From: a virus | Virus record (IMG/VR): IMGVR_UViG_3300034062_002746 | Span: 1-35,360 of that record | DNA: 35,360 nt | Strand: one strand, 5' to 3' | In this document: positions 1 to 35,360 of the stretch, one piece after another | Layout of the letters: each line of letters starts with the position of its first letter | Position numbering within the stretch: the first letter of the stretch is position 1 | The notes under the pieces: generated by a model | The model's database searches: none | The model's input: only the letters and a program-made list of their open reading frames with translations | Told to the model about the DNA's origin: nothing | Program-made: the position numbers and the translations under genes

Positions 1-2
1 GC

Positions 3-1865
3 CGCGAGGTGTCGGAGTTCGTTCCGGCGCAGGACTTGGTTGTGCCGTATTCGGCCGTGGACTTGGACACGACCCCGCGCGCGACCCACGTCCTCAAGAT
101 GCAGGGCAACGACGTCCGCAAGATGCAGCTCTCAGGGGCGTACCGCGACATCGATCTGGGCGAAGGCAACTCCACGGACGCCACTGACCTCGTCAAGGAG
201 AAGGTCGACGAGATCGACGGCCGCTCGAAGAGCTTCTCGGACGACGTCCGGACTCTTCTCGAATTCCACGCCGAGCTGGAGCTTGAGGGCTTCGAGGACA
301 CCGACATGGTCGGCACTCCGACCGGTCTCAAGCTGCCGTACATCGTCACGGTGGACAAGGACACCAACGAGGTCCTGTCGATCCAGCGCAACTACAGCCC
401 CAACGATCCGCTGAAGCGCAAGCGTCAGTACTTCGTGCACTACAAGTTCCTGCCGGGCCTTGGCTTCTACGGCTTCGGCCTTGTGCACATGATCGGCGGC
501 CTTGGCCGGTCGGCCACCTCCATCCTGCGCCAGCTCATCGACGCAGGCACCCTTGCAAACCTACCCGCAGGCTTCAAGGCCAAAGGCATCCGCGTCCGCG
601 ACAACGACAGCCCGATCCAGCCCGGCGAATGGCGCGAGATCGACGCTCCGGGCATGGACCTGCGGAACGCTCTGGTCCCGCTGCCGTACAAGGAGCCGTC
701 GGCAACACTGGCGCAACTGCTCGGCGCGCTGGTCAACGACGGCCGCCGCTTCATTGCGCTGGCCGATCAGCAGATGAGCAACCTCAACAACGAGGCCCCG
801 GTCGGCACCACCGTCGCTCTGCTCGAGCGCGGCATGAAGGTTATGTCGGCCATCCATAAGCGCCTGCACTACGCTCAGAAGGCCGAGTTCCGCCTGCTGG
901 CCCGTGTGATCGCCGAGAACCTGCCGCCGGTGTACCCGTATGCCGTCGCCGGGGCCCCGGCCGAGATCAAGCAGGCTGACTTCGACGACCGCGTGGACGT
1001 GATCCCGGTTTCGGACCCGAACATCTTCTCGATGTCGCAGCGCGTGACGCTGGCTCAGACCGAACTGCAGCTGGCGCAGAGCGCCCCGGAAATCCACAAC
1101 CTCCGGGAAGCCTATCGGCGCATGTATCAGGCGCTGGAGGTCGAGAATATCGACCAAATCCTGCCGCTGCCGCCTCAACCTCAGCCGATGGACCCTGCGT
1201 TGGAGTCCGGCATGCTGATCCAAGGTCAGGTGCCGCAGGCCTTCCCGCAGCAGGACCATGACGCGCACGTCCAGAACCACTTGGCGCTCCTGCAGATGGG
1301 CATCGTCTCGATGACCCCGCTGTTGGTCGGCGTCATTTCGTCCCACATTTTCCAACACCTGTCGCTGAAGGCTCGTGAGATGGTGGACGCCGAGCTGGCG
1401 CAGCTCAAGCAACAGCAGGGGGCTCAAATGGGCGCTCAGATCGGTTTGGCAGCCCAGAACGGGCAGATTGCCCTGCCGGACGCCCTGCAGCAGATCGGCC
1501 AGATCGCCGCCCTGCCGCCGCAGTTCACTCCGGACCAAGTCGAGGCCCGTGTGGCACAGGTCTTGGCCGAGTTGATGGCCGAAATTGCACCGCAGCTGTC
1601 GCCTCCGCAGGGCCAGAACCAAGACCCGCTGGTCATGATCCGGATGCAGGAACTGGCTCTGAAGGACAAGGAGCTGGCCCAGCGTCAGGACGTGGATCAG
1701 AAGAAGCTGTCGCTGGAGAGCAAGAAAATCCTGCAGCGCGCAACTTCTGACGCGGCCCGGATCGAGGTCCAAGAGCAGGTGTCCGAGGACCGCACTCAGA
1801 TTGCACGTGAGCGCATTGCTGCCCAACAGCAGCAGGCCGCCATGAACCGCCAGCGGGGACAGTGA
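3..1865 (+). CDS. Portal protein, 5' end cut by window edge
   Basis: The portal is the dodecameric ring at one vertex of the phage head through which DNA is packaged and ejected. The visible 620 or so residues resemble the middle and C-terminal parts of P22-type portals: a segment beginning EFVPAQDLVV, a stretch of strands around KLPYIVTVDKDTNEVL, the block YGFGLVHMIGGLGRSAT, and a long helical, Gln-rich C-terminal tail from about residue 455 on. The reading frame is open to the left edge, with Arg-Glu codons before the GTG at 9. I therefore read the gene as continuing upstream and not starting there. Portals of this group are usually 700 or more residues, so 100-200 N-terminal residues are probably missing. 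It is followed without a gap by a small helical protein and head-assembly genes, which supports the call. Family level assignment is confident; the exact subfamily is not. Confidence 0.85.
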   Translation, partial: REVSEFVPAQDLVVPYSAVDLDTTPRATHVLKMQGNDVRKMQLSGAYRDIDLGEGNSTDATDLVKEKVDEIDGRSKSFSDDVRTLLEFHAELELEGFEDTDMVGTPTGLKLPYIVTVDKDTNEVLSIQRNYSPNDPLKRKRQYFVHYKFLPGLGFYGFGLVHMIGGLGRSATSILRQLIDAGTLANLPAGFKAKGIRVRDNDSPIQPGEWREIDAPGMDLRNALVPLPYKEPSATLAQLLGALVNDGRRFIALADQQMSNLNNEAPVGTTVALLERGMKVMSAIHKRLHYAQKAEFRLLARVIAENLPPVYPYAVAGAPAEIKQADFDDRVDVIPVSDPNIFSMSQRVTLAQTELQLAQSAPEIHNLREAYRRMYQALEVENIDQILPLPPQPQPMDPALESGMLIQGQVPQAFPQQDHDAHVQNHLALLQMGIVSMTPLLVGVISSHIFQHLSLKAREMVDAELAQLKQQQGAQMGAQIGLAAQNGQIALPDALQQIGQIAALPPQFTPDQVEARVAQVLAELMAEIAPQLSPPQGQNQDPLVMIRMQELALKDKELAQRQDVDQKKLSLESKKILQRATSDAARIEVQEQVSEDRTQIARERIAAQQQQAAMNRQRGQ

Positions 1866-1867
1866 AC

Positions 1868-2080
1868 ATGAACGTTGTTGTCTTTGCAAAAGCTATGTAT
1901 AAGCAGCTGGACGAGCGCCGCGAAACCCTTGCGGATCAGCTCGTCCTCGGTGCCGCTAATAGCTTTGAGCATTATCGGCAGGTCGTGGGAGAGATTCAGG
2001 GACTCGACTACGCGCGGGAAACCTTAAAATCCCTGCTGGAGAAATCTGACGACGATGTCGAAGACACTTTACGTTCCTGA
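1868..2080 (+). CDS. Small helical protein downstream of portal, unknown function
   Basis: This 70-residue protein is predicted to be nearly all helical, with the pattern YRQVVGEIQGLDYARETL followed by an acidic end (SDDDVEDTL). I chose ATG 1868 because a GGGGA motif lies about eight bases upstream; GTG 1862, which overlaps the portal stop codon, is the alternative. Its 3' end overlaps the following co-chaperonin gene by 26 bases, which suggests coupled translation. Short proteins of this kind often sit directly after the portal gene in marine phages. No catalytic motif is visible and I cannot assign a function. A role in head assembly is inferred from position only. Confidence 0.7.
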   Translation: MNVVVFAKAMYKQLDERRETLADQLVLGAANSFEHYRQVVGEIQGLDYARETLKSLLEKSDDDVEDTLRS

Positions 2081-2540
2081 GCACATCGCTCAGCGCATCG
2101 CAGCCAAGAAAGCTAAAGAGGCAGAACAGTCCGGTGTAGGCACAGCCTACGTGGACTCCAGCGCTCGAGTTCTTGACCCCTCCCTCTTGGAGAAGACCCT
2201 TCTCGACCGCCTCCCGCAGCCTACCGGGTGGCGCATTCTGGTTATGCCGTACAAGGGCAAGGATAAGACCGAAGGCGGCCTGATCCTCCCGGATCAGGTT
2301 CGTGAGCGTGAGGCTCTGGCAACGGTCGTTGCCTACGTCCTCCGCATCGGTCCGTTGGCCTATTGCGACCCCAACAAGTTTGGGGACAACCCGGAACCGT
2401 GGTGCGCGGAGGGTCAGTGGGTTTGCATCGGCCGCTATGCGGGCTCCCGGTTCCGCATTGATGGCGGAGAAGTCCGCATCATCAATGATGATGAGGTGAT
2501 CGCCACGCTGGCCGACCCCGACGACATCCAACACATTTGA
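2055..2540 (+). CDS. GroES-like co-chaperonin (Cpn10 fold)
   Basis: Co-chaperonins cap the GroEL chamber so that a substrate can fold inside. Residues about 53-152 follow the Cpn10 pattern: an opening strand (TGWRILVMPY), a mobile loop with GGLIL at residues 74-78 (GroES has a Gly-Gly-hydrophobic tripeptide here), then LPD, a central strand (VVAYVLRIG), GQWVCIGRYAGSRFRIDG and the closing IINDDEVIATL. An N-terminal extension of about 50 residues and an insert at about residues 100-118 (CDPNKFGDNPEPWC) make it longer than the roughly 97 residues of bacterial GroES. The gene lies between the portal and the scaffold and capsid genes, matching the known role of T4 gp31 in folding the capsid protein with host GroEL. 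That specific substrate is inferred. The start at 2055 lies inside the upstream gene; a GGAG about 13 bases upstream is its likely ribosome site. Confidence 0.82.
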   Translation: MSKTLYVPEHIAQRIAAKKAKEAEQSGVGTAYVDSSARVLDPSLLEKTLLDRLPQPTGWRILVMPYKGKDKTEGGLILPDQVREREALATVVAYVLRIGPLAYCDPNKFGDNPEPWCAEGQWVCIGRYAGSRFRIDGGEVRIINDDEVIATLADPDDIQHI

Positions 2541-2550
2541 GGGCATGACC

Positions 2551-3399
2551 ATGAACCAACGCAATGAGGAACTGGACGACGAAATCTCCGTGGAGATCGA
2601 GTCCGAGGGTCAAGAGAACCCTGCGTCAGCGCAGGACGATGATGACGAGCTTGGGCAATACAGCACCAAGGTTCAGTCGCGCATCAACAAGCTCACGGCC
2701 AAGAGCCGCGCTGCCGAACGCGACAAGGAAGAGGCCCAGCGCTTGGCTGAGCAGCTCTACCAAGAGAACCAGAAGCTGCAGCAGCGGGTCAAGGGTCTCG
2801 ATACCGGCTATCTGAGCGAGTACGGCACCCGTCTCGAGGCTCAGGCTATCGCTGCCAAGGACGCCTTCAAGAAGGCCTATGAGTCCGGTGATCCGGACGC
2901 TTTGGCGTCGGCTCAGGAGCAGATGTCGAAGATTGCCATCGATCAGGAGCGTTTCCGGATCGCAAAGCAGCGCTCGGAGGCCCAGCCGCAGCAGGTTGAG
3001 CGGGCCGAGGCCCCGGCTCCGCAGGCCCCGCGCCAGCAGGAAGTCAAGGTCGACAAGAAGGCGCAGAGCTGGGCCGAGAAGAACGATTGGTTCGGATCGG
3101 ACAAGATGCTGACCGCCGCCGCGATGGCTTTGCACAGCACTCTCGTCGAAGACGAAGGGTTTGACCCAACGTCCGATGAGTATTATAGTGAAATCGATAG
3201 TCGGATTCGTCGGGAGTTCCCGCACAAGTTCAAGACTACTCAATCGGCTGCACCAGCCCGGGTCGCCTCTGCCGCGGCAAGTGCATCTAAGGCCGCTGTA
3301 CAGGGGCGCAGGTCGGTGAAGCTCTCCGCTTCTCAGGTCGCCATGGCGAAACGTCTCAACGTTCCGCTGGAAGAATACGCGAAATACGTGAAGGAGTGA
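2551..3399 (+). CDS. Head scaffolding protein
   Basis: Scaffolding proteins direct assembly of the procapsid and then leave or are degraded. This 282-residue protein has the usual composition: a very acidic N-terminus (residues 1-40), a long coiled coil at about residues 40-90 (AERDKEEAQRLAEQLYQENQ), a Pro/Gln/Ala-rich linker, then a conserved-looking segment around WAEKNDWFGSDKMLTAA and SDEYYSEIDSRIRREFP, and a basic C-terminal helix ending in LNVPLEEYAKYVKE, a likely capsid-binding end. I placed the start at ATG 2551, seven bases after GAGGG; ATG 2545 is only one base from that site. It stands between portal and major capsid genes, the normal place for a scaffold. No protease domain is visible within it. 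Confidence 0.8.
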   Translation: MNQRNEELDDEISVEIESEGQENPASAQDDDDELGQYSTKVQSRINKLTAKSRAAERDKEEAQRLAEQLYQENQKLQQRVKGLDTGYLSEYGTRLEAQAIAAKDAFKKAYESGDPDALASAQEQMSKIAIDQERFRIAKQRSEAQPQQVERAEAPAPQAPRQQEVKVDKKAQSWAEKNDWFGSDKMLTAAAMALHSTLVEDEGFDPTSDEYYSEIDSRIRREFPHKFKTTQSAAPARVASAAASASKAAVQGRRSVKLSASQVAMAKRLNVPLEEYAKYVKE

Positions 3400-3403
3400 G
3401 ATC

Positions 3404-3859
3404 ATGACCGACAGAACCCCGCGCGAGAGCGCAACCCGCGATGCCGAATCGCGCCGCAAACCTTGGGCCCCGCCCAGTGTCCTTGACGCCCCGCCTGCAC
3501 CCGAAGGGTATAAGCATCGCTGGGTCCGCTCCTCGATCCGAGGAGAAGAGGACAAAGGAAACGTGTTCAACCGCTTGCGTCAGGGCTACGAGCCCGTCCG
3601 TGCGGAGGAGCATCCGGGATACCAAGCACCCACGATTGAGGACGGCAAGCATGCCGGGGTCATTGGAAACGGTGGTCTGATTCTCACTCGTGTTCCTATC
3701 GAGACAGCCCAAGAAAGAACCGCGTATTACGGGGGCCGGACCCGCGAACAAATGGAAGCTGTTGATCAGGACCTGATGAAAGAGCAACATCCGTCGATGC
3801 CGATCAATCAACAACGGCAAAGTCGGGTATCTTTTGGCGGACGTAAAAAGTCCGACTGA
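3404..3859 (+). CDS. Conserved small head-region protein, unknown function
   Basis: This is a 151-residue soluble protein with a Pro-rich N-terminal third (RKPWAPPSVLDAPPAPEGY), then HRWVR, an RLRQGYEPVRAEE block and a basic tail (FGGRKKSD). The pattern resembles a conserved hypothetical family I associate with scaffold-capsid gene neighbourhoods in marine phages, but I know of no demonstrated function. It starts four bases after the scaffold stop with GGAGTGAG as ribosome site and is followed by an AAGGAG for the next gene, so it belongs to the head operon. It could be a minor capsid or head-assembly protein. No signal peptide, membrane segment or enzyme motif is present. Confidence 0.7.
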   Translation: MTDRTPRESATRDAESRRKPWAPPSVLDAPPAPEGYKHRWVRSSIRGEEDKGNVFNRLRQGYEPVRAEEHPGYQAPTIEDGKHAGVIGNGGLILTRVPIETAQERTAYYGGRTREQMEAVDQDLMKEQHPSMPINQQRQSRVSFGGRKKSD

Positions 3860-3873
3860 CAAGGAGCAACGTT

Positions 3874-4491
3874 ATGCCTAACTCTTCTGGTGCGTTCGGG
3901 CTTCGCCCGATCAACCTCGCGGGTGGCGCTCCCAACAGCCAAGGTACGAACGCGTACTTTATCGCTTCGGGCGCTTCTGCGATCTACAACGGTTCCCCGG
4001 TCATCGCGGTCAATGGCGGCGATATCGCCATCACTGGCTCGGCTTCCGGCGACACCTACAAGCACATCGGCGCATTCGCAGGCTGCGAATACGTCTCGTC
4101 CGTGACTGGAAAGAAAACTTGGTCGAACTACTGGCCCGGTTCCGGCGCGAACACCAACTTTGACATCGTTGGGTATGTCTATGACAACCCCACCCAGCGC
4201 TTTGTCATCGCCACCGACGCGACGTTCACCAACCGGGCTACCGCCCGTGCGGCGATCTTCGAAAACACCCAGTTTGACTCGGGCACTTCGGGCTCGACCA
4301 CCACGGGTCAATCGTCGGCTTCGATGGACGTAGCTACGCTCGATGCTTCGAACGCGTCGCTTCCGCTCAAGATTCTCGGCATCTATGATGATCCGACCAG
4401 CCAAGACTTCGCGGCTGCAGGCATTCAGATGATCGTGATGTTCAACAACCATGCACTCCTTCAGGCTGATTCTGAAGGCACGGTGGCATAA
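3874..4491 (+). CDS. Putative virion structural protein preceding the capsid gene
   Basis: This 205-residue protein opens with NSSGAFGLRPINLAGG, an opening I recall from structural proteins encoded next to the major capsid gene in uncultured marine phages. The rest is rich in Gly, Ser, Thr and Ala and looks mainly beta-stranded, with alternating short strands and turns, consistent with a surface-exposed virion protein. It has a good ribosome site (AAGGAG, 3860-3865) and ends 13 bases before the capsid gene. A head-decoration role is an inference from position and composition; it could also be a minor head protein. No enzymatic motif is seen. Confidence 0.7.
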   Translation: MPNSSGAFGLRPINLAGGAPNSQGTNAYFIASGASAIYNGSPVIAVNGGDIAITGSASGDTYKHIGAFAGCEYVSSVTGKKTWSNYWPGSGANTNFDIVGYVYDNPTQRFVIATDATFTNRATARAAIFENTQFDSGTSGSTTTGQSSASMDVATLDASNASLPLKILGIYDDPTSQDFAAAGIQMIVMFNNHALLQADSEGTVA

Positions 4492-4504
4492 GGAGACCTG
4501 ACCT

Positions 4505-5416
4505 ATGGCAATTTCGCGCGCACAACTTGCGAAAGAGCTTGAGCCCGGTCTCAATGCTCTGTTCGGCATGGAGTATGCTCGGTATGAAAACCAGCATGCT
4601 GAAATCTTCACCACCGAGTCCTCGGATCGTGCATTCGAGGAAGAGGTTATGCTGTCCGGGTTCGGCGCAGCACCGACCAAATCGGAAGGTTCGGGCATCT
4701 CGTATGACGATGCACAGGAAGCCTACACCGCTCGGTACAACCACGAAACCGTCGCGCTGGCCTTCTCGATCACCGAGGAAGCCATTGAGGACAACCTGTA
4801 CGACCGCCTCGGCAGCCGTTACACTCGTGCCCTCGCCCGCTCGATGGCTCACAGCAAGCAGGTGAAAGCCGCTGCCATCCTGAACAACGCCTTCACCGGC
4901 GGTGCTTCGGCAGGTGGTGACGGTGTGGCTCTCTGCGCCACCAACCACCCGCTGGTAAACGGCGCTACCTTCGCCAACAAACCGACGACCGACGCTGACC
5001 TGAACGAAACCTCGCTCGAGGACGCTCTGATCAACATCGCTGGTTTCGTTGACGAACGCGGCCTGAAAGTCGCTCTGCGCGGCACGAAGTTGGTGATTCC
5101 TCGCCAGCTGCAGTTCGTCGCAGAACGCCTGATGGTGTCGAACCTCCGCGTCGGCACCGCCGACAACGACGTGAACGCCATCCGCTCGATGGGCATGCTG
5201 CCGGAAGGTTATGTGGTCAACGACTTCCTGACCGACCCGGACGCCTACTTCATCAAGACGGACGCACCGCGCGGCTTCATCCACTTCGAGCGCACCCCGC
5301 TCTCGACCGGCATGGAAGCTGACTTCGACACCGGCAACATGCGCTACAAGGCCCGTGAACGCTACTCGTTCGGCTTCTCGGACCCGCGTTGCGTGTTCGG
5401 TACGACCGGCGCTTAA
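4505..5416 (+). CDS. Major capsid protein
   Basis: This protein forms the icosahedral shell. The 303 residues match the pattern of HK97-fold capsid proteins related to Mu gpT-type heads: a helical N-terminal arm (SRAQLAKELEPGLNALFGMEY), a strand-rich E-loop region (GISYDDAQEAYTARYNHETV), a spine helix containing TEEAIEDNLYDRLGSRYTRAL, and a P-domain with KLVIPRQLQFVAERLM. The C-terminus ends in a strand pair, YSFGFSDPRCVFG. The ribosome site GGAG about ten bases upstream is good. The gene is followed directly by a strong terminator, as is common for the most highly expressed virion gene. No protease domain or long N-terminal prodomain is visible, in keeping with a separate scaffold gene. Confidence 0.88.
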   Translation: MAISRAQLAKELEPGLNALFGMEYARYENQHAEIFTTESSDRAFEEEVMLSGFGAAPTKSEGSGISYDDAQEAYTARYNHETVALAFSITEEAIEDNLYDRLGSRYTRALARSMAHSKQVKAAAILNNAFTGGASAGGDGVALCATNHPLVNGATFANKPTTDADLNETSLEDALINIAGFVDERGLKVALRGTKLVIPRQLQFVAERLMVSNLRVGTADNDVNAIRSMGMLPEGYVVNDFLTDPDAYFIKTDAPRGFIHFERTPLSTGMEADFDTGNMRYKARERYSFGFSDPRCVFGTTGA

Positions 5417-5445
5417 TCCTTTGCAACGCCTTCGGGATTGCAGTG

Positions 5446-5475
5446 AAAGGTCCACTTCGGTGGGCCTTTCTTTTT
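5446..5475 (+). terminator. Intrinsic terminator after the capsid gene
   Basis: A ten-base stem (5446-5455 with 5460-5469, one G-U pair) closes on a TTCG tetraloop at 5456-5459 in the very stable C(UUCG)G arrangement. It is followed by CTTTTT. The stop codon of the capsid gene is 30 bases upstream. This is a textbook Rho-independent terminator on the plus strand. Its place inside a long collinear late region suggests partial readthrough that sets capsid expression higher than downstream genes, as T7 does after gene 10; that comparison is an inference. Confidence 0.92.
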
Positions 5476-5543
5476 GACTCCACCCCGTGTAGACTGCCGC
5501 AAAGGGTAACATCAGCCGCGCAGACAGGATGCCCTTCCTGACG

Positions 5544-5575
5544 TTGCACAGACTGCGGGGCGAAACCTTGTGCAA
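5544..5575 (+). promoter_or_regulatory. Inverted repeat in the leader of the next structural gene
   Basis: TTGCACA at 5544-5550 is perfectly complementary to TGTGCAA at 5569-5575, with 18 bases between. It lies just upstream of the AGGA ribosome site (5577-5580) of the gene starting at 5588. It could be an operator half-site pair or an RNA hairpin affecting translation. I see no convincing -35/-10 pair in 5476-5587, although TTGACT at 5474-5479 overlaps the terminator tract. Confidence 0.35.
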
Positions 5576-5587
5576 GAGGAAAAGGCC

Positions 5588-6184
5588 ATGGCCAATACCA
5601 CGTTCAGCGGTCCCGTCCGTTCGCAAAACGGCTTCCAGACCATCTCCGTCAACCCCACCACGGGCACCGAAACCGTCACCGGCTCGTTCGGCTTCGGCAT
5701 CGCAAACCCTGCAGGCGCTGGCATCACCGGTGGTACGGGCACCGTCTACGAGACCTCCGTTGCCCGCAACAACGGCATCGTGACCACCTCGATCATGATC
5801 GACCTGACCGGCCTGCAGTCTGGCGGCACTGCTGGCGACATCATTGGTACTAACGGTGCGGGCGTGGCTTACATTGCTCGGGTCACGACTGCCGATAACG
5901 GCACGGTCTTCGGCGTTCGTATGACCTGCTATGAGCTCCCGGCTGGCGGCGACACCGACATCGACCTGTACTCGGCCACCGAAGGTACGGGCGTTGAAGA
6001 CGTCGCAATCTCGACCTTGACCGAAACCCAGATCATCAACTCGGGCACTTTGGCTTTGGGGTCGGCCGTCTTTGGCACCGACATCGCTGCCAACCAGTAT
6101 CTCTACCTCGTTGGTCAGGGCACCGCTAACGCGGCCTACACCGCAGGTCGTCTGCTGATCGAAATCTTCGGCTACGACGCCTAA
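5588..6184 (+). CDS. Virion structural protein (beta-rich)
   Basis: This 198-residue protein starts MANTTFSGPVRSQNGFQTI, an opening I recognise from structural proteins of many marine phages. It then runs through Gly/Thr-rich strands, a central block (MIDLTGLQSGGTAGDIIGT, CYELPAGGDTDIDLYSATEG) and a C-terminal strand (GRLLIEIFGYDA). It is probably a capsid-surface or decoration protein, but I do not know of a functional demonstration. ATG 5588 is preferred because AGGA lies seven bases upstream; GTG 5570 is in frame but has no good site. It is the first gene after the terminator and inverted repeat, so it probably opens a separately controlled segment. Confidence 0.75.
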   Translation: MANTTFSGPVRSQNGFQTISVNPTTGTETVTGSFGFGIANPAGAGITGGTGTVYETSVARNNGIVTTSIMIDLTGLQSGGTAGDIIGTNGAGVAYIARVTTADNGTVFGVRMTCYELPAGGDTDIDLYSATEGTGVEDVAISTLTETQIINSGTLALGSAVFGTDIAANQYLYLVGQGTANAAYTAGRLLIEIFGYDA

Positions 6185-6199
6185 TAGGAGCAGTATAAC

Positions 6200-6727
6200 A
6201 TGGGCGCGTCAGATATCCTTTCCGGACACCTCCACAGCAGCGGCTTTATCCGTAAGGCGAGAACCCGCATCAAGGCTTTCGACGTCGTTGGAACCAGCTC
6301 TGCGGGGATGCTGGAGTTCTGGGACACTACTGTCGCGCCCACCGCTGCCACTTATGGCCGGGCCGCGGCCGTAGTGACAGTGACCAGCGTTGGGCACGGC
6401 CTAAGAACAGGCGACGTTGTGGGCATCTCCTTTGAAGAAGCTTCCGGGGTCATCGCGACTCCCGGGAGCTACGTCATCACCGTAACAGGCAATGACACCT
6501 TCACGCTAACCGACATCAACAGCGGGACTATCGCCACCAGCACCGTCTGCCGCTATGTTTCCAACAAGCAGAACGGCTATAACGCCCGTTGGCTTGCTAC
6601 GTATCACACGTCTGCCACCGACATCTTCTTCAACGGGTTCAGCCTTCCCGACGAGGGTTTCCTCGCTCGGATTGGCGTGTACGTCTACGCGGAGAATCTT
6701 GACTCCATCAACGTGTACTACGGGTGA
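6200..6727 (+). CDS. Structural protein with an FCCH-like beta module
   Basis: This is a 175-residue protein. Residues about 57-110 form a module starting VVTVTSVGHGLRTGDVVGI and ending NDTFTLTDINSGTI. Modules of this type, with G-H-G-L-x-x-G-D-x-V followed by a Y-x-V-T strand, recur in phage tail and structural proteins and are often annotated as FCCH-domain-like. The C-terminus has strands with IFFNGFSLPDEGFLARIGVY. A related module is present in the tail hub gene at 22497. GGAG ten bases upstream supports the ATG at 6200. It is likely virion-associated; its exact site is not known. Confidence 0.68.
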   Translation: MGASDILSGHLHSSGFIRKARTRIKAFDVVGTSSAGMLEFWDTTVAPTAATYGRAAAVVTVTSVGHGLRTGDVVGISFEEASGVIATPGSYVITVTGNDTFTLTDINSGTIATSTVCRYVSNKQNGYNARWLATYHTSATDIFFNGFSLPDEGFLARIGVYVYAENLDSINVYYG

Positions 6728-6734
6728 CGATGCA

Positions 6735-6995
6735 ATGGCCAAGACCCCAGCGTGGACCCGTAAAGAAGGGAAGAACCCCGCTGGGGGCTTGAACGCCAAG
6801 GGCCGAGCTTCGGCTAAGGCCGAAGGCATGAACCTGAAGCCCCCGGCTCCGAACCCGAAGACGGAGAAGGACGCCAGCCGCCGCAAGAGCTTCTGTGCCC
6901 GGATGACAGGCATGAAAAAGAAGCTCACGAGCGAGAAGACCAAGCGCGATCCAAACAGCCGGATCAACAAATCGCTTCGAGCGTGGGACTGCTGA
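6735..6995 (+). CDS. Small basic protein, DUF6321-like
   Basis: This is an 86-residue, Lys/Arg-rich protein with the pattern PAWTRKEGKNPAGGLNAKGR, then RRKSFCARMTGMKKKL and a final ALRKW-like end (SLRAWDC). I recognise this architecture from small phage proteins that I believe are grouped as DUF6321; the number is from memory. ATG 6735 is chosen because the family opening begins there; upstream in-frame codons read as a shadow of the previous gene. With the next two genes and the one at 7998 it forms a run of tiny, strongly basic proteins in the structural region. DNA binding or condensation inside the head is plausible but not demonstrated. Confidence 0.75.
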   Translation: MAKTPAWTRKEGKNPAGGLNAKGRASAKAEGMNLKPPAPNPKTEKDASRRKSFCARMTGMKKKLTSEKTKRDPNSRINKSLRAWDC

Positions 6996-6996
6996 C

Positions 6997-7209
6997 ATGA
7001 ACCGCGCCAGCATGGCCAAACAGGTGGAGAGCTCCGTGTCCAAAAAAGATGCCTGCTACTCGAAGGTCAAGGCCCGATACAAGGTGTTCCCTTCCGCATA
7101 CGCCAGCGGGGCGATTGCCAAGTGCCGTAAGGTCGGTGCGGACAACTGGGGCACCGGTTCCAGCAAATCTTCGTCGAAGAAGCCTGCTAAGAAGTCGAGG
7201 ACGTTCTGA
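6997..7209 (+). CDS. Small basic conserved phage protein, unknown function
   Basis: This 70-residue protein is centred on KDACYSKVKARYKVFPSAYA followed by SGAIAKCRKVGADNWG, a strongly conserved-looking block that I recall from many aquatic phages and some giant algal viruses. The tail is Ser/Lys-rich (SSKKPAKKSRTF) and probably disordered. Two Cys residues flank the central block. It begins two bases after the upstream stop and its stop overlaps the next start by one base, so the three small genes are likely translated as a unit. ATG 7012 is an alternative start. Function is unknown; nucleic-acid binding is suggested only by charge. Confidence 0.75.
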   Translation: MNRASMAKQVESSVSKKDACYSKVKARYKVFPSAYASGAIAKCRKVGADNWGTGSSKSSSKKPAKKSRTF

Positions 7210-7484
7210 TGGCTGTCCGCAAGACCGAGAAGGGTGCTTCGCTGCGCCGCTGGTTTAAGGAGGACTGGAAAGATGTCCGGACCGGAAAGGCTTGCGGACG
7301 TCAAGAAGGCGAGGACCGAGGAACGCCCTACTGCCGTCCGTCCAAGCGGATCAGCGAAAAAACCCCGAAGACCGCTTCCGAGATGACGACCTCCGAAAAG
7401 CGTAGTAGGGTCGCACAGAAGAAGAGTTTGGGGCAGCCTGCTGGAGCGCCCAAGCGCGTCAAACCCTTAAAGAGAAAACCGTGA
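7209..7484 (+). CDS. Small basic conserved phage protein, unknown function
   Basis: This 91-residue protein has the conserved-looking core LRRWFKEDWKDVRTGKACGR, then PYCRPSKRISEKTPKT, and a disordered basic tail ending KRVKPLKRKP. The core, with its W-F-K-x-x-W and C-G-R elements, recurs in small phage and viral proteins of unknown role. Its two Cys residues could bind metal but spacing alone does not establish that. Start and stop both overlap neighbours (TGATG-type junction at 7207-7211 and GTG of the next gene at 7481), typical of coupled translation. It could be a packaged DNA-binding protein; confidence in function is low. Confidence 0.72.
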   Translation: MAVRKTEKGASLRRWFKEDWKDVRTGKACGRQEGEDRGTPYCRPSKRISEKTPKTASEMTTSEKRSRVAQKKSLGQPAGAPKRVKPLKRKP

Positions 7485-8035
7485 GCGCAGAGATTGAACA
7501 GGACCTACGTAGCTGGTCGCGCGAGGTCTTAGAGGTCCCGAACCCTCACTTGGGGGGCATTCCCGCCTGTCCGTATGCGAAGCAGGCGTGGAGGGAGAAC
7601 AAGGTTCTTGTTATCGAAACCGATAATATCTACGCCGCTGCCTTGACTGCCTGTTCCCGTTTTACTCAGTACGATAAGGACCTTGTGGTCGTTGCCTCGT
7701 ACAACCTCCCGGACGTCGAGCACCTGCATGAGTATGCTGACGTTCTAAACCAGACCTTCCAGTCTTTGCACTGCATGCAGTTTCACCCCGACTACGGGGC
7801 AGAGGATGCAGAGTTGGACTTTTTGACGGACAACGACTGGGACAGTTCTGTCGAGCAGCCCTATTGCATGCTGTTCATCCAAGACCTTGAGAAGGTTGTT
7901 CGCGCTAGTGACAAGCTCGAGGTCTTGGGCTACTATAGAGCATATCCTCCCGATGAGTATCTAGCTCTCGTCGTCAACCGAAAAAGGAGACTTGGAAATG
8001 GCTATGAAACCTCGTGCGATGAAGTCCGGCGGTAA
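7481..8035 (+). CDS. Conserved phage protein with NPHLGGIPACPYAKQAW motif, unknown function
   Basis: This 184-residue acidic protein stands out among its basic neighbours. Near the N-terminus (residues about 21-38) it carries the motif NPHLGGIPACPYAKQAW, which I recall as a signature of an uncharacterised family in marine phages. The remainder looks like an alpha/beta fold with strands KVLVIETDN, DLVVVASYN, YCMLFIQDLE and EYLALVVN. I cannot name the enzyme activity, if any. The start is GTG 7481, overlapping the upstream stop. Its last 38 bases overlap the next small gene in another frame. Base composition seems a little less GC-rich than that of the neighbours, which hints at a separate origin. 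Confidence 0.72.
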   Translation: MSAEIEQDLRSWSREVLEVPNPHLGGIPACPYAKQAWRENKVLVIETDNIYAAALTACSRFTQYDKDLVVVASYNLPDVEHLHEYADVLNQTFQSLHCMQFHPDYGAEDAELDFLTDNDWDSSVEQPYCMLFIQDLEKVVRASDKLEVLGYYRAYPPDEYLALVVNRKRRLGNGYETSCDEVRR

Positions 8036-8207
8036 AAAGAAAAAGATGATGCGCGGCGGCGATGTTTCTCCGGACATGGTTAGTCCGCGTAAGGCCATGG
8101 GCATGGGCATGATGGGTGGCGGAATGGTCGGAGAAAAGAAAATGAAGCGCGGCGGTGCCGTGGGCATGAAGCGCGGCGGTGCCGTGGGCATGAAGAACAA
8201 GAAGTAA
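7998..8207 (+). CDS. Met/Gly/Lys-rich small protein with tandem repeat
   Basis: This is a 69-residue protein made almost only of Met, Gly, Lys, Arg and Ala. It contains KKKKMMRGG and ends with two copies of MKRGGAVG and a partial third (MKNKK). It is surely unstructured in isolation and very basic. The ribosome site AAGGAGA seven bases before ATG 7998 is excellent, although the gene starts inside the last 38 bases of its upstream neighbour. Similar Met-Lys-Gly-Gly proteins occur in marine phages without known role. Binding of packaged DNA is possible by charge. Low sequence complexity means homology searches will be of limited use. Confidence 0.72.
   Translation: MAMKPRAMKSGGKKKKMMRGGDVSPDMVSPRKAMGMGMMGGGMVGEKKMKRGGAVGMKRGGAVGMKNKK
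8142..8189 (+). repeat. 24-base perfect tandem repeat, two copies
   Basis: The 24-base unit at 8142-8165 is repeated without a mismatch at 8166-8189 and begins a third time with ATGAAG. It is in frame and encodes MKRGGAVG twice. Exact identity at the DNA level suggests a recent duplication by slippage or strong constraint. Confidence 0.9.
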
Positions 8208-8210
8208 GAC

Positions 8211-8876
8211 ATGACCACATCAGGGACGCGCGACTTCAATCTGGACGTCGCGGAGATCATCGAGGAAGCGTATGAGCGCTGCGGGCTTGAGGTCCGCACG
8301 GGCTACGACGCGCGCACTGCCCGCCGGTCTCTGAACCTGATGTTGGCAGAGTGGGCCAACCGCGGCCTCAACCTGTGGACCGTGGCCGAGGGCATGTTCA
8401 CGGTCACCGCGGGCGATCCGTCCTACGTGCTGGCTGCCGATGTTGTCGATATCCTCGACGTCATCGTCCGTCGCAGCGGAACGGACTACGAGATGGACCG
8501 GATCAGCCGGACGGAGTACTTCACCCTGCCGAACAAGACTACGCAGGGTCGGCCGAGCCAGTACTTCCTCGACCGGACAATCACCCCGACGATGTACGTC
8601 TGGGCAGCGCCTGAGAACTCGACGGACCAGATTCGGTACTACTACGTTCGTCGTATGCAGGACGCCGACTCCCTGACCAACACGAACGACATCCCGTTCC
8701 GCTTCCTGCCCTGCATGGTCGCTGGTCTTGCTTACTACATCTCGATGAAGCGGTCTCCGGAGCGCACGGGACTGCTGAAGGCGGTCTACGACGAAGAATT
8801 CCAGCGGGCTGCGGACGAGGACATTGACCGTGTCCCGCTCAAGCTGCAGCCCGGCAGGCCTTACCTGAGGGGCTAA
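8211..8876 (+). CDS. Head-tail connector protein, P22 gp4-like
   Basis: This 221-residue protein likely extends the portal channel below the head. The N-terminal helical block contains VAEIIEEAYERCGLEVRTGY and RTARRSLNLMLAEWANRGLN, followed by LWTVAEG, the usual opening of gp4-like tail accessory or adaptor proteins in short-tailed marine phages. The middle has strands (ILDVIVRR, MYVWAAPE, IRYYYVRRM), and a C-terminal helical block with CMVAGLAYYISMKRSPERT ends LKLQPGRPYLRG. It begins four bases after the previous gene. Together with the adaptor gene at 9176 and hub gene at 22497 it provides a complete podovirus neck. Assignment to the gp4 group is by pattern, not search. Confidence 0.75.
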   Translation: MTTSGTRDFNLDVAEIIEEAYERCGLEVRTGYDARTARRSLNLMLAEWANRGLNLWTVAEGMFTVTAGDPSYVLAADVVDILDVIVRRSGTDYEMDRISRTEYFTLPNKTTQGRPSQYFLDRTITPTMYVWAAPENSTDQIRYYYVRRMQDADSLTNTNDIPFRFLPCMVAGLAYYISMKRSPERTGLLKAVYDEEFQRAADEDIDRVPLKLQPGRPYLRG

Positions 8877-8879
8877 CGC

Positions 8880-9179
8880 ATGTACGCAACAGGCAAAAAG
8901 GCTTGGGGCATTTCGGACCGCTCTGGCGTCCGATATCGCCTGCGCGACATGCGGAAAGAGTGGACTGGGGCTCTGGTGGGCCCGGACGAATACGATCCGA
9001 AGCACCCACAGCTGTATCCGCCCAAGACCTACCCCGACCCTCAGGCTCTCAAGAACCCTCGCCCTGACCCGGAGGAAGGCCACGTCTACGTCCCCGTGGG
9101 CAATACTGTTTTCCCGCCGGTGGCGATCATCTATCCGATGGTTGTTAGTCTCGGCTTTGTCACGGTGGTGATCACATGA
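8880..9179 (+). CDS. Small tail-region protein with VTVVIT C-terminus
   Basis: This is a 99-residue protein with opening TGKKAWGISDRSGVRYRLRD and MRKEWTGALVGPDEYDPKHP, a conserved-looking head common in marine phage structural regions. A Pro-rich stretch is followed by a hydrophobic C-terminal strand pair ending FVTVVIT. The last six residues and 20 of the last 21 bases match the end of the gene at 24359. A GAGGGG ribosome site lies about eight bases upstream. The stop overlaps the next start by four bases (ATGA). Function is unknown; a minor neck or tail protein is the most likely reading. Confidence 0.7.
   Translation: MYATGKKAWGISDRSGVRYRLRDMRKEWTGALVGPDEYDPKHPQLYPPKTYPDPQALKNPRPDPEEGHVYVPVGNTVFPPVAIIYPMVVSLGFVTVVIT
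9159..9179 (+). repeat. 21-base gene-end repeat, copy 1 (copy 2 at 24635-24655)
   Basis: This segment encodes VTVVIT and includes the ATGA stop-start overlap with the next gene. It matches 24635-24655 at 20 of 21 bases (one G/A difference in a third codon position). Both copies end a roughly 98-residue structural gene and couple it to the next one. Confidence 0.85.
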
Positions 9180-9826
9180 GCTTTACATACGGCCAGCTGA
9201 AGCAGGCTCTGCAGGACTATCTCGAGACCTCGGAGACCACCTTCGTCAACAACCTGCCCCTATTCATCCGGATGTCCGAAGAGCGGATTCTGAAGAACGT
9301 GCAGCTGAGCCTGTTTCGCAAGAACGCCACGGCCAGCGCCACGATTGGGAACCAGTATTTGGCCTCCCCGAGCGACTTCCTTGCCCCGTTTTCCCTGTCC
9401 TATATGGGCGACAACAACGACAAGGTCTTTACCGAGTTTAAGGACGTCAGCTTCGTGCAGGAGTACACGCCCGATTCCAGCACGACCGGGGCTCCGAAGT
9501 ACTACGCCCAGTTTGACAATGAGAACTTCATCCTGAGCCCGACTCCGGACGACAACTACGTCATGGAGCTCCATTACTTCTACCGCCCCGCCAGCCTGAC
9601 GGCCGGTTCGGATAGCGGCACCACGTGGCTCAGCATTAACGCCGAACTGACTCTGTTCTACGGGGCAATGGTCGAGGCTTACATCTTCCTCAAGGGTGAC
9701 CCGGACATGATGGCCACCTACGACAAGCGGTTCCAAGAGTCGCTGATTGGCCTCAAGATGCTGGGCGAAGCACGTCAGGTCACCGACGAGTATCGCACTG
9801 GCATGGTCATTCGAGGGAAGCAGTAA
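9176..9826 (+). CDS. Phage neck adaptor protein (SU10 adaptor-like)
   Basis: This 216-residue protein opens SFTYGQLKQALQDYLETSET followed by FVNNLPLFIRMSEERILKNV, a helical head typical of a widespread phage adaptor family (I recall it under the SU10 adaptor name). Next come LFRKNATA, strands around YLASPSDFLAPFSLSY, and MELHYFYRPASLTAG. A C-terminal helical part contains FYGAMVEAYIFLKGDPDMMA and a closing GMVIRGKQ. Adaptors join connector to tail nozzle or fibres. The start overlaps the preceding stop by four bases, and its own stop overlaps the next start by one. Function at the neck is well supported by family and position; the exact ring it forms is not known. Confidence 0.75.
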   Translation: MSFTYGQLKQALQDYLETSETTFVNNLPLFIRMSEERILKNVQLSLFRKNATASATIGNQYLASPSDFLAPFSLSYMGDNNDKVFTEFKDVSFVQEYTPDSSTTGAPKYYAQFDNENFILSPTPDDNYVMELHYFYRPASLTAGSDSGTTWLSINAELTLFYGAMVEAYIFLKGDPDMMATYDKRFQESLIGLKMLGEARQVTDEYRTGMVIRGKQ

Positions 9827-10119
9827 TGTTCGCAGCCTCCATGAACCTCCCTCTGACCCCCATCGTGACGGTCACGACCACGGATAACCGCGGCCAGACG
9901 CCCGAGGAGGTCGCGCTTCGCTGCGTGAACAAGCTCATCAGCGTGTCGGATTCTGCACCGCAGGAGATCAGAGATCAGGCCTTGGCCTACCGCGCATCGC
10001 TGCTCAAGGTCGTGACGGCTTACATGAAAGAGGCAGTTACCAACGACCGCCTTACCGTGTATAATGCGCTCGTAGAGGCTGGGCACCCACAACTGGCTGC
10101 GGCCATTCAGAAGCTATAG
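9826..10119 (+). CDS. Small conserved helical structural-region protein
   Basis: This is a 97-residue protein. A short strand region (IVTVTTTDNRGQTPEEVALR) leads to helices (KLISVSDSAPQEIRDQALAY and LKVVTAYMKEAVTNDR). The TTDNRG-x-TPEEVA and SVSDSAP-x-x-IRDQA pattern is one I recall in short genes after the adaptor in marine phages. Function is unknown. An AGGGAAG lies about ten bases before the start, which overlaps the upstream stop by one base. No membrane segment is seen. Confidence 0.68.
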   Translation: MFAASMNLPLTPIVTVTTTDNRGQTPEEVALRCVNKLISVSDSAPQEIRDQALAYRASLLKVVTAYMKEAVTNDRLTVYNALVEAGHPQLAAAIQKL

Positions 10120-10128
10120 GAGGCCGCG

Positions 10129-10572
10129 ATGGCAATCACTCAGGCAATGTGCACTTCGTTCAAGGATCAGATTCTTGAGGCCGTCCACGACTTCCGCTCC
10201 AGCGGAGGCGACACCTTCAAGATCGCGCTCTACACGAGCTCTGCCACTCTGGACGCGACGACCACTGCGTACTCCGCCACGAACGAGGTCGCCAACTCTG
10301 GCACCTACGCGGCTGGCGGCGGCACACTGACCAACGTCAGCCCGACGACCTCTGGCACCACGGCATTCACGGACTTCGACGACATCTCGTTCACGTCGGC
10401 GACCATCAACGCCCGTGGCGCTCTGATCTATAACTCGACCCCGACCCACACCTTCACCAACCCCTCGGTGGCTGTGCTGGACTTCGGCGGCGACAAGATT
10501 TCCACGTCGGGTACATTCACCATTCAGTTCCCAACGGCAGACGCCTCGAACGCCATCATCCGTATCAGCTAA
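10129..10572 (+). CDS. Tail structural protein, conserved in marine phages
   Basis: This 147-residue protein opens AITQAMCTSFKDQILEAVHD, then DTFKIALYTSSATLDATTTA, followed by strands around SGTTAFTDFDDISFTSATIN, ARGALIYNST and AVLDFGGDK, ending TIQFPTADASNAIIRIS. It is beta-rich and Thr/Ser-rich. I recognise the family as a frequent structural protein just upstream of tail-fibre genes in marine phages; no biochemical function is known to me. It may be a fibre-base or tail-surface protein. The ribosome site TAGGAGG, five bases from the start, is among the strongest in the window and suggests high expression. Confidence 0.75.
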   Translation: MAITQAMCTSFKDQILEAVHDFRSSGGDTFKIALYTSSATLDATTTAYSATNEVANSGTYAAGGGTLTNVSPTTSGTTAFTDFDDISFTSATINARGALIYNSTPTHTFTNPSVAVLDFGGDKISTSGTFTIQFPTADASNAIIRIS

Positions 10573-10581
10573 GGAAGTGCC

Positions 10582-12546
10582 ATGGCTCTCGTAGTAGCTG
10601 ATCGTGTCCAAGAAACCACGAGCACCACAAGCACGTCCAGTTACGTCCTGCTAGGTGCCGCCAATGGCTATCAGTCCTTCGGGGCTGTGTTGGCCAATGG
10701 GGACACGACATACTACGCGATCACCAACGACACCGACTGGGAGGTGGGTATTGGCACCTACTCGACCACGGGTCCGACCCTAGCCCGCACGACGATCCTC
10801 GCGTCAAGCAGCGGCGGCTCCGCAGTCAACTGGGGCGCGGGCGTCAAGAACATCTTCATCTCCTATGCTGCCAGCAAGGCGGTGTATCTGGACGCATCGG
10901 GCGACGTCCTCGTCGCCGACAAGATCGTCCACACGGGAGACACCGATACGGCAATCCGCTTCCCTGCAGCCAACACGATGTCCGTGGAGACCGGGGGCAC
11001 TGAGCGCTTCAAGGTCGAGAACAGCACCATCACCACGACGATCCCGGTGTTGCTCCCTGCCGACCCTACGCTGGCCCTGCAGGCCGCGACCAAGCAGTAC
11101 GTCGATACCTTGGTCGCAAGCGGTATCCACTTCCACCAGCCTGTCAGGGTGGAAAACCCAGCCAACCTGAACGCCACCTACAACAACGGCACCGCTGGTG
11201 TCGGGGCCACCCTGACCAACGCTGGGACGCAGGTCGCCCTTGTGATGGATGGCGTTACTGTGGCCACCAACGACCGCGTTCTGGTGTACGAACAGACCGA
11301 CCAGACCCAGAACGGCATTTATGTTGTCACCAACACCGGTTCGGGCTCAACTAACTGGGTTCTGACCCGCGCCAGTGACGCTGACACCTACGTCATCAAC
11401 AGCGCGAACGGCTTGAGCGAAGGCTCCACGGTCTTTGTCCAGCAGGGCACCACGGGCGCGGGCGAGACGTACACCTGCAACACCTCCGGCACCATCACGT
11501 TCGGGACGACAAACATCACGTTTGCCCAGATTTCCTCGGCTCAGGTTTACTCGGCTGGAAGCGGCCTTGCCCTGACCGGCACCGTGTTCTCAAACACTGC
11601 TCCCGACCAGACTGTCACACTCACCCAAGGCGGCGCGACGACCATTACGGGGACCTACCCCAACTTTACGATCACATCGACAGACACCACCTACACGGCT
11701 GGTGGTGGCATTGGCCTCACTACCACGGAGTTTTCTGTTGCGGCGGGTAGTGGCCTCACACAGGACGCGGACGGCCTGTCTCACGCCGACACGTCCTCTC
11801 AGGCCAGCATCGACAACACTGGGGCGACGTTCGTTCAGGACATCAACCTAGATGGCTTTGGGCACGTCACGGGAGCGGCTTCCGTCACGGTGACGCCATC
11901 GCTGATTGGAGCCCCGCAGAACGACGGTACGGGTGCCACTGGCACTTGGAGTATCTCCATCAGCGGCAACGCCAACAACGTCTCTGGCACGGTGTCTGTG
12001 AGCAATGGCGGCACGGGTGCGACGACTGCACCGCAGGCGCTCACCAACTTGGGCGCAGCGCCTCTGGCATCCCCTGCATTCACGGGCGACGTGTCGATTG
12101 AGGACAAGATCGTCCACACGGGCGACACCAACACGGCCATTCGCTTCCCTGCGGCTGATACCGTGACGGTGGAGACAGCTGGGTCTGAACGGCTCAGGGT
12201 GGATAGCTCTGGCAACGTCGGCATTGATACCATAACCCCCTCCGCCAAGCTCGACGTCAACGGGACGGCCAACGCGACCACCCTCTCCATCGGCGGAACG
12301 GCTATTACAGCCAGCGCTGCTGAGCTGAATTTCGTTGACGGTGTGACGTCAGCCATTCAGCCCCAACTCAACGCTAAGGGTCCCGTGGGCGGCGGCACTG
12401 ATAGCCTGTTCTATGAAAACGGCCAGACGATGACCACGAACTATACCATCCCTTCAACCAAGAACGCCATGTCCACCGGGCCGATCACCATCAACTCTGG
12501 TGTGACGCTGACGGTTGAGGGTGGCGCTCGTTATGTGGTGATCTGA
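10582..12546 (+). CDS. Long tail fibre protein
   Basis: This 654-residue fibre is built of distinct parts. Residues 1-110 form a likely virion-attachment head (ALVVADRVQETTSTTS, NIFISYAASKAVYLDASG). Residues about 113-147 form a DKIVHTGDT-x-TAIRFPAA module. From about residue 183 (HFHQPVRVENPANL) runs a globular beta region often seen in phage fibres. Then come Gly/Thr-rich repeats, a classical fibre repeat with NGGTGATTAPQALTNLG (about 475-491), and a second copy of the DKIVHTGDT module at 508-542. The end is strand-rich (LTVEGGARYVVI). It likely contacts the host surface or carries the smaller fibres encoded next. It overlaps the next gene by one base, so the set is probably translated together. 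Confidence 0.82.
   Translation: MALVVADRVQETTSTTSTSSYVLLGAANGYQSFGAVLANGDTTYYAITNDTDWEVGIGTYSTTGPTLARTTILASSSGGSAVNWGAGVKNIFISYAASKAVYLDASGDVLVADKIVHTGDTDTAIRFPAANTMSVETGGTERFKVENSTITTTIPVLLPADPTLALQAATKQYVDTLVASGIHFHQPVRVENPANLNATYNNGTAGVGATLTNAGTQVALVMDGVTVATNDRVLVYEQTDQTQNGIYVVTNTGSGSTNWVLTRASDADTYVINSANGLSEGSTVFVQQGTTGAGETYTCNTSGTITFGTTNITFAQISSAQVYSAGSGLALTGTVFSNTAPDQTVTLTQGGATTITGTYPNFTITSTDTTYTAGGGIGLTTTEFSVAAGSGLTQDADGLSHADTSSQASIDNTGATFVQDINLDGFGHVTGAASVTVTPSLIGAPQNDGTGATGTWSISISGNANNVSGTVSVSNGGTGATTAPQALTNLGAAPLASPAFTGDVSIEDKIVHTGDTNTAIRFPAADTVTVETAGSERLRVDSSGNVGIDTITPSAKLDVNGTANATTLSIGGTAITASAAELNFVDGVTSAIQPQLNAKGPVGGGTDSLFYENGQTMTTNYTIPSTKNAMSTGPITINSGVTLTVEGGARYVVI
10918..11022 (+). 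repeat. Intragenic fibre module, copy 1 (copy 2 at 12103-12207)
   Basis: Thirty-five codons starting DKIVHTGDT match the copy at 12103-12207 at 25 of 35 residues, with an identical 20-base run at the start of each. A more divergent relative begins at about 14615 in the S74 fibre gene. Confidence 0.85.
12103..12207 (+). repeat. Intragenic fibre module, copy 2
   Basis: This is the second copy of the 35-codon module, 1185 bases downstream of the first in the same frame. It continues into GNVGIDTITPSAKLDVNG, a shaft motif shared in type with the S74 fibre (GIGTTTPSTALHVNG). Confidence 0.85.
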
Positions 12547-13130
12547 TGAGCAAAATTGCACTCACGCCGGACAATGGTGGGACGGGGATTTTCACTATTG
12601 CCTCCCCCGGCACGAACACGGATCGGACGCTGACGCTGGCGGATAACACTGGCACGGTTTTGACGACTGCTAGCACTGTAATACAGAAAGCTATGCCTGC
12701 GTTCCGGGCGTATAAAACGTCTGCTCAGACTATCAGCAGCAGCACCTTTACAAAAGTGTCGCTGCAAGCTGAGTCCTTTGACGTTACCAATGCGTTTGAT
12801 TCAACGACCAACTACCGATTTCAACCGACTGTGGCCGGATATTATCAGGCAAACGGCACCATCATTTTTGAATCGACCAGCACCTTTACGCGGGGAATTT
12901 TGACTATCCGGCGCAACGGTGTTGAAGGTGATAACTACGGGCGCATGGTCGACGTCAACAACTCTACTGGTGCTTTCATTCAATTGTCTGGCAGCGCGCT
13001 TTTTTACCTTAACGGCTCAACAGATTATCTTGAGCTTTGGGCTTGGGCCTCTGGAACTGGAACGCTTACTGTTGGATCGGCAGACTCAAACACATCTGTG
13101 CTGTCTGGATTTTTGGCGGGAGTTGCATAA
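12546..13130 (+). CDS. Short tail fibre with C1q-like head
   Basis: This is a 194-residue protein. The N-terminal 45 residues carry a shaft opening common in fibre genes (FTIASPGTNTDRTLTLADNT). From about residue 50 the pattern is that of a C1q/TNF-type jelly roll: FRAYKTSAQTISSSTFTKV, an FDSTTNYRFQPTVAGYYQAN strand pair, NGVEGDNYGR, and a closing YLELWAWASGTGTLTV then SVLSGFLAGVA. C1q-like heads trimerise and bind surface ligands, so this is a likely receptor-binding tip. The gene looks less GC-rich than the head genes, as does 13288-14358, consistent with exchange of receptor-binding parts between phages. It overlaps both neighbours by one base. Confidence 0.72.
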   Translation: MSKIALTPDNGGTGIFTIASPGTNTDRTLTLADNTGTVLTTASTVIQKAMPAFRAYKTSAQTISSSTFTKVSLQAESFDVTNAFDSTTNYRFQPTVAGYYQANGTIIFESTSTFTRGILTIRRNGVEGDNYGRMVDVNNSTGAFIQLSGSALFYLNGSTDYLELWAWASGTGTLTVGSADSNTSVLSGFLAGVA

Positions 13131-13288
13131 TGACCTTGTATGAAAAGATCATGGCGATCTATCCCGACCTGACGCAAGAGGATTTCCTCACGGTCATCAC
13201 GCTGCAAAACGACAGCGATGGTCGTGGCGACTATATTGCCAAGTGGGAGCATCCTGTGTTTCCTCGTCCTGAACTGGAGGCCGACTAG
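13130..13288 (+). CDS. Tiny XkdW-like protein, possible fibre assembly factor
   Basis: This 52-residue protein contains YEKIMAIYPDLTQEDF, then VITLQNDSDGRGDYIAKWEH and a Pro-rich end. The IYP-x-L-x-x-x-DF and LQ-N-D-x-DG-x-G-x-YI-x-x-W pattern resembles small XkdW-type proteins that sit beside tail-fibre genes. Such proteins are suspected to help fibre assembly, though this is not firmly proven. ATG 13130 overlaps the last base of the C1q fibre stop, and its TAG overlaps the GTG of the next fibre. The tight coupling to a fibre pair suggests it serves one of them. Confidence 0.72.
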   Translation: MTLYEKIMAIYPDLTQEDFLTVITLQNDSDGRGDYIAKWEHPVFPRPELEAD

Positions 13289-14358
13289 TGTCCACGCTCC
13301 GCACAAACGCGATCCTCGACGCTGCTGGTGGCAACACGGCTACGATCAACACTGTGCCTCTGCGCCCCGGTGTTCTTGACCCTGAGAACCGCATCATCAA
13401 CGGGGCCTTCGACTTCTGGCAGCGGGGGACGAGCTTTACTGCGTCTGCGTATGGGGCTGATCGGTGGAATAACAATACATCTGGGGGCACAGTCACTATG
13501 TCTCGGCAGTCTTTTACTGTTGGGGACACGCTTGGCACTAACAACCCGACTTACTTCCTGCGGCAAACAGTGAGTGGTCAAACGCTATCTTCTTCTACTG
13601 CGATAGTTCAACAACGCATAGAAGGCGTTCGAAACTATGCAGGCCAGACTATTACCATCCTTGGTTGGGCGCGCAGGTCGTCAGGCTCTGGCAACATGGC
13701 CGTGGAAATAATTCAAGATTTCGGCACTGGTGGATCGCCGTCTTCTGCCGTTTTGCTCGCCCCTCAGACCGTAACCTTGACAACCTCATTTGCGCCATTT
13801 GCACTGACGTTCACTGTGACTTCCATCACGGGAAAGACCCTCGGCACTAACGGAAACGACTTTCTCGCGGTCAACTTCTGGACTTCTGCGGGAAGCGACT
13901 TCAACGCCCGCACCAACAGCCTCGGCCTCCAGACCATCGGGGTTGACCTGTGGGGCGTCCACATCAAGGTTGGCACTCACACCACGGCGGCAACAGACTT
14001 GTACAAGCAGCCCGAATTGGGTCCTGAGTTGGCGCGGTGCCAGCGGTATTATCAGCTTATCGCTTCGACAGCGGGTGTGCTGGCTGGAAGAGCTTCTGGA
14101 ACCACTGGCGCAATCTACGGCGTCCCGCTTACTGTGCCAATGAGGGGTAATCCATCTGCAAACAACCCGACAATGATTTTTTACGGGGCCACTGCATTTG
14201 GCACGTCAAGTGGTGGAACAAACACGCTAGTTGCTTATAGCACATCCGGTGTCTCGATTACGGCATCTTTCGTAAAAACAGGATTCACTGGTATTACGGA
14301 TGATCGGGTTGTTAGTATTTACCCGACGCAAGAGTTGACCTTGGACGCGGAGCTTTGA
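13288..14358 (+). CDS. Tail fibre / receptor-binding protein
   Basis: This 356-residue fibre starts at GTG 13288, inside the previous stop. Its opening STLRTNAILDAAGGNTATIN is a common attachment head of marine phage fibres. Then follows a large lectin-like beta domain: NRIINGAFDFWQRGTSF, YGADRW, QQRIEGVRNYAGQTITILGW, strands around QTVTLTTSFAPFALTFTV, and VDLWGVHIKVG, ending with ELARCQRYYQ. The pattern NGxFDFWQRG...ADRW...CQRYY is recurrent in phage fibre proteins with a presumed carbohydrate-binding role. The last 90 residues differ in texture and may be a variable tip. The base composition is lower in GC than that of the head genes. Confidence 0.75.
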   Translation: MSTLRTNAILDAAGGNTATINTVPLRPGVLDPENRIINGAFDFWQRGTSFTASAYGADRWNNNTSGGTVTMSRQSFTVGDTLGTNNPTYFLRQTVSGQTLSSSTAIVQQRIEGVRNYAGQTITILGWARRSSGSGNMAVEIIQDFGTGGSPSSAVLLAPQTVTLTTSFAPFALTFTVTSITGKTLGTNGNDFLAVNFWTSAGSDFNARTNSLGLQTIGVDLWGVHIKVGTHTTAATDLYKQPELGPELARCQRYYQLIASTAGVLAGRASGTTGAIYGVPLTVPMRGNPSANNPTMIFYGATAFGTSSGGTNTLVAYSTSGVSITASFVKTGFTGITDDRVVSIYPTQELTLDAEL

Positions 14359-14360
14359 CC

Positions 14361-14546
14361 ATGAACACCATGACCATTACCTCGGCCAAATACGCCACGA
14401 ACAAGGGCGAAATTGTTGGGATAAACGCCACCATCGACGGGCAAGAGTGGTCCGTGCCCTTGACCCCCGGCAACCGCCACTACGACGAGATCATGCGTCA
14501 GGTGGAAGCTGGCGATCTGGTGATTGAACAGGAGACCCAAGCATGA
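14361..14546 (+). CDS. Tiny conserved protein between fibre genes
   Basis: This is a 61-residue protein. Residues 4-30 form a strand pair (TITSAKYATNKGEIVGINAT), followed by GQEWSVPLTPGNRHYDEIMR and QVEAGDLVIEQ. The W/M-SVP-x-x-P-x-NRHY-x-EI pattern recurs in short genes linked to tail fibres in aquatic phages; its role is unproven, possibly fibre assembly. GGAG eight bases before ATG 14361 decides the start over the in-frame TTG at 14355. The stop overlaps the following ATG by four bases. It is the second such mini-gene placed directly between two fibre genes here. Confidence 0.7.
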   Translation: MNTMTITSAKYATNKGEIVGINATIDGQEWSVPLTPGNRHYDEIMRQVEAGDLVIEQETQA

Positions 14547-15367
14547 GCGTTGTCATCGACGGAACCACGGGCGTCTCGGGCGTAAGCGGGTCGGCATCCA
14601 CGCCAGCCGTGCAGGGCGAGGACAGCAACACGGGAGTGTTCTTCCCTGCGGCAGACACCATCGCCTTCTCGGAGGGTGGGGTTGAGGTTATGCGGATCAC
14701 GCCCGACGCCAGAGTGGGCATCGGGACCACCACACCGTCCACCGCCCTGCATGTGAATGGCACGGTCACGGCGACAACTTTTGCGGGAAGCCTCACGGGG
14801 ACTGCCTCCAACACGACCAGCATTAGCAGTGCTGTAGGCAGCAATTTCACTTGGACTGGTATTCAGGGTTTCCAATCAAACCAAAACACAACCGGGTCAA
14901 ACCCCCCCTTGCAGGCTTATTCATCAAGTGGCGGCGCTATCATGGCGTTCCACCGTGCGAACGTCTACGCCGTCAACATGGGCCTAGACAGCGACAACGT
15001 GTTCCGCATTGGTGGTTGGTCGGCTCCAGCAAACCTCCTCCAGATGGACATGGCGGGCAACCTGACCATGGCCAACAACGTAACCGCATACTCCGACATC
15101 CGCTTGAAGGAAGACCTTGAGCCTATTCCGGATGCGATAGAGAAGGTGCAGTCCCTGACGGGGTACACATACACTCGCATAGACAGCGGGCAGCGTCAGA
15201 CGGGGTTGGTCGCTCAGGAGGTGCAGAAGGTCCTGCCGGAGGCGGTCATGGACAATGGAGAGCATCTGAGCCTTGCCTATGGAAACATGGTCGGCCTGCT
15301 GATTGAGGCCATCAAGGAGCAACAGGCGCAGATCGACGAGCTCCGCGCCAAGATTGAAGGTGTGTGA
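14543..15367 (+). CDS. Tail fibre with peptidase S74 intramolecular chaperone
   Basis: This is a 274-residue fibre. The N-terminal third has shaft motifs (NTGVFFPAADTIAFSEGGVE, VGIGTTTPSTALHVNG) and the middle is a short variable region. The C-terminus from about residue 180 is an S74 intramolecular chaperone: YSDIRLKEDLEPIPDAIEKV, GYTYTRID, QTGLVAQEVQKVLPEAV, YGNMVGLLIEAIKEQ and a closing coiled coil. In this family the Ser-Lys dyad, spaced S-x-x-x-x-K, cuts the chaperone off after the trimer has folded. Here the dyad is Ser184 and Lys189, with cleavage expected just before Ser184. The mature fibre would therefore be only about 183 residues. Both key residues are present, so self-cleavage is likely. 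Confidence 0.85.
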   Translation: MSVVIDGTTGVSGVSGSASTPAVQGEDSNTGVFFPAADTIAFSEGGVEVMRITPDARVGIGTTTPSTALHVNGTVTATTFAGSLTGTASNTTSISSAVGSNFTWTGIQGFQSNQNTTGSNPPLQAYSSSGGAIMAFHRANVYAVNMGLDSDNVFRIGGWSAPANLLQMDMAGNLTMANNVTAYSDIRLKEDLEPIPDAIEKVQSLTGYTYTRIDSGQRQTGLVAQEVQKVLPEAVMDNGEHLSLAYGNMVGLLIEAIKEQQAQIDELRAKIEGV

Positions 15368-16245
15368 TGCCACTGCCATCCTCTGGAACGATAACCTTGG
15401 CCCAAATTCAAACTGAGTTTGGAGGGTCCAACCCTATATCGCTGAATGAGTACTACCGTGGCACTGGCAGCGTGACGAACAACAACACCAACATCCCGAC
15501 ATCCGGGACGATATCGATGAGTAACTTCTACAATGGAGTGACATCGACGATAACCTACGTTGGGGGGCTTACGTCTGCCGCAAGCGGCATCTCGGCTGGC
15601 GTCAGGACCATAACGATCAACGGCGCTTTGACTGGCGGTGTTGCAGCATCGCCCTCTGTGGGTGACTTGGTTCTCCTAACTTGGTGCTGCAGTGTCACGG
15701 CCGCGGCGTCGTTCAGCGCCACCACTGCAGGGTGGACAACTATTTTTTCAATCTACAACCCATCGACTACAGGTCGTGGGCAGGGCACCATCCTGTCGGT
15801 TTCCTATAAAATCTGGGCCTCGGGCGACTCTGCGGTAACCTTCACTGTCAGCGCCAGCAGCAACAATGCCTCTGCCGCTTCGATAAAAGTGTTCCGTAAT
15901 ATCCGGCGCTCGGGGTCAACTCCAGAACTGCTGACTGCCACCAACTCGCAGGCAAACGGCTCTTCGGCAACCATTAACCCGCCTGCGATCACTACTGGAA
16001 GCAAGAATTTCGTTGCCGTGGTGTGCGTGGGTTTTGGCAACAACGACAGCTCGGCCCTCACGGCACCGGGAGACATGTTGGCCGTCCTGACCTCCAACGG
16101 CAACGACTTCAGGGATGCTAGGATCGGCATGGGTCACTCGGCCACGATATCGAACGCTGGCACATACACCCCAAGCAATTGGGCCATGGCCACCGCAGTC
16201 GATAGAGCGCCCGTATCCATTACCATTGGGCTGCGGCCAGACTGA
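15367..16245 (+). CDS. Tail fibre-like structural protein
   Basis: This is a 292-residue protein. The opening PLPSSGTITLAQIQTEFGGS, then NPISLNEYYRGTGSVTNN and TSGTISMSNFYNG, is a recurrent N-terminal module of phage tail proteins that I take to be an attachment domain. From about residue 58 there is a single all-beta domain with Ser/Ala-rich strands, GDLVLLTWCCSVTAAASF, GWTTIFSIYNP, SYKIWASGDSAVTFTV and FVAVVCVGFGNN, resembling a jelly-roll or Ig-like fold. The end, APVSITIGLRPD, is a strand. No known ligand-binding signature is visible. It starts on the last base of the S74 fibre stop and is followed by a 72-base gap with a promoter, so it closes this sub-operon. Confidence 0.7.
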   Translation: MPLPSSGTITLAQIQTEFGGSNPISLNEYYRGTGSVTNNNTNIPTSGTISMSNFYNGVTSTITYVGGLTSAASGISAGVRTITINGALTGGVAASPSVGDLVLLTWCCSVTAAASFSATTAGWTTIFSIYNPSTTGRGQGTILSVSYKIWASGDSAVTFTVSASSNNASAASIKVFRNIRRSGSTPELLTATNSQANGSSATINPPAITTGSKNFVAVVCVGFGNNDSSALTAPGDMLAVLTSNGNDFRDARIGMGHSATISNAGTYTPSNWAMATAVDRAPVSITIGLRPD

Positions 16246-16260
16246 CGGCACAAAGCTGGG

Positions 16261-16289
16261 GTGACCGACACCGCGCCCCGTGGTATAAT
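16261..16289 (+). promoter_or_regulatory. Extended -10 sigma70-type promoter with palindrome
   Basis: GTGACC at 16261-16266 (four of six to TTGACA) lies 17 bases before a perfect TATAAT at 16284-16289, preceded by TGG, which gives an extended -10. Start of transcription would be near 16296, about 22 bases before the ATG at 16318 with its GGAGG ribosome site. The -10 box sits in a perfect palindrome (TGGTAT-A-ATACCA, 16281-16293), a possible operator. The surrounding gap 16246-16317 is one of only three real gaps in the late region. Confidence 0.6.
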
Positions 16290-16317
16290 ACCATGAACCC
16301 GAGAGAGGAGGGACATC

Positions 16318-17142
16318 ATGTTTGGCTTTAGTCCCTTCTCAACAGCTCCGTTCTCGGACCTTGGCGAGACAACCGACGTTGTCGTAGGCGTCCTAGGGGT
16401 ATCCGCAGGCACCGCTGTTGGGAGCGTTAGTGCCCCAGCCGCAGCCATCCTCACAGGCGTGTCTGCCTCCGCCGATCTCGGCTCCGTCGTCGTTACTGGC
16501 TCCGCCCTTGTCCCCGTGTCCGGTGTGTCCGCATCTGCGAATGTCGGCTCCGTCACGGTCCAAGCCAATGCCAATGTTGATGTTTCTGGCGTCTCCGCGT
16601 CCGCCAATCTCGGCTCGGTCACCGTCACGGCCTCCGCGCTTGTGCAGCCATCTGGTGTGTCCGCTGCAGGTCAGCTTGGCGACGTCACTGTTGCAGCCTC
16701 TGCCCTTGTCCTCGCAACGGGCGTTTCCGCTGAAGCGCAGCTTGGTGATGTCGTCGTCGCGGGCTCGGCCCTAGTCCTTCCCACGGGCGTCTCGGGTGCA
16801 TCGGCTCTTGGTACGGTGGTCGTTCAGGCTGGCGCGGAAGTTCCTGTGGTCGGCGTCTCCGCCTCCGGTGCTGTTGGTTCCGTCACCGTTACAGGCTCTG
16901 CGGTCGTCATCCCGCTCGGCGTCAGCGCCATTGGCCGCGTTGGTCAGGTCACTGTCTGGGGTAACATTGTGCCGAACCCCGGTACGGCTTGGGACCCGCT
17001 CAACCCCGTGCCGCCCACATCGTGGGCTGGCATCACACCACTACCGGGTTCGGCGTGGACGCAGGTCGATCCTAATGCTATAAACGTCTGGACAGAAATT
17101 GAGCCAGCGCCCACTACGGTATGGGCCCCAGTCGCCGCGTGA
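16318..17142 (+). CDS. Tandem-repeat tail protein (GVSA and Trp repeats)
   Basis: This is a 274-residue protein. After a 26-residue head (FGFSPFSTAPFSDLGETTD) it has nine tandem units, mostly of 22 residues, with consensus GVSASA-x-LGSVTVTGSALV and Pro near the end. This suggests stacked beta strands as in a fibrous stalk. From about residue 223 a second repeat type follows, Trp-centred, about 12-13 residues long: TAWDPLNPVP, TSWAGITPLP, SAWTQVDPNA, NVWTEIEPAP and TVWAPVAA. No signal peptide or enzyme motif is present. It is probably a virion fibre or spike component; related repeats occur in marine phage tail genes as far as I recall. It has its own predicted promoter and ribosome site (GAGGAGGG). 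Confidence 0.72.
   Translation: MFGFSPFSTAPFSDLGETTDVVVGVLGVSAGTAVGSVSAPAAAILTGVSASADLGSVVVTGSALVPVSGVSASANVGSVTVQANANVDVSGVSASANLGSVTVTASALVQPSGVSAAGQLGDVTVAASALVLATGVSAEAQLGDVVVAGSALVLPTGVSGASALGTVVVQAGAEVPVVGVSASGAVGSVTVTGSAVVIPLGVSAIGRVGQVTVWGNIVPNPGTAWDPLNPVPPTSWAGITPLPGSAWTQVDPNAINVWTEIEPAPTTVWAPVAA
16396..16983 (+). repeat. Nine in-frame tandem repeats of about 66 bases
   Basis: Each unit encodes G-V-S-x-x-x-x-x-G-x-V-x-V and on to the next GVS. The first unit is 20 codons and the others 22. Units have diverged at third positions and at several residues, so this is an old amplification held by selection at protein level and not a recent expansion. Confidence 0.85.
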
Positions 17143-17151
17143 GGATGAGAG

Positions 17152-18291
17152 ATGCCTAGCACATACACAAGCAACCTCGGTATCGAGCTTCCAGCCGACG
17201 GCGAACAGGACGGCGTCTGGGGTGATGTTGTCAATGACAACATGAATATCTTGGACCGTGGGATCAACGGGTCGATTAGCCTGTCCTTGAGCGGAACATC
17301 CTCAACACTGACCACCTCCGACGGCGTTCTCAGCAACGGCCAGTACAAGGCCCTGATCCTCGGTGGCACCCCGAGTGGGACGCATACGATCACCATCGCC
17401 CCAAATGACGCCCAGAAGATTTACTACGTCTACAACCTTTCTGGTCAGTCGGTCGTCCTGTCGCAGGGGTCCGGCACAACCGTGACCATCGCCAACAACG
17501 ATACTGCGGTCGTCTACTCGGACGGGGGTGGCGGCGCGGCGGGCGTTGTAAACCTGACCGACCATTTTGCCATGAACTCGGCAAAGATCACGGGCGGAGC
17601 CATCTCCGGGGTGTCCTTGTCCACCAGCAGTGCGACAGTGACGGGCGGTACGATCAACGGTACAACCGTAGGTGCCTCGACTGCGTCCAGTGGTGCCTTC
17701 ACCACGCTGTCGGCGTCAGGAGCCACGGCCCTCTCAGGGACCACCACGCTTACCGCCCAGCTCGGCCTTGGCGGCGCAAACTACGGAACAGCGGGGCAAG
17801 TGCTGACGTCTCAGGGCGCAGGGAGCGCCCCCGCTTGGGCCAACAGCTTCCCGTCCGGCGGCATCATACTCTGGTCAGGCTCTGTGGCCTCGATCCCCGC
17901 CGGTTGGCTTTTGTGCAACGGAAGCAGTGGAACTCCTGACCTTCGGGATCGTTTCGTCGTTGGTGCTGGATCGACATATGCCGTAGCTGCAACTGGCGGC
18001 TCTGCTACTGTCACGCTGTCCACCTCGGAGATTCCGTCCCACACGCACACGTTCAGTGCCACGACCTCCACTGACGGCGCTCACGCCCACACCTACCAGC
18101 TCCCAGATTTGATCTCGAACGGTGAGCGCGACAACAATCCGCAGTTTGGCGACACAACTTCGACTGCGACAACATCCACCGCAGGCGCACACAACCACAC
18201 CGTCAGCGGCACCACCGCTGCGTCTGGCTCCGGGGGCGCTCACGAAAACCGTCCGCCGTACTACGCTCTTGCCTACATCATGAAGTCGTAA
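17152..18291 (+). CDS. Tail fibre with phage tail-collar C-terminal domain
   Basis: This is a 379-residue protein. Residues 1-60 form an attachment head (YTSNLGIELPADGEQDGVWG, DVVNDNMNILDRGI). Then comes a beta-rich shaft with Gly/Thr repeats (GGTINGTTVGASTASSGAFT). From about residue 233 there is a tail-collar domain: PSGGIILWSGSVASIPAGW, LLCNGSSGTPDLRDRFVVGA and IPSHTHTFSA. His-rich turns (AHAHTY, AHNHTV) follow, and the end is ENRPPYYALAYIMKS, the usual closing strand. In T4 gp12 and relatives such His-x-His turns bind metal inside a trimer; the same arrangement is likely here. It is the last gene of the fibre array. Ribosome site GAGGATGAGAG lies just upstream. Confidence 0.85.
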   Translation: MPSTYTSNLGIELPADGEQDGVWGDVVNDNMNILDRGINGSISLSLSGTSSTLTTSDGVLSNGQYKALILGGTPSGTHTITIAPNDAQKIYYVYNLSGQSVVLSQGSGTTVTIANNDTAVVYSDGGGGAAGVVNLTDHFAMNSAKITGGAISGVSLSTSSATVTGGTINGTTVGASTASSGAFTTLSASGATALSGTTTLTAQLGLGGANYGTAGQVLTSQGAGSAPAWANSFPSGGIILWSGSVASIPAGWLLCNGSSGTPDLRDRFVVGAGSTYAVAATGGSATVTLSTSEIPSHTHTFSATTSTDGAHAHTYQLPDLISNGERDNNPQFGDTTSTATTSTAGAHNHTVSGTTAASGSGGAHENRPPYYALAYIMKS

Positions 18292-18294
18292 GCT

Positions 18295-18537
18295 ATGACA
18301 CCCGAGATGCTCTGGAGTCTTGGTCTCAGCGCGGCACTCGGCCTGATCGGCTGGGTGCTGAAAAACCATGTCGAGGAGGTGAAGCGGTTGCAAATCCTGC
18401 TGAACCGCACCCGCGAGGAGGTCGCGCGTGACTACGTCACACGGGCCGACATGCACACCGACATGAACCGGGTCATCTCGCGGCTGGACAACCTCGACAA
18501 GAAGATCGACGAACTGATGCGGAGCCTTAGCAGATGA
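18295..18537 (+). CDS. Small membrane-anchored coiled-coil protein, possible i-spanin
   Basis: This is an 80-residue protein with an N-terminal membrane segment (MLWSLGLSAALGLIGWVL, about residues 5-22) followed by a charged helical, coiled-coil-type region (EEVKRLQILLNRTREEVARD and RVISRLDNLDKKIDELMRSL). That is the layout of an inner-membrane spanin, and the next gene, overlapping by four bases, is a lipoprotein, as in Rz/Rz1-type pairs. However, 80 residues is short to cross the periplasm, and small membrane coiled-coil proteins also occur as holin helpers. The spanin reading is therefore an inference. It starts three bases after the tail-collar fibre. Confidence 0.65.
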   Translation: MTPEMLWSLGLSAALGLIGWVLKNHVEEVKRLQILLNRTREEVARDYVTRADMHTDMNRVISRLDNLDKKIDELMRSLSR

Positions 18538-18749
18538 GACTAGCACTCGTCCTCTTGGTCGCCGGATGCGGCCCTGTTACTGTGTCTTCGGTGGCCTACA
18601 CCACTGCCTGCCCGAAAGGTGACCGACAGTGCGAGATTCGTCAGAATGCGGAAACGCTGTACTACATGGCCATGCCAGACGCGGCCAACCAGCTCCTGTG
18701 CTCTGGCGACACGCGGGATGCTATGGGAGCCTTGTGCTCTATCTACTGA
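18534..18749 (+). CDS. Small lipoprotein, possible o-spanin
   Basis: This is a 71-residue protein with the start MRLALVLLVAGC. The lipobox V-A-G-C ends at Cys12, giving an unusually short signal peptide. The mature part contains four more Cys residues (TACPKGDRQCEIRQ, LLCSGDTRDAMGALC), which suggests disulfides in the periplasm. The gene overlaps the upstream membrane coiled-coil gene by four bases and the next exported gene starts inside it. Position and lipobox fit an outer-membrane spanin subunit, although typical ones are rich in Pro and have fewer Cys. Another periplasmic lipoprotein role, such as superinfection exclusion, is equally possible. Confidence 0.6.
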   Translation: MRLALVLLVAGCGPVTVSSVAYTTACPKGDRQCEIRQNAETLYYMAMPDAANQLLCSGDTRDAMGALCSIY

Positions 18750-19408
18750 TGGCCCTGCCCGCCGCCGCCCAAGTCACGGGCGATCTGAACACGAACAGTG
18801 GAAATAACGACTCCGTCATAGGCTCCAACAACAATGACAGCACCACGAACTACAACGGTGCTGGGTCTGCCCCATTCTCAACGCCCGTGCCGACAGCCGC
18901 AGCGCCGACAGTCATGGGCGGCGGCGGCAATGATAGCTGCCTCATTCCGACGCAGAGTGCTTTCCAGATCAGCATTTTCGGTCGCGCCGAGGGTAGCATG
19001 GAGCAAGACCCGGAGTGCAACCGCCGCAAGGATGCGAGGCTTCTAGGGACGCCGCAGGAGCAAGGGGGCCTCGGTCTGCAGGTCAGCGGCATCTCGGTGA
19101 TGTGCGACAACCCCGCCATCTTCAAGGCCATGGCCCTAGCCTCGACGCCGTGCCCCATCTACAGCCTAGAGACAGGCAAACTGCTGGTGGGCCGAGAGGG
19201 GTACATGGCCATGCGTGACAGCCCCCATGTGTATGTGGTAGGATACGCCCAAGATCAGTCCTTTTGGGACACATTTCTCATGATGGGAGAGGAGCTTCCA
19301 GATGTCCTACCTCAAGAAAGCAGTGGCCCTACTTTGTCTGAGCGCTTCCGTCGCTCACGCAGAGCCGACGATGACGAACCTGCAGGGGTCGGCCCAGACA
19401 ATCCTTAA
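18734..19408 (+). CDS. Exported protein of unknown function (Asn-rich N-terminus)
   Basis: This is a 224-residue protein if started at GTG 18734, which has GGGAG five bases upstream and creates a short signal peptide (MLYLLMALPAAA, cut before Gln13). ATG 18749 would remove most of it. The mature N-terminus is low-complexity (LNTNSGNNDSVIGSNNNDST). The middle and C-terminal region has conserved-looking blocks: SMEQDPECNRRKDARLLG, GISVMCDNPAIFKAMALAST, PCPIYSLETGKLLVGREGY and FWDTFLMMGEELPD. I recall similar DCNRRxDA...MC...TPCPI proteins in other marine phages, function unknown. Its last 107 bases overlap the next gene in a different frame, and the C-terminal 35 residues (Arg/Asp-rich) look less constrained than the rest. 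Confidence 0.65.
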   Translation: MLYLLMALPAAAQVTGDLNTNSGNNDSVIGSNNNDSTTNYNGAGSAPFSTPVPTAAAPTVMGGGGNDSCLIPTQSAFQISIFGRAEGSMEQDPECNRRKDARLLGTPQEQGGLGLQVSGISVMCDNPAIFKAMALASTPCPIYSLETGKLLVGREGYMAMRDSPHVYVVGYAQDQSFWDTFLMMGEELPDVLPQESSGPTLSERFRRSRRADDDEPAGVGPDNP

Positions 19409-20051
19409 CCAGTTGTCAGCGGCCCAGAGCCTGACGGCTGGCGCGGTCTACAGTGCTGGCCAAGGCGACATCCTCGCTCCCGGCATCATGCAGACGGCGA
19501 CTGTCACCGAGCAGATGCGGCTTGATTACAACGCCGACGTTCAGGGGGTGATCGACGCGACCTACTACAACGCCGAGCTCCTGTTTCAGGATAACTACGT
19601 CGCAACGATGGCAAATCTCGATACGGCTGTCGATAACCTCGTTGCCGCGACTGCGGTTTTGATGGAGGTGCAGGCGGTTGCGAACATGGCTGCCAATGCC
19701 GACACGGTGCAGCAGCAGATGGCCGTGCAGGCCGTTCTGACCAACAGCGACATGACCATTACCGCCGCCGACGTGAGTAACTACAACAACGCCCTCGGCG
19801 CGGTGCAGTCTTACGCCCGCGATGCTGGCGCTTTCTTGGCTGCCTCGCGCAACACGACCATGACCAGCACTGTGGATGCCTACGCCTCCACCAGCGGCAC
19901 CAGCCTCTACGGCGCGACGGTGGCCTACTCTGCCACGGCTGACATCATGAACATCAGCGCCACCAACGTCTTTGGTATCGGCCTGCAAGGGCTGCTACAG
20001 GCCAACACTGTGACACTGGCCGACGTTTACGCGGCAGGCTACGGCTCGTGA
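19302..20051 (+). CDS. Exported Ala/Thr-rich helical protein, unknown function
   Basis: This 249-residue protein begins with a clear signal peptide (MSYLKKAVALLCLSASVAHA, cut before Glu21). The mature chain is mainly helical and rich in Ala, Thr, Asn and Val (TVQQQMAVQAVLTNSDM, QSYARDAGAFLAASRN), with no Cys. GAGAGGAG eleven bases before ATG 19302 makes this start strong, even though it lies 107 bases inside the upstream gene. The following gene starts within its last four bases. It is presumably released to the periplasm; whether it is virion-associated or acts in lysis or exclusion cannot be told from sequence. Confidence 0.7.
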   Translation: MSYLKKAVALLCLSASVAHAEPTMTNLQGSAQTILNQLSAAQSLTAGAVYSAGQGDILAPGIMQTATVTEQMRLDYNADVQGVIDATYYNAELLFQDNYVATMANLDTAVDNLVAATAVLMEVQAVANMAANADTVQQQMAVQAVLTNSDMTITAADVSNYNNALGAVQSYARDAGAFLAASRNTTMTSTVDAYASTSGTSLYGATVAYSATADIMNISATNVFGIGLQGLLQANTVTLADVYAAGYGS

Positions 20052-20479
20052 GCGAAGAAGCTGAAACCAACGGCCTGCGGATCGCAGGTTTCGACATCAA
20101 GGGCTGGTGGCTTGCCGCCGCCCTTCCTGTCTTGTCTGGCTTGAGCGGCACGATCTACGTGGGCTACGATACCGTCAACCGTTTCTGGGCTGTTGAGGAG
20201 AGCGTAGATGGCGTCTTGGGCGTTGAAAGCCGGGTGCAGACGCTTGAGCAAGCCATACAGGACAATGACGTCCGGGGCCTTGCCCCTAAGTTGTCGGCGA
20301 TCAGCACCCAGATGGTGTCGATCCTCGAACAACAGAAAGAGCTGATGGACTTGCGGTCCATGGTTGAGAAGTCGGACGCTGTTACCAGCGGCCTTGAGGG
20401 CAAGCTTGAGAAGTATGACGCCGAGATCGAAGACCTGTGGAAAGCGATGGACGATCTGATAAGGAACCCGATGCAATGA
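20048..20479 (+). CDS. Membrane-anchored coiled-coil protein, unknown function
   Basis: This 143-residue protein starts at GTG 20048, overlapping the previous stop. After a short N-terminal stretch it has one membrane segment (WWLAAALPVLSGLSGTIYVG, about residues 20-40), then a long coiled coil (VESRVQTLEQAIQDND, QMVSILEQQKELMDLRSMVE and LEGKLEKYDAEIEDLWKAMD). With a periplasmic coiled coil this is a better length match to an inner-membrane spanin than the 80-residue protein at 18295, but it lacks an overlapping lipoprotein partner. I recall similar proteins in the same neighbourhood of other marine phages. Role unknown. Confidence 0.68.
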   Translation: MSEEAETNGLRIAGFDIKGWWLAAALPVLSGLSGTIYVGYDTVNRFWAVEESVDGVLGVESRVQTLEQAIQDNDVRGLAPKLSAISTQMVSILEQQKELMDLRSMVEKSDAVTSGLEGKLEKYDAEIEDLWKAMDDLIRNPMQ

Positions 20480-20667
20480 TGAAACTTGAGAACTTCGTTT
20501 GGCTGGGCTTCATCGCCGCCTTGGGCGCGGTCTTCTACCTGTCTGGTGACGGGTTCTACCGCTACCCCTGCCAAGACCCCGTGAACTGGACTGCACTCGA
20601 GTGCACTCCCCCGATTTGCCTTCGCACTGGAATGTGCGCCAATGATCTGACAGGAGCCTCGCAATGA
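20476..20667 (+). CDS. Small Cys-containing membrane protein, unknown function
   Basis: This is a 63-residue protein. The N-terminal segment FVWLGFIAALGAVFYLSG is a membrane anchor or uncleaved signal, followed by YRYPCQDPVNWTALEC, TPPICLRTGMC and NDLTG. The four Cys residues (PC, EC, IC, MC) probably form two disulfides in the periplasm. I recall the YPCQDP-x-NW...C-x-PPIC motif from other marine phage genomes. ATG 20476 is nine bases after AAGGAA; ATG 20479 is the alternative. Its ends overlap both neighbours by four bases. Function is unknown. Confidence 0.68.
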   Translation: MMKLENFVWLGFIAALGAVFYLSGDGFYRYPCQDPVNWTALECTPPICLRTGMCANDLTGASQ

Positions 20668-20945
20668 GCAAGAACGACCCAGACGTGATGGAAGCCAAGC
20701 TGCGCTACTTTATTGGCGTGGCCCTGACCGTGATCCTCGGTGGGGTGATCTTCTCCATCCTCTACAGTTTGATTTTCGTGACCCAGCCGCTCGGCGACTC
20801 GAGCGAGAACGACCGCAAGTTCTTTGAGCTGCTGACCCCCATCGCCTCGTTCATCGTGGGTGCCTTGGGCGGCGTGATGGCGGCCGGAAACAACAAACAA
20901 AAGGGCGGCAATGACGAGCCCCCGACACAGGAGTACACCGAATGA
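20664..20945 (+). CDS. Two-segment membrane protein, holin candidate
   Basis: This is a 93-residue protein with two membrane segments, FIGVALTVILGGVIFSILYS (about residues 16-36) and LLTPIASFIVGALGGVMAAG (about 57-76). They are separated by a short charged loop (GDSSENDRKFFE), and the protein ends in a polar tail (NNKQKGGNDEPPTQEYTE). That is the size and layout of a class II holin, the protein that opens the inner membrane for the endolysin. The endolysin gene lies 630 bases downstream in the same cassette. The call rests on topology and context only; holins share little sequence. The start overlaps the preceding stop by four bases. Confidence 0.6.
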   Translation: MSKNDPDVMEAKLRYFIGVALTVILGGVIFSILYSLIFVTQPLGDSSENDRKFFELLTPIASFIVGALGGVMAAGNNKQKGGNDEPPTQEYTE

Positions 20946-21169
20946 TCGGTCGCATCGTAGGTATGCTTGTTGGCCGCAAGCTCAAAGAGAAGGCCGTGGA
21001 CGCAGTGCTGGACAAGGTGAACCTGCCTGACCCGGTCGAGAACGCGATCAAGGTCGCAGCCACGGGCAACGTTGGCGATCTGCTCGGCGGCATGGGCAAG
21101 GACATGGCGCAGGAAGCTGTGCTTGGTGCAATCACCAAGAAGGTGCCGATCAAGAGACCGAAGAAATGA
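20942..21169 (+). CDS. Small amphipathic protein, unknown function
   Basis: This is a 75-residue protein with an N-terminal amphipathic or weakly hydrophobic helix (IGRIVGMLVGRKLKEKAVDA), a short block VLDKVNLPDPVENAIKVAAT, a Gly-rich turn and a basic tail (KKVPIKRPKK). It is not long enough for a clear membrane span. It sits between the holin candidate and the exported nuclease, overlapping both by four bases. A lysis-timing or membrane-associated role is suggested only by location; I cannot assign one. Confidence 0.62.
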   Translation: MIGRIVGMLVGRKLKEKAVDAVLDKVNLPDPVENAIKVAATGNVGDLLGGMGKDMAQEAVLGAITKKVPIKRPKK

Positions 21170-21567
21170 AGTGGCTGGCACTGCTCCTGCTGACGGCTGC
21201 GCCTGCCCATGCTTATGAAATTACCCGCGTCATTGACGGCGATACCGTGGAGATTGCGGTGGACTTCCTGCCAGAGCCTCTGCCGCCTAAGCTGTCGATC
21301 CGGGTTATTGGCATCGACACCCCAGAGAAAGCACCTCGCGCTCAATGCGACGCGGAAGCAGCTTTGGCTAAGAAAGCCAGCGCCTTTACAAAAGACGCGG
21401 TTGCCAACGCCCTCGAGGTCGATATCAAAATCCTCAAGTGGGACAAGTACGGTGGCCGGGTGCTTGGCGAGGTCTACCTAGACCACCAGAGCCTAGCCCA
21501 AAGCCTGATTTCCGCGGGCCTAGCCCGTCCATACAAAGGTGACGCCAAGCAGTCTTGGTGCGAATAG
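21166..21567 (+). CDS. Exported staphylococcal-type nuclease (thermonuclease family)
   Basis: This is a 133-residue protein. Residues 1-16 (MKWLALLLLTAAPAHA) form a signal peptide. The rest is a compact SNase OB-fold domain: RVIDGDTVEI with Asp24 and Asp26, RVIGIDTPE with Arg46, Asp51 and Glu54, then a helix with CDAEAALAKKASAF, and KYGGRVLGEVYLD with Arg98. These match the calcium ligands and the Arg/Glu catalytic set of the family. The end, SLAQSLISAGLARPYKGD, is the usual C-terminal helix. It would cut DNA or RNA in the periplasm or outside the cell. It lies directly before the endolysin. Plausible roles are breaking down released host DNA at lysis or destroying DNA of an incoming competitor; both are inferred. 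Confidence 0.88.
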   Translation: MKWLALLLLTAAPAHAYEITRVIDGDTVEIAVDFLPEPLPPKLSIRVIGIDTPEKAPRAQCDAEAALAKKASAFTKDAVANALEVDIKILKWDKYGGRVLGEVYLDHQSLAQSLISAGLARPYKGDAKQSWCE

Positions 21568-21577
21568 GAGAATGTGA

Positions 21578-22468
21578 ATGAGCCTCATTACCGAAGCCCA
21601 ACTGGCTGTGATGATCCCGACCAACAAAGAGGTCGGTGAATGGTGCGCTGCCCTCAACGAGATGCTGCCAAAGTACGGCATCACCACCGACAAGCGGATC
21701 GCGGGCTTCATCGCCCAGTGCGCCCATGAGAGCATGGACTTCCGAGTCCTGCAGGAGAACCTGAACTACAAGGAGGCCACCCTCCTGAAGGTGTTCCCGC
21801 GCTACTTCGGCCCCGGCAAAGAGAATGCCGCCGAGTATGCAGGCAAGCCTGAGAAGATTGCCAACTACGTCTACATGGACAAGAACCGGTCAAAAGGCGG
21901 GGCTTTAGGCAATGTAAAGGATGGTGACGGGTGGTTATTTTCTGGAAAAGGTCTGAAACAGGTTACTGGCCGTGCAAATACGACGGCTTTTGGTAAGACC
22001 ATTGGCATGACCGCCGAGGAAGCCGCTGTCTACCTGTTGACCAAGAAGGGCGCGCTTGAGAGCGCACTGTGGTTCTGGGGCAGCCGCAACCTGAACGAGG
22101 TCGCAGACACGGGCGACCAAGTGCGGCTGACCAAGATCATCAACGGGGGCGACATCGGCTTGGCTGATCGTCAGGCCCGCTATGCCAAAGCTATGGCTGC
22201 CTTGGGTGGAAAGATCGACGCACCCGCATCAAAAGCCTCGGCCCCTGCAGCTGGGACCTCGGCCCCCGCAGCTATCGGCAGCGAGACCCTGAAGCGGGGC
22301 AGCACGGGCGCTTTGGTGAAGCAGCTTCAGGAGAAGCTGGGCATCGAGCCCGCTGACGGTATCTATGGGTTTTGGACTTCGAACGTGGTGAAGGAGTGGC
22401 AGGCTAAGAACGGCCTGACTGCTGACGGCGTCGCAGGGCCGAAGACATTGGCTAAACTGCTGGGGTGA
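21578..22468 (+). CDS. Endolysin: GH19-like lysozyme with peptidoglycan-binding domain
   Basis: This 296-residue enzyme is predicted to cut host peptidoglycan. The N-terminal 210 residues follow the GH19 chitinase/lysozyme pattern of phage endolysins: IAGFIAQCAHESMDFRVLQE with candidate catalytic Glu51 and a second Glu60, NYKEATLLKVFPRYF, SGKGLKQVTGRANTTAFGK, and ALESALWFWGSRNLN with TKIINGG. A Pro/Ala-rich linker (about 215-233) leads to a C-terminal PG_binding_1 repeat (LKRGSTGALVKQLQEKLGIE, ADGIYG, AVKEWQ-type helix and ADGVAGPKTLAKL). There is no signal peptide, so it needs a holin. AGGAG seven bases before the ATG supports the start. The domain order (catalytic first) is usual in Gram-negative phages with modular lysins. 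Confidence 0.87.
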   Translation: MSLITEAQLAVMIPTNKEVGEWCAALNEMLPKYGITTDKRIAGFIAQCAHESMDFRVLQENLNYKEATLLKVFPRYFGPGKENAAEYAGKPEKIANYVYMDKNRSKGGALGNVKDGDGWLFSGKGLKQVTGRANTTAFGKTIGMTAEEAAVYLLTKKGALESALWFWGSRNLNEVADTGDQVRLTKIINGGDIGLADRQARYAKAMAALGGKIDAPASKASAPAAGTSAPAAIGSETLKRGSTGALVKQLQEKLGIEPADGIYGFWTSNVVKEWQAKNGLTADGVAGPKTLAKLLG

Positions 22469-22476
22469 GGTATAAC
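22448..22476 (+). promoter_or_regulatory. Candidate sigma70-type promoter before tail hub gene
   Basis: TTGGCT at 22448-22453 (four of six) and TATAAC at 22471-22476 (five of six) are spaced by exactly 17 bases. The -35 is in the last codons of the endolysin and the -10 in the 28-base gap. Transcription would start near 22483, only a few bases before the AGGAG ribosome site at 22485-22489, so the leader would be very short. This weakens the case. It would serve the hub and internal protein genes. Confidence 0.4.
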
Positions 22477-22496
22477 ATCTCTAGCAGGAGATAATC

Positions 22497-24359
22497 ATGG
22501 CACTCACCAAGCTCGTATTCCGGCCCGGTATCAACCGCGAGACCACCGCCTACGCCAATGAGGGCGGATGGTTTGACTGCAATCTCGTGCGTTTCCGGGC
22601 CGGAAAGCCTGAGAGCATTGGCGGGTGGACACGCTACACCAAGACCGCCATGCTCGGAACTGGGCGGTCTCTCCTGACGTGGACTGCGCTCGATGGCACC
22701 ATTTACAGCGGCATGGGAACCAACCTAAAGTACTACGTTATTCGCGGTGGTGCGCTGAACGACATCACCCCGATCCGAGAGACGACCACTGCTGGCGCGG
22801 TAGTGTTTGACGCGACCACAGGATCGTCGGTGATTAAGGTGACGGACTCGGCAAACGGCGTGTACCTAGGAGACTTCGTGACGTTCTCTGGCGCTGCCAG
22901 CTTGGGTGGGAACGTGACCGCTACGATCCTGAACACAGAGCATCGAGTGACGAGGGTCATCGATACGAATAACTACGAGATCACCGTAAGTGTCACGGCC
23001 AACTCGTCTGATTCTGGAGACGGCGGTGCCTCCGTAATCGGCATCTACCAGATCAACACAGGCCTAGACACGTCAGTGTTCGGCACTGGATGGGGTACTG
23101 GTCCTTGGTCTCGTGGAACTTGGGGCTCTGGGTCCACCACGACCATCCCCGGGGCGCAGCTTCGTGTGTGGTCTCAGGACAACTACGGCGAGGACCTCAT
23201 CATCTGCGTTCAGGATGGTGGAATCTTTTACTGGAGCAAGAGCGGCGGGCTCGCAGCTAGGGCTGTTGCCCTCGAAGACTTGGCTGGCGCTCAAGCGGCC
23301 CCCACCGTAGCAAAGACCGTCATCGTGTCGGAGCGTGATCGCCATGTCATTGCCTTTGGCTGCGACCCCGAGGGCGACCCCGGAGTGCAGGACCCTCTTA
23401 TCATCCGGTTCTCAGATCAAGAAAACGCCGCAGAGTGGCGCACCTTGCCGACTACCACTGCTGGTGAGCTTCGCATCGGTACGGGCTCCGAGATCATCGG
23501 TGCTATCCAGACGAAGCAGCAGATTGTCATCTTCACTGACGTTTCGATTCACGCCATGCAGTACATTGGCGACCCCTTCACCTTCGGCTTGCAGGAGGTG
23601 TCGTCGTCGATCTCGATCACCAGCCCGAACGCCATGGTTGCCGTAGGTGACGTTGTCTACTGGATGGGAAAGAACGAGTTCTACGCCTACGATGGTGCCG
23701 TTGTTCAGATTCCATGCGACGTTAAAGAGTACGTCTTCTCGGGCCTGAACATTCAGCAGCAGCTCAAGGTTTATGCTGGGCACTCCAGCTCGTTCTCTGA
23801 GGTGTGGTGGTTCTACCCAAGCCTGAACAGCCAAGAGAACGACAGCTACGTGGTGTATAACTACGAGCAGAAAATCTGGTACTACGGAACGCTGTCCCGC
23901 ACGGCATGGCAGGACCGAAACGTGCTGTCCTTCCCTACGGCAATTTCCACAGACGGGTACGTCTACTACCAAGAGAACGGCTTGGACGACGGCAGCATCA
24001 ACCCTCCCGTCGCTCTGGCTCCCTACATCGAGTCGAGCGTCGTGGACATTGGGGACGGCGACCAGTTCATGTTTGCCACACGGATCATACCGGACCTGAC
24101 CTTCCGCAATTCGACCAACGTGTCGCCCGTGGCTACGCTGACGATCAAGGCCCGGAACTTCCCCGGCGGCGCTTACTTTGCGTCGGACATTGACCCCGTA
24201 ACAAAGACGGCCTCACTGCCGGTGGAGCAGTTCACTGACCAGCTCTTCACGCGCCTGCGCGGCCGCTCTATGTCGCTGCGGATCGAGTCCAACCAGACGG
24301 GCACCGCGTGGCGGCTTGGTGACCCTCGCCTCGATCTTAGAACTGACGGCAGGCGCTGA
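22497..24359 (+). CDS. Tail hub / DNA-stabilisation protein, P22 gp10-like
   Basis: This 620-residue protein opens ALTKLVFRPGINRETTAYAN, EGGWFDCNLVRFRAGKPESI and GGWTRY, typical of a large family of podovirus tail hub proteins comparable to P22 gp10 and T7 gp12. Many WD-like strands follow (VWSQDNYGEDLIICVQDGGI, FYWSKSGG, VVYWMGKNEFYAYDG, KIWYYGTLSRTAW), consistent with a beta-propeller. Residues about 102-185 hold an inserted FCCH-like module (SSVIKVTDSANGVYLGDFVT then NNYEITVSVTAN). The C-terminus, MSLRIESNQTGTAWRLGDPR, is strongly family-like. It forms the tail nozzle that plugs the DNA exit. A ribosome site AGGAG and a candidate promoter precede it. Its stop overlaps the next start. Confidence 0.8.
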   Translation: MALTKLVFRPGINRETTAYANEGGWFDCNLVRFRAGKPESIGGWTRYTKTAMLGTGRSLLTWTALDGTIYSGMGTNLKYYVIRGGALNDITPIRETTTAGAVVFDATTGSSVIKVTDSANGVYLGDFVTFSGAASLGGNVTATILNTEHRVTRVIDTNNYEITVSVTANSSDSGDGGASVIGIYQINTGLDTSVFGTGWGTGPWSRGTWGSGSTTTIPGAQLRVWSQDNYGEDLIICVQDGGIFYWSKSGGLAARAVALEDLAGAQAAPTVAKTVIVSERDRHVIAFGCDPEGDPGVQDPLIIRFSDQENAAEWRTLPTTTAGELRIGTGSEIIGAIQTKQQIVIFTDVSIHAMQYIGDPFTFGLQEVSSSISITSPNAMVAVGDVVYWMGKNEFYAYDGAVVQIPCDVKEYVFSGLNIQQQLKVYAGHSSSFSEVWWFYPSLNSQENDSYVVYNYEQKIWYYGTLSRTAWQDRNVLSFPTAISTDGYVYYQENGLDDGSINPPVALAPYIESSVVDIGDGDQFMFATRIIPDLTFRNSTNVSPVATLTIKARNFPGGAYFASDIDPVTKTASLPVEQFTDQLFTRLRGRSMSLRIESNQTGTAWRLGDPRLDLRTDGRR

Positions 24360-24655
24360 TGCCCAGCAGTTCACCAGCACCGTTCTTCCCCACCCCTCCC
24401 GGGGAGTACAACAGACAGTACATGGCGCAGCTCATCCGCGCCTTCTCGGTGTTCGTCCAGCAGGTCAACAACCCGGGCGACGCGATCTTCACGACGCTGC
24501 GGCTGACGAACCTTCCGACCAATGATCAGGGCCTACAGACTGGAGCCTTGTTCCAGCACGATGGTTTTGTTAAGATCACGCAAGAAAACGCGCCACACGT
24601 TGCAGGGGTATCTGGAACCTCTGCCGTCGGCACAGTCACGGTGGTAATCACATGA
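24359..24655 (+). CDS. Small structural protein with single GVSG module at its end
   Basis: This is a 98-residue protein. The opening FFPTPPGEYNRQYMAQLIRA then FSVFVQQVNNPGD is a conserved-looking pattern often found after the tail hub gene in marine phages, followed by LPTNDQGLQTGALFQHDGFV. The C-terminus AGVSGTSAVGTVTVVIT is one unit of the GVSA repeat seen nine times in the gene at 16318. It also shares its last six residues with the gene at 8880. Start and stop overlap neighbours by one and four bases. Its role is unknown; a tail or fibre-base component is likely. Confidence 0.7.
   Translation: MPSSSPAPFFPTPPGEYNRQYMAQLIRAFSVFVQQVNNPGDAIFTTLRLTNLPTNDQGLQTGALFQHDGFVKITQENAPHVAGVSGTSAVGTVTVVIT
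24635..24655 (+). repeat. 21-base gene-end repeat, copy 2 (copy 1 at 9159-9179)
   Basis: This copy encodes VTVVIT and includes the ATGA overlap with the next gene. It matches copy 1 at 20 of 21 bases although 15.5 kb apart. Confidence 0.85.
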
Positions 24656-25593
24656 TCCAGCTCCTCGCTCCTCTCCTCGGTGGTCTTGGTGGGCTCCTGT
24701 TCCCTGCCGCCGCGGGCGCAGCGGCCGGTGGAGCGGCAGCCACAGGCATTGGTGCACTGCTCTCCAAGGCAGCGCTCCCGGCCCTCGGCGCAGGTCTCGG
24801 AACCCTTGTCTCGGGCGGTGGTGGCAAGGACGCGATCCGCAACGCCCTGCTCATGGGCGCTGGCGTCGCCGCCTTCCCGGGGCTTGCGGGCAGGATTCAG
24901 GGCAGCGAGTTCGGACAATCCGTTACGGGTGGTCTGGCCGACATCTTTGGAGGCGGGACGCAGCAGGCACCGACGACCTCACCTCTGCCGCAGCGCAGAC
25001 CGGAACCCGCATCAGCGACGATGTCCACGTCCGGAGCAGCGCCTGAAAGAACGGGCACTGCGACTCCCGGGGATCGTCAGGGTCCCATGTCCACTATTCC
25101 TAGCATTGCTGAGATCAACATGGTTCGCCCGGAAGGCCTGCAGGTTTTGCCTCAGGTCAGCATGGTTCGCCCTGACTACGGCACAGGCATTCCCGCCACG
25201 CTTCCGCCTGTGGTTATGCCGGGGTCGAACTACAATCAGGAAGATCGCTACCGCGGCATGCAGTCGGCACTGGAGATGGCTGCCAACCTAGCATCCACGG
25301 GCGATGTTGAGGGCATGCTGGAAGCCAACAAGGTGTACGACCGCCTGTACCGTCCCGGCTTCCGCGGCTTCGCCATGGGCGGCGAGATCGAAGGTCCGGG
25401 GACCGGGACCAGTGATTCGATCCCTGCCGAGATTTATCAGGACGGCAAGCCCGTCCAAAAGGCCGCCCTCTCGGACGGCGAGTTCGTCATGACGGCTGAC
25501 GCTGTCAAAGGCGCTGGGAACGGAAGCCGCGACCGCGGCGTCAAACGGATGTACGAACTCATGCGCCGCTTCGAGAGCGGGGAGATGGTATAA
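24652..25593 (+). CDS. Virion-associated protein with hydrophobic N-terminus (ejection-type)
   Basis: This is a 313-residue protein. The first 60 residues are very hydrophobic and Gly/Ala-rich with many small-xxx-small spacings (LLAPLLGGLGGLLFPAAAGA, LPALGAGLGTLVSGGGG), apt to insert into a membrane. A disordered Pro/Ser/Thr middle follows. The C-terminal 70 residues form a conserved-looking block: GFAMGGEIEGPGTGTSDSIP, AALSDGEFVMTADAVKGAGN and KRMYELMRRFESGEM. That C-terminal block recurs widely in phage structural regions. It precedes three other internal-type proteins, so a role in the DNA ejection apparatus is plausible. No enzyme motif is present. Confidence 0.7.
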   Translation: MIQLLAPLLGGLGGLLFPAAAGAAAGGAAATGIGALLSKAALPALGAGLGTLVSGGGGKDAIRNALLMGAGVAAFPGLAGRIQGSEFGQSVTGGLADIFGGGTQQAPTTSPLPQRRPEPASATMSTSGAAPERTGTATPGDRQGPMSTIPSIAEINMVRPEGLQVLPQVSMVRPDYGTGIPATLPPVVMPGSNYNQEDRYRGMQSALEMAANLASTGDVEGMLEANKVYDRLYRPGFRGFAMGGEIEGPGTGTSDSIPAEIYQDGKPVQKAALSDGEFVMTADAVKGAGNGSRDRGVKRMYELMRRFESGEMV

Positions 25594-26642
25594 TGGGCAA
25601 GAGCCAACCACAAACCTCCACGGTTACGCAGTCCGTACCGGAGGAGTCGAAACCGTTCCTCTACGGCGAAAAGGGCATTCTGCCCCGGGCTCAGGCGCTT
25701 TCTGAGCAGCCAATGAACCTGCCTGACTATCAGGTGGCCGGGCTGACCCAGCCGCAGATGCAGGCCTTCAATGTCGCCCAGAGCGGCATTGGCGGGTACA
25801 TGCCCGCCCTGTCTCAAGCCGCTCAGGCTACGCAAGGCGGCATCGGGGCCGTAAGCCAAGGTCTGGGGATCGTACCGGCCGCCCTGTCCGCCGCCCAGCC
25901 CTACCAGACAGGCGCTGCCGCCACGGGCTTCGGTGCCACGCAGGGGTACAACCCGACGGCTGGCTATCAGGGCTACATGAACCCCTACCTCGAAGACGTG
26001 GTGCGGCAGTCGGAGCAGGACATCGCCCGTCAGGGCCAGATGCAGGCGCAGCAGCTGCGGTCGCAGGCCGTCGGCGCTGGGGCCTTTGGCGGCAGCCGTC
26101 AGGCGGTCGCTGAGCGCGAACTCGGCCGTAACGTTGCTGAGCAGCAGGCGCGCACCAGCTCCGGGCTCCGGGCCGGTGGTTTCGAGCAGGCCCAACAGCA
26201 GGCTCAGCAGGCCTTCGAACAGCAACAGCAGCGCCAAGGTCAGTTTGCACAGCTCCTTGGAAACCTCGGGACGTCCTTCGGCCAGCTCGGCCTTCAGGGT
26301 GCCGGGCAGATCGGTGCGCTGGGCCAAGGCCTTGGCAGCCTCGGGACGCAGATGGGCGGCCTTGGCGAACTCGGCCAGAACCTCAACATCCGCGATGTTG
26401 GGACGCTCATGGATATTGGCACCGTTCAGCAGGCTCAGTCGCAGGCAGGCCTCGACGCGCTGCGCCAGAACCAGTATCAACGGACCATGGCACCGTATCA
26501 GCAGCTGGGCTTCTTCTCCGACATCTATCAAGGCATGCCTGTGGGTCAGACGCAAACGACCACAGCCCCGGGACCGAACCCGATTTCTCAGGTTGCCGGT
26601 CTCGCAACAGGCATTTACGGCCTGACCCGCCCCCGGACATAA
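25593..26642 (+). CDS. Gln/Ala/Gly-rich internal virion (ejection) protein
   Basis: This is a 349-residue protein. The N-terminus has ESKPFLYGEKGILPRAQAL; the middle contains GYMNPYLEDVVRQSEQDIAR and AVGAGAFGGSRQAVAERELG, blocks that recur in phage DNA-ejection proteins. Then come long Gln-rich helical stretches (EQAQQQAQQAFEQQQQRQGQ) and a region of LGxLG repeats (QIGALGQGLGSLGTQMGGLG). Such low-complexity, helix-prone chains are usual for proteins stored inside the head and injected with DNA. The ATG shares its first base with the TAA of the upstream gene. A TATAAT string at that junction is explained by the stop codon and is not counted as a promoter. Confidence 0.72.
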   Translation: MGKSQPQTSTVTQSVPEESKPFLYGEKGILPRAQALSEQPMNLPDYQVAGLTQPQMQAFNVAQSGIGGYMPALSQAAQATQGGIGAVSQGLGIVPAALSAAQPYQTGAAATGFGATQGYNPTAGYQGYMNPYLEDVVRQSEQDIARQGQMQAQQLRSQAVGAGAFGGSRQAVAERELGRNVAEQQARTSSGLRAGGFEQAQQQAQQAFEQQQQRQGQFAQLLGNLGTSFGQLGLQGAGQIGALGQGLGSLGTQMGGLGELGQNLNIRDVGTLMDIGTVQQAQSQAGLDALRQNQYQRTMAPYQQLGFFSDIYQGMPVGQTQTTTAPGPNPISQVAGLATGIYGLTRPRT

Positions 26643-26654
26643 GGACCAAGGACC

Positions 26655-28544
26655 ATGGACAACGTTCTGAACCGCCCCTTGTTCCGCCACCGGGAGGCCC
26701 GCGACCGTCTGAACGAGTCGGTTGGGGTGCAGAGGTTTAACGTCGGCGGCGGTGTCTCCGCTGATCCGAGCGGTGCCATCCAGCGGCAGTATCAGCAGCG
26801 GAGTATTCGTCCCTCTGGTCTTGCCACCTTGCCATCAGCGCGTCCCGAAAATCTGCAGGAGCTTTTGTCCTTCCAAGACAAAAAGATTTTTGACGCAGAG
26901 CTGAAGGTTAAAGACCTGACAGAATTTGCCGGAATGGACCCAAGCGCTGGAAACTTTGACCTTCTCGAGAAAGCTAGAGCCGACTTGGAGGAGCAGAAGA
27001 GGGTTAAACAAGACCTCTACAATCAATACCCCGGTCAAGCGTTTGGGGGCACACGCTCTGATAGGGGTGTTACGGCTGTCGAAGGGCCTGAGGCCCTTAT
27101 CTCCCAGTTGTCAGAAGAGGATCAGAGAAAAACACTCGACATCTTCAACAGCCTTGACCGCGCCGCGGAGAGACCTGCCCCTGAGGTTCTCGCCACAGAA
27201 GCCCCGGCCCTCGGTCCTTCAGGCATGGAGATGGAAGCCCGCGGCCGAATGCCTCGCGCCGCCGGTTCGGCTTCCGACGCTACGCAGCCAGCCGCTCCGA
27301 CGGGCCGCTCCACCATGGAAGCAGATGCCCGGGACCGCGGACCTCTGGTCACCAACCCACTTGAGGTTGCCGCAGGCCTTAATGCTCCCGAACCCGAGGT
27401 TCGGGAGAAGACGGCCGCCGACTTCATGCAAGAGTTCATGACCAACGCCCCCAAGTACGAGGGCGCTGACAAGAACCTCATGCTGGCCCAGATCGGCTTT
27501 GCCATCGCTGCGGGCGACAGCCCCGACGCCATGCAGAACATTGCCAACGGCCTTCTGGCCGGGTCGGACATGATGCTGAAGGACAAGGCTGCCAAGGACG
27601 AGTTTGACCGCCAGCTCCAGCTGTCGGCCATGCAGTATGGCCTGCAGGAAACCGCCAAGGAGCGGGAGCGCGGTCGTCAAGGGCTGCCCTTCGTCGCCAT
27701 GCAAGACACCACCTACAAGGGTCGCCGTGTCCAAAAGGGCCAGCAAGTGTACATCCCGTACAGCGAAATCGAACGCAACGGCGGTATGGCTCCGGCCGGG
27801 TTTGGCGACACCGCCCTTGTCGAAGCCCTTTCGACAAAACAACAGGGCATGCTTGAGGCCATGCAAAAGGCCTATGAGCAGGGTCTTGTGGACGACACCT
27901 TCGTCGACTCCCAAACCAAGCTCTACTCGGACTCGGTTCGGAACGCCGCCTCTGCTCAGCGCGGCCTTGAATACGTGGAACAGGCGATGCTCACGGTCGC
28001 TGACGGGAACGTCACGGGCCTGAAGGGTTCGTTTAACACCCTTGTCTCGCAGGCCGCCGCCGCCGCAGGTCTTGAAGACATCGCAGGGCAGTATAACGAC
28101 CGGAATGAGTTCATCGCTTTGATGGAAAAGGGGTTCCAAAACCTCATCCCATCGGCACTCTCCGGTGTTCAGTCCGCGAACTCCATTTCGAACCGGGACA
28201 TCGAACTCTTGGCCAAGGCTTACGCGGATGCAGCCATGAAAGACGGCGTGTTCTCTCTGGCCTTCGTGACCGAAGACAAGCTCCTCAACAGCCTCAAGGG
28301 CGCTGTGGACGTTATGCAGACGGGCCGCCAGCAGTCTCTTGCTGACATGTCGGCCGTTGAGAGAAAACTGGCTGGTCGCACACTTCGCTCTGGGACTATG
28401 GGTTCTCCAGTCTCGGCCCTTACTGTACTTGAGCCCTATCAAGAACTCATTCCGGAGCGGGCTGGTGGATCGACTCCATCCCAGTTTGGGAGCCTCTCGT
28501 TTGGTGAAGACGGCGTGTACAACATAATCTATCCGGAGAGCTGA
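26655..28544 (+). CDS. Large internal virion protein
   Basis: This 629-residue protein is predicted mostly helical. The N-terminal 270 residues are mixed and Pro/Arg/Ala-rich (EARGRMPRAAGS, MEADARDRGPL). A conserved-looking core follows with TAADFMQEFMTNAPKYEGAD, LMLAQIGFAIAAGDSPDAMQ, AFDRQL-type helices and LPFVAMQDTTYKGRRVQKGQ. The C-terminal third contains FIALMEKGFQNLIPSALSGV and NSISNRDIELLAKAYADAAM. I see no lysozyme or transglycosylase catalytic pattern. Its length and its place between the ejection-type proteins and the 1078-residue protein suggest a subunit of an ejection complex comparable in role to T7 gp14-16 or P22 gp7/16/20. Ribosome site AAGGACC AAGGA precedes the ATG. Confidence 0.72.
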   Translation: MDNVLNRPLFRHREARDRLNESVGVQRFNVGGGVSADPSGAIQRQYQQRSIRPSGLATLPSARPENLQELLSFQDKKIFDAELKVKDLTEFAGMDPSAGNFDLLEKARADLEEQKRVKQDLYNQYPGQAFGGTRSDRGVTAVEGPEALISQLSEEDQRKTLDIFNSLDRAAERPAPEVLATEAPALGPSGMEMEARGRMPRAAGSASDATQPAAPTGRSTMEADARDRGPLVTNPLEVAAGLNAPEPEVREKTAADFMQEFMTNAPKYEGADKNLMLAQIGFAIAAGDSPDAMQNIANGLLAGSDMMLKDKAAKDEFDRQLQLSAMQYGLQETAKERERGRQGLPFVAMQDTTYKGRRVQKGQQVYIPYSEIERNGGMAPAGFGDTALVEALSTKQQGMLEAMQKAYEQGLVDDTFVDSQTKLYSDSVRNAASAQRGLEYVEQAMLTVADGNVTGLKGSFNTLVSQAAAAAGLEDIAGQYNDRNEFIALMEKGFQNLIPSALSGVQSANSISNRDIELLAKAYADAAMKDGVFSLAFVTEDKLLNSLKGAVDVMQTGRQQSLADMSAVERKLAGRTLRSGTMGSPVSALTVLEPYQELIPERAGGSTPSQFGSLSFGEDGVYNIIYPES

Positions 28545-28545
28545 T

Positions 28546-31500
28546 ATGGGTATCATCAAGGTCCGAACCCCCTCCGGGGTCATTCAGGTTCGGATTGCCG
28601 GGGAGGCTCCTACCGAAGAGGAAAGCCGTGCGATCTCGCAGAGCGTGGCACAGCTCGGAACCGGACCCTCGGTGGATGCCGAGCTCGGCGGAGTGGGCAA
28701 GCCCAACCTTGCCCGCATGTCCACGGATGAAATCCGAGAGTACGCCCGCATGCGCCAACAGGCGGGGATCACCCCGTCTGGCGAAAAGATGACCGCAGAC
28801 GAGTACGCCGATGTCTACCGCGAGGAAGGCGTTGACTACACCCAAGGCCTGCAGGACACCGGGAACTTCTCCCGCTTCGGCTACGGCCGCATGGATACCG
28901 ACAAGGAACGCGAAAACTACCTTCGCAGCACCGTGGGTGAGGGCGGCTTCCGCAAGGACGCCCTCGGTCGCTTTGTCCTAACCCAGCAGGGTCGAAAGAA
29001 CCTTGGCATGGAGGCTGGTCCTGACCTTGCTATTGACGAGGAAGGCCTGTCCTACGGGGACTTCAAAGAATTCCTTGGGCAGTCTGCACTGCCGATGGCG
29101 GCCGGTCTCGGCGCTGCGCTCATGGCCTCTGGCGTGGGCTTTGTGCCCGGCGTCCTGATCGCGGGCGGTGCGGCAGCGGCCGGTAAGGCATTGGACGAGG
29201 GCATCGAATCTGCTCAGGGCCTGCAGGACCAGACGTTCCAAGACGTTATGCGGGACTCGGCCTTTGAGGGCTTGTTCTCGGCCACCGGCGAAGGCCTTGG
29301 TCGCGGCGTGTCGAAGCTCTTCGGCCGCATGATCAAGGGCCCGGGCGGCGCGGAAAATGAGGTCCTGCGCCAGCAGGCTCGTGAGCTTCTGGATCGCAAC
29401 TTCCGACCCACGGTTGCCGGGGCAACGGACGAAGGCTTCCGCCCTATCCTTAACCGCCTGCAGTCGGTCTACGAAGCCGTCTTCCCAAACAAGAAGGCCG
29501 CCACCCAGAACCTCGACAACATCGTTGCTGAGCTGCGGGCGCTGCGTACCATGGACCCGGCTGCGCTAGACGATCTGTCGGATGTCGTGCGTCGCGACAT
29601 CGACAACCTGTACTCGACTGCCGACGAGCAACTCCTTAAGGCCCAGACGACCTTGAACACCACCGTTACCGACGAGATCGGCCGGGTGATGTCTGCGTTG
29701 CGTCGTGACGGCGTCGTCCCAAAAGACCTTGCCGAGGTCCTGCAGCTCCGCAAGCGCATCTTCGACGAGAACCTCGACAGCGTCTTTTCAAAGACCAGCC
29801 AGACTCTGCGCGGTCAGGCTATCGTCCCGACGGACGGGATCAAGAAAGAACTGGATCGTCTCGTCAACGACTCCGCAGCCGATATTGGTGGCACCAAATT
29901 TGCCCGCATGGTCAGAGAACTGCCAGAGTTTGCCACCGTGCAGGATGTGACACGCATCCGCACAGCCTTGGCCGATGCCAGTTACAGTCCATCCTTGGTG
30001 GCTGACGTCAACGTCGGCGCTCTCGGTGCTCTGCGCTCGTCGATCACAGCCGCCTTGAACGACACCGAAATCTCTCTCGGCCTTGCCGTTGGCATGCCGG
30101 TCGAAGAAGGGGTGAAGATTCTTGGTCCCAAGGGTTTCACGGCATCATTCAAGGAAATGTCCGATGCCTTGGGAACCCTTCGCCGGGCGAACGGCCTCTA
30201 CCGAGCTGGCATGAAGCGATTTGACAACGTCGTCACGCAGTCGATCATGAAACAGGCGCAGAAGGGCCAGCTTAACGAGCGGTTTATCTTCGATCAGATC
30301 ATCCAGAAGGATAATCCAGAGGCGTTTCGACAGCTCATGAAGGCTGTGCGCGGGGCAAAGTTCATGGAAGGCCTCCCTGCGGGGGAGCGCACAGCCCGGC
30401 AGCAGCTGGTCAACGGCATGCCCATCGAGCGCGCCCGGGCACAGATGAACCTTCTGCCGCAGAATAGCCAAGCCCGTCGCCTGCTGGCTCAGGAAATCCG
30501 CCGCGTGGAGACCCGTGCGACCGAGGCCCAAGCTGCAAGCCGCGTCGGTGCGGAAGCGGCCGAAGGCCTGCGCCAAGACCTTGCCCGCATGTACCTTGGG
30601 AACGTCATGTCTCGGTCCCGGATCATCGATCCTGCGACCGGGGCTGAGCTGATCGATCCGGTCAAGTTCTCTGCCAACCTGCGCGAGAAGGGCTCCGTCT
30701 TTGACGAGCTGTTCCGCGGTGAGAAGAAGCAACTGAACGACCTGCTGGCCGTCATGGAGCGCGGCAAGGCGGACCTCGCACCTTCGGTCATCGACGACAT
30801 CATGAGCCGCAATCGTCCGCTGGCAGAGAGCCTGCAAAACCTGCGTAAGGTTCAGGCGGATCGTGTTGCGCTGGACAAGAACCGGTTCATCAACGTCCTG
30901 AGCGAAGGTGATGCCGGAACCATTGCCAAAGAGGTGCTTCGGTCAAAGGCCAATATCGACCAAGCCAAGAGCGTCCTTAGCCCAGAAGCCTTTGACGGCG
31001 TCCGCGATGCTGCGATGGGCCGTATCCTGCAGCAGGCCGACATCGCCACGACGGCCGGTGGTCAGGTGAAGATGACCGACGACTTCATCGAGGCGTTCCG
31101 TTCTGGACGTCTTGGCGACCGTCTGCAGGGCATCGTCAACAGCTATGGCGACGAGACGCTGGACCAACTCTTCGGCCCCGGCACCGCTAAGGCAATGAAC
31201 ACCATCGCTGCCGACATGATCAAGACCTCCAACGCCTCCATCGCAGGCAAGGGCGGTCTGGCTGCGCCGCAGATCGCTCTTGGTCTCGGCATGGTCAGCA
31301 TCCTGACAAACCCCCTTGCTACGCTGCCCACGGCTGCGGCCTACATGGTCATGTCCAAGGCGCTGCGGAACAAGACCGTGCTCAAAGCCCTGATGGCATC
31401 CCGCCAGCCAAACAGCATCAAGCAGTTCCTGTCCGGCAAGTTCAAGGCCAACGACCCCATCGCTCAGGGCCTGCAGGTCATGAACCAACTCGTCGCACAG

Positions 31501-31782
31501 GCTCTGGTGCAGGGCGGTCGCGGCGCGGCCGTGCAGGGTGAGCAAGAGACGCAGGCCATGCAGGCTTTGACCCAACGCCAAGCGCAGACTGCCCGTCAGA
31601 ACGAGGGCGTCAACCAGATGTTCTCGGACCTCGGTCAGGTGGGCCAACAGGCCATGCAGACGGTCACTTCCCCTATTCAGGCTTTGACCCAGACTCCTCA
31701 GGCCCCAAGTTCCGCAGCAGCCGCTCGAGTAAACCCGATCCTTGTTCCGAATCCGGCGACTCGTGCGGCTCTTGGAGGATAA
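28546..31782 (+). CDS. Giant internal virion / DNA ejection protein
   Basis: This 1078-residue protein is the largest in the window. It opens GIIKVRTPSGVIQVRIAGEA, PTEEESRAISQSVAQL, a start I associate with the long internal proteins of marine podoviruses. Residues about 183-218 form a Gly/Ala-rich hydrophobic stretch (LPMAAGLGAALMASGVGFVP), and residues about 902-940 a second (APQIALGLGMVSILTNPLAT). Between them lies a long helical region. The C-terminus is Gln-rich (MQALTQRQAQTARQNEGVNQ) and Pro/Ala-rich. It probably crosses the cell envelope during DNA entry, like T7 gp16 in function, but I see no transglycosylase motif. Its last 110 bases are also coding on the opposite strand. Confidence 0.75.
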   Translation: MGIIKVRTPSGVIQVRIAGEAPTEEESRAISQSVAQLGTGPSVDAELGGVGKPNLARMSTDEIREYARMRQQAGITPSGEKMTADEYADVYREEGVDYTQGLQDTGNFSRFGYGRMDTDKERENYLRSTVGEGGFRKDALGRFVLTQQGRKNLGMEAGPDLAIDEEGLSYGDFKEFLGQSALPMAAGLGAALMASGVGFVPGVLIAGGAAAAGKALDEGIESAQGLQDQTFQDVMRDSAFEGLFSATGEGLGRGVSKLFGRMIKGPGGAENEVLRQQARELLDRNFRPTVAGATDEGFRPILNRLQSVYEAVFPNKKAATQNLDNIVAELRALRTMDPAALDDLSDVVRRDIDNLYSTADEQLLKAQTTLNTTVTDEIGRVMSALRRDGVVPKDLAEVLQLRKRIFDENLDSVFSKTSQTLRGQAIVPTDGIKKELDRLVNDSAADIGGTKFARMVRELPEFATVQDVTRIRTALADASYSPSLVADVNVGALGALRSSITAALNDTEISLGLAVGMPVEEGVKILGPKGFTASFKEMSDALGTLRRANGLYRAGMKRFDNVVTQSIMKQAQKGQLNERFIFDQIIQKDNPEAFRQLMKAVRGAKFMEGLPAGERTARQQLVNGMPIERARAQMNLLPQNSQARRLLAQEIRRVETRATEAQAASRVGAEAAEGLRQDLARMYLGNVMSRSRIIDPATGAELIDPVKFSANLREKGSVFDELFRGEKKQLNDLLAVMERGKADLAPSVIDDIMSRNRPLAESLQNLRKVQADRVALDKNRFINVLSEGDAGTIAKEVLRSKANIDQAKSVLSPEAFDGVRDAAMGRILQQADIATTAGGQVKMTDDFIEAFRSGRLGDRLQGIVNSYGDETLDQLFGPGTAKAMNTIAADMIKTSNASIAGKGGLAAPQIALGLGMVSILTNPLATLPTAAAYMVMSKALRNKTVLKALMASRQPNSIKQFLSGKFKANDPIAQGLQVMNQLVAQALVQGGRGAAVQGEQETQAMQALTQRQAQTARQNEGVNQMFSDLGQVGQQAMQTVTSPIQALTQTPQAPSSAAAARVNPILVPNPATRAALGG

Positions 31783-31969
31783 GGACGTTCGCCCCGAACA
31801 TCTCGGCCAAGCTCTCGACCCGTGAGGATGCATCTGTAAGCACCTCCGGGTCACCGAGCTGCTCCGACAATTCCGCTGCCAAATCAAGGGCATAGCAGCA
31901 GAAGTTCATGAGCTCCTGAATCTGCGCGGAGTGCATGTCCTTCACGCCGATAGCTGTTTCCTCGTCCAT
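31673..31969 (-). CDS. Small acidic protein downstream of DNA polymerase, unknown
   Basis: This is a 98-residue acidic protein. Residues 1-65 are mainly helical (QIQELMNFCCYALDLAAELS, VLTDASSRVESLAEMFGA) and the end is Glu/Pro/Ser-rich. The start ATG at 31969 shares one base with the polymerase TGA (TGATG), so translation is probably coupled to the polymerase. The last 110 bases run antisense over the end of the 1078-residue gene, so this part is under double constraint. I do not recognise the family. Position suggests a replication accessory. The upstream in-frame ORF inside the polymerase gene is a shadow and is not included. Confidence 0.6.
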   Translation of the reverse strand: MDEETAIGVKDMHSAQIQELMNFCCYALDLAAELSEQLGDPEVLTDASSRVESLAEMFGANVLILQEPHESPDSEQGSGLLERLLRNLGPEESGSKPE

Positions 31970-33873
31970 CAGTCCACGTCTCCCCAGTTTGTTTGTAGGT
32001 CCTGATCGACCTTGCTCGGCACCATGAGCTGGATGCCATTCTCCATGACCTCGGCAATCCTGTTTGCCTGCTCGTCGGTCTCGACGTTGAAGCAAAGTTC
32101 GTCGTGCACCTGCAGCATTGGTAGCAGGCCTTCGCGCATGCAGTCCACCATGGCCTTCTTCGTCTGGTCCGCGGCGGAGCCTTGGATGAGCTTGTTCAGG
32201 GCCTTGTAGGTGAAGGCCCGGCGGATGCCCGGTCCATACTCCTTCATCGCCTCGGCATGCGGCAGAGGCTTGGTGTAGCCAAAGCTGCGGCTTTCCCACA
32301 GCGGGAACCGGCACACCCGGCCGCCGACCGTGCGAACCTTGCCGTTCATCTCCGCCTGCTTCGAAGCGAGGTCCGCGATCCCACGCACGAAGGGCACCTT
32401 GGCGTGGTAGATTTCGAGCAGCCTCTTGGCCTCGTCCTGTGAGACGCCCAGCTGGTCGGCCATCTTGCCCACACCCATGCCGTACATGATGCCGAGGTTG
32501 ATGGTCTTGGCCTGCTTGCGCTTCACACCCACGATGTCAGCTGTCATCTGGTGGAGGTCTGCGTTGCCTGCGTGGAACTGGGCCACCATTTCGTCGATCA
32601 TCGGGTGGCGCATGTCGTTGGGCAGGATGGCGCAGTAATGCACCAGCAGGCGGGGCTCCTGAGACGAGTAGTCGAACGATCCCCACCGGGTGCCTTGCTC
32701 CGGGACAAAAATACCCCGGATTAATTTCTTGACCACAGGGTCTCTGGCAGGGATTTGCTGGAGGTTGGGGTTGCTGCAGGACATGCGCCCAGTGACCGTG
32801 CCGCCGTCGTCGGAGCGCAGCTGGTGGAATTCGCAATGGATGCGTCCGTTGGCCGAGTGCTGCAGGATCGAGTCGATGAAGGTGCTGTCGGCCTTGTCCA
32901 TCTCCCGCAGCTGCACAATGGCCTTGGGCACATCGTGGGGGTGGGCGTTCAGGAACATCTTGGTGAACGACGGCTGGCCGCTGTCCGTCCGCTCGTAGGT
33001 CAGGTTCAGGCTGTCGAAGACCTTCTGCACACTGGCCGCGGCCCACGGCTCTACGTCCACGCCGCTCTTGTCCTTGATGTAGGCCTTGAGCTCTGCCACG
33101 CGCTTCCGCAGGAGGGTCCGGGACTGCTCCGCCTTGTCGAGGTCCACGCAGACCCCACGCGCCCGCATCTTGACCAAGATGTCGGTCAGCGGCTGCTCGA
33201 TCTCGAAGATGGCCCTGAGCTGCTGGTTCTCGACTTCCTTCTGCAGCGCCCGCCACAGCGCCAGAGTGGCTCTGGCGTCCTGTTCAGCGTAGGCACCGAC
33301 ATAGGTCGCGGGCAGCATCCACATGTCCTTCTTGGGGTCCACCGCCCAGTCCTTGGCGGCCGCCCGCAGGAGCTTCTCGTCCTTCCTCATGCCACAGTAT
33401 TCCTTGGCGAGGTTGTCGAGGCTGTAGGACAGGCGGTTCTCGTCCACGATGGCCGCGACCACCATGGTATCGACCACCTCACCTTGGACCTCGACCCCTT
33501 CGGCCAGAAGCCAGCCAAGGTCGTACTGGGCGTTGTGCATGATCTTGCGCTGCAGGGGCGTCGCCACCTGCTTCTGGAGCCAGCGCAGGACCACCTTGCG
33601 GTCGAGGTTCGACCCATTCTTATGGCCGAAGGGGAAGTACCAAGCGTCGTCGCCTGCAGCTACAGCCACCCCCACGACTTTGCCGTCCTTGCGCGCCCAG
33701 CCGGGCCCCAAGGTCGTCAGGTTGGGGTCATGCGTCTCGAGGTCGATGGCGATCTCGCGGTAGCCTGACAGGTCGGGAAAGCTGGTCGGCATCACCCACT
33801 CCTTGGTCGTCGCATCGACGTCAAGGACGGTCATGAACCCCATCGTGCGGGTGTCTTTCTTGTCAATCGCCAC
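31969..33873 (-). CDS. Family A DNA polymerase with 3'-5' exonuclease domain
   Basis: This 634-residue enzyme replicates the phage genome. The exonuclease domain has Exo I AIDLETHDP (Asp44, Glu46), Exo II HNAQYDLGWL (Asp118) and Exo III YAEQDARATL (Tyr195, Asp199), so proofreading should be intact. The polymerase domain has TGRMSCSNPNLQQIPARD, motif A GSFDYSSQEPRLLVHY (Asp401), motif B KRKQAKTINLGIMYGMG and motif C LQVHDEL (His590, Asp591, Glu592). In motif B, Leu460 stands where E. coli Pol I has Phe762. There is no 5'-3' exonuclease domain, as usual for phage enzymes. The start is GTG 33873 with AAGGA about 12 bases upstream; ATG 33843 is possible. It overlaps the upstream gene by 11 bases. 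Confidence 0.93.
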   Translation of the reverse strand: MAIDKKDTRTMGFMTVLDVDATTKEWVMPTSFPDLSGYREIAIDLETHDPNLTTLGPGWARKDGKVVGVAVAAGDDAWYFPFGHKNGSNLDRKVVLRWLQKQVATPLQRKIMHNAQYDLGWLLAEGVEVQGEVVDTMVVAAIVDENRLSYSLDNLAKEYCGMRKDEKLLRAAAKDWAVDPKKDMWMLPATYVGAYAEQDARATLALWRALQKEVENQQLRAIFEIEQPLTDILVKMRARGVCVDLDKAEQSRTLLRKRVAELKAYIKDKSGVDVEPWAAASVQKVFDSLNLTYERTDSGQPSFTKMFLNAHPHDVPKAIVQLREMDKADSTFIDSILQHSANGRIHCEFHQLRSDDGGTVTGRMSCSNPNLQQIPARDPVVKKLIRGIFVPEQGTRWGSFDYSSQEPRLLVHYCAILPNDMRHPMIDEMVAQFHAGNADLHQMTADIVGVKRKQAKTINLGIMYGMGVGKMADQLGVSQDEAKRLLEIYHAKVPFVRGIADLASKQAEMNGKVRTVGGRVCRFPLWESRSFGYTKPLPHAEAMKEYGPGIRRAFTYKALNKLIQGSAADQTKKAMVDCMREGLLPMLQVHDELCFNVETDEQANRIAEVMENGIQLMVPSKVDQDLQTNWGDVD

Positions 33874-34264
33874 GGGTCAATCGTCCTTTTCCGGTCAGGG
33901 TTCGGTTGTCGTTCAGCTTGTCGCAGCCCTGCGCGTCCAAGAGGATGTTGCAGCAGGCCATGACGTGGGCGAGGTGGGAGATGCCACTCTCGGGGTCGAT
34001 GTCTTGCCCCTCGAACCACGCCATGAGGTGCCGCTGGGCAGCATCATAGTAGACGGTGGCAGAGACCGCGTGGTCGCGCCAGTTGAAGCGGCCGTACTTC
34101 TCTGCCCCTCCGGTGAAGACCCGGCCCATCTCCCGAATGCCAACCGTCGGAGTGTCACTGAGCTTGGGCTTCGCCTCGCCGTAGGCCGTCTTGGGGTTGT
34201 CGTCCGGGTATGGCTTGCCGCTCATGTAAACAATCTCCTCATCTTCCCACTCTTGCTGCGCCAT
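33863..34264 (-). CDS. DUF5664-like predicted dATP/dGTP pyrophosphohydrolase
   Basis: This is a 133-residue protein from ATG 34264; an in-frame TTG at 34309 would add 15 residues inside the helicase gene and is less likely. Core motifs are GGAEKYGRFNWRD (residues about 52-64), YYDAAQRHLMAWFEGQDID and ESGISHLAHVMACCNILLD. The GA-x-KYG-x-x-NWR, RHL-x-x-x-x-x-G-x-x-x-D-x-ESG and HL-x-H pattern matches a family I know as DUF5664, also labelled dATP/dGTP diphosphohydrolase N-terminal domain and related to MazG-type all-helical pyrophosphohydrolases. It probably adjusts the deoxynucleotide pool for the polymerase encoded directly downstream. The catalytic call depends on the family label and was not tested. 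Confidence 0.75.
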   Translation of the reverse strand: MAQQEWEDEEIVYMSGKPYPDDNPKTAYGEAKPKLSDTPTVGIREMGRVFTGGAEKYGRFNWRDHAVSATVYYDAAQRHLMAWFEGQDIDPESGISHLAHVMACCNILLDAQGCDKLNDNRTLTGKGRLTRGD

Positions 34265-34271
34265 CCACTCG

Positions 34272-35360
34272 CTAGATGAGGTAGCGGTACTTTTTGCTGG
34301 ATTCGACAATGTGCAGCTCCTCTTTGGCTCTTGATTGCCCGGTGTAGAAGACCCGGTGTTCGTTGTCTTGGTCTGGCGACGTGGCGCAGTTCTTCGTCGA
34401 GTCCGTCAGCAGCATGATCTTGTCGTCCTCCCCGCCCTTCATGGCATGGATCGTGGACAGGTTGATCTGCGGCTCTGCCAGAAGATCGGTGCCGCGCCGC
34501 TGCAGGGACCGGATGTAGATCGTGTCGTCAAAGGACAGGTCGAAGACCTCAAGACCGCCTTTGTTAACGGTCAAGCCATAATCGTTAACTAAAAGGTCCA
34601 TCGAGTAGCGGCCCTCGGGATCGCCCGTCTCCAGCGACGACATCGCCCCGGTCTTCAAAGCCTGATTCCTGCCGCTCTTGGGCAAGCGCTTGAACAGGGC
34701 CTTGGCCTGATCCTTCGACAGGGTCTCGCCCTTGGTCAGCTTGCCCCATGCGTCGATGGCCGTCGCCACCTCCAAGGAGACGCTGCGTTGCCCGCCCCGA
34801 GAGAAGAAGTAGCCGTCCTCCCGCATCGAGTTGGCCAGCTCGGCCACCTGATAGTTTGTCCGCGCCATCACGGTCCACGAACCTTGGTCCAAGGGCACCG
34901 TGTGGCGGTCCATGTGAAACTGCACCAGCCCCTCCCGCTCGGTCGGATACCAGACCTTTGGCTGTCGGACATCGATCCTGCGGACTGTGCGGTCCGCGAT
35001 GGCGTGGACGGCCCTTGGCAGGCGGAAGCTCTGCGTCAGGACGGTCTTGTTCTCGGAGGCGTTCAGGAAGAGCTGGATATCGACCCCGGCCCAAGCGTGG
35101 ATGGCCTGATCGTCGTCGCCCACGAAGTAGACTTCTGACGCCCGCTCCATGAGCTTGCGGACCACGGCCCACTGCAGCGGCACAAGGTCCTGCGCCTCGT
35201 CGATGATCAGCAGGTCCAGCTTGGGCGGCTCCCCGATGCTGATGAATTGCTGCAGCATGTCCGTGAAACTGAGCTTGTGGTGCGCCCGCTTGTAGTTGTC
35301 CATCGTCCCGACGATCTGCGTCAGGGCAGAGAAGCTCATGCCGTACCGAGCAGTCTGGCG
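34272..35360 (-). CDS. UvrD/Rep-like superfamily 1 helicase, N-terminus cut by window edge
   Basis: The visible 362 residues hold motif II LLIIDEAQDLVP (codons about 35187-35201 for DEAQD), motif III VGDDDQAIHAWAG, motif IV-type SFRLPRAVHAIAD, motif V STIHAMKGGEDDKIML and motif VI VFYTGQSRAKEELHIV with the arginine finger. These define a 3'-5' DNA helicase of the UvrD/Rep/PcrA type. The Walker A motif is missing because it should lie upstream, beyond 35360. The frame is open past the ATG at 35339 to the edge, reading ARYGMSFSALTQIVG, so that ATG is internal. The 2B domain seems short, as often in phage helicases. It is the first visible gene of the minus-strand replication operon. Confidence 0.88.
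   Translation of the reverse strand, partial: RQTARYGMSFSALTQIVGTMDNYKRAHHKLSFTDMLQQFISIGEPPKLDLLIIDEAQDLVPLQWAVVRKLMERASEVYFVGDDDQAIHAWAGVDIQLFLNASENKTVLTQSFRLPRAVHAIADRTVRRIDVRQPKVWYPTEREGLVQFHMDRHTVPLDQGSWTVMARTNYQVAELANSMREDGYFFSRGGQRSVSLEVATAIDAWGKLTKGETLSKDQAKALFKRLPKSGRNQALKTGAMSSLETGDPEGRYSMDLLVNDYGLTVNKGGLEVFDLSFDDTIYIRSLQRRGTDLLAEPQINLSTIHAMKGGEDDKIMLLTDSTKNCATSPDQDNEHRVFYTGQSRAKEELHIVESSKKYRYLI

Follow-up and report, generated by a model that had tools for sequence, protein, structure and literature searches.

The open reading frame (ORF) at positions 2055 to 2540 (plus strand; 161 amino acids, ATG start) encodes a phage GroES/Cpn10 co-chaperonin. Very probably it acts as a lid on host GroEL in the folding of head proteins, with the major capsid protein as the likeliest client. 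The gene is tied to the capsid block, and the tie is near-obligate for one capsid lineage. The argument for a capsid-folding lid is carried by this linkage together with the mobile loop of the protein. The window analysed here is an IMG/VR virus record of 35,360 bases.

Identification of the gene product was based on Pfam, PHROG and PDB matches and on an AlphaFold (AF2) model. Residues 55-151 matched Pfam Cpn10 (PF00166) at 6.2e-9 (36.2 bits, curated cut-off 21.1), and the ORF matched PHROG 3188, "co-chaperonin GroES", at 2e-15. The nearest solved chains by sequence were Cpn20, GroES and Cpn10, and a profile built from 88 phage sequences matched Cpn20 (5e-18), GroES 8wuc (1.8e-14) and E. coli GroES (6.1e-7). 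The AF2 model had a mean pLDDT of 80.3 and a pTM of 0.66, with ten-residue block means of 84-94 for residues 51-160 and of 55-70 for residues 1-50, and it contained the beta-barrel of the PF00166 family. Foldseek placed Hsp10/GroES chains on top. By VIA-align the best match was GroES 8wuc (Z 10.8, rmsd 2.7 Å, 93 residues), with 4v4o at Z 10.2. T4 gp31 was matched at Z 8.2 (2cgt) and 7.7 (1g31), a Z of about 8 being common among models according to the tool; alcohol-dehydrogenase-type barrels ranked below GroES, gp31 and Cpn20 at Z of about 6 or less. The sequence-only reading of a Cpn10-fold protein at this place therefore agrees with the Pfam and PHROG matches and the AF2 fold, and the outcomes named as refuting it, a missing barrel or matches to an unrelated family, did not arise. 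Among the IMG/VR matches listed, at least 593 of the 600 candidate regions encoded a relative, far beyond chance. A likely Shine-Dalgarno, GGAGAAA, can be read from the sequence at 2038-2044 (plus strand), within the preceding small ORF, and TGGAGA occupied this place in most of 80 relatives.

The neighbouring genes, all on the plus strand, form a head block. The C-terminal part of a portal protein, in a reading frame that runs off the window on its left side, occupies 9-1865 (PHROG 1216 portal matched at 1.6e-34 over profile positions 215-630 of 714). It is followed by a generic head-operon ORF of 72 amino acids at 1862-2080, which overlaps the start of GroES by 26 nt and whose family profile matched ahead of GroES in 301 of the 307 loci that had room. 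Downstream of GroES lies a probable scaffolding protein at 2545-3399 (PHROG 28737, nameless in the library, 3.7e-67), its putative function read from its position. Two further head-block ORFs follow, at 3404-3859 (151 amino acids, PHROG 36003, present in 279 of 283 loci with room) and 3874-4491 (205 amino acids, PHROG 37556, 255 of 256 loci with room). The major capsid protein, the presumed main substrate, is encoded at 4505-5416 (303 amino acids, about 33 kDa; Pfam Phage_capsid_4, 1.6e-12; PHROG 371 major head protein, 4.9e-25). GroES had been described as lying between portal and scaffold/capsid genes, and the order found was portal, 72-amino-acid ORF, GroES, scaffold-like ORF, two ORFs and capsid. 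A two-gene cassette of small ORF and GroES was considered and rejected: a similar small ORF occupies the portal-scaffold gap of MW202601 without GroES, a likeness judged by eye at a place where the family profile gave no match.

The same arrangement was present in named phages. A tblastn search of 50,697 phage records gave 29 matches at a loose limit of E 10, led by DSL-LC04, HTVC027P, 023Pt_psg01 and HTVC023P, and the window GroES was 46-55% identical to its four nearest named relatives. By annotation, the block GroES-ORF-ORF-ORF-capsid was shared by HTVC023P (GroES as gp36), HTVC027P (gp55), DSL-LC04, CRP-901 (gp61) and Caulobacter phage RW (GP090c), and in MinM2 it runs across the end of the record. 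The GroES-to-capsid part of the proposed order portal-GroES-scaffold-capsid recurs in these phages. The window carries the HTVC023P-type head module, with homologous genes in the order GroES, scaffold, ORF, ORF and capsid, and its capsid protein was 72% identical to that of HTVC023P. Virioplankton chaperonins were reportedly treated by Marine et al. in 2017. PMC9599517 counts "a co-chaperonin GroES" among the 13 genes that make up the core of HTVC023P-type pelagiphages (n = 82), and PMC10149686 describes CRP-901 as having a structural module related to that of HTVC023P and unrelated replication genes. Since the block is shared by named phages and the core gene is listed in print, the kind and place of this GroES were already known. 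Compared with the HTVC023P-type GroES, the window gene is a homolog in the same block with the same 24-residue loop arm as in HTVC023P, HTVC027P, DSL-LC04, CRP-901 and RW; four of these five have a Trp-Cys pair in the roof, with CRP-901 the exception, whereas the clade of the window has its own N-terminal sequence, LYxPxH...RVLDPxLL. In Alcaligenes phage QDWS535 (L311), a GroES at 3531-3872 occupies the expected slot and has an odd loop region lacking the GG motif.

Linkage was measured in a set picked by GroES, comprising 316 loci or records (302 IMG/VR loci, 12 named phages and the window twice, as itself and as L081). Where there was room, the scaffold gene adjoined GroES downstream in 300 of 301 loci and the capsid gene lay downstream in 193 of 194; a portal match was no farther than 2.5 kb from GroES in 91 of 226. 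A single locus, L230, was missing both scaffold and capsid, and its GroES has the host loop length.

Because this set had been chosen by GroES, loci were also chosen by their capsid protein. We fetched 80 loci of the window type, 50 of the Alcaligenes-phage type and 8 of the MW202601 type, some on contigs shared with the GroES-picked set; at least 3 kb of upstream room was available in 43, 37 and 6 of them, respectively. GroES was present upstream in 43/43 loci of the window type and 37/37 of the Alcaligenes-phage type, while the 3 kb upstream of the distant MW202601-type capsid contained GroES in 0/6. The capsid gene was also carried by five MAG/SAG contigs; room was sufficient on four of them, and GroES was present on all four. 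The window capsid protein was matched by 22 named phage records, and GroES was found in 18/18 of those with a capsid protein at least 39% identical (15 by tblastn, three by annotation and profile). Two of the four more distant capsid matches, MW202604 being left out, had a Cpn10 elsewhere in the genome. Profile search found no Cpn10 in MT836833, a 10.8-kb fragment with a distant capsid. A Cpn10 was present elsewhere in all three long records of distant capsid types (BK063670, MW202601 and the 48-kb contig behind L439) and in none of seven shorter ones, which says little given their length of 4.7-14 kb. The view, taken from annotation, that distant capsid types have no GroES was accordingly rejected. 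The Cpn10 genes away from the head block lie at 42826-43182 in BK063670 and 13699-14163 in MW202601, and in vir526, whose host is written as Methanomicrobiales, the gene is upstream of the terminase. Collectively, this almost invariant association with a single capsid lineage assigns GroES in these phages to head building.

Genes of the block were also compared for constraint. In the clade of the window, the GroES core and the capsid gene had the lowest median dN/dS of seven genes (0.055 from 86 pairs and 0.060 from 680 pairs), followed by portal (0.096, 13 pairs), the other three head ORFs (0.114-0.123) and the small ORF (0.258); the pairs are non-independent, and the 86 used for GroES are those within the dS range, most GroES pairs falling outside it. 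GroES and capsid distances were correlated across 260 loci (r 0.915), within the range of 0.80-0.95 for all pairs of block genes. Such co-divergence marks GroES as a resident member of the block and is no proof of contact. Since linkage and co-divergence are expected for any long-resident head-block gene, they do not name the substrate.

Pfam Cpn60 was matched in 0/16 phage records, the window record being possibly incomplete, while 14/14 control genomes were positive. Host GroEL should therefore be the partner. Phages EL and OBP resemble the window phage in carrying chaperonin machinery, but theirs are Cpn60s, described in PMC5934643 as needing no co-chaperonin, whereas no Cpn60 was found in the 16 records here.

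The feature that sets the protein apart from host GroES is its mobile loop. The loop region spans residues 66-89 (2250-2321, plus strand; placed by profile alignment and residue counts), and the motif GGLIL, pointed out earlier from the sequence, corresponds to residues 74-78. Hydrophobic residues follow the glycine as in other mobile loops: in a set of 88 phage rows (A1), made up of the window and IMG/VR loci, G75 was kept in 88/88 and L, I or V at position 76 in 88/88. HMMER placed four extra residues near 86-89, directly behind the tripeptide region. Counted from G75 to G99, the C-terminal arm was 24 residues in 87/88 phage rows, the exception being L230 with 20, and it was longer than in hosts in 12/12 named phages (24 in ten, 25 in two). 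In the main host Cpn10 copies the arm was 20 residues in 63/63 (60 by script, three by direct count); these were 59 copies from genomes of two phyla and four from MAG/SAG genomes, the best per genome among the matches listed. The arm before G75 was 19 residues in 87/88 phage rows and in 4/4 cellular chains. Judged from these alignments, the window GroES has its true insertion, of four residues, in the C-terminal arm of its mobile loop.

Loop length varied beyond this lineage. Of ten weaker Cpn10 matches in five MAG/SAG genomes, five had an arm of 24 residues (four counted by script and one by eye), four, including L461, had 22, and one had 20; Cpn10s of unclear origin with a longer arm thus occur in bacterial assemblies as well. 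One of these assemblies, titled as a Sphingobacteriales MAG (G011), contained six Cpn10 matches, at least one of which is the phage contig L451. The Cpn10 of MW202601 and its relative (L447 and L448) had arms of 28 and 27, compared with 20 in hosts, so loop length differs among phage lids. The arm of the vir526 Cpn10, counted by eye, was 20.

The known parallel is T4 gp31, which replaces GroES on GroEL in folding the T4 capsid protein, as described in PMC3012670. According to PMC6318259, gp31 has a mobile loop of 22 residues versus 16 in GroES, a chamber 8% larger and no roof loops. The window protein resembles gp31 and RB49 CocO in its phage Cpn10 fold, its presumed use of host GroEL and its putative role with head proteins. 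Like gp31, it is a phage Cpn10 without a phage Cpn60 in the records searched, and its mobile loop exceeds that of GroES, here by four residues. Unlike gp31, it keeps a roof segment; the extra loop residues are on the C-terminal arm, and structural-alignment identity to gp31 was 8-15%. A longer loop with a kept roof is thus an arrangement different from that of gp31. Bacterial GroES and mitochondrial Hsp10 share with the window protein the barrel, the mobile loop and a roof of similar length, and differ from the phage proteins in the loop arm (20 versus 24 residues), the frequent Trp-Cys of the phage roof and the phage N-terminal extension of about 50 residues.

The roof segment spans residues 99-121 (2349-2417, plus strand) and contains W116-C117 (2400-2405). 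It had been read as a loop insert with two cysteines; it is instead the roof, and the real insertion lies in the mobile-loop arm. The window roof is 3 residues longer than that of Xanthomonas GroES. From G99 to G120 it measures 21 residues, within the 17-22 seen across 88 phage rows and compared with 18-19 in 4 cellular chains, and a much enlarged roof was rejected on these lengths. C104 was present in 1/72 distinct close sequences, that of the window alone, and in 1/88 wider rows, so that a conserved C104-C117 pair as a disulphide or metal site was rejected. C117 was kept in 72/72 close sequences and 84/88 wider rows, W116 in 80/88; the third cysteine, C124 in the next strand, was found in 72/72 close sequences but only 35/88 wider rows. 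Trp-Cys occurred in the roof of 7/12 named phages, too few to mark the whole lineage, with Pro for Cys in the CRP-901 group and Tyr-Cys in four of the A1 rows. The motif WCxxG, sought in host Cpn10 loci, was found in 0/59.

An N-terminal extension of about 50 residues had also been proposed, and residues 1-52 (2055-2210, plus strand) do precede the Pfam match. Across the 88 rows, the number of residues before P56 was 4-58 (median 51), many of the starts being script-chosen. In the 72 close sequences L5, P8, Y32, L40, P42 and L44 were invariant, while the extension sequence differs in other, distant clades. Pooled pN/pS was 0.305 in the extension versus 0.087 in the core (136 pairs). On these comparisons, the extension is variable and weakly constrained. 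The suggestion that it selects the substrate found no support in its length range, its pN/pS or its pLDDT of about 55-70, although it could bind some clade-specific partner. Mimicry of the C-terminal end of the scaffold-like protein (LxVPxxxxA) was rejected, as the GroES motif is missing in other clades.

We propose that GroES would be made together with the head proteins, that a presumed heptameric lid would form and dock through its mobile loop on host GroEL, and that phage head proteins, chiefly the capsid protein, would be enclosed and folded before scaffold-driven assembly. By analogy with gp31, a lid role over a phage head protein is the most likely one. The earlier suggestion that GroES serves capsid folding as gp31 does is strengthened by the fold, the capsid linkage, the purifying selection and the lack of a phage GroEL in the records searched; the folding itself we infer. 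The T4 parallel is incomplete, as the roof is kept here and the larger-cage rationale does not simply transfer to a capsid protein of 303 amino acids: the mass is about 56 kDa for the capsid protein of T4 (PMC6318259), compared with about 33 kDa here. A protein of this size should fit the ordinary GroEL-GroES chamber, which leaves the putative need for a special lid unexplained; its reason, if the lid matters, is probably beyond size alone. Counted against our reading are the GroES of QDWS535 without the GG motif and the Cpn10 genes outside the head block in MW202601-type viruses and vir526.

The small capsid protein also gives weight to a different client. The protein could be a working co-chaperonin whose needy substrate is another head or tail protein, such as the portal, scaffold or adaptor, a reading that we consider unlikely but worth weighing. 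The portal-family ORF of HTVC027P is 834 amino acids long, and a protein of that size should exceed the ordinary cage; the 91 loci with a portal match near GroES point the same way. In CRP-901, as described in PMC10149686, GroES (gp61) stays with scaffold and capsid while the portal is gp75, which argues against the portal as client, and a lid serving several clients would also fit. That GroES upholds general host folding during infection, as an auxiliary cold or stress gene without any particular link to the capsid, would accord with a study of Southern Ocean viruses in which viral GroEL/GroES genes are linked to low-temperature life (PMC8407431). It is rendered improbable by the fixed place in the head block, by the 80/80 coupling in capsid-picked loci of two capsid types, by the presence of GroES both in samples from lakes or springs and in phages of Caulobacter, Alcaligenes and cyanobacteria, and by its listing in the core gene set of HTVC023P-type phages (PMC9599517). 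An altered mobile-loop arm may change GroEL cycling, and the protein might then block GroEL and shut down host folding instead of aiding it. The kept hydrophobic tripeptide region and barrel, the location among head genes and the resemblance to gp31, described as supporting folding (PMC3012670, PMC6318259), make such a blocker highly improbable. A lid on host GroEL for head proteins, most likely the capsid protein, is thus the preferred reading.

The four extra residues might raise the lid slightly, by analogy with the longer loops of gp31. A stronger proposal, which we put forward tentatively and regard as doubtful, is that one tailed-phage capsid lineage depends on a purpose-built lid of its own for GroEL. 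The mobile loop of this lid exceeds that of the main GroES in the hosts measured by four or five residues, and the lid would make the chamber taller or differently lined in a way that the 33-kDa capsid protein needs for reasons beyond size. If true, the lid moves as part of the capsid block in a lineage that spans phages infecting SAR11, Roseobacter, Caulobacter, Alcaligenes and cyanobacteria, and the reason other than size could be, for example, co-folding with the scaffold or timely release. Ocean viral GroES genes, often reported, had been tied to cold life or host upkeep (PMC8407431). Since the small capsid protein separates a bigger cage from other reasons for an own lid, a clean test is possible; Caulobacter phages such as RW have the same block and a laboratory host.

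Several other genes in the window were of note. Two ORFs at 8211-8876 and 9176-9826 both match Pfam SU10_adaptor (3.1e-15 and 5.1e-25), giving two adaptor-like proteins in one module. A UvrD-type helicase lies at the right edge on the opposite, minus strand (34272-35360). Among the tail-fibre genes, the ORF at 14543-15367 carries a match to Peptidase_S74 (chaperone of endosialidase) near its C-terminus, adding another chaperone activity to the structural gene set.
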